Source: Terriglobus sp. TAA 43 (GTDB taxonomy: Bacteria; Acidobacteriota; Terriglobia; Terriglobales; Acidobacteriaceae). Taken from it: a stretch of DNA of 64,000 nt. The stretch spans positions 1,488,001 through 1,552,000 of the forward strand of contig NZ_JUGR01000001.1 of NCBI RefSeq assembly GCF_000800015.1, in the 5' to 3' direction. The notes beneath the pieces were generated by a model. It saw nothing but the letters and a program-made list of their open reading frames with translations, ran no database searches and was not told the DNA's origin. The position numbers and the translations under genes were made by a program. Shown here in pieces: positions 1-64,000 of this stretch; the stretch's first letter is position 1; each line of letters starts with the position of its first letter.

Positions 1-134
1 TGAAATGCATCGCCTTTGCACTGGTAGTAATCCGTCTTCTCAAGTGTGCAACCAGGCCCTGGCGCTTTCTGCGCACACAGGGGCAGCACGGTAAAAGCAA
101 ACAGCATGGCGATAAGCAGACGGCAACAACGCAT
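1..134 (-). CDS. Secreted protein, N-terminal fragment, unrecognised
   Basis: Only about 44 codons lie in the window; the gene runs off the left edge. The ATG at 134 is preceded by a GAGG Shine-Dalgarno about 8 nt upstream. The protein starts with MRCCR, then a hydrophobic run (LLIAMLFAFTVLPLCAQ) typical of a signal peptide, probably cleaved near CAQ. The visible mature part has two cysteines (GCTLEK and YYQCKG) that could form a disulfide. It lies 54 bp downstream of the DAO-family gene on the same strand, so the two may be cotranscribed. The family cannot be told from this fragment. Confidence 0.6.
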   Translation of the reverse strand, partial: MRCCRLLIAMLFAFTVLPLCAQKAPGPGCTLEKTDYYQCKGDAF

Positions 135-188
135 CCTTGTCCTCACTCAACAATTAGATGCGCTTTGCTGCTGAATCTACACATCGCC

Positions 189-1451
189 CTAAGCTGTCAC
201 CCTGGTTCCACGCTTCGCAACGATGGGTTCCATACGGCTGTACAGTTCCTGCAGTATCTTCACGCCTGCTTCGGCAGCAGCATGATCTGGCGACTCATTG
301 CTATCGTTCCAGCCTTCTTCTTCGCCACCAATATTCGGCTGCACCACAATGCCATCACGCCGCGCAAGCAGGTTCAGGCCCTTGTATCCGATGCCATAGT
401 TCACGCCCTCCTGTGGGATGAGCCAAGCAATCTGGCCACGCACCGGAACAATGCTTTGGTCGCTCCATAACGCCTTCGAGTCATAGCCTGTGCAGCAAAA
501 CACAACGCTCTCTTTCAACGAGGCGAACTCATTGGGTTCATGGAACTCGCGCATCTCAAGGCGTCCGCCTGCAAGATAGAACTCCTGCATCAACAACTTC
601 GCGTATCCGGCAACATTGAACGTCAGCGACGAATTACGACGCACATACTTCGTGGGGAACGGTGTCGAGCCGGACGGCATGTCTTTCGATTTCGGCGTGA
701 TGTCCGCGATGCTTTGGCTGTAGCGCGCGAACTCGTGCACCTGTTTTGTTCTGTCAGCAGGATCGGCCGCGGTATTGGGATCAACAGGACGATTGCGATC
801 GCGCGGCGGATCATCCGAGAGCTGATAACGATCGGTCCATTCAATCGGAGAGCCGGCCACGCCAAGATAGCTGTTGTACATAGTCCATGAGGTGCGCGCC
901 ATGCGTTCCCACAGTGCAGCGAAATCTGCAGACGCATCCGTGCTGAGTGCCACGCGTGAATCCGGTGTCCAGGAACCAGTGGCACGTACGCTGCGAATAT
1001 ACGGCGCCGTCTCTTTCGCGTAGATGGTCACCTTGTAGCCCATGCGTTGCGCGGTCAACGCCGTCGTCAGCCCAAGCGCACCTGCGCCGATCACAGCGCA
1101 TTCCTTCACTCCCGGTGCGGCTTCCATCGCCTTGCGCACGACCACATCTGCCGCACCCCATGAAAGCGACCATCCGCTGCCACCATGACCGTAGTTCGTC
1201 ACGACGGTCTTATCGCCCACCTTCACCACATCCATTCGCGGTCCCACTGCACGAAACGGCCGCAGACATACAGTGATGCGAAAGATGCGGTCTACATCCG
1301 CGCGAATGGGAAGAATGTTTCCCGGCACATCATAAAAAGGAAGTGCGGGTGCTGTTGCGGCAGCAGGCGTTGTAACGTGCTTTGCGCACCCCTGCAGAAG
1401 GCTAAAGCCGGTAAGTGCTGCCGATCCATGAAGAAATGAACGACGGTCCAT
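189..1451 (-). CDS. DAO-family FAD-dependent oxidoreductase, apparently circularly permuted lipoprotein
   Basis: A 420-residue protein related to D-amino-acid oxidases (FAD-dependent oxidation of D-amino acids or similar amines). The start at 1451 (MDRRSF) is chosen because GGAGAGAG lies just upstream; the reading frame stays open further 5'. The N-terminus has RR, a hydrophobic stretch and LLQGC, a lipobox, so it is probably an exported lipoprotein (Tat-type RR possible). Order of motifs: LRPFRAVGPR (about 63-72) and NYGHGGSGWSLSWG (about 86-99), then the Rossmann GAGALG (122-127), then CTGYDSKALW and PVRGQIAW near the C-terminus. In ordinary D-amino-acid oxidases the NYGHGG segment is C-terminal, after the GRGQI segment. 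Here it precedes the Rossmann motif, suggesting a circular permutation. Substrate is unknown. Confidence 0.85.
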   Translation of the reverse strand: MDRRSFLHGSAALTGFSLLQGCAKHVTTPAAATAPALPFYDVPGNILPIRADVDRIFRITVCLRPFRAVGPRMDVVKVGDKTVVTNYGHGGSGWSLSWGAADVVVRKAMEAAPGVKECAVIGAGALGLTTALTAQRMGYKVTIYAKETAPYIRSVRATGSWTPDSRVALSTDASADFAALWERMARTSWTMYNSYLGVAGSPIEWTDRYQLSDDPPRDRNRPVDPNTAADPADRTKQVHEFARYSQSIADITPKSKDMPSGSTPFPTKYVRRNSSLTFNVAGYAKLLMQEFYLAGGRLEMREFHEPNEFASLKESVVFCCTGYDSKALWSDQSIVPVRGQIAWLIPQEGVNYGIGYKGLNLLARRDGIVVQPNIGGEEEGWNDSNESPDHAAAEAGVKILQELYSRMEPIVAKRGTRVTA

Positions 1452-1665
1452 CGAAATCTCTCTCCCTTCGTGGTTGAAAGAAAACCATGCAAGAAGCCAT
1501 GCGGATGCACGGCTATAAATGAAAATGTCTGCGGAATGAGCGAGGGTGTACTTCCTCACTTATAACCGAGATGTCTCGTTTTCACATGCAGAAACACTCA
1601 TTTTCCCCGGAATTGCCCACGGAGTAGCGCATCTTCCCCGCGTCTGCGAGACAATAGAAGCAGTC

Positions 1666-2763
1666 ATGGCATTGAACGTAGGCATCGTCGGTCTTCCCAA
1701 CGTGGGCAAGAGCACCATTTTCAGCGCACTCACCGCAATCGAAGCGGTTGCTGCAAATTATCCCTTCTGCACCATCGATCCCAATGTGGGCATCGTCACC
1801 GTGCCGGATCCGCGCATGAACCGTATCGTGGAGATGGTGAAGCCAAAGAGCATTGTCCCTACCACTATTGAGTTTGTGGACATTGCGGGTCTGGTGGCGG
1901 GCGCAAGCAAGGGCGAAGGCCTGGGCAACCAGTTTCTGGCCAACATCCGTTCGACCGATGCCACGCTGCACATCGTGCGCTGCTTTGAAGACCCTGAGGT
2001 GATCCACGTCGCAGGCAAAGTCGATCCGCTGGCAGATATTGATGTCATCAACACTGAACTTCTTCTCGCCGATCTGGATACTGTGGAACGCCGCTACGAG
2101 AAGTCGCAGAAGCTTGCCCGTACATCGCAGGACAGCAAGATCAAGAATGAATTCAGTGCTCTGGGCAAGCTGCGCGAGGCCATGAACGCAGGCACACCGG
2201 CGCGCGCCGTGGAATTGACGGAGGAAGAGAAGCCACTCGTGCGCGACCTCTTCCTCATCACGATGAAGCCGACGCTCTACGTTGCCAACGTGGACGAAGC
2301 GTCTCTTGCAGAAGGCAACGAACACACACGTGCCGTGGAAGCACGCGCAGCCAGTGAAGGCAGCGATGTCGTCCGCATCTGCGGTTCCATGGAAGCGGAA
2401 ATCTCGCAGCTTGATCCTGAAGAGCGTAACGAATTTCTTGCCAGCATGGGCATGGAAGAGCCAGGACTGGACCGCCTCATCCATGCGGCCTATCGCCTGT
2501 TGGGACTCATCACATACTTCACAGCGGGTGTACAGGAAGTACGTGCGTGGACCATTCGCAAAGGCACAAAAGCCCCGGGTGCAGCGGGCGTGATCCATTC
2601 TGATTTTGAACGTGGCTTTATCCGCGCCGATGCTTACAACTGCGAAGATCTTTTCAGGCTTGGGAGCGAACAGGCTGTGAAGGAAAAAGGACTACTGCGC
2701 AGTGAAGGCAAGGAGTACATCGTGAAAGATGGCGATATTCTCTTCTTCAAGTTCAACGTCTGA
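1666..2763 (+). CDS. ychF: Redox/ribosome-associated ATPase YchF (OLA1 family)
   Basis: A 365-residue Obg-like P-loop ATPase, the usual length for YchF. The start [16 protein letters not shown] matches the family; the frame is open 40 codons upstream but nothing conserved is there. Visible motifs: Walker A GLPNVGKS (9-16), switch DIAGLV, and NVDE where classical GTPases have NKxD, the change associated with ATP preference in YchF. The C-terminal TGS domain follows ([11 protein letters not shown] ... GFIRAD). YchF binds ribosomes and is linked to stress responses. It diverges from the DAO-family gene. A strong hairpin follows the stop codon. Confidence 0.96.
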
Positions 2764-2784
2764 TTACAAGATCGAACCTACACC

Positions 2785-2839
2785 AAGCGGTGTCATGCCC
2801 TGTCATCAGGAGAAACTGATGCGGAACATGGCACCGCTT
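2785..2839 (+). terminator. Long hairpin after ychF, possible terminator
   Basis: Outer arms AAGCGGTGTCATG (2785-2797) and CATGGCACCGCTT (2827-2839) pair with one G-T type mismatch. An inner stem CATCAG (2803-2808) pairs with CTGATG (2816-2821). There is no clean U-tract after the stem (GTTGCAATTTAG), so intrinsic termination is plausible but not certain. Confidence 0.5.
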
Positions 2840-2901
2840 GTTGCAATTTAGTCTCAACTTCTGAAGCGCACATGAGCTATCAAGCTTTAGGATGATTCTG
2901 C

Positions 2902-4053
2902 ATGGAAGCAATCATCCACTACGTAGAAGATCTTCAATTCGCTTGCTTCGCATTAGTTTTCAGCATTATGGCGCTGCAGTCGCGCCGCGATCGCACCATC
3001 CGATTTGTCTGCTGCAGTTATCTGCTGGCAACGCTGGTGTCCATCATCGACGTTACGTTGCCACATCCCTACAGCCCACTGACCAATGCTGGCATTCTCA
3101 CAGTGCTAAGCCTGCGCTACGCAGTATTGGCCGCAGGTCTGGTGTACTTCACCCGCAATTCTGAGTGGGCTTCGAAGATATCCTTCCTCCTTGCCGGAGT
3201 CTCGCTCCTACTCATCGGCCTGTCATTCACTTCGTTGGCTGGACCGCGGCAGCTTGCGGTCTACTACTTTGTTCTCGCGTGGCAGCAGGCGCTTCTTGTA
3301 CTTGTGGTCATGCGCTCCAGCGAATCGTCGACGCGCATTCCTCGCGTGCTACTGGCATTCCTGTTTCTGATTTCCGTGGGATACCGCCTGAACCAGGTGC
3401 ATTTTGTGCTCTCGGCAAAAACTGCCCACGATGTCTGGCTACGCAATGTTGGTTTGTTCATCAACGGCACTGTGCTGAGTGGTCTGCTTCCCTTCACTAT
3501 CGTGTGGATGATGAACGCTCGCGATCACGCGAATCTATTGCAACAGAGCCTGCTGGACCCATTAACCGGGCTTCTGAATCGTCGCGGGCTAAACGAAGCC
3601 GCGGATCGCGAACTAAAGCGCTACTCCCGTTCGCAACAGGAATTCGCCGTTGCAGTGGCGGACATTGATCACTTTAAGAAGTTGAACGACAGACATGGCC
3701 ACGCCTTTGGCGACGAGGTTCTGGTGGATTTCTCCGTGATCTGTCAGACAGAGTTGAGAAGCTATGACGTCTCTGCCCGCAGCGGTGGCGAGGAGTTTAT
3801 GCTGCTGCTTCCTCACACATCACAAGATGCGGCCATGTTGGTACTGGAACGCATCCGCGAACGATTTGAAGCAAGCACTCCTTTGGAATCCGGCCCCAAC
3901 ACAGTGAGTATCGGCGTGACATCCACGCGCGCTCGCACAGATGTCACCTGGGACCAGCTACAAAAAGAAGCGGACAAGGCAATGTACGATGCGAAGCATC
4001 TGGGCCGTAATAGAACCATGATCTATGACCCAGCAAGCGATACTGCGCTGTAA
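2902..4053 (+). CDS. Membrane diguanylate cyclase (GGDEF domain)
   Basis: A 383-residue protein that should make cyclic di-GMP from two GTP. Residues 1 to about 210 are mostly hydrophobic with around seven membrane segments and no recognisable extracytoplasmic domain. The GGDEF domain begins near DPLTGLLNRRGL. The active-site loop is GGEEF (295-299), a catalytically competent form. The product-inhibition I-site is present: RSYD (286-289), five residues before GGEEF. It is followed 68 bp later, on the same strand, by an EAL phosphodiesterase gene, so synthesis and breakdown of the same messenger are encoded side by side. The signal sensed by the membrane part is unknown. Confidence 0.93.
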   Translation: MEAIIHYVEDLQFACFALVFSIMALQSRRDRTIRFVCCSYLLATLVSIIDVTLPHPYSPLTNAGILTVLSLRYAVLAAGLVYFTRNSEWASKISFLLAGVSLLLIGLSFTSLAGPRQLAVYYFVLAWQQALLVLVVMRSSESSTRIPRVLLAFLFLISVGYRLNQVHFVLSAKTAHDVWLRNVGLFINGTVLSGLLPFTIVWMMNARDHANLLQQSLLDPLTGLLNRRGLNEAADRELKRYSRSQQEFAVAVADIDHFKKLNDRHGHAFGDEVLVDFSVICQTELRSYDVSARSGGEEFMLLLPHTSQDAAMLVLERIRERFEASTPLESGPNTVSIGVTSTRARTDVTWDQLQKEADKAMYDAKHLGRNRTMIYDPASDTAL

Positions 4054-4121
4054 CCGCGTTCGCTATGAAAAATCCTGCTTTGTGACTCATCCGATTCCGG
4101 TTTCGCGCCGATATAGCCTAC

Positions 4122-4892
4122 ATGGAACTATCTTCCCCCGATTCCGATGAGCTCAAGACCGTCGTCCCGTTCAGCATGGCGTTTCAACCCATCGTGAACG
4201 TCACCACTGGTAGCGTCTATGCCTACGAAGCGCTGGTACGCGGTCCCCAGGGACAAAGTGCTGCGAGCATACTCGCACGCCTTAAAGAAGACGACTTGTT
4301 TCTGTTTGACCAAGGCTCCCGCAGCCGCGCCATGACCCTGGCAACAAATCTGGGCATCGTGAAACTGGATGCGGCACTATCAATCAATTTTCTTCCGCGG
4401 GCCATCCGCACTCCTGAAGCATGCAGCACAATGACGCTTACTGCCGCCCGGTCACTGAACTTTCCCTGCAATCGGCTGATCTTTGAAGTGACGGAGTCAG
4501 AGCGTGTCCTCGACGCGGAGCAAGTCGAGGCGATCGCGCGCGAGTATCAGCGCCATGGTTTTCGCATTGCCATTTCCATCGATGATCTGGGGTCAGCGGT
4601 CTCCGGAAAGTCTGTGCGCAAGCAAATACGAGCAGACATTTTAAAGCTCGATATGGCCATCACGCGGAACCTGCACCTGCGCCCCCGTGCTCAGGCAGCC
4701 ATTGTCTCTCTGCAGAACGCATGCACCGCAGAAGGCATCGATCTGATTGCAGAAGGCGTGGAAACCGTGGAAGAGTATCTCGCGTTGTTACGTTGCGGCT
4801 TGGAATACATGCAGGGATATCTGTTTGCGAGGCCCGCATTCGAATCTCTTCCTGAATTCGCATTACCAACGATTACCGCGATGCATGCGTGA
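4122..4892 (+). CDS. EAL-domain cyclic di-GMP phosphodiesterase
   Basis: A compact 256-residue cytoplasmic protein that is essentially one EAL domain, predicted to hydrolyse c-di-GMP to pGpG. Catalytic landmarks are present: EALVRG (E36), SINFLP, FEVTES, the Asp pair in SIDDLGSA, the Lys in LKLDMA, the Glu in AEGVET, and QGYLFARP. Loop 6 reads DDLGSA rather than the common DDFGTG, which may tune activity. It has no sensory domain, so control probably comes through expression or partners; the neighbouring GGDEF gene is the obvious functional partner. It ends before a bidirectional terminator shared with convergent infB. Confidence 0.92.
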   Translation: MELSSPDSDELKTVVPFSMAFQPIVNVTTGSVYAYEALVRGPQGQSAASILARLKEDDLFLFDQGSRSRAMTLATNLGIVKLDAALSINFLPRAIRTPEACSTMTLTAARSLNFPCNRLIFEVTESERVLDAEQVEAIAREYQRHGFRIAISIDDLGSAVSGKSVRKQIRADILKLDMAITRNLHLRPRAQAAIVSLQNACTAEGIDLIAEGVETVEEYLALLRCGLEYMQGYLFARPAFESLPEFALPTITAMHA

Positions 4893-4962
4893 TCGCGCAA
4901 AAAACAACGTCGCAAGATTTTCGCTTGATGCCCAGGAAGGACGCGTCGGCTCTGACGCCAAC

Positions 4963-4998
4963 AAAGAAAGAGCCGGGCAACCGCCCGGCTCTTTCTTT
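4963..4998. terminator. Bidirectional terminator between EAL gene and infB
   Basis: A perfect 16-bp stem with an AACC loop: arm 4963-4978 (AAAGAAAGAGCCGGGC) and arm 4983-4998 (GCCCGGCTCTTTCTTT). The stem is GC-rich at the tip and A/T-rich at its base, so it gives a U-rich 3' end on both strands. It lies between convergent genes and should end both transcripts. Confidence 0.9.
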
Positions 4999-5013
4999 GT
5001 GATGTGAAACAAA

Positions 5014-8000
5014 CTACACGGTAGCCGGCTCTGAAGACTTGGCCTCGGCAGCTCGTTTATCTGCAAGATTCTCGCCCAGTTCTGCGGCCATCTTCTCTGT
5101 AGAAAACGCCTCGATCAGGTCGCCCACGCGAATATCGCGGAGGCTAAGATCGATACCGCATTCCATGCCGTTGGTCACTTCGCGAACATCGTCCTTGAAG
5201 CGCTTCAGGTTGGTGATCTTGCCCTTCCAGACTTCGGCACCATCGCGCATCACGCGTACCTGCGAGTTGCGGGTGATCGTGCCATCGCGAACCACGCAGC
5301 CGGCAATCTGGCCGACCTTCGTGATCTTGAAGACGTTGAGCACTTCTGCACGGCCCAGGTAGTTCTCGCGGAAGACCGGATCCAGCAGGCCAAGCATGGC
5401 CTTTTGAATCTCGTCCTGCAGCTCGTAAATGATGGAGTGCAGACGAATTTCCACGTTGTCCTGGTCGGCCAGTTCCTGAGCCTTGCGCTCCGGACGCACG
5501 TTGAAACCGATGATGACGGCGTTCGACGCGGTTGCCAGCAGCACATCGCTTTCGGTGATAGCGCCCACCCCGGAGTGCAGCACGCGAACGCGTACCTTTT
5601 CCGTCGTCATGCGCTGCAGGCTGTCGATCAGTACCTGCACCGAACCCTGCACATCGCCCTTGAGAACAAGGTTGAGATCCTTGACGCCAGCCTGCTTGAT
5701 CTGTTCTGCAAGGCCTTCCAGAGAAACGCGGCTGCTCTTCGCAAGCTGCGCTTCGCGCTCCTTGAGCGTACGGTAGCGTGCAATTTCCTTGGCACGGTCA
5801 CGATCGCTCATCACGATGAACGTATCGCCTGCATCCGGAATGCTCTCCAGACCCAGGATTTCGACCGGTGTTGAAGGTCCTGCAGCTTCAATGGAACGAC
5901 CACGATCATCGAACATGGCGCGGATCTTACCGAAGGTGTTGCCAACGATGTAGCTGTCGCCAACCTTCAGCGTTCCGTTCTGCACCAGGATGGACGCCAC
6001 CGCACCGCGGCCACGATCCAGCTTGGCTTCGATCACGGTACCCACTGCCGGACGCTCAGGAATTGCCTTCTGTGCGTTCGTATCGGCAACCAGGCAGATC
6101 ATCTCTTCCAGGCCGTCAAGGTTGATGCGCTGCTTCGCGGAAACTTCAACGAATTCCACGTCGCCACCCCAGCCCACAAGCTGCAGACCACGCTCAGCGA
6201 GCTGGCCCTTCACCTTGTTGCTGTCCGCGCCGGGCTTGTCGATCTTGTTAATCGCCACGATGATCGGCACCTTCGCCGCCTTCGCGTGATCAATGGCTTC
6301 AATCGTCTGCGGCATCACGCCGTCATCCGCTGCAACCACCACAACGACGATGTCCGTAACCTTGGCACCGCGTGCACGCATGCGGGTGAAGGCTTCGTGG
6401 CCCGGCGTATCCAGGAAGACGATCTCACGCCCAAAGGCGGGCGAATCTTCCTTGGTGACGTGCACCTTGTACGCACCAATGTGTTGCGTAATACCACCAG
6501 CTTCGCCGCTGGCTACGTCAGTAGAACGGATCGCATCGAGCAGCGAAGTCTTACCGTGATCGACGTGGCCCATGACCGTAACAACCGGCGGACGGACGAT
6601 TTCCGTCATACCGCTGGTGTCGGTCAGAACGCCTTCGATTGCCTCATTCTCAATCTGCTCTTCCACGGTCTGGATCTGCGCGTCCGCACCGTAGGCGGCA
6701 GCCACAGACTTGACCAGGTCGTTATCGAGCGACTGGTTCACGGTGACGAACACACCGCGCATCAGCAACGTTGCGATCAGATCCTTGCCACGCAGACCCA
6801 ACGCTTCCGCAAGATCCTTTACCGTGACACCTTCCGTAACGGTAATGGTGCGCGTGATCGGCTGGTCGCCCATGGCAATCTGCGCTCCACCGAATCGCGA
6901 TGGCGGCGCAAAGCCCTTCATTGGGCCTTCTTTGCTCTTTTCGTAACGCTTCTTGTTCGCTGCGCCCTTCTTGGCCGCAGGACGCATACCGGGCTTCTGT
7001 GCTCCGGGTGTGCCTTCGGCAATCAGGCCACCGCCGCCAGGACGTGGACCGCCAAAACCAGGACGAGGGCCACCAAAGCCCGGACGCTGGCCAAAGCCAG
7101 GGCGTCCGCCGGGGCCGGTCGGAGGTCCGCCGGGGAACGTACGGGTCGGGTGCATCGGACGACGGCCAGCAGGTCCACCGCCGGGGCCACCGGGACCACC
7201 ATAAGGAGGACGGGGTCCACCCGGTCCAGCACCAGGTCCACCAGGACGCTGGAAGATGGGACGGCGTGCCGGCACGTTGGCAGCCTGAGGGGGCGCCGTG
7301 TACGACGGACGCGGTCCGGTCTGCGGCATGATGACGCGGCGCTTCGGCTCTTCAGGAGCCGCAGCCACCGGTGCTGCCGCTTCCGGAGCAGGAGGCGGGG
7401 TGACTGGAGCAGGAGCTGCGCCAGCATGTGAAGGAGTTGATCCTGGGGCTGGCGGACGCGCAACGACTACGCCCTGCGGCGGAGGCGTGTTGCCAGCAAT
7501 GGCCGGACGCTCCCCTGCGTGCTGTCCCGGACGTACCACCACGCCCTGCGGAGGACGCGAGGCAATCGCCGGGCCCGTCTTCGGTGCGGGATGCACGATA
7601 ACGGGAGCCTGACGTGCCTGCGGAACGATGGTGCGACGCGGCGCTTCCGGAGCTGCTGCCTCAGTCCGTGGCTGGGCGATCTTCAGCGTTGGCATTACGG
7701 GGCGCGTAATGGGAGGACGCGAAGGCGTTGCCGGAGGAGCTGGAGGGGCCACAGGAGGCGCAACCGGAGCGACCGGACGAGCGACTACTGGCTTCTCAAC
7801 CACTGGTGCTGCCGCAGCTTGCACCACAGGCGCCGGTGCCGCGACTACGGGAGTGGGAGTGGGGGCAGGTGTTGGAGCAGGAGCAGCTGGCTTTGGTGGT
7901 GCCACCACAGCAACTACCGGCTGCTTCGGCGCCGTCGACACAACAGCGGGTTTCACCGCCACAGGAGCCTGAGCGGCTTGCTGCTCAGCTTGACGGCGTT

Positions 8001-8256
8001 CCGCCAGCATCCGCTGAATATCGCCGGGCTTGCGCGCGGCCGACAGATCAATCTTTTTCGGCTCAGTTGCCGCTGCCGTACGTGCGGGCGCGCGGCCACC
8101 AGTCAGGTGCCTGCGAACTTTGTCCGCCTCGTCGTCCTCGATGGAACTCGAGTGGGTCTTCTTTTCTATGACTCCGACTGCTGTAAGCGCGTCAAGAATT
8201 TCCTTGCTCTTGACCTCAAGCTCACGCGCCAGATCGTTGATGCGTACTTTACTCAT
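5014..8256 (-). CDS. infB: Translation initiation factor IF-2
   Basis: A 1080-residue GTPase that places initiator tRNA on the 30S subunit and promotes subunit joining. The start [20 protein letters not shown] is the conserved IF-2 N-terminal module, with GAGGGCGG just upstream of ATG. Residues roughly 80-430 are low-complexity Pro/Ala/Val then Gly/Arg/Pro-rich, including GFGGPRP repeats; this explains the length compared with about 890 in E. coli. The G domain follows from about residue 570: [17 protein letters not shown] and NKID. Domains II-IV run to the C-terminus. It is the last gene of rimP-nusA-infB and is followed by a strong terminator. Confidence 0.98.
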
Positions 8257-8430
8257 CCGCCCTCGTCTTACTTCGTTGCCCTCTGCTAGCTGTTCATGGC
8301 AGCTCCACTCCAGAAGGAATCAAATCCAATACATTCATTATCGCTCAGGAGGGTACAATTCGCGCCTCCAAAGCACTTCAAAGCGCCGTGAAAGTCGGCG
8401 ACACGGTATTCGGTGCCGCCGTTCTTCACG

Positions 8431-10122
8431 CTAACCACGGGTGTTCTCATCCGGGTCGATGGTTTCGTTGCTGAATTCACCAGCCTGTTCGGCCAGATCT
8501 TCGATCGTTTGGTTGTCGTTTTCGATCATGGCTTCGCGCACATCTGCATCGCTACCAAAACCGTCGAATTGGCCTTCCGCCTCTTCGCGCTCCAGCAAAT
8601 CGTCTGCTGACTCGCTTACTTCGATCGGTTCCACACCATTCAGGCCGCGTTCCGCGATGATTGCTTCCGGTGTTTTACCCATGAGCCCCTCCTCGTCTTC
8701 GTCGCTGTCCACGTCCACGACGTCCGTGGACGGCTTGCCGTCTGCTTCTGTGGGTGTTTCGTGCGACACAGACGATTCAGATGCGCCGTTGTCGCCCAAC
8801 GACTCCGCTACAACGCTGGCTGCGGCCGGTCGCTCTTCACCCTCTTCGTACTGGCCGAAGTAGTGACGCACAGCAACTGCGATCTTCTCGACGGACTTTT
8901 CACCGATTCCCGGGACTTCGCCCAGCTCCTCTGCAGTCATATCCGCAAGGTGCTCGACCGTGGTGATACCCGCCGCGATCAGCTTCTCCAGCACACTCTC
9001 GCCAATTTCGGTGACCTGCTCGATCGGAGTGGAAGGTCCGCCGCCCAACGCAGCCATGGCCTGCTCCACTTCCTGCCGCTTCTCTTCTTCGCTCTTGATG
9101 TCGATCTTCCAGCCCAGAAGCTTCGCTGCAAGACGCACATTCTGGCCCTTCTTGCCGATAGCGAGCGAGAGCTGCGTATCGTCCACGATCACCTCAAGCT
9201 GCTTCTCGCCAAGATCAGTGATGGAAACACGCGATACCTTTGCCGGCTGCAAAGCCTTCTCGGCAAACGTGGTGATCTCATCGGAGTACTCAATGATGTC
9301 GATCTTTTCGCCACGTAGTTCGCGGATGATCGACTGCACACGCATGCCCTTCATGCCCACGCATGCGCCTACCGGATCAACGTCCTTGTCGCGCGAAACG
9401 ACCGCGATCTTCGTACGTTCGCCGGCCTCACGTGCAATCGCGCGGATCATCACGGTGCCGTCGTAGATTTCCGGAACTTCGCTTTGGAACAGGGTCTGCA
9501 CCAATGCCGGAGCAGCGCGGCTCACAATCACCTGCGGTCCCTTGGCGGCACGATCCACGCGCAGTAGCGCGACACGGATGCGCTCACCCACGGTGAACTG
9601 CTCCAGGCGCGACTGTTCACGCTTCGGCATACGAGCCTCGGCCTTGCCCAGGTCAAAGATCACATCCATCGGCTCAATGCGCTTCACCGTGGCGTTCAGA
9701 ATCTCGCCCACGCGGTGGTTGTACTCGTTGAAGACCGTGTCGCGCTCTGCTTCGCGCACCTTCTGGAAGATCACCTGCTTGGCCATCTGCGCGGCAATAC
9801 GGCCCAGCGGCGAGGTGTCCTTGTAAAAGCGCAGTTCCGCGCCCACTTCTACGCCCGGCGCCATTTCCTGCGCTTCGGTCAGCGTGATGTAGTTCTCGGG
9901 GTCTTCCTCAATTTCAGTGTCGTCTTCGATGACGGTCTTATAGACATAGGCACGGATCTCGCCCGTCTCCTTGTCAAACTCGCCGCGCATGTTTTCCTGC
10001 GTCTTGTAGTACTTGCGTGTTGCAAGTGCGATGGCGTCCTCAACGGCGGTGACCACGATCTCGGGCTCAATGCCCTTGTCGCGGCTCATGGTTTCAATTG
10101 CCTGATACAGTGCGCTTGCCAT
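8431..10122 (-). CDS. nusA: Transcription termination/antitermination factor NusA
   Basis: A 563-residue RNA polymerase-binding factor. Order of parts: N-terminal polymerase-binding domain (start [20 protein letters not shown]), S1 domain (about 135-200), tandem KH domains with [15 protein letters not shown] and [19 protein letters not shown], a helix-hairpin-helix region ([17 protein letters not shown]), then a C-terminal tail of about 130 residues dominated by Asp and Glu. The acidic tail replaces the second AR repeat of enterobacterial NusA. It lies between rimP (152 bp upstream) and infB (174 bp downstream). No ylxR-like gene is seen between nusA and infB. Confidence 0.97.
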
Positions 10123-10274
10123 TGTTGTGATACTCCTGCGTATTCAGTTGTGGTGTTGCGATGTTCTTTTGATGCAGTTCTAAGTAAAGCCAAGGAATTC
10201 AGCCGTTCCGGACCGAGCGAAGCAGTCTTCGCGCGAGGCAGCAAACGTCTGCTGTGGGCTTTCGAACGAAGGAC

Positions 10275-10880
10275 CTAGAACTCGGCCACCAGATTAGCCT
10301 TCTCAATATCCCGCAGCGGAATGGTAACTGTCTGCGGTGGAGGCTCGGTGCCCTTCTTTTTCTTGCCCTTCTGCTTCACGGCGGAAAGGTCCAGTGTCAC
10401 GGCATCGTCTGCAAAGGTCATGCGTCCGGTCAGCGTCTTCATGCTATTGATTGGCGTGAACAACTTCACCGCGACAAGGAAGCCCTGAAATCGCTGGTAA
10501 TCCGCGGGCTTATACAGCCTGCGCTCAATACCGGGCGACGAAACTTCCAGCACGTACTCCTGTGTGCCGGGGACAAGTTCTTCCACGTCGAGCATGGTGC
10601 CGAAATCCTGCGCAAAAACGGCACAATCCTCATGCGTCACGCCCGACAGCGCTTCTACGGGAACACCGCTGGGCAGACCAAGCGATTCGGCTTCCGGATC
10701 ATTCGCGACCTCAGCAACCTTCGCCTTCAGAGCATCACGACCGGCGGCATCCTTCTCCACAAACACACGGAGAGCACGCGCCTTGCCTGCGCCCGTAAAG
10801 TCGACGTCGACCACTTCAAGCCCGTGGCTTGCCGCAACGCGTTCTGCCGCTGCTCGGATTACATCCATGGAAACTGCCAT
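10275..10880 (-). CDS. rimP: Ribosome maturation factor RimP
   Basis: A 201-residue protein needed for 30S maturation. It has the typical RimP N-terminal domain (AAERVAASHGLEVVDVDF, RVFVEKD) and the signature YVLEVSSPGIERRLYKPADYQRF, followed by the Sm-like C-terminal domain. An insertion rich in Lys (KQKGKKKKGTE) sits near the C-terminus. It is the first gene of rimP-nusA-infB. GGAGGGC lies about 13 nt upstream of the ATG. Family assignment is firm. Confidence 0.95.
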   Translation of the reverse strand: MAVSMDVIRAAAERVAASHGLEVVDVDFTGAGKARALRVFVEKDAAGRDALKAKVAEVANDPEAESLGLPSGVPVEALSGVTHEDCAVFAQDFGTMLDVEELVPGTQEYVLEVSSPGIERRLYKPADYQRFQGFLVAVKLFTPINSMKTLTGRMTFADDAVTLDLSAVKQKGKKKKGTEPPPQTVTIPLRDIEKANLVAEF

Positions 10881-11057
10881 TGCGAAAAGCCCTCCTTTAC
10901 GGCAAAGTGACGCCAGAATCTCGAATAAACCAAAGAAAATGGCGGGCTCTCGCCCACCAGTCGTTTCGCCGAGGGTTGAATAGCCTGGGCGGGACTCTGA
11001 TTTCTTTATAAGGATACAGCACTTCCGTAATCAGTTCAATGGCGCCATCCGGTATGC

Positions 11058-12731
11058 TCAGTGGACTTTGGGGATCGTGGCTTGGCGGTCCCAGGATACG
11101 GTCAAAGCCAAATGCTGCTCCGGTTTCGTTCCGGGGTAGATTGCAGGCCAGTCTGCGGCCAGCTTACGTGTCAGTACATCGTGATACGGAGCGTCTTTGC
11201 GAATGGCAATGCCGTAGATATAGGCACCGGGATAGAAGTCATACTCCTTAAGGAATCGCGGAGCGGTAATGAGTATGCCGCGTTGCCACGTATAGTCGTC
11301 GTGGGGAAGCCAGATAAGATCCGCCTTGCGATCCAGAAACTGATCTGGATGAAATCCCTGGAGAGCGATCTCCGTATCGTTCAGTCCGGCAACATCAATC
11401 ACATTCTTATTCAGGGCCTCGTAACCCAACTGGCCAACCTCACTGGATGCCAGTGTGCCTCCCATAGGCATGGCATTCGCGAGATCCACCATGCCTTCAA
11501 TGGCAACCCAGTAATTCAGTCCCGGCAGAGTTTGCCCATCCGCAGTCGTTACCTGGACCGCCGAATAGCGCAGAACGGGTTCCGCATACCACTCCAACCA
11601 ATCCATAACCTGTCGCGGTGTGACGACGGCCAGAATGAACACGAAGGCCGCACCCACCACTTGTGGTGTGCGGAAGATCGATCGGAACGTCTCGCCTTTG
11701 TGCAATCTCTCATCCGTAAGCAACAGAGCGGGAATCACGCAAAGAGGAAAGTATGGAATGAAGTATCGAACCGAGCCGCCCATAATCTGCGTCACGGTGC
11801 AGAGATAAGACATGATGACAGCGAGTGCGCCGAGCGTAGCGACGACCATGCGGCGATCGCTTCGCCGGCAGAAAATCACTGTGGCAAACAGAAACGGCCA
11901 GAACATCTGCAGGAACTGGAATGCCATGGTCACCGGGTACCAGCGCGACGCATAGCCTTGATAGGCGTGTTGCGATTTCAGGTAGAAGCTGAGTGGCACA
12001 TAGCTTCCGAAGTACAGTTTGCAACCAATCGCTGTGATGATTGCAACACCAGACAAGACACCCAGTGCACGGAACGCTGATATTCGTTGTTCACGATTGC
12101 GCCAGCGAGTAATCAGAATCAGCATCGTTACGATCGGCAGCGCACTCTCCGGTCGTGTGAGATACGCGAGTGCCGCAACAATACCGGTCAACCAACCGCT
12201 TCCTTTCACTCGATGCAGACCGCGTGACTGGGCCACCGCGAGTCCTGCTGTTGCTGCGATAAGAGCCGCGGCCAACATGGTTTCCATCCCGTTCAGACTG
12301 TTGAACTGAAAGATGGAGTTGTCGACCAAGGGCAGTGCGGTGAGGAGGAAGGCGTAGGGTGTGAAGCGGAGGGGGCCACGGGCATTGCGACTGACTGCCA
12401 ATGCGACGGTCAGGAGTGCCACACCTGAGAATAGGTAGGAGAGGGTGTAGAGCAGAGTTCCCGGTTGCACGGGCAGGAAGCTGCCCACAATCACCACGAA
12501 CTGCCACAGTAGGCTGGTCATGCCGTAGGTGTGGACACCGTCCAGGTTCCAGCTCAGGCCCAATCCCTCACGGACTCGGGCTGCGTACCGAAGGAACATC
12601 CACGCGTCGTCAAACCGGAAGGGTTGTGGCGCGAGATGCCACATGACTGCCCAAAGGATGACCACTCCAGCGGTAAGTGCAAGCGCTACAGTACGTAAAC
12701 CGCCAAGTCTCATCTGCCGATGCTGGACCAT
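11058..12731 (-). CDS. GT-C type membrane glycosyltransferase (AftB/mannosyltransferase-like)
   Basis: A polytopic protein of about 557 residues with at least ten hydrophobic segments. After the first membrane helix it has FRFDDAWMFLRYAARVREGL and YGMTSLLW, the loop with the catalytic DD pair and the Y-T-S-LW pattern of polyprenyl-phosphate-sugar GT-C transferases such as arabinofuranosyltransferase AftB. The C-terminal roughly 170 residues are hydrophilic and probably periplasmic. The expected role is transfer of a sugar from a lipid carrier to a cell-surface polymer; donor and acceptor are unknown. The start is uncertain: TTG at 12785, ATG at 12731 (used) and ATG at 12713 all fit, none with a clear Shine-Dalgarno. 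Confidence 0.75.
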   Translation of the reverse strand: MVQHRQMRLGGLRTVALALTAGVVILWAVMWHLAPQPFRFDDAWMFLRYAARVREGLGLSWNLDGVHTYGMTSLLWQFVVIVGSFLPVQPGTLLYTLSYLFSGVALLTVALAVSRNARGPLRFTPYAFLLTALPLVDNSIFQFNSLNGMETMLAAALIAATAGLAVAQSRGLHRVKGSGWLTGIVAALAYLTRPESALPIVTMLILITRWRNREQRISAFRALGVLSGVAIITAIGCKLYFGSYVPLSFYLKSQHAYQGYASRWYPVTMAFQFLQMFWPFLFATVIFCRRSDRRMVVATLGALAVIMSYLCTVTQIMGGSVRYFIPYFPLCVIPALLLTDERLHKGETFRSIFRTPQVVGAAFVFILAVVTPRQVMDWLEWYAEPVLRYSAVQVTTADGQTLPGLNYWVAIEGMVDLANAMPMGGTLASSEVGQLGYEALNKNVIDVAGLNDTEIALQGFHPDQFLDRKADLIWLPHDDYTWQRGILITAPRFLKEYDFYPGAYIYGIAIRKDAPYHDVLTRKLAADWPAIYPGTKPEQHLALTVSWDRQATIPKVH

Positions 12732-12908
12732 CCGTGCCGGAACTCCGTAAAGAGGGGGATCGTTACGTTCTGCACTGAGACGCAAACTGGCTGCTCATGG
12801 TTTGACCTGGCGGTGCTTTCCGGCCAGGGATTGCGCGATACTCGGCTTCAACCGAGAGGGAGTGACAGTTGCGCCGACACGCAATAGGACTACAATCTAT
12901 GGAACTTT

Positions 12909-14426
12909 ATGCTATTGAGCGCGATTCCCGAAGCCCTGACGTTTGACGACGTCCTCCTGGTACCTGCCTTCTCGGATGTGGTGCCGACCCAAGTAAATAC
13001 CTCTACTCGCCTTACCTCCCGTATCACCCTGAACACACCTCTGCTCTCCGCCGCCATGGACACCGTTACCGAGTCGCGGCTGGCGATTGCCATGGCCCAG
13101 GCCGGTGGCATGGGCGTGGTGCACCGCAACCTCTCCATTGAGCAGCAAGCCTCCGAGATCGACAAGGTGAAGCGCAGTGAGAGCGGCATGATCGTCGATC
13201 CCGTGACGATCGAGCCGGAAGCCCCCGTCGCTGCTGCGCTGGAAGTTATGCGCAAGTACAAGATCAGCGGTGTTCCAGTAACCAAGAACAAGAAGCTGGT
13301 TGGCATTCTGACTAACCGCGATCTCCGGTTCGTCTCGCGCACTGACATTCCGGTCAGCGACGTGATGACCAAGGAGAAGCTGATCACTGTTCCTGTAGGA
13401 ACAACGCTGGAAGATGCGGAACACATCCTGCATCAGCATCGCGTGGAGAAACTCCTCGTTGTGAATGACTCCTTCGAACTGAAGGGCTTGATCACCGTTA
13501 AAGACATTCAGAAGAAGTTGAAATATCCGAATGCGTGCAAGGATGAGCAGGGACGGTTGCGGGTGGCGGGGGCCATTGGCGCTACCGGCGACTTCCTGGA
13601 GCGGGCTGCCGCACTGGTGGAGGAGAACGTTGACGCTCTCGCCATCGACTCCGCTCATGGCCACTCCAGCCGGGTGCTGGAAGCGGTGCGTGAGTGTAAG
13701 AAGCGCTTCCCCAATGTGGACCTGCTGGCGGGCAACATTGCCACCTATGACGGCTGCCTTGCCCTGATCGACGCGGGTGCGGATGCCGTGAAGGTGGGCA
13801 TTGGGCCGGGTTCCATCTGCACCACACGCATGGTGACCGGCGCGGGTATGCCGCAGATCACCGCGATCAGCGAGGCCTATCGCGCGGCCAAGGAACGCGG
13901 CATCACCGTGATTGCCGATGGCGGTATCAAGTACTCCGGCGACATCACCAAGGCGATTGCCGCTGGTGCTGGCTGCATCATGATCGGCTCACTCTTCGCT
14001 GGCGTGGACGAGTCGCCGGGCGAGACGATTCTGTACCAGGGCCGCAGCTTCAAGGCGTATCGCGGCATGGGATCGCTTTCGGCCATGGCTCAGGGTTCCG
14101 GCGAACGCTACTTCCAGGGCAAGGACGACCTCAGCGGAGGACCGAAGCCTTCCCTCACCGCCCCAGAACCGACGGCGAATAACCGGCTGAATAAGTTCGT
14201 TCCGGAAGGCATCGAAGGTCGTGTTCCCTACCGTGGACTGCTGGGCGACATGGTGTATCAGCTTGTGGGTGGTCTGCGTTCGGGCATGGGCTATCTGGGT
14301 TGCGGGTCGATTCCGGAACTGCAGGAGAATGCGCGGTTTGTGCGGATTTCCGGCGCTGGATTGCGCGAATCGCATGTTCACGATGTGGTGATTACGCGCG
14401 AAGCACCGAACTACCACGCAGAGTAA
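12909..14426 (+). CDS. guaB: IMP dehydrogenase
   Basis: A 505-residue enzyme that oxidises IMP to XMP with NAD+, the committed step of GMP synthesis. The start [20 protein letters not shown] is typical. The TIM barrel is interrupted by a CBS pair (about 95-210; [16 protein letters not shown] and [17 protein letters not shown]), as usual. The catalytic loop [11 protein letters not shown] carries Cys304. The flap [14 protein letters not shown] and the C-terminal [15 protein letters not shown] and [11 protein letters not shown] are present. It is monocistronic: divergent from the GT-C gene and followed by two terminators. Confidence 0.98.
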
Positions 14427-14427
14427 T

Positions 14428-14448
14428 GGGAGGGGGTATCCCCCTCCC
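14428..14448 (+). terminator. First hairpin after guaB
   Basis: GGGAGGGGG (14428-14436), loop TAT, CCCCCTCCC (14440-14448): a 9-bp all-G:C-rich stem (one A:T pair) beginning 2 nt after the guaB stop. It is followed by CCCTGTTTTCC, a weak U-tract. Together with the next hairpin it makes a double terminator. Confidence 0.7.
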
Positions 14449-14460
14449 CCCTGTTTTCCT

Positions 14461-14504
14461 AAAATCGTCTTTCTATTGGGGTTAGACGCAAAATCGTCTT
14501 TCTA
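14461..14504. repeat. 15-bp direct repeat between the two guaB terminators
   Basis: AAAATCGTCTTTCTA occurs at 14461-14475 and again, identical, at 14490-14504, with 14 bp between the copies. It lies between the two terminator hairpins downstream of guaB and codes for nothing obvious. A short local duplication is the simplest reading. Confidence 0.8.
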
Positions 14505-14514
14505 AAAGAGTTAA

Positions 14515-14542
14515 GGGTCGCGCTTTGCGCGACCCTTTTCTT
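14515..14542 (+). terminator. Rho-independent terminator downstream of guaB
   Basis: Perfect 9-bp stem GGGTCGCGC (14515-14523), loop TTT, GCGCGACCC (14527-14535), followed by TTTTCTT. This is a classical intrinsic terminator for guaB readthrough. Confidence 0.9.
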
Positions 14543-14723
14543 CCCTGTTTCTATTGTAGTGACTTGGCAGAAATACCATGCCAACTCTATTTCTTTTGGT
14601 TTGTTTGAGTTGAATCGATCAGGGGCTTGACGGGTCTCCTGTGTTCTCAATGTCTTTGCTTGTGCTTCAGTGAAGCGGATCAATTATTCCCAGGAACAAG
14701 AGATGCGTTTCTCAAGACGTGGT

Positions 14724-15272
14724 TCACGTTGAGATCGCTTCCCATCGGCCGAGCGTCATCCGCGTCGAGACCCACCCGAATAAGACCGATGCCATCACAA
14801 TGCTCAATGATTCTTCAAATCCTGGCTTGGCTGCCATCAGCAGAAGTGTTCCGATAACAATCCAAATACGGATGTTCAAAGAAATCTTCAGCAAGGAATT
14901 CCGTAATCCTGCCTTCAGCTCGGATTCCTTTCCTCCCACGTTGTTACAAAGCCTTCGGATCGCGCGTAGACGCCGTCCCGTCAGCGCGCCTAAAACAGCA
15001 AACAAGATAATTTCCAGCACCGCAAATCTCGGCCAAGCGAGCCCCCATGCCTTCAGGCTTTCTGTCAGATATGCTCCCGTGATGTACACAATCGCCAGGG
15101 AACTTATGCTGGTCACGGTGAGCACCGGAACTGGCCCCGCCCACGAGCGAGCTTCGTGCGGGTTCGAGGTTCGCCTGAGTTGAAACAGCATCCACGTTTC
15201 CACCGTCAGCCCCGCAGTGAGGACAAGGACGGCTATTGTGTGAACGAAGAGAACACCCGTATAGATTGTCAT
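14724..15272 (-). CDS. Small integral membrane protein, unrecognised
   Basis: A 182-residue protein with about four to five hydrophobic segments (VLFVHTIAVLVLTAGL, VLTVTSISSLAIVYITGA, FAVLEIILFAVLGAL, IRIWIVIGTLLLMAA). The ATG at 15272 is chosen because AGGG lies 5 nt upstream. The composition is that of a DUF2269-like or similar small membrane family, but no diagnostic motif is visible, so no function is given. It lies 53 bp downstream of the NmrA-like gene on the same strand and may be cotranscribed with it. Confidence 0.7.
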   Translation of the reverse strand: MTIYTGVLFVHTIAVLVLTAGLTVETWMLFQLRRTSNPHEARSWAGPVPVLTVTSISSLAIVYITGAYLTESLKAWGLAWPRFAVLEIILFAVLGALTGRRLRAIRRLCNNVGGKESELKAGLRNSLLKISLNIRIWIVIGTLLLMAAKPGFEESLSIVMASVLFGWVSTRMTLGRWEAIST

Positions 15273-15325
15273 GATTGCCCTCAATCTGAAATGGCTTATA
15301 TGCGCTGTTCAGGGTTGCACTTTGG

Positions 15326-15952
15326 TTAGCTACACAAGCCAACGACCTTGTGACTCGACGCGTGATTCTCAACACACCGGACCATAAAATACGCCACGTC
15401 AGCACGCGCGATCTTGAAGCCGAAGATGGGGAGATGTTCTTCCCTCACGCGATACCGCTCGGTCTGTGGTTTGTCAGTGAGTTGAGGTGGACGCACAAGG
15501 GTCCAGTCGAGTGGACTCGCCATCACAATCCGTTCCATCGCCGCGGCGTCAGCAACGACACTCGGAAAGAACAGACGGCCAAACAAATAGGTGGGCGGGA
15601 TGATCGAATCCTTGAATAGAAAAGCTGTCGACACGATGACCGCGCGCCTAACTGCCGTTCGCAGCATCGCATTCGTCAACGCCGTGCCGAAGCGTTCCAA
15701 CAAGTCGGCATCTTTCTTCGACAAAGGCAGACGAGGTCCGAACGCTGACAGGACTCCATCGTGACCTTCCACTGCCCGGCCAAGTTTCGCAGCATCCATC
15801 ATGTCGCCTTGAATGATCTGGATGCGACCGGCAAGTGCGCTGAGTTGCCCGGGCTTGCGGACAAAAGCCGTTATGGAATGACCGCGTTCCATTGCCTGCC
15901 GAACAATTTCGACTCCGATGCCACCAGTGGCACCAAGAACTACCAGCTTCAT
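15326..15952 (-). CDS. NAD(P)-binding SDR/NmrA-like oxidoreductase
   Basis: A 208-residue atypical short-chain dehydrogenase/NmrA-like protein. The Rossmann motif GATGGIGVEIV (8-18) with R32 nearby (FVRKPGQL) suggests NADPH binding. QGDMMD and VSAFGP-like segments follow, as in flavin-reductase/biliverdin-reductase-like and NmrA proteins. The C-terminal domain is small, as in single-domain members. It could be a reductase or a redox-sensing regulator; the sequence does not decide. It is in a minus-strand run with a YCII-like gene and an AraC-type regulator upstream. Confidence 0.85.
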   Translation of the reverse strand: MKLVVLGATGGIGVEIVRQAMERGHSITAFVRKPGQLSALAGRIQIIQGDMMDAAKLGRAVEGHDGVLSAFGPRLPLSKKDADLLERFGTALTNAMLRTAVRRAVIVSTAFLFKDSIIPPTYLFGRLFFPSVVADAAAMERIVMASPLDWTLVRPPQLTDKPQTERYRVREEHLPIFGFKIARADVAYFMVRCVENHASSHKVVGLCS

Positions 15953-16039
15953 GGATCATTCCTTTCCATCTTGCCGTCTTGTTTTCAGTCGACATTCTGC
16001 GATGAATGAATTGCTTCGCAGGTGAAAGGCCGCATTCGT

Positions 16040-16516
16040 TCATTGCGCTGCCAGTGCCTGCCGAGGCGAAGTCCATTCGCGCAGCTTGACAGCGACACCG
16101 TAGCGCGGGCCAGGATGCGTTCGTGCAATGTTGACGGCCTGATCTCTGTCGTCTGACCCGAAGAAAACAATCGTGACCAGCCCGTGCTCACTACCGGGGC
16201 CAGACACACTTCCTGGTGCTGAGAAGTCAGCTTCCACGTCTCCGAAATTTCGCGGGTCGAGTGTGATTCCCATATCCGTAACTTGGTTGACCCAGGTTGC
16301 GATATCAACTGGACGCTGCTTCAGCTCTTCGGGAGTAAGTGTGCGTGTGGAATAGAAGATCAGAGCGTAGTGCTTCATCGGTTTCTCCTTGGAGCTGGTT
16401 ATCTGAGCACGAGAGGTTTGACAAAGAGTGGCAAAGCAAGCGAGCAATACGAGGGAGTACAGACACGCCGCTTTACACTGGACGGAAATGCGGGTTCCGA
16501 AGAGAGGGCGTCTCAT
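16040..16516 (-). CDS. YCII-like protein, possibly secreted
   Basis: The conserved part starts at MKHYALIFYSTRTLTPEELKQR and resembles the YCII/DGPF ferredoxin-like fold (small enzymes or regulatory subunits). Two starts compete. The long form (16516, 158 residues) adds a convincing signal peptide (LYSLVLLACFATLC then SRAQ), but its GAGG sits only 1 nt from ATG. The short form (16378, 112 residues, cytoplasmic) has AAGGAG 7 nt upstream of its ATG. The long start is given because a good signal peptide by chance is unlikely. It lies just downstream of an AraC-type regulator gene. Function is unknown. Confidence 0.65.
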   Translation of the reverse strand: MRRPLFGTRISVQCKAACLYSLVLLACFATLCQTSRAQITSSKEKPMKHYALIFYSTRTLTPEELKQRPVDIATWVNQVTDMGITLDPRNFGDVEADFSAPGSVSGPGSEHGLVTIVFFGSDDRDQAVNIARTHPGPRYGVAVKLREWTSPRQALAAQ

Positions 16517-16546
16517 TCCTCGAAGGTAGCCAAGGAAGGATAGTCG

Positions 16547-17356
16547 CTAATTGGAAAAAATCGGCAGATTGCGTGAGTGGGCTTCGCGGAAAAACTCCTC
16601 CGGTGATGTACCGGTGAAGAGCCGAAAATCGCGCACCATGTGCGATTGATCGCAGTAGCCAGCCTCAAAGGAAATTTCTGTAAGAGACTTTCCTTTGTCC
16701 CAAAGTCTGCAGACATGCTGCAAACGTGTCAATCGACTGAGCTTCTTCGGGGTTGCGCCCACCGCAACGCGGAAATGCCTTTCCAGTGCGCTTTGGCTCA
16801 TGGCGGCATGACGCGCAATTGCGGCAATGGAAGACCGCCCGTGGGTACTGCGGATCATCTGTGCGGCCGCCTCAATCTGGGGAGAAATGCTCTGATGAAT
16901 GCTTCCGTTCCGTGCGCGAATACGACTGACGAGAAAGCGTTCTACAGCTATGAAGTGCTGCTGTAACTCGCGCGTACTGATAAGTAAGTTCTGGACACGG
17001 TCGATCTCCCGCCGAGGCAGGACGGAATCGAGTGGCGCCGTCCGATCATAGAGAAGATCTGCACGATCATGCAGTATTGCCGGGGCACCAACCTCAGTGA
17101 ATCGAACGATAACCAGCGAGGAGTTCGCCGCGTGCTCGACGAAACGCGTTCGCTGTTGCAGGCCCGAAATAATCGCGTTGGGAAGCGCCTCGTTGCGCAT
17201 CGACGCAGAGCCAGACTGGCGCAAGACAAGAGTGAGCGTGGTCTCCGGCAGCAGAACCTGTACCCGGGGCCTCTCTGAGTGGACACACAAGATTTCGCGC
17301 ACATAGCGGCGAAGCACGCCGCCTGGTTGGTGGACGAAATAGCGCATCTCGCTCAT
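16547..17356 (-). CDS. AraC-family transcriptional regulator
   Basis: About 269 residues. The N-terminal part (MSEMRYFVHQPGGVLRRYVREIL) is the sensor domain common in AraC proteins that begin 'PxxxLxxYV'. The C-terminal AraC DNA-binding domain has both helix-turn-helix units: SSIAAIARHAAMSQSALERHFRVAVG and SLTEISFEAGYCDQSHMVRDFR, then TGTSPEEFFR. The start at 17356 is favoured by AGGA 6 nt upstream; an in-frame ATG at 17413 lacks one. It is 30 bp upstream of the YCII-like gene on the same strand, so it probably regulates itself and the YCII/NmrA-like genes. Confidence 0.88.
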   Translation of the reverse strand: MSEMRYFVHQPGGVLRRYVREILCVHSERPRVQVLLPETTLTLVLRQSGSASMRNEALPNAIISGLQQRTRFVEHAANSSLVIVRFTEVGAPAILHDRADLLYDRTAPLDSVLPRREIDRVQNLLISTRELQQHFIAVERFLVSRIRARNGSIHQSISPQIEAAAQMIRSTHGRSSIAAIARHAAMSQSALERHFRVAVGATPKKLSRLTRLQHVCRLWDKGKSLTEISFEAGYCDQSHMVRDFRLFTGTSPEEFFREAHSRNLPIFSN

Positions 17357-17413
17357 CGCTGTCCTGGATGAGCGTCCTTCAAGTGTCGACTCGTAATTTG
17401 ATCGAACGGCCAT

Positions 17414-17858
17414 CGTAAGATCAGCCGCCGCTTAGGATGTGCGGGAAGGTTCTGCGACGACGAGTTCCCGAAGGATGGCCACGTCCGTTGCGCGCGATGG
17501 CGCATTTGGGGCTTAGCAGCGGTTTGATGACGCGGCTCCGGAGGCACTACGCTCTGTCCGGGTCAGCGACTTCATGAACAGTTCATTTGACAACGCTGCA
17601 GAATCGGGCCGATGATCTCGGCGAACGTGGGACTTTCGCGGATGTAAAAGTGGCACCCTGCCAAGGTTCTTAACAGCGCGGCTCCGTCAACGAAAAGCCA
17701 TACCTCTCACCTCTTTGAAAATGCTGATCCATCAGCGATCGTAGAAGCCCGCTGGTCGCTGGATTTCGCAAATCTCATTGCGAAGAAGAAGCTCATCTTC
17801 GTTGTCATCTACATGCTGGGATCATCGATCGCGATTATCAACCGACAGAGGGATTGAT
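17414..17858. other. Intergenic region with possible gene remnants
   Basis: About 445 bp between divergent AraC and hydrolase genes. On the minus strand, 17572-17706 reads without stops and ends ALLRTLAGCHFYIRESPTF...QRCQMNCS, which looks like the C-terminal helix region of a TetR-type regulator, but it has no start codon and a stop just upstream. On the plus strand an open stretch without a start ends at 17857. Both may be chance or decayed genes. The region must also hold the promoters of both flanking genes; none could be identified with confidence. Confidence 0.3.
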
Positions 17859-18710
17859 ATGACAACGGTGCGGCATTCCACACTCAAGGTCGGTCAGGTG
17901 ACGGTCTTCTATCGAGAAGCCGGTGTACCGGGTAATCCGGTTTTGTTGTTGTTGCATGGCTTCGCAAACTCATCGCACTACTTTCGGCACCTGATGCCGT
18001 TGTTGGCGAACCGCTTTCATCTGATTGCGCCGGACCTGCCCTCGTTTGGATTTACCGAAGTGGAAGGTGACAGTTATCGCTACACCTTCGCGCAGTTGAC
18101 GCAAACCATTCAAGCGTTCGTAGGCGCGATGGGGCTGCGTCGATTTGCGATCTACGTCTTCGATTACGGCGCGCCGATTGGGTTCAATCTTGCAGTGGCA
18201 GATCCGAGCCGCATTAGCGGAATCATTTCGCAGAACGGCAACGCCTACGAAGAGGGGCTGGGCGAAGGACCGTGGGCTCCGTTGCATGCGTATTGGAAGC
18301 AACCGTCTGCGGCCATTCGTGACCAGATCAAAGGACGTATGTCGCTGGATGGTGTTCGCGAGGCGTACTTCCACGGTGTTGCAGATGTCGCCATCATCGA
18401 ACCGGAAGCGTATTGGCTGGATGCTGCTTTGCTCGCGCGACCGGGCATGATGGAGCGGCAAGTGGATCTGAAACTGGATTACAAGGCCAACATCGAACGC
18501 TATCCGCTGTACCAACAGTACTTCCGTACGCATCAGCCACCATTGCTGGCGATATGGGGGAAGAATGACAACTTCTTCATTCCGCCGGGAGCAGAAGCAT
18601 TTAAACGAGACGTGCCCAATGCAGTGGTGAAGTTTGTGGATGCCGGGCACTTTGCACTGGAAACCAATCTTGAGGAGATCGCCTTAGCGATATTGGCAAT
18701 GCCGATGTGA
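17859..18710 (+). CDS. Alpha/beta hydrolase (haloalkane dehalogenase/epoxide hydrolase-like)
   Basis: A 283-residue single-domain alpha/beta hydrolase. The start is ATG 17859 with GAGGG 6 nt upstream. Oxyanion-hole region LLHGFANSSHYF (about 32-43). The nucleophile elbow reads YVFDYGAPIG with Asp102, the nucleophile type of haloalkane dehalogenases and epoxide hydrolases rather than Ser esterases. The catalytic His is H264 in DAGHFALE; WGKNDNFF holds the likely acid region. The cap domain is about 130-215. The substrate is unknown. It is followed 80 bp later by a DJ-1/PfpI-like gene on the same strand. Confidence 0.88.
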   Translation: MTTVRHSTLKVGQVTVFYREAGVPGNPVLLLLHGFANSSHYFRHLMPLLANRFHLIAPDLPSFGFTEVEGDSYRYTFAQLTQTIQAFVGAMGLRRFAIYVFDYGAPIGFNLAVADPSRISGIISQNGNAYEEGLGEGPWAPLHAYWKQPSAAIRDQIKGRMSLDGVREAYFHGVADVAIIEPEAYWLDAALLARPGMMERQVDLKLDYKANIERYPLYQQYFRTHQPPLLAIWGKNDNFFIPPGAEAFKRDVPNAVVKFVDAGHFALETNLEEIALAILAMPM

Positions 18711-18790
18711 TGTTGGCTCTCAATGGAGATGGAGCCTGCAGAATCGTTGGCTATCAATGAAGCAGATCAATTCCTACGAAGGAGAACAAC

Positions 18791-19588
18791 ATGGCAACGA
18801 AGGGAAAAATTCTGGTACTCGTTTCAAGCGGTCACGGCTTGCCGTTGAAAGATGGCAAGGTCTATGCCGGTGCTGGCTATTACCTCAACGAACTGACGGT
18901 GCCCGTTCGTGCGCTGATGAAGGAGGGCTACGAAATCACTTTTGCCAATCCGAAAGGAAACACGCCACAACTGGATGTGCATTCCGCCGTGGCCGATTTC
19001 TTCGGCGGAGACGAGGCCAAGCTTCAGGACTATCTAAAATTTCGCGATAGTCTGACCGGGCTTAAAAATCCAAGTCGCATTTCGGATGTCATTGCGTCGG
19101 GTCTGGAGCAGTATGACGCTGTGTTCGTTCCCGGTGGTCATGGCCCGATGATCGATCTTCTTGATGATCCTGATGCGGGCGTGGTGATGAGGCATTTTCA
19201 TGAGACGGCCAAGCCTACGGCGGTACTGTGCCACGGTCCGATTTCACTCCTGTCGGCGCTTCCAAATTCGAAGGAGTTTGTAGCAGCGCTGGTGGCGGGC
19301 GATAACGATGGGGCGCGGGCAAAGGCACAGGGATGGATCTATGCCGGATACAAGATGACCATCTTCTCAACAGCGGAAGAACAGCAGCGGGAGCCTCTCG
19401 AAATTGGAGGTAAGGTTCAGTTTTACCCGGACTTCGCCCTGCAAACGGCGGGTGGTGATGTGAGTGTGGTCGCTCCATGGAAGAGCTACGTACTTCAGGA
19501 TCGCGAGTTGATCTCAGGCCAGAACCCGTTCTCCGATGAAGCCGTTCTGAACCTGCTTTTGCCGGCACTCAACGCGAAGAAGAAATGA
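18791..19588 (+). CDS. DJ-1/PfpI (class I glutamine amidotransferase-like) protein
   Basis: A 265-residue DJ-1/PfpI superfamily protein of the longer Hsp31-like type. AAGGAG stands about 6 nt before the ATG. The nucleophile elbow is AVLCHGP with Cys147-His148, preceded by the typical FVPGGHGPM (about 112-120) that carries the oxyanion and acidic partner region. Members include glyoxalase III/deglycases, chaperones and hydratases; the sequence does not decide which. It shares strand and spacing with the upstream hydrolase, so a two-gene operon for handling reactive or xenobiotic compounds is possible. Confidence 0.88.
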   Translation: MATKGKILVLVSSGHGLPLKDGKVYAGAGYYLNELTVPVRALMKEGYEITFANPKGNTPQLDVHSAVADFFGGDEAKLQDYLKFRDSLTGLKNPSRISDVIASGLEQYDAVFVPGGHGPMIDLLDDPDAGVVMRHFHETAKPTAVLCHGPISLLSALPNSKEFVAALVAGDNDGARAKAQGWIYAGYKMTIFSTAEEQQREPLEIGGKVQFYPDFALQTAGGDVSVVAPWKSYVLQDRELISGQNPFSDEAVLNLLLPALNAKKK

Positions 19589-19619
19589 ATGGGCAATAGC
19601 CAAACGGCAGCGGGCTAGT

Positions 19620-20534
19620 TCATGAGGACTTCGAAGCTGGATTGAGAAGTTGCTGTGCCATTTTCCAGAAAGCCTGCATTACGGGTGAGAACCACTTGTC
19701 GCGGTGCCGTACTAATTGCGTGTAGACATAGACCGGTTTTTGCGGCCATGCGAGTGCCACTAACGAACCGCGCTGCAGTTCTGCTGCGACGACTAATTCT
19801 GGAAGTACAGCCACGCCCATGCGCGCGATGGCGCATTGCTTCAGAGCCTCAACACTGGCGAATTCAAGCACGCGGTTTACACGGCTACCTTCCTGGGCCA
19901 TGGTGCGCTCGAAGACGGCGCGGTAGCTGCAGGAATGATCTGTGAGCAAAATCTGGTGCTCTGCTACATCACTGGCAGAGAGCTTTTTCTGTTTTGCCAA
20001 AGGATGCTCTGCGGCCACCAGCGCGAGCACGCGCTCCCTGCGAAGACTTTGCGCGAGCAGCGACGGCACACGAATGGGAGTGTCGATGGAGATGGCGAGA
20101 TCGACACCAGGTTCCTGCACGGCCGCGGAACAGGAGGCGTCTGCACGAAGCGTCAGACGCACGTCGGGATAGGTGGCCTGGAAGACACGCAGAAGTTCGG
20201 GCATGCGATACGTCAGCAGACTTTCTGCTGCGCTTACTACCAGCGGGCCGATGATCCGGTCGTCCTTCTGGACGGAGAGGCGTGCCTGCTCTGCTGTGCA
20301 GATGAGCTTTTCCGCGTGAGTGAGGAACTGGCGACCTGCGTCGGTTAACTCCACCTGACGGCCGAGACGATTGAACAACGGCAAACCAAGGTCTGATTCA
20401 AGCGCCTGTACCTGCGCCGTTACACTGGATTGCGCATAGTGAAGTTGAGACGCCGCACGGGTGAAGCTGCGTGTGTGCGCCACTTCTACAAAGGTGCGAA
20501 CCTGCCGAAGATCGAGAAGTTGTTCCATCGCCAT
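19620..20534 (-). CDS. LysR-family transcriptional regulator
   Basis: A 304-residue LysR-type regulator. N-terminal winged HTH: LDLRQVRTFVEVAHTRSFTRAASQLHYAQSSVTAQVQALESDLG, with the typical FNRLGRQVELTDAG wing. The effector domain follows (from about residue 93). The start is ambiguous between ATG 20534 and ATG 20528, a difference of two residues. It diverges from the EamA transporter gene with only 64 bp between starts, the usual arrangement for a LysR protein controlling its neighbour. It is convergent with the DJ-1/PfpI gene. Confidence 0.92.
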   Translation of the reverse strand: MAMEQLLDLRQVRTFVEVAHTRSFTRAASQLHYAQSSVTAQVQALESDLGLPLFNRLGRQVELTDAGRQFLTHAEKLICTAEQARLSVQKDDRIIGPLVVSAAESLLTYRMPELLRVFQATYPDVRLTLRADASCSAAVQEPGVDLAISIDTPIRVPSLLAQSLRRERVLALVAAEHPLAKQKKLSASDVAEHQILLTDHSCSYRAVFERTMAQEGSRVNRVLEFASVEALKQCAIARMGVAVLPELVVAAELQRGSLVALAWPQKPVYVYTQLVRHRDKWFSPVMQAFWKMAQQLLNPASKSS

Positions 20535-20598
20535 TTCCGATGGATGCGATCATATCAATTCATTGGACACGATGACAGGAGGAAGCGAAGCTTTTCTT

Positions 20599-21492
20599 AT
20601 GAAGACGCGCTATGTGGCCCAACTGTTGCTGCTTTCCGCCGTGTGGGGAATTTCGTTTCTGATGATTCGCATTGCGGATGTTGCCTTTCCGCCGGTGTGG
20701 GTGGGTTTGTTGCGCAGCATGACGGGCGCTGCATTCTTATGGATTGTGTTGTTGATGGGACGGAAGAAGCTGCCGCCACGTCGTTTGTTTCTCTGGTTGT
20801 TCCTGGTGGCGTTGACGAATAATGCGCTTCCCTTCTTCTGTTTTGCATGGGGAGAACGCATTGTTCCGAGCAGTGTGGCCGCGGTGATTAACGGCACAAC
20901 GCCGATCTGGACGCTGCTGCTGTCGCTGGCTGTTACGAAGACACGCGCGCAGATGCACACGATTTTCGGTGTACTGCTTGGATTTGCAGGCGTGGCGATT
21001 GTGGTGACGTCGCAACAATCAGACAACGCCGGAGGAGCGGGACAACAACAGCTATTGGGTGCCGCAGTGATTGCGTTGGGTGCGCTCGGATATGCGATTG
21101 CGACGGTGATTGCGAAGGCGAAGCTGCAGGGGTTGGATCCGATTGGTCTGGCGACGACGCAGCTTTCATTGTCTGCCCTGATGCTTTCGCCGGTGGCGCT
21201 GATTGGGCCGCATCCAACACAGATTCCACTTTCTTCTGTGCTGGCGGTTCTGGTGCTGGGTTTGGCAGGAAGCGGGATTGCGTACCTTCTGTACTACAAC
21301 TTGCTGGCGCATGTTTCCGCAACGCAGGTGGTTGCTGTGACTTACCTGCTGCCGCTGTGGGGCATGGTGTGGGGATCGGTGGCGCATGAATCGATTGCTC
21401 CGATTGCGTATGCGGGTGCGGCGATTGTTGTGCTGGGGCTGGTGTTGTTGAATCGACGGCCCGCACCGAAGCCCACGTTGCAGGAAGCTTGA
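20599..21492 (+). CDS. EamA/DMT-family exporter
   Basis: About 297 residues with ten membrane helices arranged as two EamA repeats. The first begins LLLLSAVWGISFLMIRIA, the second QLLGAAVIALGALGYAIATVIA. The end of each repeat shows the usual FFCFAWGERIVPSSVAAVIN and YLLYYNLLAHVSATQVVAVTYLLP patterns. The start at 20599 (MKTRYVAQ) is chosen by family; an ATG at 20572 is also in frame and AGGAGG lies between them. Expected to export metabolites or amino acids. Probably controlled by the divergent LysR gene. Confidence 0.88.
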   Translation: MKTRYVAQLLLLSAVWGISFLMIRIADVAFPPVWVGLLRSMTGAAFLWIVLLMGRKKLPPRRLFLWLFLVALTNNALPFFCFAWGERIVPSSVAAVINGTTPIWTLLLSLAVTKTRAQMHTIFGVLLGFAGVAIVVTSQQSDNAGGAGQQQLLGAAVIALGALGYAIATVIAKAKLQGLDPIGLATTQLSLSALMLSPVALIGPHPTQIPLSSVLAVLVLGLAGSGIAYLLYYNLLAHVSATQVVAVTYLLPLWGMVWGSVAHESIAPIAYAGAAIVVLGLVLLNRRPAPKPTLQEA

Positions 21493-21503
21493 GGGAGATC
21501 ATC

Positions 21504-22724
21504 ATGGCGTCCACTGCTTCTGTTCTTCCCAATACGTCGGTTGCAGCTTCGTTAGGTCGCAGTTATCGGATTCAATCGCTGGATGTGTTGCGCGGCTTGT
21601 TGATGGTGTTGATGGCGATTGACCACACCCGCGACTTCTTTTCGAGTGCGCCGATTGATCCTGCAGATCCGGTTCATTCGTGGCCTGCGTTGTTTGCTAC
21701 GCGATGGATCACGCATCTGTGCGCGCCGGGATTCATTCTGCTGGCGGGAGCGAGTGTGTATCTTCAGCGGCAGCGCAAGAGCGCAGCGACGGTGAGCAGA
21801 AGCCTGTTGCTGCGTGGGCTGTGGCTGATCTTTCTGGAGATCACGCTGGTGACACTGGGGTGGTCGTTCAACTTCGGCCTACCGATTCTGCAGGTGATAT
21901 GGGTGATTGGCGCGAGCATGATTGTGCTTGCGGGATTGCTGTGGCTGCCGTTACCTGCGGTTGGATTGTTCGGCGCGGTCGTTATCTTTGGGCATGACCT
22001 ACTGGATGGCATTCATGCAGACACTCTTGGTCGATGGAAAGATGTTTGGGAGCTTTTGCATGAGCGCGGCTTCCTGACGTATCACCATCATCCATTTGCT
22101 CTGTACGGATATCCCTTGCTGCCGTGGGTGGGCGTGATGGCGCTTGGTTATTGCCTGGGGCCGGTGTTGTTGCGTTCTGCTGCGCAACGACAGCGTTGGT
22201 GTGTGGCGATGGGTGCGGCAAGCCTGATGTTGTTTGCCGTGCTGCGACTGTTGCATGGGTATGGCGATCCGGGTGATGGATTTCAGCATCTGGGATCGGC
22301 GAGCCACACGGTGATGTCGTTCCTGTCCGTGCAGAAGTATCCGCCGTCGCTGCATTATTTGCTGGCTACGCTGGGCGTGGTGTTGCTGCTGTTCGCGTTG
22401 ATTGATCGCGTTGTGGAAGAGGCAAAATTAAGTAAGCTGCGGGGATTTCTTGAAGTGTTCGGCAAGGTGCCGTTCTTCTTTTACATCCTTCATATCTTCC
22501 TGATTCACGCTGCAGCGCTGGTTGTTGCCTATACAACAAAAGCGAACTGGCGTTTCTGGATTACTCCGGATGTGGTGTTTACGAGTCATCTGGATGATTG
22601 GGGATTTGGCTTGCCGGTGGTGTACCTGATCTGGATTGCTGTGGTGCTGGTGCTGTATCCCGCTTGCTTGTGGTTCAGCCGGGTTAAGGATCGCAATCGC
22701 AGTTGGTGGCTAGCTTATCTGTAA
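21504..22724 (+). CDS. DUF1624/heparan-alpha-glucosaminide N-acetyltransferase-like membrane protein
   Basis: About 406 residues with around ten membrane helices. It begins with the family signature SYRIQSLDVLRGLLMVLMAIDHTRDFF, where the His of IDHTRDFF corresponds to the acetyl-accepting histidine region of the transmembrane acyltransferase family. LCAPGFILLAGAS follows. Bacterial members are presumed to acylate sugars across the membrane. GGGAG lies 7 nt before ATG 21504, only 11 nt after the EamA stop, so the two genes are very likely cotranscribed. Confidence 0.85.
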   Translation: MASTASVLPNTSVAASLGRSYRIQSLDVLRGLLMVLMAIDHTRDFFSSAPIDPADPVHSWPALFATRWITHLCAPGFILLAGASVYLQRQRKSAATVSRSLLLRGLWLIFLEITLVTLGWSFNFGLPILQVIWVIGASMIVLAGLLWLPLPAVGLFGAVVIFGHDLLDGIHADTLGRWKDVWELLHERGFLTYHHHPFALYGYPLLPWVGVMALGYCLGPVLLRSAAQRQRWCVAMGAASLMLFAVLRLLHGYGDPGDGFQHLGSASHTVMSFLSVQKYPPSLHYLLATLGVVLLLFALIDRVVEEAKLSKLRGFLEVFGKVPFFFYILHIFLIHAAALVVAYTTKANWRFWITPDVVFTSHLDDWGFGLPVVYLIWIAVVLVLYPACLWFSRVKDRNRSWWLAYL

Positions 22725-22784
22725 TGCGCACGATTGTTCGAACTGAAGTTAAACAAAAGCGGATGGCTGCCGATAAGCACGTTG

Positions 22785-24056
22785 ATGCTACTTCATTCAC
22801 ATTGGGTTCGAGAGCAGCAACAGCCGCCGTTACCGACTGGAGGGTTTTGCCGGTTTGTTGCGCGTCAGCCGATTGTGGATCGCATGCGTCGCACGTTTGG
22901 CTATGAGTTGCTGTTTCGTTCTGGATGGGAGAACAGTTTCTGCGCGGATGGTGAGGCTGCGTCGCGACAGATTCTGGATAACGCGGTGAGCTTTGGGCTG
23001 GACTCGATTGTGGGCGAGTCCATTCCGTTTGTGAACTGTACGCGCGCGCTGCTGTTAAACCGCATGCCTGCTGTGTTGCCGGCGGGTACCGTGTTGGAAG
23101 TGCTGGAAGACTCCGACGTGGACGCCGATTTGATTCAGGCATGTCGTGAACTGAGCATGATGGGCTACGGCATTGCGCTGGATGATTTCGACTTCTCCGA
23201 AAAGTGGGAACACCTGATTCCCTTTGTGAACTACATCAAGCTGGACTTTCGCACGAGTTGTGCGAAAGAACGTATCCGGCTGATGTATCGGCTGAAGTAC
23301 CACAACATCCGTTTTGTGGCCGAGAAGGTGGAAACGGAAGCGGAAGTGAAGCAGGCGATGGATGAAGGATTCCACCTGTTTCAGGGTTACTTTTTTATGC
23401 GTCCCGTGGTGATGGCGAGGCCTTCGCTGACAGCAGTGGTGAACAAGCTGCGATTCCTGGCGGAACTGAGCCATGCAGAGATGGATCGACCGAAGATTGT
23501 GCGACTGCTGAAGGAAGAGCCATCGATCTCGTATCGGGTGTTGCGTGTGGCGAACTCTGCGGCGCTGGGTTTGCGGCAGCCGGTGAAGAGCCTGGAAGGC
23601 GCACTGGCCATGATTGGCGAGGAGCAGTTTCGGCGGTTGGCGACGTTGGCGCTGGCTACGGAGTTTTCTGGCGGCAATTCGCTGGAGCCGATTCGCTTCA
23701 TTCTGCAACGAGCGCGGCTGTGCGAACTGCTGGGCGTGGCGATGGGGATGGAAGCGGGCGAGATGTACCTGTTTGGCATGATGAGCGTGGTGCGGAAGAC
23801 GCTGCAGGTGACAGGCGAAGAGGTGAACCAGACACTGCGGATGACACCCGAGATGTCTGCAGCGTTGGATGGCGCGGACAACGTGTACCGCCAGTTGCTG
23901 GAGGTGGCGGAGGCTTGCGAAAAAGGACTCTGGGAGCAGCTGGAACGGGCTGCATCGACCCTGCGTATGGCAGAAGCGAAGGCCGCCGGATTTCTGCTGG
24001 AAGCCCAGGTGTGGGCCGCAAGCATTCTGCAACAGGCGCAGGACGCATTTGTTTGA
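22785..24056 (+). CDS. EAL-HDOD signalling protein (YuxH/CdgJ type)
   Basis: About 423 residues. The N-terminal half is an EAL domain: FVARQPIVDR, YELLFRSGW in place of canonical EAL(V)R, EVLEDSDVD, LDDFDFSEKW, YIKLDF, AEKVET and FQGYFFMRP. The C-terminal half is an HDOD domain (RPKIVRLLKEEPSISYRVLRVANSAALGLRQPVKSLEGALAMIGEEQFRRL split across the region). This architecture is known from proteins that link c-di-GMP to motility or virulence; several are not active phosphodiesterases. The start is uncertain: ATG 22785 is used, with no clear Shine-Dalgarno. It is the third c-di-GMP-related gene in the window. Confidence 0.88.
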   Translation: MLLHSHWVREQQQPPLPTGGFCRFVARQPIVDRMRRTFGYELLFRSGWENSFCADGEAASRQILDNAVSFGLDSIVGESIPFVNCTRALLLNRMPAVLPAGTVLEVLEDSDVDADLIQACRELSMMGYGIALDDFDFSEKWEHLIPFVNYIKLDFRTSCAKERIRLMYRLKYHNIRFVAEKVETEAEVKQAMDEGFHLFQGYFFMRPVVMARPSLTAVVNKLRFLAELSHAEMDRPKIVRLLKEEPSISYRVLRVANSAALGLRQPVKSLEGALAMIGEEQFRRLATLALATEFSGGNSLEPIRFILQRARLCELLGVAMGMEAGEMYLFGMMSVVRKTLQVTGEEVNQTLRMTPEMSAALDGADNVYRQLLEVAEACEKGLWEQLERAASTLRMAEAKAAGFLLEAQVWAASILQQAQDAFV

Positions 24057-24078
24057 TATCGAATCTTTTTTCTGATGC

Positions 24079-25125
24079 ATGCATCCTATGGGTGTTATGC
24101 AAATCGGAATCGATAGTTTCGCGGCACTGGTAGAAGACCCCATCACCCATGTGAAGCCCACCGCAGCTGTGCGTATGGCGCGGCTGCTGGAGGAGATTGA
24201 ACTAGCTGACAAGGCTGGTTTGGATTTCTTTGGTTTGGGCGAACATCATCGCGAGGAATATCTGGACGCGGCGCCCGCAGTCATTCTGGCGGCGGCCGCT
24301 ACGCAGACGAAGAACATTCGTCTTGGCAGCGCTGTCACGGTACTGAGCGCGGCTGATCCGGTGCGTGTGCACCAGGAGTTTGCCACGCTGGATCTGATCA
24401 GCGGTGGACGCGCGGAGATTGTGGTTGGACGTGGGTCGTTCATTGAGTCGTTCCCGCTGTTTGGTTTGAAGCTGGAAGACTATGACGACCTGTTCATTGA
24501 GAAGCTTGATCTGTTGCTGAAGCTGCGTGATGAGACCTACGTGAACTGGAGCGGTAAGCATCGTCCGGCGCTAACGGGACAGGGTGTGTTTCCTCGTCCG
24601 CTGCAGAAGAAGCTGCCGGTGTGGTTGGGAGTGGGTGGGACGCCCGCTTCGTTTGCTCGCGCTGGTGCGCTTGGGTTGCCGCTGATGGTGGCAATCATTG
24701 GCGGTGAGCCGCATCGTTTTCGTCCGTTGATTGATCTGTATCGTGAGGCGGGTAAGCGCGCCGGTTATGGCGACGATGTACTCAAAGTTGGCGTGCATGT
24801 ACTGGGGCTTGTGGGCGATACGGATCAGGCTGCGGCAGATGCGTTCTTCCCTGGCTATGCTGCTGCGTTTACGAAGATTGGTAAGGAGCGCGGATGGCCA
24901 GCGGTGACACGTGGGCAGTTTGAGGCGCTGCGCAGACCGAAGGGCGCGCTGATGGTGGGTGAGCCTTCGTTTGTTGCAGATAAGGTGGCGCAGATGAGCG
25001 AGGATCTGGGTGGGTTGGAGCGTGTGACCTTCCAGATGAGTGTGGCTGCTCTGCGGCATGAGCCGATGATGCGTGGCATTGAGTTGCTGGGAGAGAAAGT
25101 GGCTCCTTTGTTGCGCTCGAAGTAA
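24079..25125 (+). CDS. LLM-class flavin-dependent oxidoreductase
   Basis: A 348-residue luciferase-like monooxygenase family protein. It has the TIM-barrel landmarks ADKAGLDFFGLGEHHREEYL, IRLGSAVTVLSAADPVRVHQEFATLDLISGGR split around the beta4 region, and VGRGSF. The prefix MHPMGVMQIGIDSF allows ATG 24079, 24088 or 24097 as start; none has a strong Shine-Dalgarno. Members use FMNH2 or F420 with oxygen on varied substrates, which cannot be told here. It follows the EAL-HDOD gene by 22 bp and ends 3 bp before a convergent radical SAM gene. Confidence 0.9.
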   Translation: MHPMGVMQIGIDSFAALVEDPITHVKPTAAVRMARLLEEIELADKAGLDFFGLGEHHREEYLDAAPAVILAAAATQTKNIRLGSAVTVLSAADPVRVHQEFATLDLISGGRAEIVVGRGSFIESFPLFGLKLEDYDDLFIEKLDLLLKLRDETYVNWSGKHRPALTGQGVFPRPLQKKLPVWLGVGGTPASFARAGALGLPLMVAIIGGEPHRFRPLIDLYREAGKRAGYGDDVLKVGVHVLGLVGDTDQAAADAFFPGYAAAFTKIGKERGWPAVTRGQFEALRRPKGALMVGEPSFVADKVAQMSEDLGGLERVTFQMSVAALRHEPMMRGIELLGEKVAPLLRSK

Positions 25126-25128
25126 CTC

Positions 25129-26256
25129 CTAAGCGAAGAGACGCCCTTGCGCTTCTGCGAATGTTGCAGAGCGTGAGGGCTTTTTTGTTTCTGCCATTTC
25201 TTTGCTGACCAGGGTGTCCATTTGGCGTTGGCCTACTTTGTGGCGGATGCAGCTTGCTTTGACGAGTGCGCGAAGGCGTTCGCGGTACGGGCGCGATGCG
25301 AAGTCCATGTCACGGAAACGTTCCATGTAAAGCACCTGCAGATGCGGGAAGTGTTCGCGGATGAACTCGAAGTATGTGGGCCGTGAGCAGGGTTTGAGGA
25401 AGAGTGGATTGGCGCCGAGGAAGCTGGCGTCGACACTCTTTGCGAGTGCGGCCATCCGGTCGATGGCTTCTGCTGTGTCTGTAATGCCAGGTAGCAGAGG
25501 GCAGTTGAGGATGCCGGCGCGAATGCCTGCTTCGCGGAGTTTGCGCACGGTTTCGAAACGCAGATCGGGGCGTGGGGCGCGGGGTTCGAGCTTGCGTGCG
25601 AGTTCCGCGTCGGGCGTGGTGATGGTGATGTGGACGACGAGTGTGCTGCGTTCGTTGATCTGCTGGAGCAGATCGATGTCTCGTTCAATCAGCGTCGCCT
25701 TAGTGACCATGCCGATCTTCAGGCCTTCATGACGTGCGAGGACTTCGAGCAGGCTGCGCGTGATCTTCATGCGGCGTTCGATGGGCTGCCACGGGTCGGT
25801 GGCGGTGCCGAGGGCGATTTCTTCGTGCAGCTTGTGTTGCTTTGCCATGCGGCGCAGGTCTTGTTCGAGGAGCCATGCTGCGTTTTGCTTGGCGAAGATG
25901 CGGCGCTCGAAGGCTTCGGGGTCGCGGAGGTTCATCTCCTCGGTTGGTTTTGTGAAGGCTTCTGCGTCGGCGAGAGTGCCTCGGATTGGTTCGGTGGCGG
26001 TGGGGGCTAGGAACTCGTGGGTGTAGCGGGCGTAACAGTAGCGGCAGCCGAACTCGCAGCCTCGGTAAGGATTGATGGACCACGCCATCCAGTGCAAGCG
26101 TTTGGAGACGGACTTGTTCAGGATGGAGCGGACGGCGAGCGAACGGAAGTCGACGTCGTGACCTACGTCGAGGTGTTCGCTTTCCTGGGCCATGCGGCTG
26201 AGGCCGTTGACGCGGGGCTGGGGGAGGATGGGAAAGAGGTCTGCTGTATTCGCCAT
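25129..26256 (-). CDS. Radical SAM protein, PA0069/SplB-like family
   Basis: A 375-residue radical SAM protein. The iron-sulfur motif CEFGCRYCYARY holds Cys67, Cys71 and Cys74 (CxxxCxxC), preceded by the typical SINPYRG. LGTATDPWQPIE and VTKATLIERDIDLL are conserved in the PA0069/Rv2578c group, which resembles spore photoproduct lyase but whose reaction is not established. The first about 60 residues (LNKSVSKRLHWMAWSINPYRG) are characteristic of the group. It is convergent with the LLM gene with 3 bp between stops, and no terminator is visible there. Confidence 0.9.
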   Translation of the reverse strand: MANTADLFPILPQPRVNGLSRMAQESEHLDVGHDVDFRSLAVRSILNKSVSKRLHWMAWSINPYRGCEFGCRYCYARYTHEFLAPTATEPIRGTLADAEAFTKPTEEMNLRDPEAFERRIFAKQNAAWLLEQDLRRMAKQHKLHEEIALGTATDPWQPIERRMKITRSLLEVLARHEGLKIGMVTKATLIERDIDLLQQINERSTLVVHITITTPDAELARKLEPRAPRPDLRFETVRKLREAGIRAGILNCPLLPGITDTAEAIDRMAALAKSVDASFLGANPLFLKPCSRPTYFEFIREHFPHLQVLYMERFRDMDFASRPYRERLRALVKASCIRHKVGQRQMDTLVSKEMAETKKPSRSATFAEAQGRLFA

Positions 26257-26355
26257 TTGTTCGCCTTTCCTGAGGTGAGATTAGGCGTTGTTTTGGGCTG
26301 GGTCAAGAGGTAGTTGTGGAAAGATGATCGCAGCAACGACCCGCTTAGGCTCGCT

Positions 26356-26745
26356 TTATGAATCCAAGGAACCAGACCTGCGGGCGAGGGTGCGGCTCAG
26401 CCATGGGATAAGACTTATTTCTAAACTTACTATGATGAACCACACCGCTACTGGAACTTGCTTATCTATCGGAGAGAAGATGGCGAAGATTAACGTATTG
26501 ATCACCAGCAGCAATGCCGTGGGGCCCCAGTAGGAACGTTTGCGCCAAGAGTCTCTGTTGTTCATGACGAACTGTCCAAGCAGGAGGACCATGCATAAGA
26601 AGAAGCCGAACCAGTGCATGAAGGGTGTCCATGGCCAGTCCAGAAATAGCGCGCACAGTGGAAATGAAATGACAACGAGGCTAATCAGGACATAGAGACC
26701 GATGTCCTTGAGGCGACTCTTCCTGTGATTCCCACTGTGCTTCAT
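26356..26745 (-). CDS. Four-helix membrane protein, unrecognised
   Basis: A 129-residue protein with a basic N-terminus (MKHSGNHRKSRLKD) and four hydrophobic segments (IGLYVLISLVVISFPLCALF, FFLCMVLLLGQFVM, ALLLVINTLIFAIF, WFIIVSLEISLIPWL). No family motif is recognised. The ATG at 26745 follows the stop of the GH92 gene (26748) by 2 nt on the same strand, so it is probably translated from the same mRNA, but nothing ties it functionally to mannan breakdown. Confidence 0.65.
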   Translation of the reverse strand: MKHSGNHRKSRLKDIGLYVLISLVVISFPLCALFLDWPWTPFMHWFGFFLCMVLLLGQFVMNNRDSWRKRSYWGPTALLLVINTLIFAIFSPIDKQVPVAVWFIIVSLEISLIPWLSRTLARRSGSLDS

Positions 26746-26747
26746 GA

Positions 26748-29006
26748 CTAACGGGGGAGAGCCATATCGGATGGCCAGCTCTTGTTCGGTTGGGGGCCCA
26801 TCTTGAAGGTGAGTTCGCCGCCGTTGATGATGTCGTTGTGCTTGATCCAGAAGTTGTTTAGCGGTTTTCCGTTGAGTGTGGCGGACTGGATGTAGATGTT
26901 CTGCGGGCTAACGCCTTCTGCGTGAATGTGGAAGGCTTTGCCGTTGGTGAGGTGGATCTTTGCGTCGGGCAGTAGGGGTGTGCCGATTTCGTATGCAGGG
27001 ATGCCGGGCGTTACGGGGTAGAAGCCGAGGGCGCTGAGGAGATACCACGCGGACATCTGGCCTGCGTCGTCGTTACCTGCGAGGCCGCTGGGGCGGTCCT
27101 GATACCAATTCTTGCGGGTTACGGCGACTTCCTGCTGTGTCTTCCACGCCTCGCCTGCGTAGTCGTAGAGATAGGTGATGGCGTGCGAGGGTTCGTTGCC
27201 GTGGTCGTAGAGTTTGCGTGCGAAGAGTTCGTCGAGCTTCTTGGTGAAGCCCGCGTTGCCGCCCTCCAACTTGATCAGGCCGGGGATGTCCTGCGGAACA
27301 AAGAAGGTGTACTGGAAGGGCAAGCCTTCGGTAATGTACTTGTAGGGCTTTGATGGATCAAAGGGCGAATCCCATGTGCCGTCGGCGTGGCGGCCGCGTG
27401 CGAAGCCGGTTTGCGGGTCGATGACGTTGCGGTAGTTTTGCGCACGCTTCATCAATGCGGCTGCGTCTTCGGTCTTGCCGAGTGACTTCGCTACTTGTGC
27501 GACGACGAAGTCGTCATAGGCGTATTCGAGTGTGCGCGAGACCTGTTCCTGCTGGTGGAAGGCGTCGAGCACCTTGTTTTCAAGCGGGACGTAGCCGAGC
27601 TTCATGTAGTCGTCGAGAGCACGGCGGCCTTTGCCGTCCTTGTATTCGTCGATGGTCTTCGGCTGTTCAAAGGCATTACGACGCATGAGCGGGTAGGCGC
27701 GATTGATGTCGAAGCCGCGGATGCCCTTGAGGTATGCGTCGGCGATGATGACGGCGGCGTGGTCGCCGACCATGGCGGAGGTGTAGCTATTCCACATGGG
27801 GAAGATGGGCAGGAAGCCGCCTTCTTCACCTTTGGAGATGAGCGAGCGGACCATGGCGGCGTCGCGGTTAGGGTCGATGATGGTGAGTAGCGGATGCAAC
27901 GCGCGAAAGGTGTCCCAGGCGGAGAAGTCTTCGTAGTAGTCGCCGGTTCCCTTCACTGTTCCACCGACTGCGAATTTGGGCCGCGTGCCGCTGACGTCGC
28001 TGAAGGTGCGAGGCACAAGGATGGCGTGATACATGGCGGTGTAAAAGACGCGGCGATCAGACTCCGGGCCATTGATTTCAATCCTGCCTAAAGCACGATC
28101 CCATGTGGTGTGTGACTTTGCTTCGACCGCCGTTGCGTCAAACGTGGGGATTTCTGCTTCGAGGTTTTTTCTGGCTTCGTCGATGGAGACGAAGGATGTG
28201 CCGATGCGTGCGCGCACCGTTTCACCCTGCTTCACGTTGAAGGTGATGGCGGTGCCGGCGGGTTGGAAATCGGCAGCGAGGTGGATCGTCGTTTGCGTTG
28301 CCTGTTCCTCATTCGGTGTGCCTGATGCAGGAGCGTTGTTGGCCTTCCACGATGGGCCGGTCTTGAAGTCGTGATCGAAACGGATGACGACGTAGCCTGC
28401 GAAGCCTGCAGATTTTCCGGTACCGCGATAGAAGCGTCGCACGGGATTGATGCCGGTGATTTCGCGGTGTGCGGCGTCAACTTTAAGAGTCGCGTCGCCG
28501 CCGGGTGCGAGGTTTTCCACCTGCAGCCATGCAGGGCCGGACTGCTGGAAGGTAAACGACAGCAGGCCGCTGCGCGAGAGCGCCGTTACGCTGGCTTTGA
28601 CGTGCAGGTCAGGTAAGGCAACGTCGTAACGATAGGGCGAAGAGTGCTCGTCGTTGTGTGGGAAGCTTGAAGCGCGCTGCGATGCGTCTGTGGGGAAGCT
28701 GCCGGTGCCTGCGAGGAATTGGAAGCTGCCGTAATCCTGCACGGCTGAGCCGGAGAGGAAGTGGGTGGCGCGGATGCCGTAGAGCTTCGGCGCGTCGTAC
28801 AGGTATGCAACGGTGCCCTTCTTCTCTGTGCGTGTGATCGCGGGCGTCCATGACGTCATGCCGTAAGGCACGCCTACTCCGGGGAAGGTGTTGCCTTCAG
28901 CGGAGGTGCCTACGAGCGGGTTAATGTCGTCGGCGAGCGTGTGTTTTTGAGCAGCGGCAGAGAGCGTGACGGCACAGAGAGCGAGTGAAAGGGCCTTGCG
29001 AAGCAT
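26748..29006 (-). CDS. GH92 family alpha-mannosidase, secreted
   Basis: A 752-residue exported glycoside hydrolase. The signal peptide is MLRKALSLALCAVTLSAAAQ. GH92 signatures: DDINPLVGTSAEGNTFPGVG at the mature N-terminus (calcium/substrate region), AWDTFRALHPLLTIIDP, GNEPSHAITYLYDYAG (probable catalytic acid Glu) and GNDDAGQMSAWYLLSALGFYPV (probable base Asp). These Ca-dependent exo-enzymes remove alpha-1,2/1,3-mannose from N-glycans or mannans. It stands alone, with no SusCD pair or other glycan genes adjacent, between murC and a small membrane protein. Confidence 0.94.
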   Translation of the reverse strand: MLRKALSLALCAVTLSAAAQKHTLADDINPLVGTSAEGNTFPGVGVPYGMTSWTPAITRTEKKGTVAYLYDAPKLYGIRATHFLSGSAVQDYGSFQFLAGTGSFPTDASQRASSFPHNDEHSSPYRYDVALPDLHVKASVTALSRSGLLSFTFQQSGPAWLQVENLAPGGDATLKVDAAHREITGINPVRRFYRGTGKSAGFAGYVVIRFDHDFKTGPSWKANNAPASGTPNEEQATQTTIHLAADFQPAGTAITFNVKQGETVRARIGTSFVSIDEARKNLEAEIPTFDATAVEAKSHTTWDRALGRIEINGPESDRRVFYTAMYHAILVPRTFSDVSGTRPKFAVGGTVKGTGDYYEDFSAWDTFRALHPLLTIIDPNRDAAMVRSLISKGEEGGFLPIFPMWNSYTSAMVGDHAAVIIADAYLKGIRGFDINRAYPLMRRNAFEQPKTIDEYKDGKGRRALDDYMKLGYVPLENKVLDAFHQQEQVSRTLEYAYDDFVVAQVAKSLGKTEDAAALMKRAQNYRNVIDPQTGFARGRHADGTWDSPFDPSKPYKYITEGLPFQYTFFVPQDIPGLIKLEGGNAGFTKKLDELFARKLYDHGNEPSHAITYLYDYAGEAWKTQQEVAVTRKNWYQDRPSGLAGNDDAGQMSAWYLLSALGFYPVTPGIPAYEIGTPLLPDAKIHLTNGKAFHIHAEGVSPQNIYIQSATLNGKPLNNFWIKHNDIINGGELTFKMGPQPNKSWPSDMALPR

Positions 29007-29116
29007 GGCAACACTTTACCTTGCATCGGCTCACGAACGTCACTCTCAACATGCGGATCGGATTCGCGTTTCGCAGGGCGAAATAACGAATCGCGTCATC
29101 ACTACCGGCCGCTCTG

Positions 29117-30523
29117 CTATTTACGAAGAGCTTCGAGGATCATGGGGCCTGCCTGCGAGATGCTGCCTGCGCCGAGTGTGAGGATGGCTTCGCCCTTGGC
29201 AGCGGATTCTGCTACGCGTTGTGCGCCAGCTTCGAGGCTGGGTGCGTAGTTGGCATCGATGCCTGCGTTGCGCATGGCGCGAACGAGTGCGCCGGAGGAG
29301 ATGCCTTCAATGGGCTGTTCGCTGGCGGCGTATATGTCGACGACTTCTACGCGATCCGCGTTTGCAAATGCGAGGACGAAGTCTTCAAAGAGATCGCGTG
29401 TGCGCGTGTAACGATGCGGCTGGAAGAGAACGTGGACGCGGCGGTAGCCCACGTCGCGCGCGGCTTGCAGTGTGGCGCGAATCTCTGTGGGGTGATGGCC
29501 GTAGTCGTCGATGACGGTGACGCCGCGCGCTTCTCCCTTGGTTTGGAAGCGACGATCAACACCGCGAAAACGCGAGAGGCCTGCAGCGATTTGCTTGGGT
29601 GGAACACCGAGTTCTACGCCGATTGCTACTGCAGCGGTTGCGTTCAGGACGTTGTGTTTGCCGGGTACGTGCAGCTTGAACGGACCAAGCACGATGCCGC
29701 GTGCGTTCACTTCAAATGTTGAGTAGCTCTCGGCTTCTGCGGGCAGCATGACGAGCTGGAAATCTGCCTCAGAGCTTTCACCGTAAGTCATCACGCGCTT
29801 GGTGACGCGCGGAAGGATGGAGCGCAGCAGTGGATCGTCGATGCAAGCGGTAGTAGCTCCGTAGAACGGCACCTTGTTCATGAAATCGACGAAGCACTGC
29901 TCCACGTCTTCCATGTCGCGATAGTTTTCCATGTGTTCGCGATCAAGGTTGGTGACCACTGCGAGGATGGGCGATAGCTTGAGGAAGCTGCGGTCGCTTT
30001 CGTCAGCTTCTGCGACAAGATATTGCGACTGACCGGGACGCGCGTTGGAACCAAACATGTCCACGCGACCACCCACGACAACCGTGGGATCGAGGCCGCC
30101 TGTTTCCAACACAGCCGCCACCATGCTGGTGGTGGTGGTCTTGCCGTGCATGCCTGCGATGGCGACTCCGTATTTCAGACGCATGAGTTCCGCGAGCATT
30201 TCTGCGCGAGGGATGACGGGGATGTGGCGAGCCTGGGCTTCGACGACTTCAGGGTTGTCCTTGGCAACCGCAGAGCTGATGACGACGACGTCGGCCGGAC
30301 GCACCTGCTCCGCGGCATGGCCAACAAAGATGGCCGCGCCGAGTTTTTTGAGCCGGTCTGTGGTGGGCGAGGTTCGGAGATCGGATCCGCTGACTGGGAA
30401 TCCCATGGAAAGCAGGATCTCGGCGATGCCGCTCATGCCGATGCCGCCAATCCCGATAAAGTGTACTCGCTGCGCCGCTGCGAACAAGGCGAACTGTTCT
30501 CCCGTTTCTGAATCAGAAATCAC
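29117..30523 (-). CDS. murC: UDP-N-acetylmuramate--L-alanine ligase
   Basis: The Mur ligase that adds L-Ala to UDP-MurNAc. Conserved N-terminal RVHFIGIGGIGMSGIAEILL (UDP binding), P-loop GMHGKTTTTSMVAAVLE, DESDRSFLKL and FQPHRYTRTRDLFEDF. The start is not certain. GTG 30523 gives 468 residues, near the family's usual length; ATG 30670 would add 49 unconserved residues and overlap the promoter of the divergent WxxGxW gene. It is cut off from the rest of the dcw cluster by two opposite-strand genes and is followed by GH92 rather than murB/ftsQ. Confidence 0.93.
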   Translation of the reverse strand: MISDSETGEQFALFAAAQRVHFIGIGGIGMSGIAEILLSMGFPVSGSDLRTSPTTDRLKKLGAAIFVGHAAEQVRPADVVVISSAVAKDNPEVVEAQARHIPVIPRAEMLAELMRLKYGVAIAGMHGKTTTTSMVAAVLETGGLDPTVVVGGRVDMFGSNARPGQSQYLVAEADESDRSFLKLSPILAVVTNLDREHMENYRDMEDVEQCFVDFMNKVPFYGATTACIDDPLLRSILPRVTKRVMTYGESSEADFQLVMLPAEAESYSTFEVNARGIVLGPFKLHVPGKHNVLNATAAVAIGVELGVPPKQIAAGLSRFRGVDRRFQTKGEARGVTVIDDYGHHPTEIRATLQAARDVGYRRVHVLFQPHRYTRTRDLFEDFVLAFANADRVEVVDIYAASEQPIEGISSGALVRAMRNAGIDANYAPSLEAGAQRVAESAAKGEAILTLGAGSISQAGPMILEALRK

Positions 30524-30688
30524 TGTAGCAGTGTGAACGCCGCCTGCGGAGCATTTCCACGCGAAACGTTTATTTTCAGGGCGATGCGGTGCCGGGATGC
30601 GCAACTTTTGTCGCAAAACTGCGTTTGAGTGAATGTGAGCCAGCCTTACCCGCGGGATGCGGGGCGGCATGGCGGAAGGAGCAGCACC

Positions 30689-31840
30689 ATGAACGTTCCC
30701 ACCGCAGTTCGGACCTCCGTGACAACCCTAGCCATCGCCGCAGCCAGCCTGATGGCAGCGCCCATGCTGCACGCGCAGTGGGGCATTGCAGTGAACGTCG
30801 GCGTGGCGCGGACGGCGCCTCCTCCGTTGCCGGTGATGGAACAGCCTTTGGCTCCCGGCGACGGCTATATCTGGACGCCCGGCTACTGGGCCTGGGATGA
30901 CCAGGTGCAGGACTACTACTGGGTGGACGGCGAGTGGGTGATGGCACCGGAAGCCGGCATGTTGTGGACGCCCGGATATTGGGCTTATGGCAACGGCGGT
31001 TATGCATGGAACGCAGGCTATTGGGGTCCGGAAGTGGGCTTCTATGGCGGTGTGAACTATGGCTTTGGCTATTTCGGCACCGGCTATGAGGGCGGCTACT
31101 GGAACGGCAATCGCTTCTTCTACAACACGACGGTGAACCGCGTGGATATGCGGTTTGTTCACAACACGTTTGTGCGTCCGGTGGGAGGCGATTGGAACCG
31201 TGGCGGTGCGCGTGTGTCGTTCAACGGCGGCCCCGGCGGACTGCGTATGCAGCCTAACCGCGATGAGCAGCGGGCGATGCAGGATCGACGCTTTGGACCT
31301 ACGATGACGCAGCGCGACCGTGGATTTGATCGTGGCGTGGTTTCTCGTCCGTCGAACAACGGCTTCCGTGGGCAGAATCCACAGGACTTCCGTGGGAATG
31401 ACGGACGTGGCAATGATGGACGCGGAAACGACAACCGTGGCAATGGATTTGCTGGCAATGGGCAGCAGTCAGTGCCCAATGGCGGCAATAATGGCATGCG
31501 CTGGTCCGGTGGTAACGACAACCAGAATCGGCCTCCGCAGGTGAATACACCAAATCCTCCTCAGCATGCGTTTCCCCAGGGGCAGGTGAATGCTCCGAAT
31601 CCCCCTCGCCGGGATTTTCCGACCGATGGTGGACGCGGAAACGCGGTGCAACAGAACGCGCCTGCGCCTCGGAACTTGGATCGTCCGGCTCAGAACACCC
31701 AGCCGAATGATTTCCGTGGCGGTGGCGCACAGGCGCCGCAGGGCGGGAATCGGTTTGGTGGGGGGGATCGCCCGAACTTCAGCGCTCCCCAGGGCAATCA
31801 CAATGCGCCATCCGGTATGCGCGGATTCGGCAGATTCTAA
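30689..31840 (+). CDS. Secreted WxxGxW (YXWGXW)-repeat protein 1
   Basis: A 383-residue exported protein. Start ATG 30689 has AAGGAG 7 nt upstream. Signal peptide VTTLAIAAASLMAAPMLHAQ. Four WxxGxW motifs follow: WTPGYW, WVDGEW, WTPGYW and WNAGYW, then an aromatic Gly/Tyr stretch (YGFGYFGTGYEGGYWNGN). From about residue 190 the tail is low-complexity, rich in Asn, Arg, Gly, Gln and Pro, with GNDGR repeats. The repeat family is common in Acidobacteriota and Proteobacteria but has no proven function; envelope or surface role is an inference. It is a paralogue of the next gene, and divergent from murC. Confidence 0.85.
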   Translation: MNVPTAVRTSVTTLAIAAASLMAAPMLHAQWGIAVNVGVARTAPPPLPVMEQPLAPGDGYIWTPGYWAWDDQVQDYYWVDGEWVMAPEAGMLWTPGYWAYGNGGYAWNAGYWGPEVGFYGGVNYGFGYFGTGYEGGYWNGNRFFYNTTVNRVDMRFVHNTFVRPVGGDWNRGGARVSFNGGPGGLRMQPNRDEQRAMQDRRFGPTMTQRDRGFDRGVVSRPSNNGFRGQNPQDFRGNDGRGNDGRGNDNRGNGFAGNGQQSVPNGGNNGMRWSGGNDNQNRPPQVNTPNPPQHAFPQGQVNAPNPPRRDFPTDGGRGNAVQQNAPAPRNLDRPAQNTQPNDFRGGGAQAPQGGNRFGGGDRPNFSAPQGNHNAPSGMRGFGRF

Positions 31841-31848
31841 GGTGTTTG

Positions 31849-31893
31849 AGCAAAGCCGGTGGCCCTGTTTGGGCTGCCGGCTTTGCTGTTTTT
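31849..31893 (+). terminator. Terminator between the two WxxGxW genes
   Basis: AGCAAAGCCGG (31849-31859) pairs perfectly with CCGGCTTTGCT (31877-31887). The loop region contains a further GGCCC/GGGCT pairing. The stem is followed by GTTTTTG. This separates the two paralogues into different transcripts. Confidence 0.85.
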
Positions 31894-32045
31894 GCTTTCT
31901 GGCATGGCGCTTCTCATTCGACCGCAACCTGTGCGCTGTTTTGGTGTTCTAACCAATGACGTTGATTCCGGGGCGAGTCCCGGAAACAGACCGGGCTTCG
32001 ATCGAACCCCGCCGCAAGGGGACGGACAGGCGAAGAAGATCCGGC

Positions 32046-33032
32046 ATGGTGATGGAAATGACGAAGTTTGGAAAAATTGGCTTGATTGCTGCCCTGTCTG
32101 TTGCACCCGTGGCCGCGCTGATGACAACGAATAGCGCGCAGGCCCAGGTGGTGGTTGCGGCCAGCTTTGGCGCTCCCCCGGCGATTCCTGAATACGATCA
32201 ACCAGTTGCACCCGGCGACGGCTACATCTGGACGCCCGGTTATTGGGCATGGGACGGTGTTGCCAACGATTATTACTGGGTGAACGGCGTCTGGGTGATG
32301 CCCCCCTACACTGGCGCCCTGTGGACGCCCGGCTGGTGGGGTCCTGGCTATGGCAGCGGATGGCTGTGGAACGCTGGCTATTGGGGCCCAACTGTGGGCT
32401 ACTACGGTGGCGTGAACTACGGCTGGGGCTACTTCGGCGTGGGCTTCTATGGTGGCTACTGGAACAGCGGGCGCTTCTGGTACAACCGCAACTGCGGTCA
32501 CTTTGGGCCCGGCTTTGGCGGTCGCTATTACAACGGTGGCTTTGGCGGATGGCATGGTGGCCTGCGCGGCGGTGGTGTGGCATTCAACGCGCATCCCCCG
32601 GTTAACTTCCGTAGCGCCAGCTTCAATGGCGGCGCGCGTGGCGGCTTCAACGGCGGAACGAACGGATTCCGCGGCGGTACAAATGGCAACTTCAACCGTG
32701 GCGGACAGCCTGGCGGGTCGTTTAACCGTGGCGGACAGAACTTCGGTGGACAGAACCGCAGCTTCTCGCAACCGGGTGGCAACTTCAACCGCGGTGGACA
32801 GAGCTTTAACGGCGGCGCACGGAGCTTCTCGCAGCCCGGCGGCAACTTCGGCGGTGGACGTAGCTTCTCGGCGCCTTCGGGTGGTGGCAGCTTCGGTGGC
32901 GGCGGTCGTAGCTTCTCTGCTCCGTCCGGCGGAGGCTTCCACGGTGGTGGTGGCTTCAGCGGCGGCGGTGGTGGCGGATTCCACGGCGGCGGGGGCGGAG
33001 GTTCCCGTGGCGGTGGCGGCGGTCACCGGTAA
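32046..33032 (+). CDS. Secreted WxxGxW (YXWGXW)-repeat protein 2
   Basis: About 328 residues, paralogous to the gene upstream. Three ATGs compete for the start (32046, 32052, 32058). Signal peptide FGKIGLIAALSVAPVAALM...AQA. WxxGxW motifs: WTPGYW, WVNGVW, WTPGWW and WNAGYW. The DNA around 30850 and 32210 is nearly identical (APGDGYIWTPGYWAWD in both proteins). The tail differs: it is Gly/Phe/Ser-rich with FNRGGQ and RSFSQPGGNF repeats ending in a Gly-His-Arg tail. This suggests tandem duplication with divergence of the tail. It is convergent with murG. Confidence 0.83.
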   Translation: MVMEMTKFGKIGLIAALSVAPVAALMTTNSAQAQVVVAASFGAPPAIPEYDQPVAPGDGYIWTPGYWAWDGVANDYYWVNGVWVMPPYTGALWTPGWWGPGYGSGWLWNAGYWGPTVGYYGGVNYGWGYFGVGFYGGYWNSGRFWYNRNCGHFGPGFGGRYYNGGFGGWHGGLRGGGVAFNAHPPVNFRSASFNGGARGGFNGGTNGFRGGTNGNFNRGGQPGGSFNRGGQNFGGQNRSFSQPGGNFNRGGQSFNGGARSFSQPGGNFGGGRSFSAPSGGGSFGGGGRSFSAPSGGGFHGGGGFSGGGGGGFHGGGGGGSRGGGGGHR

Positions 33033-33060
33033 CAATCAACTTCCCTCCCCCAGAGGGATC

Positions 33061-33089
33061 AAGGCCCGGCTCATTGCCGGGCCTTTCTT
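33061..33089. terminator. Terminator between WxxGxW gene 2 and murG
   Basis: Perfect 10-bp stem AAGGCCCGGC (33061-33070), loop TCATT, GCCGGGCCTT (33076-33085), followed by TCTTCTTTGG. It lies between convergent genes and can serve the plus strand well and perhaps the minus strand. Confidence 0.85.
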
Positions 33090-33103
33090 CTTTGGTTCTT
33101 TGG

Positions 33104-34186
33104 CTAGCTCGCTAGAGAAGCGATGCGATTGCCGATGTTCTGCAAGGCGTTCGGCTTTGCTGCTGATCTGGCCGCTTCAGACATCTGCTGCAGATGTTCT
33201 GGGGACGTGAGTAGAGCGACCAGGCGCGTGCGGAGTGTCTCTGGGGTGAGTTCCGCCTGCGGGAGCATCTCTGCTGCGCCGACGCGGACCATGGCGAGCG
33301 CGTTCTTTGTCTGATGGTCGTCTGCCGCCTGCGGGAATGGAACGAGTAACGCAGGACGGCCTGCCGCGGCGAGTTCTGCGACGGTGCTGCCGCTGCGTGC
33401 AAGGACAAGCGTGGCCTGTTCGAGTTGCTGTGGCATGTCTTTCAGGAACGGCAGTACGGTTACGCGTTCCGTGGAAATGCCCGCGTTGCGATAGGCCGTT
33501 TCCGTTGCGGCGAAAGCACGCTCGCCTGTCTGGTGGACGATGGTGAGATTCGGAATCGTTGCGAGTAGATCAGCCGCGATCACAGGCAAGGTGTCGTTGA
33601 ACACCTTCGCGCCGTTGCTGCCTGCGGTGATGAGCAGACGCGGCGGCTGCGTGACGAGAGGGCCGATGCAAAAGATCTCTGTACGAACAGGAACGCCCGT
33701 GACTTCGGCGTTGCGGAAGTATGTTTTGGTTTCTTCAAATGCAACGGCCGCTGCGCTGACTCGCTTGCCGAGAAATCGATTCACCATACCGGGTACGGCG
33801 TTGGGCTCGTACGCAAGTGTGGGAATGCGCAGGAGTGTGGCCGCAATCATTGCAGGGCCGCTGGCGTATCCGCCGACGCCCACCACTACCTGCGGACGAA
33901 AGCTGCGCATGAGGCGAATGCAGTGCAGGATGCCAAGTGGAAGGTCAGCGAGTGTCTTCACGCGCGTCCACAATGACACGTTGGCTAATTGGCCTACCTG
34001 CATGAGTTCGAGTGGGAAGCCCGCTTCAGGGACGAGCTTTGTTTCAATGCCTCTCGGTGTTCCAAGCAAGCGAACTTCTGCAGCGTGGTGGTCACGGAGT
34101 TCGCGTGCGATGGCGAGAGCCGGGATAACGTGTCCGCCGGTGCCACCGCCTGCGATGAGAACGCGCAGGTAGTTATTTGGAGCCAC
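33104..34186 (-). CDS. murG: UDP-GlcNAc--MurNAc-pentapeptide undecaprenol GlcNAc transferase
   Basis: A 360-residue GT28 enzyme that makes lipid II from lipid I on the inner face of the membrane. N-terminal G-loop AGGGTGGHVIPALAIARELRD. Second G-loop region TAGSNGAKVFND and the UDP-GlcNAc site RSGSTVAELAAAGRPALLVPFPQAADDHQ are present. The start is GTG 34186, one nucleotide after the ftsW stop (TGA-C-GTG), which suggests translational coupling. An in-frame ATG further upstream (34261) would overlap ftsW by 74 bp. Confidence 0.95.
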   Translation of the reverse strand: MAPNNYLRVLIAGGGTGGHVIPALAIARELRDHHAAEVRLLGTPRGIETKLVPEAGFPLELMQVGQLANVSLWTRVKTLADLPLGILHCIRLMRSFRPQVVVGVGGYASGPAMIAATLLRIPTLAYEPNAVPGMVNRFLGKRVSAAAVAFEETKTYFRNAEVTGVPVRTEIFCIGPLVTQPPRLLITAGSNGAKVFNDTLPVIAADLLATIPNLTIVHQTGERAFAATETAYRNAGISTERVTVLPFLKDMPQQLEQATLVLARSGSTVAELAAAGRPALLVPFPQAADDHQTKNALAMVRVGAAEMLPQAELTPETLRTRLVALLTSPEHLQQMSEAARSAAKPNALQNIGNRIASLAS

Positions 34187-34187
34187 G

Positions 34188-35279
34188 TCAGTCAATCTCG
34201 CGTGTGATGTTGAGCAACACGCCCATGCTGGCCAGCGTGATGAAAACGCTGGTGCCACCACTGGAGATGAATGGTAGAGGGATGCCCTTGGTGGGCAACA
34301 GAGCGATGACCACGCTCATGTTGAAGAAGGCCTGGATAAGGATGGCCGACGTCATGCCGAAGGCAAGGAAGCGTGCGAAGGGGTCGGTGGAAAGATACGC
34401 GGCGCGCAGGCCGCGATAGCCGAGGAATGCGAAGGCTGCCAGCACAAGCAGCGCGCCGATGAGGCCGAGTTCTTCGCAGACCGTTGCGTAGATGAAGTCG
34501 GTCTGCGGTTCGGGCAGATAGAAAAGTTTCTGCATGCCCTCAGTCAGCCCCTTGCCAAAGAAGCCGCCAGAGCCCACTGCGATGAGCGATTGCAGGATGT
34601 GGAAGCCGGCGCCGCGCGGGTCAGCCTCAGGGTTCATGAAGGCGAGCATGCGGGCGCGGCGGAAGGCCACGTGAAAGAGCATGTAGTAAAGAGGCGGCAT
34701 GGCGACGAGTGCGGCGATGCCGATCCAGCGAAGACGAATGCCTGCCAGCGCGAGCATCAATCCTGTAACGCCTGCGCAGACGAGGGCGGTGCCGAGGTCA
34801 GGCTCTTTGACGATGAGCAGAATGAAGAGCACCGGCACGGCAGCTGCGCGGATGAGCGTGCCCTTGATGTCGTCCATCTGGTGGATACGGCTTTGCAAGA
34901 AGTACGCGAGGAAGAGGACTATGAGTGGTTTCGCTAATTCCGAGGGCTGCAGCGTGAGGCCACCCACGCGAATCCAGCGGTGCGCGCCGTTCATGCCGCC
35001 CATGAAAAACACACCGAGCAGCAACAATGCCGTGATGGCGATGGCCGGGAAAACGACCTTGGGGTTGTTGTATTTGCGGTAGTCCACGCGCATGAGAACG
35101 AAGAGCGCGATGATGCCGAGGATGGCGAAGACCAACTGGCTGATGACGAAGTGATACGGCGAGCCGAACTGCGCCTTGGCCAGGATGGCCGAGGTGGAAA
35201 AGATCATCACAAGGCCGAAGAGCACCAGTGCCAGCACTGTGCCAAACAACCACTTATCCGCGCCGACACGCTTCGCCAT
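34188..35279 (-). CDS. ftsW: Lipid II polymerase / division protein FtsW
   Basis: About 363 residues, ten membrane helices, SEDS family: glycan polymerase of the septum working with FtsI. Conserved segments: DKWLFGTVLALVLFGLVMIFSTSA, LTLQPSELAKPLIVLFLAYFL (with the essential region after TM4), KEPDLGTALVC, GSGGFFGKGLTEGMQKLFYLPEPQTDFIYA and PFISSGGTSVFITL. The start MAKRVGADKWL (35279) is used; an ATG 13 codons upstream is possible. It lies between murD (82 bp upstream) and murG. Confidence 0.94.
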   Translation of the reverse strand: MAKRVGADKWLFGTVLALVLFGLVMIFSTSAILAKAQFGSPYHFVISQLVFAILGIIALFVLMRVDYRKYNNPKVVFPAIAITALLLLGVFFMGGMNGAHRWIRVGGLTLQPSELAKPLIVLFLAYFLQSRIHQMDDIKGTLIRAAAVPVLFILLIVKEPDLGTALVCAGVTGLMLALAGIRLRWIGIAALVAMPPLYYMLFHVAFRRARMLAFMNPEADPRGAGFHILQSLIAVGSGGFFGKGLTEGMQKLFYLPEPQTDFIYATVCEELGLIGALLVLAAFAFLGYRGLRAAYLSTDPFARFLAFGMTSAILIQAFFNMSVVIALLPTKGIPLPFISSGGTSVFITLASMGVLLNITREID

Positions 35280-35361
35280 ATTTCGAAGCTTAGTTTCTTT
35301 GCGTGAGAATTTCTGCAACGCCGTTGGGGCAGAGTATCTAACTTGGTTCGGCTGTTGTGGG

Positions 35362-36720
35362 TTAGTTCGGTAAGTTTTGGACTAACTCGACAAAGACGCG
35401 GCCGCGATGTTCGTAACTGGTGAACTGATCGAAGCTGGCGCATGCCGGGGCGAGGAGTACGGTTTCTCCCGCTTGTGCGGATTCGGATGCGAGGCGTATA
35501 GCCTCAGCTAGAGTTACGGCGGGTGTGAGCTTTACCTGATCGCCAATCTGCTTCGCAATGATGTCTGCCGCCATACCTATGGTGTATACGGCTACGGTGC
35601 GCTCTTTTAGCAGTGGAAGGAGTTGGGTGTAATCGGATGCCTTGTCTTTGCCGCCCAGAATGAGACGGATGCCGGAGGGGAACGATTCGAGCGCCTTGAT
35701 GGTGGCGTCGACGTTCGTGGCTTTTGAGTCGTTGTAATACTCCACGCCACGCTTCTTTGCGACGAACTGCAGCCGATGATCGACTGCCGTGAAGGAGGCG
35801 ATGGCTTCGCGAATCTCGTCTGTTGCAATGCCCGCGAGTTTTGCCATGGCAATGGCGGCCAGGACGTTCTCGACGTTGTGTGCGCCGCGCAGAGGTATCT
35901 CAGCGAGTGGCATGATGGGCTCTGGTGTGCCGCCCTCTTTTGCAATGAAGTAGATACCGTCATTGTGTGCGAATGCGCCTTGCTTCACGCGGCGAACACC
36001 ACTAAACCAGAAGATCTGTGCCTTGGTCTTAGCGGCCACCATTTGCGTGGGCTTGTCTTCCGCGTTGAGGACCAGGAAGTCTTCCGGCGTTTGGTTTTCT
36101 GTGATGCGCGCCTTCGCTGCGGCGTAGTTCTCGAATGATCCGTGGCGGTCGAGATGATCTGGCGTGATGTTCAATACGGCGGCGATGTGTGGACGGAAGG
36201 TCTCAATGGTTTCCAGTTGGAAGCTGGAGACTTCGAGAACGCTCCATGTCTTTTCGGTTGAGTCTTCCACCATCTCCACGACCGGCAGGCCGATGTTGCC
36301 GCCGATTTTTGTTTCATAACCGGCGTGCAGAAGAATGTGACCTACGAGCGAGGTCGTCGTGGTCTTGCCGTTGGAGCCGGTGATGGCGATGATCTTGCCT
36401 TGCAGCGCGAGGGACGCGAGTTCGACTTCGCCGATGATCGGTACACCGAAACGCTGCGACTGTTGGACTTCAGGCGTGGACAGTGGCACGCCGGGCGAGA
36501 GGACGATGAGGTCCTGACGGCGGAAGGTAAGCACACCGTGGCCACCGCTTTCTACCATCACACCTGCATCAAGTAATGCGGGGATTTCTTTGGCAAGGGC
36601 TTCACCGGGGCGGCTGTCGCTGACTGTGACGCGCGCGCCGAGCTTGCGCAGATACAGCGCGGCGGAGACTCCGCTTTTGCCGAGTCCAACGACGAGAACG
36701 CGTTTGCCTTTGAAATCCAT
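35362..36720 (-). CDS. murD: UDP-MurNAc-L-Ala--D-Glu ligase
   Basis: A 452-residue Mur ligase that adds D-Glu. N-terminal UDP-binding motif KRVLVVGLGKSGVSAALYL, P-loop ITGSNGKTTTTSLVGHILLHAG, central NITPDHLDRHGSFENYAAAKARI, and C-terminal VDHRLQFVAKKRGVEYYNDSKATN with the characteristic NDSKATN, then LILGGKDKASDY. Length is normal. It starts 11 nt after the mraY stop, so the pair is tightly coupled. Confidence 0.97.
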   Translation of the reverse strand: MDFKGKRVLVVGLGKSGVSAALYLRKLGARVTVSDSRPGEALAKEIPALLDAGVMVESGGHGVLTFRRQDLIVLSPGVPLSTPEVQQSQRFGVPIIGEVELASLALQGKIIAITGSNGKTTTTSLVGHILLHAGYETKIGGNIGLPVVEMVEDSTEKTWSVLEVSSFQLETIETFRPHIAAVLNITPDHLDRHGSFENYAAAKARITENQTPEDFLVLNAEDKPTQMVAAKTKAQIFWFSGVRRVKQGAFAHNDGIYFIAKEGGTPEPIMPLAEIPLRGAHNVENVLAAIAMAKLAGIATDEIREAIASFTAVDHRLQFVAKKRGVEYYNDSKATNVDATIKALESFPSGIRLILGGKDKASDYTQLLPLLKERTVAVYTIGMAADIIAKQIGDQVKLTPAVTLAEAIRLASESAQAGETVLLAPACASFDQFTSYEHRGRVFVELVQNLPN

Positions 36721-36731
36721 GGGTTCTTAGC

Positions 36732-37868
36732 TTACCGCAGCTTGAGTGTTGTCAATGCGAACAGGGCGAAGATGAGGGCCATGATCCAAAAGCGGGTGAT
36801 GACTTTGCTTTCACTCCATCCGCTTAATTCGAAGTGGTGGTGCAGCGGCGCCATTTTGAAGATGCGTTTGCCGCCGCGCAGTTTGTAACTGCCGACCTGC
36901 AGCATGACGCTGACTGCTTCCAAAATGAAGACACCGCCGATGAACGGCAGGAGCAACTCCTGCTTGACGAGTACAGCGACTGTGGAGATGGCGCCGCCGA
37001 GTGCGAGCGAACCGACGTCGCCCATGAAAACTTCTGCCGGATGTGCGTTGTACCAGAGGAAGCCGATGGAAGCGCCAACCATGGCGCCGCAGAAGATGGT
37101 GAGTTCGCCCGCCAGCGGCATGCGCTGTAGTTCGAGGTAATCGCTGAAGACCATGTGGCCGCTGACGTAGGTCAATACGGTGAGTGCTGCGGCAGCGATG
37201 ATAGTGCAGCCGATCGCAAGGCCATCGAGGCCGTCGGTAAGATTTACAGCGTTTGAACTGAAGCTGATGACCAACATTACAAACACGACGAACGGCAGGA
37301 AGCTGAGCCAGTAGAGGCCGTGAATGTGCTGGAAGGTTCCGATGATGAGGTCAGGACGGAACTGTTTGATGAATGGGAAGACAAGGCGCGTGGAATACAA
37401 GCCGCGCGATTCAAGAAAGACAAGCGATGCCGCAACGCCAAAGCTGGCTATGAATTGCAGAAGTAGCTTTTGGCTGCTGGTGAGTCCGAGGTTTCGCTTG
37501 TGGACGACCTTGATGTAGTCGTCGGCAAAACCAATAGCCCCAAAGGCCGTGGTGGAAAGGATAGTGATCCACACTAACGGATTGGAGAGGTCACTCCAGA
37601 GCAACGTGGGTACGAGGATGGAGATGCAGATGAGCACGCCACCCATGGTGGGTGTGCCAGTCTTTTTCTTGTGGCTTTCCGGGCCTTCGTCGCGGATGTA
37701 CTGACCGATCTGAAATTCGCGGAGACGGCGAATAACGAATGGGCCGATGAGCATGCCGATGGCAAGCGCGGTGAGGCTGGCAAAGACGCAGCGGAAGGTC
37801 AGGTAGCGGAAGATGCGGAAGACCCTGAAAATGGGGTACATCTTCTGATAAAGCAGCCAGTAGAGCAA
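36732..37868 (-). CDS. mraY: Phospho-MurNAc-pentapeptide transferase MraY
   Basis: A 378-residue membrane enzyme with ten helices that makes lipid I from UDP-MurNAc-pentapeptide and undecaprenyl phosphate. The start is TTG 37868 (MLYWLLYQK), preceded by GGAGGGGAACG, a very strong Shine-Dalgarno; the next ATG would cut into the first helix. Motifs: GPESHKKKTGTPTMGG, GFADDYIKVVHKRNLGL (catalytic DD), VNLTDGLDGLA, FMGDVGSLALGG and PLHHHFELSGWSE (HHH). Confidence 0.96.
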   Translation of the reverse strand: MLYWLLYQKMYPIFRVFRIFRYLTFRCVFASLTALAIGMLIGPFVIRRLREFQIGQYIRDEGPESHKKKTGTPTMGGVLICISILVPTLLWSDLSNPLVWITILSTTAFGAIGFADDYIKVVHKRNLGLTSSQKLLLQFIASFGVAASLVFLESRGLYSTRLVFPFIKQFRPDLIIGTFQHIHGLYWLSFLPFVVFVMLVISFSSNAVNLTDGLDGLAIGCTIIAAAALTVLTYVSGHMVFSDYLELQRMPLAGELTIFCGAMVGASIGFLWYNAHPAEVFMGDVGSLALGGAISTVAVLVKQELLLPFIGGVFILEAVSVMLQVGSYKLRGGKRIFKMAPLHHHFELSGWSESKVITRFWIMALIFALFALTTLKLR

Positions 37869-37964
37869 CGTTCCCCTCCGATGGGTGTGCGCGAAAAGTA
37901 CGCCTCCAGCTTACGCGTGGATGGCCTGCGGAAACATGCTGGTGTTCCACAGCAGTTACAAAAA

Positions 37965-39353
37965 TTAATGCCCGGTGGCCTGGATGCCGAGGGGTGTGAG
38001 TGCGCGTTCCAATTGGACGCCTCGCGATGCCTTCAACAAAACGGCATCACCTTCCCTAAGATTTTCCAGCATCCACTGGCCTGCTTTTTCCGGCGTATCC
38101 ACAAAGAGAGCGATATCGCCTGCGCCACGAACAATTTCCGCGGCGTGGCCACGAACACCGATAACCGCATCGACACCATGCGCCTTCATGTATTCACCGG
38201 ATTGTGTGTGCAGAGCTGCAGCCTCTGGGCCCAGCTCCAGCATCTCTCCGGCGATAACGATGTGGCGGGTAGCCCCGACGGCCATCAGTGCTTCCACCAT
38301 GGCGTTCAGTGCGCGGGGGTTGCTGTTATAGGAGTCGTTGATGATACGTGCGCCGCGGAAGAGTATCTGTTCGCCGCGCTTATCAGCGGGATGCAGTTGC
38401 TGCAGAGCAGCGATGCATTCGCTAAGTTGCATGCCGCTTTCGAGGCCAACCGATATTCCTGCGAGAGCGTTGTAGACGTTGTGCTCTCCCAGTAGCGCAA
38501 TGTGTGCGGGTTGCGATTCCTCGCCTGCCTGCGCGGTGAAGCTCATGCCGTTAGCGCCTTCGCTTCGCACGTTGATGGCGCGTACGTTTGCGGGCGCGGC
38601 TTGCAGGCCGAAGTAGCGTGCGTGGTTCTCGCGGTCACGACCGAAGGTGGAGACGTATGGGTCGTCAGCGTTCAGAAATGCGATGCCGTCTTTCGGAAGC
38701 GACTGCACCAGTTCGTACTTTGCGTTTGCGATACCAGCGATGCCGTCTGCGAAATGTTCCAGATGTACGGGTGCGACGTTGCTGACGACGGCCCAGTTCG
38801 GCTCCGCAATCTTTGCCAACGCAGCGATTTCACCCGCGTGGTTCATGCCCATTTCAATCACGGCGACTTCGTGCTCTGGCTCAAGCTTCAGCAGTTGCAG
38901 AGGTACACCGAAGCCGTTATTCAGATTGCCCGCAGATTTGAGCACGCGAAACTTTGCAGAGAGTACCGCAGCGACGCATTCTTTCGTGGTGGTCTTGCCC
39001 GCTGAACCGGTGATGCCGATGACACGCTTTCCCCAGTGGCGACGTACCGCGCGTGCAAGTCCCTGGAGAGCTTTCAACACGCAGTCTTCACTCTCAGGAA
39101 CGCGCAGCAGCTTTGCGCTGTCGACTTCCGAAGGGACGACCCAATGTATGCTGACAACTGCGGCAGCTGCGCCGTTTTGCAATGCGATGGCGACGAAGTC
39201 GTGGCCGTCAAATCGTTCGCCTTGCACCGCGAAGAAGAGTTCGCCAGCGCCGACGGTGCGTGAATCGATGGAATATCCGTACACCTGTGTTTGCAGATCG
39301 AAGTCGCCTTCTGCGTGAATCCAGTCGGCCACCTGGCCCAGTGTCAATGTCAT
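37965..39353 (-). CDS. murF: UDP-MurNAc-tripeptide--D-Ala-D-Ala ligase
   Basis: A 462-residue Mur ligase that adds D-Ala-D-Ala. N-terminal domain VYGYSIDSRTVGAGELFFAVQGERFDGHDF, P-loop GITGSAGKTTTKECVAAVL, the family motif NLNNGFGVPLQLL, VIEMGMNHAGEIAAL and DSYNSNPRALNAMVEAL. The ATG overlaps the murE stop by 4 bp (ATGA), indicating translational coupling. A 96-bp gap separates it from mraY. Confidence 0.97.
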   Translation of the reverse strand: MTLTLGQVADWIHAEGDFDLQTQVYGYSIDSRTVGAGELFFAVQGERFDGHDFVAIALQNGAAAAVVSIHWVVPSEVDSAKLLRVPESEDCVLKALQGLARAVRRHWGKRVIGITGSAGKTTTKECVAAVLSAKFRVLKSAGNLNNGFGVPLQLLKLEPEHEVAVIEMGMNHAGEIAALAKIAEPNWAVVSNVAPVHLEHFADGIAGIANAKYELVQSLPKDGIAFLNADDPYVSTFGRDRENHARYFGLQAAPANVRAINVRSEGANGMSFTAQAGEESQPAHIALLGEHNVYNALAGISVGLESGMQLSECIAALQQLHPADKRGEQILFRGARIINDSYNSNPRALNAMVEALMAVGATRHIVIAGEMLELGPEAAALHTQSGEYMKAHGVDAVIGVRGHAAEIVRGAGDIALFVDTPEKAGQWMLENLREGDAVLLKASRGVQLERALTPLGIQATGH

Positions 39354-40846
39354 GCTTGTGTTTCCCTTTTGCGCAGTGCGGTGGCGGCCACAGCAACATC
39401 GTCAAAGGGCAGTGACACTCCCTTTGCAGTCTGTGTTTTTTCATGCCCCTTACCTGCGATCAATACGATGTCGCCCGGCTGGGCTTCGTTGACTGCGAGT
39501 GAAATGGCTTCTGCACGGTCGAGCACGATACGGACATTCTTGTTGCCGGTTGCTTCGACTCCCACGAGAGCTTCCTGCGCTATGACTGCTGGATCTTCGC
39601 TGCGTGGATTGTCGCTGGTGATGATGACGACATCGCTTCCCTCGCCCGCAGCGTGACCCATCTTTGGGCGCTTGGTTTTATCGCGGTCGCCACCACAACC
39701 GAAGATTGTGAGAACGCGCGCGTTGCCAGTGAGTTCGCGCGCCAATGTGATGAGATTACGCAATGCGTCGTCAGTGTGTGCGTAGTCGACGACGACGCTG
39801 AAGCCGAGCGTGTTTGCCACTGTTTCAAAGCGTCCCGGGACGGGTTTCAGTTCAGCCGCGAATGCAATTGCATCTTCTAATGCGATGCCGCGGCCCACGA
39901 CTGCCGCGATGGCAGCAAGGAGGTTGTATACATTGACACGCCCTGTGAGCTGCGAGACGACTTCCGCATTGCCGAAAGGTGTGGACAACGCAAAGCTGGT
40001 CGCACCTGCGCGAAGCACAACACCTGTTGCTTGAAAATCAGCGGCTGTATCGATGCCGTACGTCCATACCGTTTCGCTATCTGACGCGGCTTGCTGCATC
40101 GTAGCGGCGTAGGGATCGTCTGCATTAATGACTGCGATACGCGGCGCCGGTGCGCCCACTCCCTGAAAGAGCCTGGCCTTTGCTTGGGCGTATGCATCCA
40201 TCGTGCCATGAAAGTCGAGGTGATCCTGTGTGAGGTTCGTGAAGATCGCCACGTCGACCGGAATGCCGAAGACCCGTTCCTGCGCGAGTGCGTGCGAACT
40301 CATCTCCATGACGGCTTCTGTTGCTCCCGCCGCTACGGCGTCTGCAAAGATAGCGAGAACATCGCGACTCTCGGGCGTGGTGTGTGGGCTGGGGCGTATT
40401 TCATCGACAACATGCGTTTCGATGGTGCCGAGCAACGCAGATTTTCTTCCCGCACTGCGTAGCAGACCTTCTACCAGGAACGCTGTAGTGGTCTTGCCAT
40501 TGGTGCCCGTGATGCCGGTAAGTTTCAGCACGCGTTCGGGATGTTGATAGAAGTTGGCACTGACGATGGCGAGCGCCTGACGGCCATGTTCGATCAATGC
40601 CGCTGGCACATGATGCGCATCCGCAAATGCGAAACTCTCGCGTGAATCTGTGACAACGGCGGATACGCCTGCGTCCAGTGCGGTGCGCACGTAGCGATTG
40701 CCGTCTGTGGATTCGCCGCGCATGGCGACAAAGAGTGTGCCGGGGCGGACCTCGCGCGAGTCATAGGTGATGGCGAGTATCGCTGCGTTTTCGGAGTCGC
40801 CAAGCGTGAGCGTGGGGAGTCCGTGAATGACTTCAGACCATTGCAT
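39350..40846 (-). CDS. murE: UDP-MurNAc-tripeptide synthetase (meso-DAP-adding)
   Basis: A 498-residue Mur ligase. N-terminal ITYDSREVRPGTLFVAMRGESTDGNRY, P-loop GITGTNGKTTTAFLVEGLL, ATEAVMEMSSHALAQERV and FTNLTQDHLDFHGTMDAY. The C-terminal substrate motif is SDNPRSEDP: DNPR marks enzymes that add meso-diaminopimelate rather than lysine, so the peptidoglycan is probably of the A1-gamma DAP type. It overlaps murF by 4 bp and lies 56 bp after ftsI. Confidence 0.97.
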   Translation of the reverse strand: MQWSEVIHGLPTLTLGDSENAAILAITYDSREVRPGTLFVAMRGESTDGNRYVRTALDAGVSAVVTDSRESFAFADAHHVPAALIEHGRQALAIVSANFYQHPERVLKLTGITGTNGKTTTAFLVEGLLRSAGRKSALLGTIETHVVDEIRPSPHTTPESRDVLAIFADAVAAGATEAVMEMSSHALAQERVFGIPVDVAIFTNLTQDHLDFHGTMDAYAQAKARLFQGVGAPAPRIAVINADDPYAATMQQAASDSETVWTYGIDTAADFQATGVVLRAGATSFALSTPFGNAEVVSQLTGRVNVYNLLAAIAAVVGRGIALEDAIAFAAELKPVPGRFETVANTLGFSVVVDYAHTDDALRNLITLARELTGNARVLTIFGCGGDRDKTKRPKMGHAAGEGSDVVIITSDNPRSEDPAVIAQEALVGVEATGNKNVRIVLDRAEAISLAVNEAQPGDIVLIAGKGHEKTQTAKGVSLPFDDVAVAATALRKRETQA

Positions 40847-40902
40847 GCTGGGCCGATTTTATCGCTGAACGAGCATGCGGATGGGCGACCATTGAGCACT
40901 GG

Positions 40903-43221
40903 TCATCGGGTGAACCGCACGACTACTTCTGTGCCAATGGGCACCATTGTGCCTGCAGCTGGAACCTGTTCACGCGCCAGTCCGCTGCCTACAGGTTGCA
41001 CGCGCAGACCTGCCGCGGATGCCTTTTGAATGACGTTACGAAGGCCTCCATCCAACACAGGCACTGCAACCTTTGCGCTGGCATCCACGACAACTGCTCC
41101 ATCCGAGCGTGAGGTGCTTTGCGGCTGCGGTGCGGCCTTGGGAAGAGGCTTGTTATCAGCTTCATCCGTCATCAGAGAGGAACCGCCGTGTTCGCGGAAG
41201 GCCTTCATGATCTTGTCAGGCAGCGCAGCGAAAACACCCTTCTTCTCCGGTGCGGATGTCTGCATTGGTGCTGCCTTCGCCGTCGCTGTTGCGACCGCTG
41301 CGTCGTTCTTCTGCTTCAGAGGATCGTCGGCTGGCAGCGTGTTCAGTTCTTCGTACAGCGCATTCAGATCGCCGGGATCTTCATTCGGCGTTTCCGTGGA
41401 AGCCAGTTCCATCTTTGGCGGGGATGCGTCTTTCTTTGCAGGCTTCAGTGGCTGGTCGTGCGGGACGCCGAGGTATTCCAGCACCTGCTGCGCGACCTCC
41501 GCAAATACCGGAGCGCTTGTGGTGCCACCGTAACGCGTGCCTACCTGCGGATCGTCAATGACTACGGCGACTGAAATTGCAGGGTTATTGACCGGCGCGA
41601 AACCGGCGAAGCTGGCGACCGTTCTGGAATGCGAATACGTGTGCGTTACAGGATCAATCTTCTGCGCGGTGCCCGTTTTACCGCCGGCACTGTATCCGTT
41701 TAGCGCAGCTTCTGAGCCGGTGCCTTCCGTGATGGTGCCGTGCATCATCATGCGCATCTTTGCAGCAGTGAGTTCCGTGACGACGCGGTGTGCGCCGTCC
41801 GGCATCTTCTCTGGAATAGCGCTGGAGGGATGATATGAGGCGGGTTGAAGCTGACCATCGCCTTTGGAGTGTTCTGTTTCATTCAGCAGGATGTGCGGCG
41901 GCAGGTAGGTTCCGCCGTTGGCGATGGAGGAGACCATCGTTACAAGCTGAACCGGTGTCACCGCGACTTCATGACCGATGGCGATGGAAAGAATGCTGGT
42001 GGCTTCCCATTTGCGCGGTGCGCGCAGAAGTCCGCGTGTTTCGCTGGGAAGTTCTACACCACTGCGATCGCCGAAACCAAAGCCGCGAATGTAGTCATAG
42101 AACTTTTGATTGCCCAGCTTCAGCGCCATCTTTGCGGCGCCAACGTCGCTGGAATGCTCCAGTGCAAACTGAACTGTGACACGGCCAAAGTGATCTGACT
42201 TATCGTCATGCAGTGTGCGTCCGAACATGGTCATCGCGCCGCCCTGACAATCGACGATGTCTGTTGGCTGAACGCCTGCTCCGTCCAACGCAGCCGCGTA
42301 GGTTACAAGCTTGAAGGTGGAACCCGGTTCGTAGACGTCGCTGACAGCGAGGTTCTTCAGGATTGCTGGATCCTGATGCTTGAGATCGTTCGGGTTGTAA
42401 CGCGGCGAGATGGCGAGCGCGAGAATTTGGCCCGTGTGCGGGTCCTGCACAACGACCGTACCATGTGCAGCTTTCATCTTTTCCATCTGCGCATCCAAAG
42501 CGCGTTCCGCAATGTACTGGATGTTGGTGTCGATGGAGAGGACGAGGTTCTGACCGGGCAAAGGCTCACGCTCGTCGCTGGTCAGTGCGTGGCGCTTCGC
42601 GTCGACCGCAGTCAGGACGTGGCCAGGTGTTCCGTGCAGATCATCTTCAAATTCGCGTTCCATGCCGCCAAGACCTATGTCGTCGATGCCGACATAACCC
42701 AGTGTTTGGGCGGCGAGATCAGTGTTGGGGTAGAAGCGTTTGAATTCCTTCTGGGTGTAAACACCTTTCAGGTTCAGCTCGCGGACGCGCTGGACCTGCT
42801 CCGGTGTGAGCTTGCGTGCGATCCATGCAAAGTTACGCGAAGCATTGAGACGCGCAAGGATCGCTCCCCGCGACGTGAACGTATCCGTTGGATCGACGTG
42901 AACGATGCCTGAAACAAGCTCTGCAACGTTGGCGCGGTTGTCGCCTAATTCACTTGGCACCGCGTAGACCGATTCCGCAAGAACAGTAACGGCAAGTTCG
43001 CGAAGATTGCGGTCGTACAAGACTCCGCGGCGCGGAGCTACTTCAAAGGTGCGTTGCTGTTGCTTGGCGGCTCGCTCTGTCCAGTCGTGGTGACGAACGA
43101 CTTGCAACCACACCAGACGCAGCCCAATGATGCCTGTCCACGCAATGAAAAAGATCGCCATCCAGACAAAGCGGATGCGGCGGATTGGTGCGGTCAATGG
43201 CTGGCGTGAGGAGGAATTCAT
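40903..43221 (-). CDS. ftsI: Septal transpeptidase FtsI/PBP with C-terminal PASTA domain
   Basis: A 772-residue class B penicillin-binding protein that cross-links septal peptidoglycan. One N-terminal membrane anchor (WMAIFFIAWTGIIGLRLVWL), dimerisation domain with RRGVLYDRNLRELAVTV, then the transpeptidase: STFK (S301, K304), SSD in EHSSDVGAAKMAL, and KTGT in AGGKTGTAQK. After a Pro/Lys/Ala linker (about 610-700) comes one PASTA-type domain (VPVLDGGLRNVIQKASAAGL ... VPIGTEVVVRF). GGAAG lies 6 nt before the ATG. The PASTA tail makes it longer than E. coli FtsI (588). Confidence 0.95.
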   Translation of the reverse strand: MNSSSRQPLTAPIRRIRFVWMAIFFIAWTGIIGLRLVWLQVVRHHDWTERAAKQQQRTFEVAPRRGVLYDRNLRELAVTVLAESVYAVPSELGDNRANVAELVSGIVHVDPTDTFTSRGAILARLNASRNFAWIARKLTPEQVQRVRELNLKGVYTQKEFKRFYPNTDLAAQTLGYVGIDDIGLGGMEREFEDDLHGTPGHVLTAVDAKRHALTSDEREPLPGQNLVLSIDTNIQYIAERALDAQMEKMKAAHGTVVVQDPHTGQILALAISPRYNPNDLKHQDPAILKNLAVSDVYEPGSTFKLVTYAAALDGAGVQPTDIVDCQGGAMTMFGRTLHDDKSDHFGRVTVQFALEHSSDVGAAKMALKLGNQKFYDYIRGFGFGDRSGVELPSETRGLLRAPRKWEATSILSIAIGHEVAVTPVQLVTMVSSIANGGTYLPPHILLNETEHSKGDGQLQPASYHPSSAIPEKMPDGAHRVVTELTAAKMRMMMHGTITEGTGSEAALNGYSAGGKTGTAQKIDPVTHTYSHSRTVASFAGFAPVNNPAISVAVVIDDPQVGTRYGGTTSAPVFAEVAQQVLEYLGVPHDQPLKPAKKDASPPKMELASTETPNEDPGDLNALYEELNTLPADDPLKQKNDAAVATATAKAAPMQTSAPEKKGVFAALPDKIMKAFREHGGSSLMTDEADNKPLPKAAPQPQSTSRSDGAVVVDASAKVAVPVLDGGLRNVIQKASAAGLRVQPVGSGLAREQVPAAGTMVPIGTEVVVRFTR

Positions 43222-43317
43222 CGTTGCTTCCGGCCCTGGTGGTTCGGGGAGTAAGTTGTATTAACTTCTCCCCTCCACTATTTCAGCGAAAGCCCCGAAT
43301 CTATGCGGCTTTCTTTA

Positions 43318-43833
43318 CTACTGGAGAATCGCGGGAGATACCTGCACTTCTGCAAGCACCGGCGCAGAACTCGAAAAGGAACCATCCGGACGAACCACCT
43401 GACCAGGCTGCGGTGTATCCAGACCAAGCTGGCGCGCTATGCGGTCAATGCGATCAGGATCCGAAAGCTGTGCCTCCGTCAGATGAAGCTGGCGATTTTC
43501 TTCGCGAAGCTTTTCCACCTGAAGCTTCTTCGCTTCGATGTTGTAACCCACTTCAATGGACGAGAAGTGCTGCCACACATAGGTCATCACCAAGAGAAAC
43601 AGGATGCTCATGGCGACGGTGAACGAGCGCATTTCCTTGCGGCGCTCAGGATCGTCTGCCTTCACGATGCGGCTGTTATCCAGGTGCTTGGTGAAGAAGA
43701 TTTCAGGTGTGGGGCCGCGGCGCGCACGGCGCTGTGTTTCGAAGACCGTGCGATTGTGATCGCGAAACGACTCGGCGCGTTCGCGCTGTGCGCGGCCTGC
43801 GACCATACCCGGTGCTGTCATCGTTCCTTCCAT
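43318..43833 (-). CDS. ftsL: FtsL-like division protein
   Basis: About 171 residues, bitopic, in the ftsL position between rsmH and ftsI. A basic cytoplasmic N-terminus (about 70 residues) leads to one membrane helix, FTVAMSILFLLVMTYVWQHF, then a heptad-like coiled coil (IEAKKLQVEKLREENRQLHLTEAQLSDPDRIDRIARQLGL). FtsL scaffolds FtsW/FtsI with FtsB and FtsQ. Candidate starts are ATG 43848, 43833 (used; AGAGGG 5 nt upstream) and 43821. The name rests on position and topology, since FtsL sequences are poorly conserved. Confidence 0.8.
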   Translation of the reverse strand: MEGTMTAPGMVAGRAQRERAESFRDHNRTVFETQRRARRGPTPEIFFTKHLDNSRIVKADDPERRKEMRSFTVAMSILFLLVMTYVWQHFSSIEVGYNIEAKKLQVEKLREENRQLHLTEAQLSDPDRIDRIARQLGLDTPQPGQVVRPDGSFSSSAPVLAEVQVSPAILQ

Positions 43834-43852
43834 CACTGCCCTCTCCATCTCC

Positions 43853-43891
43853 GGATTCCCTTAAGTCAGGGAAGGAATCCAGTTTGATTCC
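43853..43891 (-). promoter_or_regulatory. Two mutually exclusive hairpins just upstream of ftsL
   Basis: In the transcript the order is GGAATC (43891-43886), GGATTCC (43880-43874) and GGAATCC (43859-43853). The middle element can pair with the first (6 bp, loop AAACTG) or with the third (7 bp), not both. The third element directly abuts GGAG and the ATG at 43848, so the second fold would crowd the translation start. This resembles a translational switch, but the stems are short. Confidence 0.4.
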
Positions 43892-43902
43892 CACTTACTT
43901 AT

Positions 43903-44058
43903 CTCTGGACGAAGACCGCTTCCTTCCGCTATGGAGGGCGTCTTATTACCAGAGCTGATTCGGTAACTTGAACTTACCGAATTGGTTGTTATGCCACACA
44001 CTCTTTTGTCCTTGTCCCCTGAGCGAAATCTGCTCTAACGACAGGGGCAGAAGAGTGT
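43903..44058 (-). other. Run of inverted repeats in the rsmH-ftsL gap
   Basis: Three dyads lie in tandem. CTCTGG 43903-43908 with CCAGAG 43949-43954, reinforced by AAGAC/GTCTT inside. ATTCGGTAA 43958-43966 with TTACCGAAT 43974-43982, a perfect 9-bp dyad with a 7-nt spacer. ACACTCTT 43998-44005 with AAGAGTGT 44051-44058, enclosing CCCCTG 44016-44021 with CAGGGG 44042-44047. No gene is visible in this roughly 300-bp gap. It could be a structured leader, an attenuator or protein-binding sites. Confidence 0.5.
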
Positions 44059-44089
44059 TACTTACTTCCTGAGTGAATTTCCTGCGGAG

Positions 44090-44119
44090 TTATTCACATT
44101 GTCCACAGGTTTATCCACA
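44090..44119 (+). promoter_or_regulatory. Three DnaA-box-like 9-mers
   Basis: TTATTCACA (44090-44098) and TTATCCACA (44111-44119) both fit the DnaA consensus TTATNCACA exactly. TTGTCCACA (44099-44107) between them differs at one position. All three point the same way within 30 bp, directly after the rsmH stop. This could be a DnaA-binding regulatory site; no AT-rich unwinding element or dnaA/dnaN gene is seen, so it is not called an origin. Confidence 0.5.
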
Positions 44120-44134
44120 ATTTCCTCAACCAAC

Positions 44135-45103
44135 TTATTTGCTAGGACGATATCCGCGACTGCTTCCACCTTGCGGAGGTATCTTCCTTGTAACTTCTGA
44201 ACGCTCCGGCTTGACTCGTTCAGCAACTCGTAACTTCGCACTGCGCGACCTTGGATTGCGTCGCTCTTCTTCTTCACTCGCAACTACTGGCTTACGCGTG
44301 ATTACGTTCCAAATACCGTGCTGCGCACCTTCACGCAGCGCATCTTTCGCAATGCGATCTTCCAGCGAATGAAAGCTGATGACCGCAAGTCTTCCACCGA
44401 ACTTAAGAAGAGATGGCGCGCTTTCGAGCAGCGACCGGATCTCTCCGAGTTCGTCATTCACGCGAATCCGGATAGCTTGAAAGGTTCTTGTCGCAGGATG
44501 AATCTTGTCGGATTTCATTGCTGGGGCAGCGGCAGATATTACTTTGGCTAATTCCGCCGTAGTAAGTATCGGCCGCGCCCTCACAATGGCTCTGGCGATT
44601 CTCCGCGACCTCCTTTCCTCTCCGAATTCGTAAATCAGATTGGCGAGTTCTTCTTCGTCCGCCTGATTTACCACTTGCCCGGCAGTTTCACCGCTGCGCG
44701 TATCCATACGCATATCCAGCGGTGCGTCCTGCCGAAAACTGAATCCTCTGTGCGCCTGATCGAGCTGAAGGCTGCTTACGCCGAAGTCAGCGAGCAGACC
44801 ATCGAGCGATGCACGCTCAATCTCTTCTGCTGCCGATGAGAATGCCCGCGGGATCAACCGTAGTTGCGGCATCTCCGGTCCAAGCTCCTCACGCAACGCT
44901 TCGAGATTGGCTTTCGCAATCTCCATAGCCTGCGGGTCGCGATCGAATGCGATCAGCGTTCCCTGCGGCCCCAGCCTGCGCGCAATCGCGCTGGAGTGGC
45001 CCGCAAGGCCCAGCGTGGCATCCGCGTACGTTCCACCGCGGCGCACTTTGAGAAGGTCTAAAACTTCTTCGAAAAGAACCGGCACATGTTGCGGATCGCT
45101 CAT
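44135..45103 (-). CDS. rsmH: 16S rRNA (cytosine1402-N4)-methyltransferase RsmH
   Basis: A 322-residue SAM-dependent methyltransferase (MraW) modifying C1402 in the ribosomal P site. N-terminal HVPVLFEEVLDLL, SAM motif YADATLGLAGHSSAIARRL, DFGVSSLQLDQAHRGFSFRQDAPLDMRMD, PATRTFQAIRIRVNDEL and VISFHSLEDRIAKDAL are all characteristic. The start MSDPQHV (45103) has GGAGG 8 nt upstream; an ATG five codons earlier is possible. It is 40 bp downstream of mraZ. Confidence 0.97.
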   Translation of the reverse strand: MSDPQHVPVLFEEVLDLLKVRRGGTYADATLGLAGHSSAIARRLGPQGTLIAFDRDPQAMEIAKANLEALREELGPEMPQLRLIPRAFSSAAEEIERASLDGLLADFGVSSLQLDQAHRGFSFRQDAPLDMRMDTRSGETAGQVVNQADEEELANLIYEFGEERRSRRIARAIVRARPILTTAELAKVISAAAPAMKSDKIHPATRTFQAIRIRVNDELGEIRSLLESAPSLLKFGGRLAVISFHSLEDRIAKDALREGAQHGIWNVITRKPVVASEEEERRNPRSRSAKLRVAERVKPERSEVTRKIPPQGGSSRGYRPSK

Positions 45104-45143
45104 TTCTCCGCCCTCCATGCGCGCCCACTCAGGGCGAAAACTT

Positions 45144-45584
45144 CTACAGACCCAAGCCCGCCAGGGCCGTCAAATCTTCTTCGTTCAGTGGCTCGGCATC
45201 CAGCTTTTCCTTGAAGTCTTCGTGGTTCACGACTTCGAGGTAGGTCTGCGCTCCGAGGACCACCACTTCTGCAGTCACTTTTGCGCTTTCACGCAAAATC
45301 TGCGGCAGGAGAAGGCGCCCTGCGGCATCCAGCTCCGCCATCTGGCCGTAATAGTTCGTTACGTCCAGAAATTTCTTACGGGCCGGGTTCATGCTGGGGA
45401 TAGCTGCCAGCTTTTCCTCGACCTTTTCCCACTCGCGGATGGGGTAGATTTCCGCGCGCTTGCCATCTTTGCTGGTGATGTAGAACTGCGGTCCGTAGGC
45501 TTCATCGACACGACGCTTGAACTCCGCGGGCAGCTTGAGCCGTCCCTTTTCGTCCACGCGTGCTGTGTGATTTCCCCTGAACAT
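45144..45584 (-). CDS. mraZ: Transcriptional regulator MraZ
   Basis: About 146 residues with two SpoVT-AbrB-like MraZ domains: MFRGNHTARVDEKGRLKLPAEFKRR and MAELDAAGRLLLPQILRESA, each with the D-x-(K/A)-GR-x-x-(I/L)-P signature. MraZ binds direct repeats upstream of its own operon and controls dcw expression. The ATG at 45584 matches the family start; a GTG four codons upstream overlaps the AAGGG sequence that probably serves as Shine-Dalgarno. First gene of the cluster. Confidence 0.95.
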   Translation of the reverse strand: MFRGNHTARVDEKGRLKLPAEFKRRVDEAYGPQFYITSKDGKRAEIYPIREWEKVEEKLAAIPSMNPARKKFLDVTNYYGQMAELDAAGRLLLPQILRESAKVTAEVVVLGAQTYLEVVNHEDFKEKLDAEPLNEEDLTALAGLGL

Positions 45585-46030
45585 CGGTTCGTTCACCCTT
45601 CTGTCGTACCGCCTGTGGTTCCAAAGGCTGTCTTTTGGTCCACAGGAAGCCTAGAATCGCTTCAGGTGAGGAATGGTTGGACACTTTCATCCACTTTTTC
45701 CCACCACAGCCCACATCGTCTCTCTTAGTGAGGCGAAACACAAGAGAGAAATTCAGGGATTTTTCCGCTTTGTTGGCGCGTTTGTGGAAAATCACACCTG
45801 TAGATAGGTTTTCTCAAACACCACAATTGGTAGTAGTGATTTCGGTGGTTCCGTACGCTGCCTGCTACTTGTGGAGACCGACGCCCGCATAGTAACTGCC
45901 CATTTTAGGGAGCGCTCAACCCGGTTACCGCAAGGAACGGCGAACGCTTGAGGTGTTTCGGAGGGGAAAACAGCTCTTTTCGGGCCTCCAGTGGGAGGTT
46001 GTGGGAGCCTTCCGGCTGTCGATCGATTGC
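45585..46030. other. Intergenic region upstream of mraZ
   Basis: About 445 bp between mraZ and the convergent-side end of the DUF2127 gene. It holds the MraZ repeats and presumably the dcw promoter, which could not be placed with confidence. Around 45983-45996 there is a short CCTCC/GGAGG hairpin near the end of the DUF2127 gene that might help termination. No open frame there looks coding, and no known structured RNA was recognised. Confidence 0.5.
45689..45713 (-). promoter_or_regulatory. MraZ operator (three 10-bp-period repeats)
   Basis: Read on the minus strand, TGGGC (45713-45709), TGGGA (45703-45699) and TGGAT (45693-45689) are spaced exactly 10 bp apart. Known MraZ sites are TGGGN repeats separated by 5 nt. 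Two repeats are perfect and the third has TGGA. The site is about 105 bp upstream of the mraZ start, the expected place for autoregulation of the dcw operon. Confidence 0.75.
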
Positions 46031-46627
46031 TTAGGCGCTGCCCTTGCGGCGCTTCTTTCGTTGTAGCATCCAGACCAGGTACGCCACGACGGCGAGGTTC
46101 ACCAACAGGATGGAGCAGTGCCAAAACGTTGGGGCACGATAGATCTCAAAGCTCTCCCAGGGCAGGAACGAGACTGATAGCCAGAGTGTGACGAACTCTG
46201 CCCATACTCGGCGGCGGAGCAGACCATAGGCTTCCGTGCAGCACAGCATGGCGTAGAGAACGCTGCCCAGGCTGATGAGGCGCAACTTGTGATGTGTGAC
46301 GAGCGCGACCTTGTCGGTGATGAAATCGACCACGCGGCTTTCCGGATCGAAGTGCAATTCGCGGAAGACCTTGTCGACCGTATCCGCCAGATCGTGATGG
46401 ATGAAGTGCAGCGCACCAAGGCTGACGCCGAGAAAGAAAATTGCCTTGGCCAGTTTGAACAGGCCGATGAGGTACAGGCCGGAGTCGCGCGCCTCCAGAT
46501 GATGGGAGGAATGCGGTGCTTTGTGGGTTTCCTCCTGCACCGTCGCCTGCTGTAAATTCACATCCACTCCCATAGTTGAAAGTTCGCGTCGGGCATTGTC
46601 AATGTCCTGAAGAGAAGGCATCCGCAT
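46031..46627 (-). CDS. DUF2127 family membrane protein
   Basis: A 198-residue protein with four hydrophobic segments. LYLIGLFKLAKAIFFLGVSLGALHFIHHDL near residues 51-80 is the DUF2127 start pattern, then LRLISLGSVLYAMLCCTEAYGLLRRRVWAEF and LPWESFEIYRAPTFWH, which are the conserved C-terminal helices. The N-terminal 45 residues are cytoplasmic and unconserved, and the start (ATG 46627) lacks a clear Shine-Dalgarno; ATG 46573 is an alternative. Function of the family is unknown. Confidence 0.82.
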   Translation of the reverse strand: MRMPSLQDIDNARRELSTMGVDVNLQQATVQEETHKAPHSSHHLEARDSGLYLIGLFKLAKAIFFLGVSLGALHFIHHDLADTVDKVFRELHFDPESRVVDFITDKVALVTHHKLRLISLGSVLYAMLCCTEAYGLLRRRVWAEFVTLWLSVSFLPWESFEIYRAPTFWHCSILLVNLAVVAYLVWMLQRKKRRKGSA

Positions 46628-46714
46628 GGTTATACGTATTGGAACGGGATTTGGCGTTAAAAACAGATGACACGAAGATGCTGAAAGACATCAGAACAAG
46701 CAGCAGGAGATGAG

Positions 46715-47266
46715 ATGAAGACTTTGATGGGAACTGCCGTAGCACTGATCTGCGTGAGTTGCAGTGTGTACGCAGCCAAGCAGAAGGCCACGGAGGTGGG
46801 TGGTGTTCCGATGTTGTCGAAAAGTTCGATTGCAGAAAACGCAGCGACGTCACCTGTTCTGACAACATTTGCAGCGAATGTGAAGAGCGCCGGGCTGGAA
46901 GACAAACTGAATGACAAAGGTCCCTACACAGTGTTTGCTCCGACGGACGACGCCTTCAAGAAGCTGCCTACGGGGACCGTGGATGGATTGCAGAAGCCGG
47001 AGAACACCGCTGACCTGACGAAGGTGCTGACTTATCTTGTGGTGCCGGGAAAGATCACTTCCTCGAAGCTGAAGAAGATGGTGCATAAGGGACATGGCAC
47101 CGCCACGCTGACCAGCATGGTAGGCGAAGCCATCACCGTGAAGGCTGCCGGTGATCTGATTACGCTGACGGATACGAAGGGGGATTCGGCCGTGATTTTG
47201 ACTGCGGATGTGCCGCAGAAGAACGGCATGATTCACATCGTGGACGCAGTGTTGTTGCCGAACTAA
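46715..47266 (+). CDS. Fasciclin (FAS1) domain protein, secreted
   Basis: A 183-residue exported protein with a signal peptide (MKTLMGTAVALICVSCSVYAA) and one FAS1 domain. H1-like motif GPYTVFAPTDDAFKKLPTGTVDGL and the H2-like motif KNGMIHIVDAVLLP are both clear, with VLTYLVVPGKITSSKL between. FAS1 proteins mediate adhesion or occur as secreted envelope proteins. AGGAG lies 5 nt before ATG 46715. It is monocistronic, with its own terminator. Confidence 0.93.
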   Translation: MKTLMGTAVALICVSCSVYAAKQKATEVGGVPMLSKSSIAENAATSPVLTTFAANVKSAGLEDKLNDKGPYTVFAPTDDAFKKLPTGTVDGLQKPENTADLTKVLTYLVVPGKITSSKLKKMVHKGHGTATLTSMVGEAITVKAAGDLITLTDTKGDSAVILTADVPQKNGMIHIVDAVLLPN

Positions 47267-47274
47267 TCAGAAAC

Positions 47275-47322
47275 AGCGAGGAGCCGGTGCCGTGAGGGCG
47301 GCATCCCGGCTCCTCGCTCTTT
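47275..47322 (+). terminator. Terminator after the fasciclin gene
   Basis: AGCGAGGAGCCGG (47275-47287) pairs perfectly with CCGGCTCCTCGCT (47306-47318); inside, TGCCG and CGGCA form a second stem. CTTTG follows. It lies between convergent fasciclin and piuC genes. Confidence 0.8.
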
Positions 47323-47364
47323 GTTCACGCAGAGGCCAATCAGCGCGAACAAATGCGAATGTGA

Positions 47365-48045
47365 CTACAGCTCAACCCACTGGCGGAGCAGGTTGTGATA
47401 CACGCCAGTCAGTTCCACCACGGACTCGTGATTGGGCACGTCGCGGTTGAGTTTTTGAATGGCCACATCAAGGCCAAGCAGAAGCGAACGCTGATCATCG
47501 CTGCGCACCATGCTCTGCATCCAGAAGAACGAACAGACACGTGCACCACGCGTGACGGGACGTACGTGATGCAGGCTGGTGGAGGGATAGAGAATTGCGT
47601 CGCCTGCGGGTAGCTTCACGCTCTTGCTACCGTACGTGTCTTCAATGACCAGCTCGCCGCCGTCATATTCATCGGGCTCGCTGAAGAAGAGCGTCATGGA
47701 GAGATCGGTGCGGACGTATTCGCCGGTGCTGTTGATGCGGCGTACGGAATTGTCCACGTGATTGCCGAAGGACTGGCCACCTGTATAGCGATTGAAGAGT
47801 GGCGGAAAGATCTTCTTTGGCAATGCCGCTGAGACGAAGACAGGATTGCGATTCAGGGCTGTAAGAATTTCCTTGCCGATCTCAATAGCAACAGGGTTCG
47901 TCTCTGACAACTGCATGTTGTCTTTCACCTGCGCGGATTGATATCCGGCGGTGACTTTGCCATCGACCCAATCGGTGGAGTCGAGCATGGCGCGAAGACG
48001 TTTGACCTGTTCGGCGGTAAGAACTTCTGGAACCTGTATCAGCAC
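47365..48045 (-). CDS. piuC: Fe(II)/2-oxoglutarate dioxygenase PiuC (PKHD-type hydroxylase)
   Basis: A 226-residue dioxygenase of the PiuC/YbiX type. The iron ligands are visible: NHVDNS (H96, D98) and [10 protein letters not shown] (H159), with the 2-oxoglutarate Arg just after. [11 protein letters not shown] and [16 protein letters not shown] are highly conserved in the family. PiuC genes accompany catecholate siderophore receptors, as here. The gene is third in a minus-strand unit receptor-Sel1-piuC (33 bp after the Sel1 gene). Substrate is not established. Confidence 0.94.
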
Positions 48046-48078
48046 AGTTTGAACCTCAATTCAGCGGAGTAAGAACGC

Positions 48079-48768
48079 TTATGCGTTTTGCGGCTCCGCC
48101 AGTGTTTGGGCAAATGCATGCAGCGCAGGCACAGGCCATTGCAAAAGAAAGTGCTTCATCTTTGCGATGAAAGCGGGTGTTGCAGTTTCAGGAACTTTGC
48201 TCAACCACTGGATGGCACCGGCGATATCGCCATCGGTGATGAGCATGCGCGCGTGATTGAACTGGCCACGGAAATCGCCACCTTCTGCAGCGCGCAGATA
48301 GTGCTCGCGGGCAATGGCCATATCTTTCTTGACCACCCAGCCATCTTCGTAAAAGCCACCAAGGATGTTGATGGACTTCACGTGATTTAACGCAGCCGCT
48401 GTGCGGAACCAGTGGATCGCTTCCACCTTGTCTTCCGGCACCCCACTGCCCAGCGTGAGGAGCGTAGCCAAGTTGTACATGCCCCAGTCGAGGCCTTTCT
48501 CTGCTGCTTTGCGGAACCATGGCGCAGCGAGAGTGGCACTGGGCGCGACGCCCCATCCTTGATCAAGGCAACGACCCACCATGTTCATGGCCATCACATC
48601 GCCACCACGCGCTGCACGTTCAAACCAATGGAGTGCTGCAGTGGCGTTATGCGGGACGAGTTTGCCGTCCAGCAGCATTTGTCCGTAGATGAGCTGAGCC
48701 TCGCACACGCCGCGTTCTGCTGCGGCACGTACGAGGTCCAGATCGTCTTGTGTTGCCTGTTTCTGCAC
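48079..48768 (-). CDS. Sel1-repeat (SLR) protein
   Basis: A 229-residue soluble protein of tandem Sel1-like repeats: AQLIYGQMLLDGKLVPHNATAALHWFERAA, AMNMVGRCLDQGWGV..AAPWFRKAAEKGL, GMYNLATLLTLGSGVPEDKVEAIHWFRTAA and SINILGGFYEDGWVVKKDMAIAREHYLRAA (each about 36 residues). Such proteins act as scaffolds. Proteins of this kind sit between fiu-like receptor and piuC genes in other bacteria, which matches the order here, 6 bp after the receptor gene. Confidence 0.92.
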   Translation of the reverse strand: MQKQATQDDLDLVRAAAERGVCEAQLIYGQMLLDGKLVPHNATAALHWFERAARGGDVMAMNMVGRCLDQGWGVAPSATLAAPWFRKAAEKGLDWGMYNLATLLTLGSGVPEDKVEAIHWFRTAAALNHVKSINILGGFYEDGWVVKKDMAIAREHYLRAAEGGDFRGQFNHARMLITDGDIAGAIQWLSKVPETATPAFIAKMKHFLLQWPVPALHAFAQTLAEPQNA

Positions 48769-48774
48769 TGTTGT

Positions 48775-51480
48775 CTACCAGTGAACGTTGAAAGCCACGC
48801 GGCCCGTACGGCCCGGCGCCAACAGTGCGAAGTGCGTTGTGTAAGCCTGCAGGAAGTACGCCTTGTCGCCGACGTTCAGCAGGTTGCCCTGGAGTTCCAG
48901 GTGCGAGTTGAAGCGATAGGCTGCGAACAGATCCACACGCGTGTAACCGGGTACCCACTTGGTGGAGTAGATCGTGGTCGGGTTATCAGCACCAAAGATC
49001 TTGCCTGCACCGTACAGACCACCACCAACGTTCAGCTTGCGCGTCAGGCTGTAGTAACTGCTGATGCTGAAGCTGTTCTCTGGCGTGTTCGGGTAACGAC
49101 GTCCGTTCTGGAGACCTGCTGCCACACCCGCACCACCTGCATTCGTCAGGATGGCGTTCATGAACGTGTAGCCAGCGAACACCTGCCACTTGCGGTTGAG
49201 ATAGCCGGTGATACCGAAGTCAGCACCGCGGTTGCGGCGTGTACCAACTGCGGCAATGGTGCTGTCCGCGAGAGTGATACGCACGTTCTGCGTATCGGAC
49301 TGGAACCATGCGCCGGTTGCGAGTGCCTTGCCGCCGAACAGTTCATACTTCACGCCCACTTCTTCCATGCGGGTCTTTTCGGGTGGCAGAGTGTTGTTGC
49401 CTGCGGTGTTCAGGCCAGATGGATCCTGTCCCTGTCCCAGAGAGTTACCAGGAGGCGTCGCGGAGCTGCTCACCGTGCCGTAGATGGTCGCCTTCTGCGT
49501 CGGCTTGTAGGCCACTGCAGCCTGATAGTTCACCAGATCAAACTGCGCGGGGGTGATGGTGGGAGCAACCGTGATGCCACGCATACCCAGAATCGGTGTG
49601 CGGTAGGTCGTGTTGTAGTGGTCGTAGCGGATGCCGCCCGTCAACTGGAACTTTCCGAGACGCGCCGAGTCGAAGCCATAGACCGAACGCGTGCCGATGA
49701 CCTGACGGCTGGGGATGTTGTTGCGAAGGATAGAGTTCGTCATCACAACGCCAGACGTGCCGCCGTCCTTGCGCGAGGTCACACCGGCCCATGCGTCGTC
49801 GCCGGTGGGATTCAGCAGGTCCGTGCAATAGTTACCGCCGGCTGCTCCGAGGACAGCGCAACGGGTTTCGCTAAGAGCAACGGTCGCTCCGGTCACCGAG
49901 TTCTTCACGTTGAAGGTCGGAACCACGGGAATGTCAGGTCCGGTGGTGGCAGTGATTGCCTGCGTCGGATCAAGAGCACCAACAGAGTAGGTCGAGTTCC
50001 AGCTGCGCTCGCGAGAGAACTCTGCGCCCACGGCGTAGGTGTGCTGAATCGTACCGATCTTGCCAGAGCCAGCGATGTCAGTCTGGTTGATGTTGGTGTC
50101 TACCCATGCAAGGCGCTGCTGGGCGCGACGATAGACAAGGCCGTAATAGATGTTGCCCTGGCTGTCGTCGGCCATGGAGTAGACGTAGTTCTGGTTCGAC
50201 TTGCCGTAACGGTAGGAATTGCGAATGACCGAGGTTTCCGTCAGCTTGTATTCCGCACGGCCAAACGCGGTGTTCACGTTTCCATCGCTGAAGTCACGGG
50301 AGTTGAAGCCGTAGAACGCTTTACGATTCACCAGCAACGGCTGGCCATCGCCCGTTTGATAGACCTGCGCGCGACCGTCGATACGGGCAAAGAAGGTGGG
50401 GTTGTTGTACGGAATGCCAGGATCTGGACGATCATGCGACTTCAACCAGTAGTAGTTGGTGTCGAAGTGCAAACGCTTGGTGGCAGAGAACGAAAGCGAC
50501 GGTGCGAGACCGTAGCGGCCGTTGTGCACAAAGTCACGACCAGCAACGTCTGCGTCCGTCCACATACCAGCCAGACGGCCAGAGGCCCAGCTTGTCAGCT
50601 TTGCATTGCCATCAATCGTGCCACGGAAGAAATTGCTGGTACCGGGGCTGAACGTTCCGTTGAGGAAGTTTTCGCGGCGAGCCATCTTCGAGTTGAGATT
50701 GATGCTGCCACCGCCAGCGGAACGACCGGCGAATGTACCGCTGGGTCCCTTCGAGACTTCCACCGACTCCACGTCAAACACTTCGCGTGATTGCGCACCG
50801 ATGTCGCGCATGCCGTCGACGAATGTGCTGCTCTGCGCGTCCACACCACGAATGTACGGACGGTCGCCGATGGGATTGCCACCTTCACCAGCACCGAATG
50901 CGATGCCCGGTACGGTACGCAGCGCTTCGACAAGTGTGGTGGAGGCGGTGTTGGAGATGATCGTCTCCGGGATAACTGTGAGCGTCTGCGGCAGATCGCG
51001 CAACGGCGCGGTGTACTTCAGAGACATCATCTCTGCGCTTGCCGTAACAGTCACGTCCTGTCCTGTGGCGTGCAATGCGAGCTGTACACGGTCTGAGGAA
51101 ATGAAATCCGCAGACATGTTGGTGCCCTGCAGTGCAGCGGTCAACGCCTCTTGAGCGGTCAGTACGCCGTGCACACCGGGCGAAGGCATGGATGCGTACT
51201 TTTCGGGAACGGACACCTTAATACTGAGTGCCGTTTCCAGCGAGGCAGCAACCTGGCCCAGAGTACCGGCCGGAATGTCGAACTTGTGGACCTGCTGGCT
51301 GGGCCGCGCCTGCTCCTCGGTAGGAACCGTGTCGGTCGATGGCTTTGCCTTGTTACCTTCTTTATCTTTGTCAGCAGTGGTGGCGGCCTCCGACTGCAGG
51401 GTTCCCATGGCAAACATGGCAAGGGTGCCGGTCAGCATCAGCTTTCCGCGCAGGCGAGTAGAATCTTCGTTCTTCTTCAT
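48775..51480 (-). CDS. TonB-dependent catecholate siderophore receptor (Fiu-like) with STN domain
   Basis: About 901 residues, outer-membrane receptor for ferric siderophores. Signal sequence LMLTGTLAMFAMGTLQSEAA. An STN-like domain occupies roughly 67-137 (FDIPAGTLGQVAASLETALSI), then the plug (about 155-275; LPQTLTVIPETII, RGVDAQSSTFVDGMRD, VESVEVSKGPSGTFAGRSAGG) and the 22-strand barrel ending in FNVHW with a terminal aromatic residue. The plug text is Fiu-like. The start ATG 51480 (MKKNEDS) is chosen over an upstream codon at 51516. First gene of receptor-Sel1-piuC; a large palindrome lies upstream. Iron-dependent control is likely but no Fur box was recognised. Confidence 0.93.
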   Translation of the reverse strand: MKKNEDSTRLRGKLMLTGTLAMFAMGTLQSEAATTADKDKEGNKAKPSTDTVPTEEQARPSQQVHKFDIPAGTLGQVAASLETALSIKVSVPEKYASMPSPGVHGVLTAQEALTAALQGTNMSADFISSDRVQLALHATGQDVTVTASAEMMSLKYTAPLRDLPQTLTVIPETIISNTASTTLVEALRTVPGIAFGAGEGGNPIGDRPYIRGVDAQSSTFVDGMRDIGAQSREVFDVESVEVSKGPSGTFAGRSAGGGSINLNSKMARRENFLNGTFSPGTSNFFRGTIDGNAKLTSWASGRLAGMWTDADVAGRDFVHNGRYGLAPSLSFSATKRLHFDTNYYWLKSHDRPDPGIPYNNPTFFARIDGRAQVYQTGDGQPLLVNRKAFYGFNSRDFSDGNVNTAFGRAEYKLTETSVIRNSYRYGKSNQNYVYSMADDSQGNIYYGLVYRRAQQRLAWVDTNINQTDIAGSGKIGTIQHTYAVGAEFSRERSWNSTYSVGALDPTQAITATTGPDIPVVPTFNVKNSVTGATVALSETRCAVLGAAGGNYCTDLLNPTGDDAWAGVTSRKDGGTSGVVMTNSILRNNIPSRQVIGTRSVYGFDSARLGKFQLTGGIRYDHYNTTYRTPILGMRGITVAPTITPAQFDLVNYQAAVAYKPTQKATIYGTVSSSATPPGNSLGQGQDPSGLNTAGNNTLPPEKTRMEEVGVKYELFGGKALATGAWFQSDTQNVRITLADSTIAAVGTRRNRGADFGITGYLNRKWQVFAGYTFMNAILTNAGGAGVAAGLQNGRRYPNTPENSFSISSYYSLTRKLNVGGGLYGAGKIFGADNPTTIYSTKWVPGYTRVDLFAAYRFNSHLELQGNLLNVGDKAYFLQAYTTHFALLAPGRTGRVAFNVHW

Positions 51481-51660
51481 TTTCAGTAACGCTCCGGGGC
51501 TTGGGCTCGCGCGCAAGGCGTGCGTGCCCTAAATCATTCACGTGCGAAGTCCCTCAACTACGCGCTCAAACGAACCGGCTGCAGGACGCGGGAAAAGCCA
51601 CCGCTCGGGAGCGGGAACCACATCTACGACCGCAGCAGTCCGATATGAAAAAAGATTACA

Positions 51661-51714
51661 CGAACAAGGACCGATTGAGTCCATTATTTTTCGGACTTTA
51701 TTGGTCCTTGATCG
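51661..51714. promoter_or_regulatory. 54-bp imperfect palindrome between TonB receptor and SRPBCC gene
   Basis: Left arm 51661-51682 and right arm 51693-51714 match as inverted repeats at 18 of 22 positions, with a 10-bp A/T-rich centre (ATTATTTTTC). Each arm also contains its own dyad GGAC-N7-GTCC (51668-51682 and 51693-51707), 25 bp apart. It lies about 180 bp upstream of the receptor start and about 70 bp upstream of the SRPBCC start, in the divergent promoter region. A two-dimer operator or an RNA hairpin is possible. Confidence 0.7.
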
Positions 51715-51781
51715 ATTACCGGCAACGGAATGTTCGCGGGGCGCCTCTACACTGCTAACTGGATCGGAGAGATTAAGAACA

Positions 51782-52330
51782 ATGCGCCATATTTTGGAGT
51801 CGGAACAGTGGCTTCCCTTCTCTGTCCCGATGGTGTTCGCGTTCCTTGCGAATCCGCAGAATCTGCCGCCGCTGATGCCTGCGTGGCAGCAGGCGCGGAT
51901 TGAGGAGTTGCGGCTGATTGCACCGCCTGCGCCTCCGGCCGGATCACCGAGTCGGTTGGGAACGGGCGTTGGGACGACCATGATCCTCAGTTTCAGGATG
52001 CTGCCGGGGCTTCCCATGCGGATGAACTGGCATGCCGCGATATCCGAATTTGAGTGGAACGATCACTTCGTCGATCGGCAGATCGCTGGGCCTTTTGCGT
52101 TCTGGCGGCACCGTCACAGTGTGAAGGAAGAGCTACGGGATGGGGTGCTGGGCACGCTGGTGAAAGACCGCGTGGAGTACAAACTGCCCCTGGGGCCGGT
52201 GGGCGATCTGCTGCATACGATCACCGTTAAGGCGCAGATGGAGCGGATCTTCGCCTACCGGAAGAAACGGATGGCGGAGCTGGTTCCGAAGTTTGTGGAA
52301 GCTCTGGTGAGACGCCGAGATAACGGTTAA
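51782..52330 (+). CDS. SRPBCC-family protein (polyketide cyclase/START-like)
   Basis: A 182-residue protein. It starts MRHILESEQWLPFSVPMVFAFLANPQNLPPLMP, the usual beginning of SRPBCC ligand-binding proteins of the CoxG/YfiT-like cyclase type, and includes WNDHFVDRQIAGPFAFWRHRH and DRVEYKLPLGPVG, which match the beta-sheet cup. The frame is open 80 codons upstream, but that part is not conserved and overlaps the promoter region. The ligand is unknown. Its stop overlaps that of the convergent diguanylate cyclase by 3 bp. Confidence 0.85.
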   Translation: MRHILESEQWLPFSVPMVFAFLANPQNLPPLMPAWQQARIEELRLIAPPAPPAGSPSRLGTGVGTTMILSFRMLPGLPMRMNWHAAISEFEWNDHFVDRQIAGPFAFWRHRHSVKEELRDGVLGTLVKDRVEYKLPLGPVGDLLHTITVKAQMERIFAYRKKRMAELVPKFVEALVRRRDNG

Positions 52331-53775
52331 GTCCGGAGCAAGCTGCCGGAGACCTTCTTCGAGGCGACGAAGATGGAGGGCGGGTGCGCAACTTCAACCC
52401 GATTGCGGCCTTTGTGCTTTGCCAGGTACAGGGCCTCATCCACGCGCGCCAGTAACAGCTCATAATCCAGATCGTCAGAGAACAGTCCGACACCGCAGCT
52501 TGCGGTCACCCGGATCTGATCTCCGGTCGGAAGCATGATCTCCATCTCCTGAATACGCTGTCGGATGCGTTGCGCTACCTCTTCTGCGTGTTCGAGCGTG
52601 CAATCTACAAGCACCAGGACAAATTCTTCGCCACCGTAGCGAAAAGCAAAGTCTGAAGGTCTGGCCGTGCTGATAATGACCTCAGCAGCGTGACGCAAAA
52701 CTATGTCGCCAGATTGGTGACCATACTGATCGTTGATGTTCTTGAAGTGATCGAGGTCCAGCATGAGAACGCAGAATCCACTATCCGATCTACGCTTCTG
52801 AAGGGCAATTTCACGTGCAAGAAGAGATGGAAGAAAACGACGATTAAGAAGCTGGGTGAGCGGATCGCGACCGTTTTCTGCCTCAAGCCGCGCTTCAAAC
52901 ATGGCGCTGAGAGAGAACTTGATACAGGAGATTTCTTCCTGAATGCGACGCAGCCACTCGCTGATAACAGCACGCTCCGCATGTGCAGACTGTGCCAGCC
53001 CGGGGATCAGATCGGAATCTACACGGTTGATGGCTGCAACAATTTGCCCCATTTCCGTAACACCCCCAAAAATCAGGTCCGCCTTGTGATTTACCCACAG
53101 TCCGAAGTCAGACTTCCAAAGTCTCGGAAGTCGCCCTGAGGAATCGCCCTGATGAAAGGCGGTAAGCACGATGTTGCCCCACTCCATCAACGACGCACGC
53201 TGGCGTTCGCGTTCCGTTGCCAGGTTTTGTCCAAGTGCCTGCAAACGATACGCCTCTTCCGTACGCGCATGAGTGGCGGCACTGGACTGGTAACTAACCT
53301 CGCGAATCTCCACGGAAAAATCTACAAGGCTGATGACGGCATGCATGGACTCCACTAAGAGCGCAGCGGATAGAGATTCGAGTGCAAGATAGCGAAGGAA
53401 CCAGAGTTTCAGCTTCCGCATGGCACGAGATACCGCATAGGCCGGAAGGCCCATGCGCTCCATCATGTAACCCACCTCAATCTGCTTTGCGCAAAACACT
53501 TCTACAGACAGATCCGGCAGAGAAAGCAGATCGGTAATCCAGCGAAGGAATATACCTGTAAATTCTGTGCGGGTTTCATCCCTGGTAACTACCGCAGCAA
53601 TACCTTCGTCGCCGGTCAGATACGCCATGTAACGCTGGCGTAGATCCTCGTAATTCGTATTCAGTATCCGTTGCAAAAGAGGCAGTACGTCTGCAGGCAG
53701 CTCATCTACGTAACTGGTCCATTCCTGGGCGATTCTTTTGGCTGTATCAAAGTCATGCTGCTGTGGTTCCTTCAT
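52327..53775 (-). CDS. Globin-coupled diguanylate cyclase (DosC-like), proximal His missing
   Basis: About 482 residues. Order: globin-sensor domain (about 10-155), middle domain (about 170-300) with LMEWGNIVL and SDFGLWVNHK, then GGDEF (from about 325) with LTQLLNRRFLPSLLAREIAL. These segments resemble E. coli DosC closely. GGEEF is at 381-385 and RPSD five residues earlier is an I-site, so cyclase activity and product inhibition are likely. At the position of the DosC heme ligand (VHARIG) this protein has MMERMG, Met105, and no His occurs between residues 8 and about 140. Start ATG 53775 is used; 53805 is in frame. Its sensing is therefore uncertain. Confidence 0.85.
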   Translation of the reverse strand: MKEPQQHDFDTAKRIAQEWTSYVDELPADVLPLLQRILNTNYEDLRQRYMAYLTGDEGIAAVVTRDETRTEFTGIFLRWITDLLSLPDLSVEVFCAKQIEVGYMMERMGLPAYAVSRAMRKLKLWFLRYLALESLSAALLVESMHAVISLVDFSVEIREVSYQSSAATHARTEEAYRLQALGQNLATERERQRASLMEWGNIVLTAFHQGDSSGRLPRLWKSDFGLWVNHKADLIFGGVTEMGQIVAAINRVDSDLIPGLAQSAHAERAVISEWLRRIQEEISCIKFSLSAMFEARLEAENGRDPLTQLLNRRFLPSLLAREIALQKRRSDSGFCVLMLDLDHFKNINDQYGHQSGDIVLRHAAEVIISTARPSDFAFRYGGEEFVLVLVDCTLEHAEEVAQRIRQRIQEMEIMLPTGDQIRVTASCGVGLFSDDLDYELLLARVDEALYLAKHKGRNRVEVAHPPSIFVASKKVSGSLLRT

Positions 53776-53836
53776 CGTGCTCAAAACACCACCTAAAAAA
53801 GTCATGGAAGCAAAACGTTATACCTCTGAAACACAA

Positions 53837-53864
53837 CATCGCGCTGAAAGTTTTCAGCGCGATG
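53837..53864 (-). terminator. Hairpin downstream of dxs
   Basis: Perfect 12-bp stem CATCGCGCTGAA (53837-53848), loop AGTT, TTCAGCGCGATG (53853-53864), 30 bp beyond the dxs stop. The following bases on the minus strand (TTGTGTTTC) are only partly U-rich, so termination is likely but not classical. Confidence 0.65.
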
Positions 53865-53894
53865 CGTTTAAGCCTTTTGCTGGATGAAAAACGT

Positions 53895-55784
53895 TTAGTG
53901 GGTTGTGAGACGACTCTGCAGAAGTGAGTGGAGGAACGGCTGTGCCTGTTGCATGGCTCCGCTCACGCTGATTCCATATTTCTCGCGTAGAGCATCTACC
54001 TTGCCGTGCTCGATGAACTGATCGGGCCATCCGATGCGAACCACAGGTGTGTTGATCTCTGCGGCATTCAACGCTTCGAGCACTGCGGAACCATAGCCGC
54101 CGGCCAACACATGGTCTTCGAACGTGACGACGAGACCGCAGGTGCGGCCGTAACGCTCGACGCATTCGCGGTCGATGGGCTTCACGAAGCGCGGATTGAT
54201 GACGGCTACGCTGAGGCCGAGGCCACGTAGTTGTGCGGCCATCTCTTTTGCCATGGGAAGAAGTGCGCCCAGGCCAAAGATGGCAACGTCAGAACCTTCT
54301 TCGATAACTTCCGCTTTGCCGATTTCAAGTGCCGCTGGCTGTGCTTTCACAGCGGTTCCAGGGCCTGTGCCACGTGGATAGCGGATGGCGGATGGGCCGT
54401 TGTGCAGGAGCGCAGTCTGCATCATGTCTGCGAGTTCGTCTTCGTCCTTGGGCACCATGTGCACGAGGTTCGGGATGCAGCGCAGGTAGCTGATGTCGAA
54501 AAGGCCGTGGTGCGTTGGGCCGTCGTCGCCACTAAGGCCACCTCGATCCATACAGAAGACCACAGGGAGTTCCTGTAACGCGACGTCGTGCACGATCGGA
54601 TCGAAGGCGCGCTGAAGGAACGTGGAGTAGATGGCACAGAAGGGCTTGTAGCCCTTGGTGGCCATGCCTGCGGCGAAGATTACCGCGTGCTCTTCTGCGA
54701 TACCCACGTCGAAGTAGCGGCCGGGGTGAAAGGGGCGGAAGAGATCAAGCGCTGTGCCGTTGGGCATAGCTGCGGTGATGGCAACGACCTTCGGGTCGCT
54801 GTTGGCCAGTTTGACCATTGTTTCCGCAAAGATTTCGGAGTAGGTCTTCTGGCCGGTGGCGCTTGTTTCGCCGGTCTCAGGATCGTAGGGCCCGAGGCCG
54901 TGGAACTTCTTCTGCTTGTCCATGGCGGGCTGGAAGCCGCGGCCCTTCTGCGTGAGTGCGTGCAGCACCACGGGCTTGTTCTGCGCCTTGAGAAACTGGA
55001 AGGTGGCAACGAGGAGCGGAAGATCGTGGCCGTCGATGGGGCCGTAGTAATCCAGACCAAACTCTTCAAAGAGCATGGACGGACCGAGCAGGCCTTTGAC
55101 GCTCTCCTCTGCCTTGCGCTGCAGATGCTTCGCGGTCTTGCCACCGAAGCGTTCGATCAGCTCCGATGCACGGTCGTGCAGATACGTGAAGCGCGGGTGC
55201 GTGACGATCTTGTGGAAGTAGCCGGCGATGGCGCCGACATTCTTGTCGATGGACCACTCGTTATCGTTCAGCACGATGATGAGGCGCTTGGTCTGCGCGG
55301 CCACGTTGTTTAGCGCTTCGTAGCTGATGCCGCAGGTGAATGCTGCATCGCCCGCGAGCGCTACGATGTGTTCGCTGCCACCGTTGAGATCACGTGCGAC
55401 GGCCATGCCCAGGGCGGCGCTGAGTGCGGTTCCCGCGTGGCCTGCGCCGAAGCTGTCGTGCTCACTCTCGGTGCGGAGCATGAAGCCGTTTAGTCCGCCC
55501 GGTTGGCGGATGGTGTCAAAGCGATCTTCGCGGCCGGTGAGCAGTTTGTGGACGTATGCCTGGTGGCTGACGTCGAAGACGAACGAATCCTTCGGCGTGT
55601 CAAAAACATAGTGCATGGCGACGGTGAGTTCCACCACGCCGAGGTTGGGCCCAATGTGGCCGCCGGTGCGCGCTACGCTTTGGATAAGGCGTTCACGAAT
55701 CTCCTGCGCCAGTTCCGTCAGTTGCGGAATGGTCAGTTTCTTTACGTCGGCCGGAGATTTGATCGTCGAGAGGTGGTCGCTCAT
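53895..55784 (-). CDS. dxs: 1-deoxy-D-xylulose-5-phosphate synthase
   Basis: A 629-residue thiamine-diphosphate enzyme that condenses pyruvate and glyceraldehyde 3-phosphate, first step of the MEP pathway. Start MSDHLSTIKSP has AAGGA 5 nt upstream. Conserved: HIGPNLGVVELTVAMHYVF, HKLLTGREDRF, TFEDHVLAGGYGSAV and IGWPDQFIEHG. Several usually invariant stretches differ: GDAAFTCG where most Dxs have GDGAxTGG, SHQAYVHK for GHQAYPHK, and GHAGTALSAALG for GHSSTSISAALG. This marks a divergent Dxs subgroup rather than a different enzyme. The hairpin after the stop probably ends the transcript. Confidence 0.92.
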   Translation of the reverse strand: MSDHLSTIKSPADVKKLTIPQLTELAQEIRERLIQSVARTGGHIGPNLGVVELTVAMHYVFDTPKDSFVFDVSHQAYVHKLLTGREDRFDTIRQPGGLNGFMLRTESEHDSFGAGHAGTALSAALGMAVARDLNGGSEHIVALAGDAAFTCGISYEALNNVAAQTKRLIIVLNDNEWSIDKNVGAIAGYFHKIVTHPRFTYLHDRASELIERFGGKTAKHLQRKAEESVKGLLGPSMLFEEFGLDYYGPIDGHDLPLLVATFQFLKAQNKPVVLHALTQKGRGFQPAMDKQKKFHGLGPYDPETGETSATGQKTYSEIFAETMVKLANSDPKVVAITAAMPNGTALDLFRPFHPGRYFDVGIAEEHAVIFAAGMATKGYKPFCAIYSTFLQRAFDPIVHDVALQELPVVFCMDRGGLSGDDGPTHHGLFDISYLRCIPNLVHMVPKDEDELADMMQTALLHNGPSAIRYPRGTGPGTAVKAQPAALEIGKAEVIEEGSDVAIFGLGALLPMAKEMAAQLRGLGLSVAVINPRFVKPIDRECVERYGRTCGLVVTFEDHVLAGGYGSAVLEALNAAEINTPVVRIGWPDQFIEHGKVDALREKYGISVSGAMQQAQPFLHSLLQSRLTTH

Positions 55785-55865
55785 GTTTCCTTGCGGATAG
55801 GACGCTGCCACACGCGACGGGGTATCCGCCGTAGACAGCGAATATTTCCGCCTTACTGATTGTAA

Positions 55866-57284
55866 TTATTCCTGCATCCCAGCGATAACGGCAGGGGTGG
55901 CAGGCTCCTCAAACAGGACTCCCTCCCAGCGCGCGACCACGGCAGACGCCAGGCAGTTGCCGACCACGTTGATGGCGGTACGGCCCATGTCCATGAGCGC
56001 GTCGATACCCAGCAGGACGAGAATGGGCTCGCTGGGGAGACGCAGAGTGCCTGCGGTGGCCAGCAGGACCACGAGTACGGCACGCGGCACACCGGCCACG
56101 CCCTTGGACGCGAGCATGAGCGTGCCCATCATGAAGATCTGCGTGCCGAAGCCGAGTGGGACGTTTGCCACCTGCGCCACGAAGACCATCGCCATGGCGA
56201 GGTACAGCGTAGAGCCGTCGAGGTTAAAGGAGTAGCCCGCGGGAATGACGAATGACAGGATGCGGCGCGGGACGCCGAATGCCTCCATCTCTTCCATGGC
56301 GCGTGGGAGGGCGGCTTCGCTGGTTGCGGTGGCGAATGCGATGGCGGCGGGGCCGGAGAGATGCCTCAACAAGCGCCTCAACGGCAGTTTCGCTAGCAGC
56401 GCTACCGGCAACAGGACGCAGAAGATGAACACCAGCAGGGCTGCGTAAAAGACCAGCAGCAGTTTGCCGAGATGAACCAGTACTCCCGGCCCCATCTTTG
56501 CGATGGTGTACGCCATAGCCGACATGACACCCAGCGGAGCCGTGTACATGACGATGTTAGTGAAACGAAACATGGTTTCACTGAGACCTTCGGTCAGACG
56601 AAGGACTGGCTCTGCTTTATCGCGGGGTGTCATGGCCAGCGCCATGCCGAAGATGGCTGCAAAGACCGCCACCTGCAACACCTGTCCCTCTGCGATGGAC
56701 TTGGCGAGGTTCTCCGGGAAGACGTGTTCCAGAAACTCCTGCCAGTGCATCGGTGCGGCGGAAGGCACCGATCCCGCAAGTTCCGCAGGCAACGCGAGAC
56801 CTACGCCCGCCTTCGAAATGTTTGCCGCAGCAAGGCCGACTACAAGCGCGATGGTGGTGAGCACTTCAAAGTACAACAGGCTCTTCCATCCCATGCGGCC
56901 AACGCTCTTCAGGTCGCCGTGGCCAGCAATGCCGCTGATGAGTGTGGCAAGAATCAGCGGCGCCACGATGGTCTTTACGAGTCGCAGGAAGATGTTGGAG
57001 AGGAAGTGTGATCCGATGGCAATGGAAGGTGCATCTAGCCCCAGTTCGACACCGGCGACCATGCCCACGACGATCCAGGGTGTGAGGCGCGGGCGGATAA
57101 ACGTTGCCCATGCTGCCAGTAACAGAACACCGCCGACACGCAGCACCAGACCGACGGTATGCGCCGTGCCGCTCGAAGAAACAAGTGCAAAGCCCACCGT
57201 AAGAGCCAATGCGGAAAGCACCCACAATGCAATTTCTATGCGGATGGAACGCATGGAGGTATTCAGACTGTTATCGGAGGGCAT
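55866..57284 (-). CDS. Dicarboxylate/amino acid:cation symporter (DAACS, GltP/DctA-like)
   Basis: About 472 residues, eight-helix plus two-hairpin SLC1-type transporter. Conserved parts: GMALAMTP..., YTAPLGVMSAMAYTIA, FATATSEAALPRAMEEMEAFGVP (HP1, with the Ser-rich loop reduced), VIPAGYSFNLDGSTLYLAMA (TM7, NLDG) and VLLGIDALMDMGRTAINVVGN (TM8, where many members have NMDGTxxxxxxN-type residues). It imports dicarboxylates or acidic amino acids with H+ or Na+. Start ATG 57284 fits the first helix; the frame is open further 5' across the divergent gene. It diverges from the DUF4440 gene. Confidence 0.92.
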   Translation of the reverse strand: MPSDNSLNTSMRSIRIEIALWVLSALALTVGFALVSSSGTAHTVGLVLRVGGVLLLAAWATFIRPRLTPWIVVGMVAGVELGLDAPSIAIGSHFLSNIFLRLVKTIVAPLILATLISGIAGHGDLKSVGRMGWKSLLYFEVLTTIALVVGLAAANISKAGVGLALPAELAGSVPSAAPMHWQEFLEHVFPENLAKSIAEGQVLQVAVFAAIFGMALAMTPRDKAEPVLRLTEGLSETMFRFTNIVMYTAPLGVMSAMAYTIAKMGPGVLVHLGKLLLVFYAALLVFIFCVLLPVALLAKLPLRRLLRHLSGPAAIAFATATSEAALPRAMEEMEAFGVPRRILSFVIPAGYSFNLDGSTLYLAMAMVFVAQVANVPLGFGTQIFMMGTLMLASKGVAGVPRAVLVVLLATAGTLRLPSEPILVLLGIDALMDMGRTAINVVGNCLASAVVARWEGVLFEEPATPAVIAGMQE

Positions 57285-57342
57285 CCCCCACACTCTACCT
57301 GTTTCCGGCCGCTGCGGGTAAAGTGAAACATTGAGGATTTCC

Positions 57343-57876
57343 ATGCTGAAGACGATTTCCGGATTCGCACTGCTTCTTCTCTTGCCTTTAACGGCAGCGG
57401 CACAGCTTGATCCTCTGTCGAAGAAGGCGCCGACGAACAATCCTGTGACACAGCCCACACTGTCGCCCGGGACCGTTGAATTGCTCGTACTGGATTCAAA
57501 GTTCAGCGATGAGACTGCGAAGGGAGGCGGCAAGGTGTTCTCAAGCTGGTTTGCCGACGATGCCCTGACGCTGAATAACGGCAAGCAACCGACCTACGGC
57601 AAAGCGAACATTGCCGCGTCAGCTAACTGGAATCCCAGCGAATACGAATTGAAATGGCAGCCGCTGGGCGCGCAGATGGGCCCGAGCGGCGACATGGGAT
57701 TTACATGGGGCCACTACGATGGTCACGGCAAGGATAAGAATGGCGCGGAGGTTGTACTCTCTGGCCGATACATCACCGTCTGGAAGAAGATCAACGGCCA
57801 ATGGAAGGTGGCGCTCGATGCCAGCGCGAACGAACCCGCAGATGCGGGAGAATGCTGCAGACTGCCCAAACCATAA
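57343..57876 (+). CDS. Secreted DUF4440/SnoaL-like protein
   Basis: A 177-residue exported protein: signal peptide MLKTISGFALLLLLPLTAAAQ, then an NTF2-like (DUF4440) fold. The pattern ELLVLDSKFSDETAKGGGKVFSSWFADDALTLNNGKQPTYGKANIAA and the C-terminal GRYITVWKKINGQWKVALDASANEP are typical. GAGG lies 6 nt before ATG 57343. These proteins usually bind small ligands or have minor enzyme roles. It ends 9 bp before the histidine kinase gene, so the two are probably cotranscribed; it might supply the periplasmic signal, but this is a guess. Confidence 0.85.
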   Translation: MLKTISGFALLLLLPLTAAAQLDPLSKKAPTNNPVTQPTLSPGTVELLVLDSKFSDETAKGGGKVFSSWFADDALTLNNGKQPTYGKANIAASANWNPSEYELKWQPLGAQMGPSGDMGFTWGHYDGHGKDKNGAEVVLSGRYITVWKKINGQWKVALDASANEPADAGECCRLPKP

Positions 57877-57885
57877 GACCGACTG

Positions 57886-60303
57886 ATGACGATAACCGGA
57901 CTTCAACGCGATCCCAGGTCACGCTCCACGGTTCTGCCGGAGGAACGGCGGCTGCAGTCACTGGAACGGCTGGAAATTAACAGCCTGCCCGAACCTGCGC
58001 TGGACGAGATGACACAGCTGTTGGCGCAGATATGCGATACGAGCGCCGCTGCCATTTCATTCGTAGAGCGCGATCGTGTGTGGTTCAAGTCGCGCGTGGG
58101 GCTGCCTTCGCGCACCATGCCTCGGCTGGACGCTCCGTGCGATGAGACGGTGCTGGGCGATGACATTTTTCAGATTCCCGATGCCGCAAATGACGGGCAC
58201 TATCCAGACGGCTACATCCCGGTCGGCAATATTGCGTATCGCTTCTACGCGGGCGCACCGTTGCGCACGGCCGATGGGCAGGTGGTTGGGACGCTTTGCG
58301 TGTTTGACGAAGAACCGCGGCTGTTAAACGAGATGGAAGCAGCCACACTGCGTGTGATGGCGCGGCAGGTGATGACACGGCTGGAGCTGAACCTGACCAC
58401 ACGCATGGCTGACCGTGATGCTCGTTCGCGACAGCGTGTGGAGTCGGCGCTGACAGTCGAGCGCAACTTCGTATCTGCTGTGTTGGATACAGTGGGCGCG
58501 CTTGTGGTGGTGTTGGATACTGCCGGACGCATCGTGCGCTTCAATCGCATCTGCGAAACGATTTCCGGGCTTTCACTGAGCGATGTCGTTGGACGTGCGG
58601 AGTGGGACACGCTAGTGCCACCGGAAGACCGCGAGGCGAACATTGCAACGTATCAGCAATTGCGCGATGGACACTTCCCCTTTGCTTATGAGAATCGCTG
58701 GCTCACGCGCGATGGCTCCATTCGTCGTATTCAATGGACTGCGACCGCACTGCCTGATGTTCAGGGCGAAGTAGCCTTTCTGATTGCGACGGGTATAGAT
58801 GTCACACTGCAACGCGAGGCCGAACTGACGCTGCGTGAGAGCGAGGCTCGCTACCGCACCTTGATTGAAGGTTCACTCGGCGCTGTGTTCACGCATGCGA
58901 TGGATGGAACGCTGATCTCCATCAACACCTATGGTGCAGAGCACCTGGGCTATGTGATGGAGGAGATGACGAACCGTTCTCTGACAGACTTCATGCCGAT
59001 ACGACACCAGAAGACATTTGAAGATTATCTTCATACGCTGGGTGAAACGGGTGAGGCGCAAGGAACCTTCGAGTTCAGCCATCGTGATGGTGAAGTACGC
59101 GTGCTGGCCTATCGCAACCGCCTGATTGAAGCCAGCACTCGCGAGCACTATGCGCTATGTTTCGCCGTTGACATCACCGAAAAAGTTCACGCCGAAGAAC
59201 GTCTTTCTGCACTGACCCGGCAATCCAATTCGATTCTGGATTCCGTTGGCGATGGCATCTTCGGCACGGATCTGAATGGCATCACCACCGTGTGCAATCC
59301 TGCTGCGGCGCAGATGCTGGGATATCGTCCAGATGAGATTGAAAGCAAGATCCTGGGACAAAGTCTGCACGCGTTGACGCATCATACGCACGCGGATGGA
59401 TCGCCGTATGCAGAGAGCGATTGCCCGATCCTCAACTCCACCCATGATTCGAAGACGGTACGTGTGAGCAGGGATGTTTTCTGGCGGAAAGATGGGACCA
59501 GCTTTCCAGTGGAGTATGTCGCCTGCCCCATGGTGGATAACGGTAGAGCAACGGGCATTGTGGTGGCGTTCACGGATACAACAGAACGACGCGCGCTGGA
59601 TCGCATGAAGGACGAATTCGTCTCCACCGTGTCGCATGAACTTCGTACACCGTTGACGAGTATGCGTGCATCGCTTGGACTGATTGCTTCAGGCGCGTTG
59701 AAAACACGCCCCGAAAAAGCAGAGCAGATGCTGGGCATCGCCATTGGGAACACGGATCGATTAGTGAATTTGGTGAACGATATTCTGGAACTGGAACGCA
59801 TCGGTTCCGGTAAAGCAGAACTGCATTCGGGCGACGTCAATGTGTACCTATTGATGCATCGTGCGACCGATCTGCTCAGCGGTATGGCCGCCAAACATAA
59901 CATCCGCTTCACCTATGGCGAGCCGGGCGTGCACGTGTGGGCGGATAGTGATCGCATTCTGCAATTGCTTACAAATCTGCTCTCCAACGCCATTAAGTTC
60001 TCGCCTAGCGGTGGCGAGATCCACATGGAAGCGCACTACAGCGCCCCGGGAGAGGCCACGATTGAAGTGCGAGACCACGGTCGCGGCATTCCCAGCGACA
60101 AACTGGAACTGATCTTTGGGCGTTTTCAGCAGGTGGATGCTTCGGATGCGCGTGTGATGGGTGGCACGGGACTGGGACTGGCCATCTGCCGCAGCATCGT
60201 TTCACAGCACGGTGGACATATCTGGGCTGAGAGCAAACTGGGCAGCGGCGCCCGGTTCCTGTTCACACTTCCTACGGAACCGAGCAGCCATCTGCACAAG
60301 TAG
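57886..60303 (+). CDS. Cytoplasmic GAF/multi-PAS sensor histidine kinase
   Basis: An 805-residue kinase without membrane helices. Order: GAF (about 25-165; FVERDRVWFKSRVGLPSRTMPR, DAANDGHYPDG, AGAPLRTADGQVVGTLCVFD), three PAS domains (about 190-305, 320-435, 445-565), HisKA with phospho-acceptor His584 in FVSTVSHELRTPLTSM, and HATPase (about 685-800) with N box NLLSNAIKFS, G1 DHGRGIP and G2 GTGLGLAIC. No receiver domain and no response regulator gene is adjacent, so the partner is elsewhere. It is likely cotranscribed with the DUF4440 gene. Confidence 0.95.
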   Translation: MTITGLQRDPRSRSTVLPEERRLQSLERLEINSLPEPALDEMTQLLAQICDTSAAAISFVERDRVWFKSRVGLPSRTMPRLDAPCDETVLGDDIFQIPDAANDGHYPDGYIPVGNIAYRFYAGAPLRTADGQVVGTLCVFDEEPRLLNEMEAATLRVMARQVMTRLELNLTTRMADRDARSRQRVESALTVERNFVSAVLDTVGALVVVLDTAGRIVRFNRICETISGLSLSDVVGRAEWDTLVPPEDREANIATYQQLRDGHFPFAYENRWLTRDGSIRRIQWTATALPDVQGEVAFLIATGIDVTLQREAELTLRESEARYRTLIEGSLGAVFTHAMDGTLISINTYGAEHLGYVMEEMTNRSLTDFMPIRHQKTFEDYLHTLGETGEAQGTFEFSHRDGEVRVLAYRNRLIEASTREHYALCFAVDITEKVHAEERLSALTRQSNSILDSVGDGIFGTDLNGITTVCNPAAAQMLGYRPDEIESKILGQSLHALTHHTHADGSPYAESDCPILNSTHDSKTVRVSRDVFWRKDGTSFPVEYVACPMVDNGRATGIVVAFTDTTERRALDRMKDEFVSTVSHELRTPLTSMRASLGLIASGALKTRPEKAEQMLGIAIGNTDRLVNLVNDILELERIGSGKAELHSGDVNVYLLMHRATDLLSGMAAKHNIRFTYGEPGVHVWADSDRILQLLTNLLSNAIKFSPSGGEIHMEAHYSAPGEATIEVRDHGRGIPSDKLELIFGRFQQVDASDARVMGGTGLGLAICRSIVSQHGGHIWAESKLGSGARFLFTLPTEPSSHLHK

Positions 60304-60305
60304 AT

Positions 60306-60324
60306 TCGTTAGCTTAGCGAACGA
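60306..60324. terminator. Short hairpin between kinase gene and acs
   Basis: TCGTTAGC pairs with GCGAACGA with one mismatch around a TTA loop, filling the 21-bp space between convergent genes. The stem is short and lacks a U-tract, so its role is uncertain. Confidence 0.35.
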
Positions 60325-62295
60325 TTACTCCTCGTCCTTCTCTTTCAACTTGGCCACCACGCTGAAGTCTTCGAGTGTCGTGGTGTCGCCCTTCACATCG
60401 CCCGTCGCAGCCAGTTCGCGCAGCAGACGGCGCATGATCTTGCCTGAACGCGTCTTTGGTAGCGCCTGCGTGAAACGGATTTCATCAGGACGCGCAAGCG
60501 CACCGATCTCCTTGGCGACGAATTTCTTCAACTCATCTGCAAGCGCCTTGTCGACTTCGATTCCGTCTTCAACGGAAACGAAAGCAACGATGCCTTCACC
60601 TTTCAAATCATCGGGGCGCCCGACGACAGCCGCCTCGGTGACCTTGGTGTGCGCGACGAGAGCCGATTCAATTTCCATGGTGCCCAGGCGATGTCCGCTG
60701 ACGTTCAACACGTCATCCACACGGCCCATCAGCCAGAAGTAGCCATCTTCATCGCGACGAGCGCCATCCCCTGTGAAGTAGCTGCCGGGAATTTCGCTCC
60801 AGTAAGCGGCCTGATAGCGCTCCGGATTGCCATAGATCGTGCGAGCCATCGCAGGCCAAGGTTTACGAATGACCAGCAGGCCGCCGTGCCCCGGCGGAAC
60901 TGGCTCGCCTTCCTTCGTGACAATCTCCGGCAAGATTCCCAGGAACGGAAGCGTTGCAGAACCGGGCTTTGTGGCGACTGCACCAGGAATGGGCGCGATC
61001 ATGATGGAGCCCGTTTCTGTCTGCCACCACGTATCCACAATCGGGCAACGCTCGTGGCCAATTTCGCGGTGATACCACATCCACGCTTCGGGGTTTATGG
61101 GCTCGCCCACTGTGCCAAGCAGACGCAGTGTGGCGAGTGAGTGCTTGCGCACATGTTCGGTGCCCCACTTCATGAAGGCACGGATGGCGGTGGGTGCTGT
61201 GTAGAAGATGGACACCTTGTGGCGATCGACGATATTCCAGAAACGATCGACCTCAGGCCAGTTTGGTGCGCCCTCGTAGAGGAGTGCCGTAGCGCCATTC
61301 AACAGTGGACCGTAGACGACGTAGCTGTGGCCAGTGATCCAACCCACGTCTGCAGTGCACCAGTACACATCCTGCTCCTGCAGATCGAAGATGTACTTGG
61401 ACGTAAGCATGGTCCCAAGGCCGTATCCAGCGGTGGTGTGGACCAGTCCTTTGGGCTTACCGGTGGTGCCGCTGGTGTACAGGATGAAGAGCGGATCTTC
61501 TGAATCCATGGGCTCAGCAGGGCATTCGCTGCTGACCTTGGCAAGCTCTTCGTGTAGCCAGTGATCGCGACCTTCCTTCATGGAAACTTCGCGTCCGCTG
61601 CGACGATAGACCAGCACATGCTCGATGCCGGGCGTACGTTCTACAGCCTCGTCCGCAATGGACTTCAGAGGCACTTCCTGTCCGCGACGGAAGCCCGCAT
61701 CCTGCGTGATGAGCACGCGGCATTCTGAGTCTGCCATGCGGTCCGCGAGTGCGTGAGCAGCGAATCCGCCAAAGACAACGTTGTGCACCGCGCCCAGTCG
61801 CGCGCAGGCGAGTACAGCCAAAACAATCTCTGGCGACACGCCCATGTAGATGGCGACACGATCGCCCTTCTTCACACCGAGGTTCTTCAGCACATTTGCA
61901 AAGCGCTGCACCTCAATGTGTAGTTCTGCATAGGTAAGCGAACGAACTTCACCCGGTTCGCCTTCCCAGATCAATGCCGTCTTGGAGGCGCGTGCACCCT
62001 GTGCATGACGATCCACTGCGTTGTAGCAAAGGTTCAGCGTGCCGCCAGTGAACCACTTCGCATGGGGAACATCCCATTCAAGCACGGTATGGAAGGGCTT
62101 AAACCAGTCGAGGAGCTGCGCCTGTTCAGCCCAGAAGCCATCACTGTCTTCAATGGAGCGACGATACAGCTCATCGTACTGCTCACGGGAACGGATGCTT
62201 GCCTGCGCCGCGAACTCGGCTGGTGGTGGAAAAATGCGGTCTTCGCGAAGGGACGACGTGAAGGAAGAGGGAACGCTGGTTGTCTCTGCAGCCAT
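60325..62295 (-). CDS. acs: Acetyl-CoA synthetase
   Basis: About 656 residues, AMP-forming acetate activation to acetyl-CoA. N-terminal ACAS_N region ([25 protein letters not shown]), AMP-binding P-loop [71 protein letters not shown] and C-terminal [15 protein letters not shown] with the Lys that is acetylated in regulated Acs enzymes. Start ATG 62295 (MAAETTS) or 62304; neither has a strong Shine-Dalgarno. Length is normal. Confidence 0.96.
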
Positions 62296-62382
62296 GCGCG
62301 ACATTCTACGTTGCCGACAATACGACTGGCCATGCCAGCACCCGAATCGTCTCAAGTATTCGGTACTTGTTACGCTTTTTGC

Positions 62383-62580
62383 ATGTACGGATTTGCTATC
62401 TCCACGTTGATCGGTGTTGCACTTGGATTCATGTTTGGCGTGGGATGCGCCCTGGCAGTGATGTATTCCATCTACATGGGCGGGTACCGCGAGGCTCTAC
62501 GCGACATGGCCCTGGCGATCAAGCCCAAGCGCTGGCATGAAGAGCTGGCCAAAGTGAAGAAGATGGAAGGGAAAAAGTAA
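62383..62580 (+). CDS. Small single-pass or hairpin membrane protein, unrecognised
   Basis: A 65-residue protein: [38 protein letters not shown], one long hydrophobic segment with Gly spacing, then a basic amphipathic tail ([23 protein letters not shown]). An upstream in-frame ATG at 62332 would give 82 residues; frame extension further back lies inside acs on the other strand and is not credible. It sits divergently from acs and its stop abuts that of the DUF421 gene. No family is recognised. Confidence 0.6.
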
Positions 62581-63141
62581 TCAGGCCTGTTTTAACGCCT
62601 TCACTTCCGCCGTCAAGGCGTCCAGCCTCTTCAGGATTTCCTGATGCCGCGCACTGGGAAAACTTTCTTCGCGCGTCTCCACGTAAAACGTGCCGCCAGG
62701 CTCCAGCGTGCATTCCTTCACATCCGCAAATCCACGCACGCTCTGCTTGTGCAGAACTTCCACCAGTTCTTCATGGGTGAGAATTTCATCGCGCATGGCA
62801 GCTTCATCCACCTTGCCATTGCGAATAAGGGTCCTGCTGCTTCCCTGCAGAGCCCTATTGAGCTTCGGCATCGCGAAGAGAACACGGTTCAAGGACCAGT
62901 TGGCGGCAAGCAATGCCATTGCACCGATCAGGCCACCAAGCAACGAATTGTCCTCGCCAATGATGGCGTTCTGGACTGTGTTCGACAGCGACAGCAGAAC
63001 CACCAGATCAAATGGGTTCAATTGAGCCAGTTCACGTTTGCCGAATACGCGAAGCAGGAGGATCAACGTGAAGTAGACGATGATGGGGCGAAGGATTTTC
63101 TCCAGGATGGGCAGGGGCACGTGCAACATGTCATGCAACAT
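62581..63141 (-). CDS. DUF421 (YetF-like) membrane protein
   Basis: A 186-residue protein with an N-terminal set of three helices (ILRPIIVYFTLILLLRVFGKRELAQLNPFDLVVLLSLSNTVQNAIIGEDNSLLGGLIGAMALLAANW) matching DUF421: the GKRELAQLNPFDLV and LSNTVQNAI segments are diagnostic. The soluble C-terminal part has RTLIRNGKVDEAAMRDEILTHEELVEVLHKQSV, also typical. The function of the family is unsettled. Stop abuts the convergent small membrane gene with no space. Confidence 0.92.
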   Translation of the reverse strand: MLHDMLHVPLPILEKILRPIIVYFTLILLLRVFGKRELAQLNPFDLVVLLSLSNTVQNAIIGEDNSLLGGLIGAMALLAANWSLNRVLFAMPKLNRALQGSSRTLIRNGKVDEAAMRDEILTHEELVEVLHKQSVRGFADVKECTLEPGGTFYVETREESFPSARHQEILKRLDALTAEVKALKQA

Positions 63142-63169
63142 GCCGCCAGCCTACATCCTTAGGGAGCTT

Positions 63170-64000
63170 CTAAACAGCGCGAAGCTTCTGATGCCAATCC
63201 CACGCCGTGGCAAGAATCGCATCGAGCTGATCGAATTTCGGTGCCCATCCGAGTTCACGCTGAATCTTTGCGGAACTGGCGACCAGCACCGCGGGATCGC
63301 CCGGGCGGCGCGCTTCCACAATGACCGGGATCTCACGGCCCGTGACACGGCGTGCGCTATCAATCACCTCGCGTACGGTGAATCCCTGACCATTGCCGAT
63401 GTTGTAGATGGCGCTCTCCTGCGTTGCGAGCGACTCCATCGCCAATAAATGAGCTTCCGCCAGGTCGGCTACGTGAACGTAATCGCGGACGCAGGTGCCG
63501 TCCTTCGTGGGATAGTCCTCGCCGTAGATGCGAATGTTGTCGCGCAAGCCGAGTGCGGTGTCCAGAATTAACGGGATCAGATGGCTTTCTGGCTCGTGCG
63601 CCTCGCCGTAACCGGGAATGGCTCCGGCCACGTTGAAGTAACGCAGCGCAGCGTAACGAAGGCCCATACGTTCCGAGAACCAGCGCATCATGTATTCGCT
63701 GAGGAGCTTGCTTTCGCCATAGGCGTTCGTTGGCTTCAGATCGTCGGTCTCTTCAATGGGAGCGCGCTTGGGCTCGCCATAGCAGGCAGCAGTGGAGGAG
63801 AACACGAGGCGCTGTGTGCCGGTCTGCTGCATGCATTCCAGCAGGGTGAGTGTGCCCGCCGTGTTGTTGCGGAAGTAGACATCCGGGCGCTTCATGCTTT
63901 CGCCCGCTTCGATGAGAGCGGCAAAATGCAGTACGCCATCAAACTGGCCGTCCCGGAGGGTTTGGCTCAGCAGATTCGCATCGGCGATATCACCCTCCAC
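63170..64000 (-). CDS. galE: UDP-glucose 4-epimerase, partial
   Basis: The gene continues beyond the right edge of the window; the visible 276 residues lack the N-terminal NAD-binding glycine motif (about 55-60 residues). Visible: GDIADANLLSQTL, VLHFAALIEAGESMKRP, FSSTAACYGEPK (catalytic Ser/Thr region), YGESK (catalytic Tyr and Lys), RYFNVAGA, GEDYPTKDGTCVRDYVHVADLA and the C-terminal LGWAPKFDQLDAILATAWDWH. It interconverts UDP-glucose and UDP-galactose, extended SDR family. It precedes the DUF421 gene on the same strand by 28 bp. Confidence 0.95.
   Translation of the reverse strand: MEGDIADANLLSQTLRDGQFDGVLHFAALIEAGESMKRPDVYFRNNTAGTLTLLECMQQTGTQRLVFSSTAACYGEPKRAPIEETDDLKPTNAYGESKLLSEYMMRWFSERMGLRYAALRYFNVAGAIPGYGEAHEPESHLIPLILDTALGLRDNIRIYGEDYPTKDGTCVRDYVHVADLAEAHLLAMESLATQESAIYNIGNGQGFTVREVIDSARRVTGREIPVIVEARRPGDPAVLVASSAKIQRELGWAPKFDQLDAILATAWDWHQKLRAV

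Follow-up and report, generated by a model that had tools for sequence, protein, structure and literature searches.

A gene in the 64,000-nucleotide stretch of Terriglobus sp. TAA 43 DNA analysed here (the window) raises the question of whether D-amino-acid oxidase (DAAO), a flavoenzyme known from textbooks and used in medicine and industry, also exists in nature in a circularly permuted form. The canonical order of the DAAO blocks (Rossmann motif, NCTG, RGQ, RPxR, YGHGG) is not kept in its product. A first-pass annotation had placed the RPFR/NYGHGGSGWSLSWG block before the Rossmann GxGxxG motif, and reading of the 420-aa frame bore this out. The predicted Tat signal with its lipobox and a tether are followed by RPFR, NYGHGGSGWSLSWG (residues 86-99), GAGALG, CTGYDSKALW, PVRGQIAW and IGGEEEGWND, each DAAO block being present once as judged by eye.

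The features of the gene are compiled in the table below. The open frame starts 36 codons further upstream with a GTG at 1559, and relatives align from the methionine of MDRR, not from the GTG-side extension. One copy of the gene is present in the 4.95 Mb host genome at E 0.01 or better. Two congeners carry full-length homologues that are 97% and 93% identical to the window protein, and against these the coding sequence shows an overall dN/dS of 0.03 and 0.044, signal and tether being the least constrained part of the protein (0.08 and 0.10). Among the Pfam families only DAO (PF01266, 64.7 bits, cut-off 27.9) exceeds its cut-off, with a best stretch that spans positions 2-299 of the 353 profile positions and lacks the profile's C-terminal part. 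Among the 25 NCBIfam models listed for the window protein, none scored above its own cut-off.

Features of the candidate permuted DAAO gene (window coordinates; residues are those of the window protein)
Feature	Coordinates	Strand	Basis or remark
Predicted CDS of permuted DAAO-like lipoprotein	189..1451	-	420 codons + stop from ATG
Likely ribosome-binding site AAGGGAG	1462..1468	-	10 bases before ATG, seen in sequence
Putative Tat-type signal MDRRSFLHGSAALTGFSLLQGC, residues 1-22, lipobox LQGC, Cys22	1386..1451	-	sequence; weak Pfam TAT_signal
Ala/Pro-rich tether, residues 23-53	1293..1385	-	sequence
Moved block, residues 54-113, homologous to canonical DAAO C-terminal segment	1113..1292	-	searches, column mapping
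RPFR, residues 64-67, R64 = pig DAAO Arg283	1251..1262	-	column mapping
NYGHGGSG, residues 86-93, G91 = pig DAAO Gly313	1173..1196	-	column mapping
GAGALG, residues 122-127, FAD-binding Rossmann fingerprint	1071..1088	-	sequence, column mapping
CTGYDSKALW, residues 320-329	465..494	-	sequence; C320 in 52/52
PVRGQIAW, residues 336-343	423..446	-	sequence, column mapping
N360, place of pig DAAO Tyr228	372..374	-	column mapping
IGGEEEGWND, residues 374-383, then new C-terminal stretch	303..332	-	sequence, column mapping

Homology searches were applied for locating the displaced segment. In a phmmer search of PDB sequences, residues 56-112 of the window protein aligned with residues 320-376 of DAAO 7ct4 (stretch E 1.9e-5) and residues 117-169 with residues 25-77 of the same chain, the second stretch being weak alone (E 62) within a whole-chain E of 2e-10. 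A profile of 21 relatives in native order (A1) matched human DASPO 6rkf in two crossed pieces, profile 105-368 on chain 10-270 (E 4.3e-30, 108.3 bits) and profile 51-102 on chain 280-334 (E 7.7e-10, 41.6 bits). When ten relatives were rotated at the Rossmann strand, the resulting profile (A3) gave a single match of 174 bits on this chain, from 13 to 335. Likewise, hhalign with one canonical acidobacterial DAAO went from E 5.7e-26 over 256 columns with A1 to 2.5e-48 over 309 columns with A3.

To score the rotation, a profile was built from 17 canonical sequences, each canonical protein being left out when it was itself scored. The circular permutation proposed in the first pass is borne out by this control. 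Rotation, which introduces artificial joins, restored collinearity with canonical DAAO and raised the best-domain score in 53/53 permuted proteins (median gain 61.9 bits, minimum 47.8; window protein from 80.1 to 129.7), and canonical proteins cut and rejoined the other way scored worse in 17/17, the 53 and the 17 not all being independent owing to near-copies in both sets (e.g. L008/L016, L079/L080, L163/L164). According to the alignment, the new ends lie near residues 270-275 of pig DAAO. Sequence comparison identifies this bacterial lineage as a natural circular permutant of DAAO/DASPO.

The same order is found throughout the family. Among 52 distinct open frames collected, GHGG precedes the Rossmann motif in all 51 in which both motifs are readable, and GHGG and GxGxxG are 33 residues apart in 35 of them, 35 residues in nine and 32 to 69 in the other seven. 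Fusion of an unrelated or duplicated DAAO tail before a truncated DAAO in one genome, or a misassembly, would give this order in a single sequence, and homologues of the usual order, with the window protein as a chimera, had been named beforehand as the finding that would speak against permutation. Instead, the close relatives are permuted (51/51), and canonical-order DAAOs are distant relatives only, placed on the opposite side of the tree. Moreover, the order is shared by 53/53 rows from three phyla and several collections, the spacing at the join is near-constant, and dN/dS of the moved block is as low as 0.008 and 0.03 against the two congeners. Distances calculated for the moved block and for the rest of the protein are correlated (Mantel r 0.866, 42 non-redundant rows of 50; none of 2000 permutations as high), so the two parts have travelled together. 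Finally, no second, canonical-order DAAO was detected among the 20 Acidobacteriota genomes that carry the permuted form, at most eight candidates having been scored per genome. A chimeric origin is therefore so improbable that we give it practically no weight. A frameshift or fusion artefact of one genome was ruled out by the family-wide order as well. Since the order is permuted in the window protein and in its family, we file the protein as a member of a permuted sister lineage and not as an ordinary DAAO.

The position of the moved segment in the folded protein is a separate matter. Two AlphaFold models had mean pLDDT values of 52.8 and 52.2, which do not settle its place, and in sequential alignments the match to DAAO chains began at the Rossmann strand. 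The segment might have taken on a new role, e.g. as a lid or dimer-swap element, in which case another subunit would complete the active site in trans, and the tether and membrane anchor could favour oligomers. Against such a swap, the near-constant length between GHGG and the Rossmann motif (33 residues in 35/51) suits a join within one chain, and we consider the swapped arrangement rather improbable.

A tree was calculated from the 53 permuted rows and 17 canonical rows, the latter comprising eight acidobacterial sequences, six taken from plasmid records (Vibrio, actinobacteria and a haloarchaeon among the sources) and three PDB chains. The permuted sequences form one side of a branch with a support of 95/87, present in 95% of 200 bootstrap trees, which is good and not overwhelming support in an unrooted tree with long-branch flags on three canonical rows (L186, 7ct4, L165). 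A smaller, quicker tree of 50 + 8 rows agrees (99). By this analysis of sequences, the sampled permuted members group as from one event. The canonical block order is common to the wider superfamily, and the permuted order is for this reason taken as derived. Three permuted groups were distinguished, A with 21 rows including the window protein, B with 26 and C with 6.

How widespread the block order is had been left as a question for database searches, and these retrieved permuted proteins in 53 rows from three phyla. With the window protein as query, 20 of 247 Acidobacteriota genomes match at 1e-8, its own included, as do 17 of 61 genomes at 1e-10 in a sample of relatives. Of the 19 genomes of its own genus in this sample (own included), 16 match, the match in G250 being a fragment only; the closest named relative among the matches is a Terriglobus MAG (L031, 75% identity). 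In a sample of the Pseudomonadota, to which G299 (genome of the Rhizomicrobium MAG L032) belongs, 20 of 398 genomes match at 1e-20, G299 included. In one order of this phylum five of 297 genomes have a match to the group C profile at 1e-40, of which two belong to group C and the other three scored 182-201 bits, with permuted order in both of those whose starts were read. Named carriers are Kozakia baliensis, Niveispirillum, Mesorhizobium onobrychidis, Bradyrhizobium elkanii and Rhizobium ruizarguesonis, together with Nonomuraea gerenzanensis of the Actinomycetota. The annotated records (Kozakia, Mesorhizobium, Bradyrhizobium, Rhizobium) label the protein only as 'FAD-dependent oxidoreductase'.

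The rotated profile was also used for calling the form, at least two split matches being read as permuted and one continuous match as canonical. At 1e-12 and with at most eight candidates scored per genome, the 247 Acidobacteriota genomes comprised 20 with the permuted form, eight with the canonical form, one with a fragment and none with both. The canonical form was not found by this profile in the 398 genomes of the phylum of G299, a weak absence with about five candidates scored per genome.

Phage records gave no match to the window protein, and scans of viral contigs revealed just three contigs with family members. On one IMG/VR contig (L033/L106 1420-2451) the permuted DAO gene lies between terminase-like and portal-like genes as judged by eye, a setting that resembles a prophage or gene-transfer-agent cluster, and its frame ends early compared to relatives. 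Several further family members were conspicuous. On plasmid pOM4 of Mesorhizobium onobrychidis (L180 4926-5989) the gene is annotated as two frames, split at the Rossmann motif. A 79-residue frame in G141 (L168) resembles the permuted C-terminal part, carries the same family code (f21) as L019/L020 and is probably a decayed copy. L012, L021 and L030 have a common C-terminal tail ending in NFFGLES, DFFDRES or DFFGLES. The acidobacterial genome G041 harbours four permuted copies (L049, L055, L056, L063), two of them about 14 kb apart.

The lipobox that had been noticed at the N-terminus holds by sequence and was sharpened to a predicted Tat lipoprotein signal (twin Arg and lipobox, RRSFL...LLQGC), with a Pfam TAT_signal score of 14.4 bits, below the cut-off of 22.7. 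By our pattern rule, 46 of 52 family members have a twin Arg and 42 of 52 a twin Arg plus lipobox; L019, L020, L036 and L071 have a signal without the Cys. Six have no called twin Arg, among them L073, L077 and L086, in which one is visible by eye although a core Pro makes the rule fail, and L084, which is cut short. No signal was found in L034 and L085 nor, by eye, in the Nonomuraea, Mesorhizobium, Bradyrhizobium and Rhizobium members. Group C is mostly free of signals, its member L086 having a twin-arginine signal by eye. Based on these patterns, we predict export for groups A and B. Signal-less members exist in the family, and export is thus not a necessary companion of the permutation. The first-pass annotation stands with respect to permuted order and lipobox in the window protein, with the qualification that permutation and export are separable in the family. 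Permutation as a device for export alone was rejected, because signal-less members share the permuted order. Which state is the older one, exported or signal-less, is not shown by the tree.

Arg283 of pig DAAO, which binds the substrate carboxylate, is matched here to R64. An Arg occupies this position in 53/53 permuted and 17/17 canonical sequences, and the Gly313 equivalent (G91) is Gly in 53/53 and 16/17, respectively. The three glycines of the fingerprint (G122, G124, G127) are all present in 53/53 permuted sequences. The Arg-Pro pair is present (R64-P65), with Cys62 in place of the leading Gly of GxRPxR, and YGHGGxG is found at Y87-G93. The position of Tyr228 is variable, with Tyr in 2/21 sequences of group A, 15/26 of group B, 6/6 of group C and 13/17 canonical ones. 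The GGT turn is altered in group A, the subgroup of the window protein. Tyr224 of pig DAAO falls into a gap in 39 of the 53 permuted rows and is not conserved in canonical rows either. PMC9844085 reports that conservation across a broad DAAO set is limited to the fingerprint and to the Arg-Pro pair whose Arg binds the carboxylate, Tyr228 not being conserved, and describes GxRPxR and YGHGGxG as extra elements of bacterial DAAOs.

These residues bear on whether the protein is still an amino-acid oxidase. It might instead act on another substrate (an amine, imino acid, sugar amine or cell-wall derivative) or be a dehydrogenase that passes electrons to cytochrome c. The Asn at the Tyr228 position, where 19 of the 21 subgroup members have no Tyr, and the altered GGT turn point in this direction. 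On the other hand, the Arg283 and Gly313 equivalents are kept in 53/53, and Tyr228 is itself non-conserved among DAAOs according to PMC9844085.

Gene neighbourhoods were inspected for further hints. Of the 39 that were fetched, L053, L058, L091, L096, L102 and L103 were left out, as the crude gene caller had missed the DAO gene, and the others were read by eye, mostly with three or four genes on each side. In most of them no recurrent partner of the DAO gene was seen. Downstream of the window gene lie genes for a 164-aa exported protein, a subclass B3 metallo-beta-lactamase, a DUF2911 protein and an M24 peptidase, and the last two are also found beside L031 and L048 (by eye). The 164-aa protein is encoded by the next gene (window 1-146, continuing to the left as L045 9655-10146), and no Pfam or NCBIfam family matched it within the thresholds applied; in L031, by eye, a similar protein is likewise encoded after the DAO gene. 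The metallo-beta-lactamase gene is two places downstream (L045 8742-9605, - strand; NCBIfam 305.6 bits, cut-off 240).

Group C comprises seven loci, i.e. six in the tree, of which L034 also stands for the identical L035, plus a Mesorhizobium gene with 48.6% identity to L034. In four of the seven (L179, L180, L181, L182) the DAO gene adjoins a gene for a thiamine-diphosphate (TPP) enzyme closest to indolepyruvate/phenylpyruvate decarboxylase, at 194-222 bits far below the cut-off of 554.5. A fifth (L105) has another TPP enzyme two genes away, and none was seen in the viewed neighbourhoods of L034 and L104. A decarboxylase-like neighbour is consistent with DAAO chemistry, in which the enzyme would produce 2-oxo acids. 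L181 (3366-4892) and L182 (3482-4912) encode a FAD_binding_4/BBE (berberine-bridge-type) oxidoreductase immediately before their permuted DAO gene, which has no signal; on these two rhizobial plasmids FAD_binding_4/BBE, DAO and TPP enzyme form an apparent three-gene run.

In Kozakia four genes of the same orientation lie upstream of the DAO gene. They encode two serine hydrolases of the beta-lactamase family, a DadA-like protein (361 bits, cut-off 383) whose gene stands between those of the hydrolases, and an S9 peptidase. The DAO gene is directly followed by a cytochrome c gene, and an S15 peptidase and a TonB receptor are encoded on the opposite strand. Pfam-verified c-type cytochromes occur near three loci only (L036, L032, L055), the CxxCH-bearing neighbours of L049 and L087 being outside this count, which makes a universal cytochrome partner a weak proposal. 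For a changed substrate or electron acceptor, the cytochrome c gene next to the Kozakia DAO gene and the cytochromes near two other loci are in favour, and the decarboxylase-like and DadA-like neighbours at some loci are against. We regard such a departure from amino-acid oxidation as a real possibility that falls short of being probable. DAAO-like oxidation of an amino-acid-type substrate by the window protein appears fairly likely to us. Its substrate probably differs from that of DAAO, because Tyr228 is replaced by Asn.

Taken together, the sequence features make it likely that the window protein is a permuted, exported DAAO-like flavoenzyme. By sequence, the chain was opened near residues 270-275 of pig DAAO, ahead of the segment with the Arg-Pro pair, and a linker of near-constant length connects the former C-terminal end with the first Rossmann strand. 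The protein would fold like DAAO and bind FAD in the cytoplasm, could then be exported in folded form by Tat and may be anchored by a lipid on Cys22. By the roles of the equivalent DAAO residues, R64 would hold the carboxylate and the G91 backbone the amine of an amino-acid-like substrate, whose C-N bond would be oxidised by transfer of a hydride to FAD, yielding a 2-oxo acid and ammonia. The electrons may pass to oxygen or, in some hosts, to a c-type cytochrome. A more far-reaching scenario, which we think unlikely as a whole, is that a single permutation founded a lineage in at least three phyla, that the freed N-terminus allowed a Tat lipoprotein anchor, and that the product is a periplasmic, membrane-tethered dehydrogenase of D-amino acids (or of cell-wall-derived amines) with c-type cytochromes rather than oxygen as acceptors.

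A natural permutant under strong purifying selection indicates that the DAAO fold tolerates new termini, and it offers protein engineers a useful cut site tested by nature. Search and alignment methods built on the usual order of motifs will misinterpret such permuted DAAO-like proteins. An exported, lipid-anchored member, if true, would mean that DAAO-type chemistry also takes place beyond the cytoplasm, at the site where cell-wall D-amino acids are met first. It also becomes testable whether re-permutation to the canonical order changes anything beyond the possibilities for anchoring.

Among the open PMC papers listed by our searches, none concerns a permuted DAAO as judged by title and opening of the abstract, subscription papers and preprints being outside the scope of this search, and we provisionally regard the family as undescribed. 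The strings 'permut', 'signal' and 'Acidobacter' do not occur in the text of PMC9844085. The bacterial DAAOs with GxRPxR and YGHGGxG treated in that paper share RPxR, YGHGGxG and the dinucleotide fingerprint with the window protein, whereas in the window protein both elements precede the fingerprint and Cys62 replaces the Gly of GxRPxR. DadA D-amino-acid dehydrogenase and glycine oxidase belong to the same Pfam DAO superfamily (PF01266), but the window protein reaches just 28.9 and 22.4 bits with their NCBIfam models (cut-offs 494 and 250.8), the best stretches lying around the Rossmann motif. Canonical-order DAAOs of other Acidobacteriota (8/247 genomes) are close enough for hhalign to align one of them with the rotated family profile at the E of 2.5e-48 given above. 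They differ in their order and, in the frames viewed, by eye lack a signal for export, and they were not seen together with the permuted form in one genome (247 genomes, 1e-12, at most eight candidates scored each). With DAAO and DASPO of known structure (human DASPO 6rkf, Rasamsonia DAAO 7ct4, pig DAAO 1an9) the window protein has in common the blocks, the Arg283 and Gly313 equivalents and the FAD fingerprint, and it differs from them by the permuted order, the predicted Tat lipoprotein signal and an Asn in place of Tyr228.
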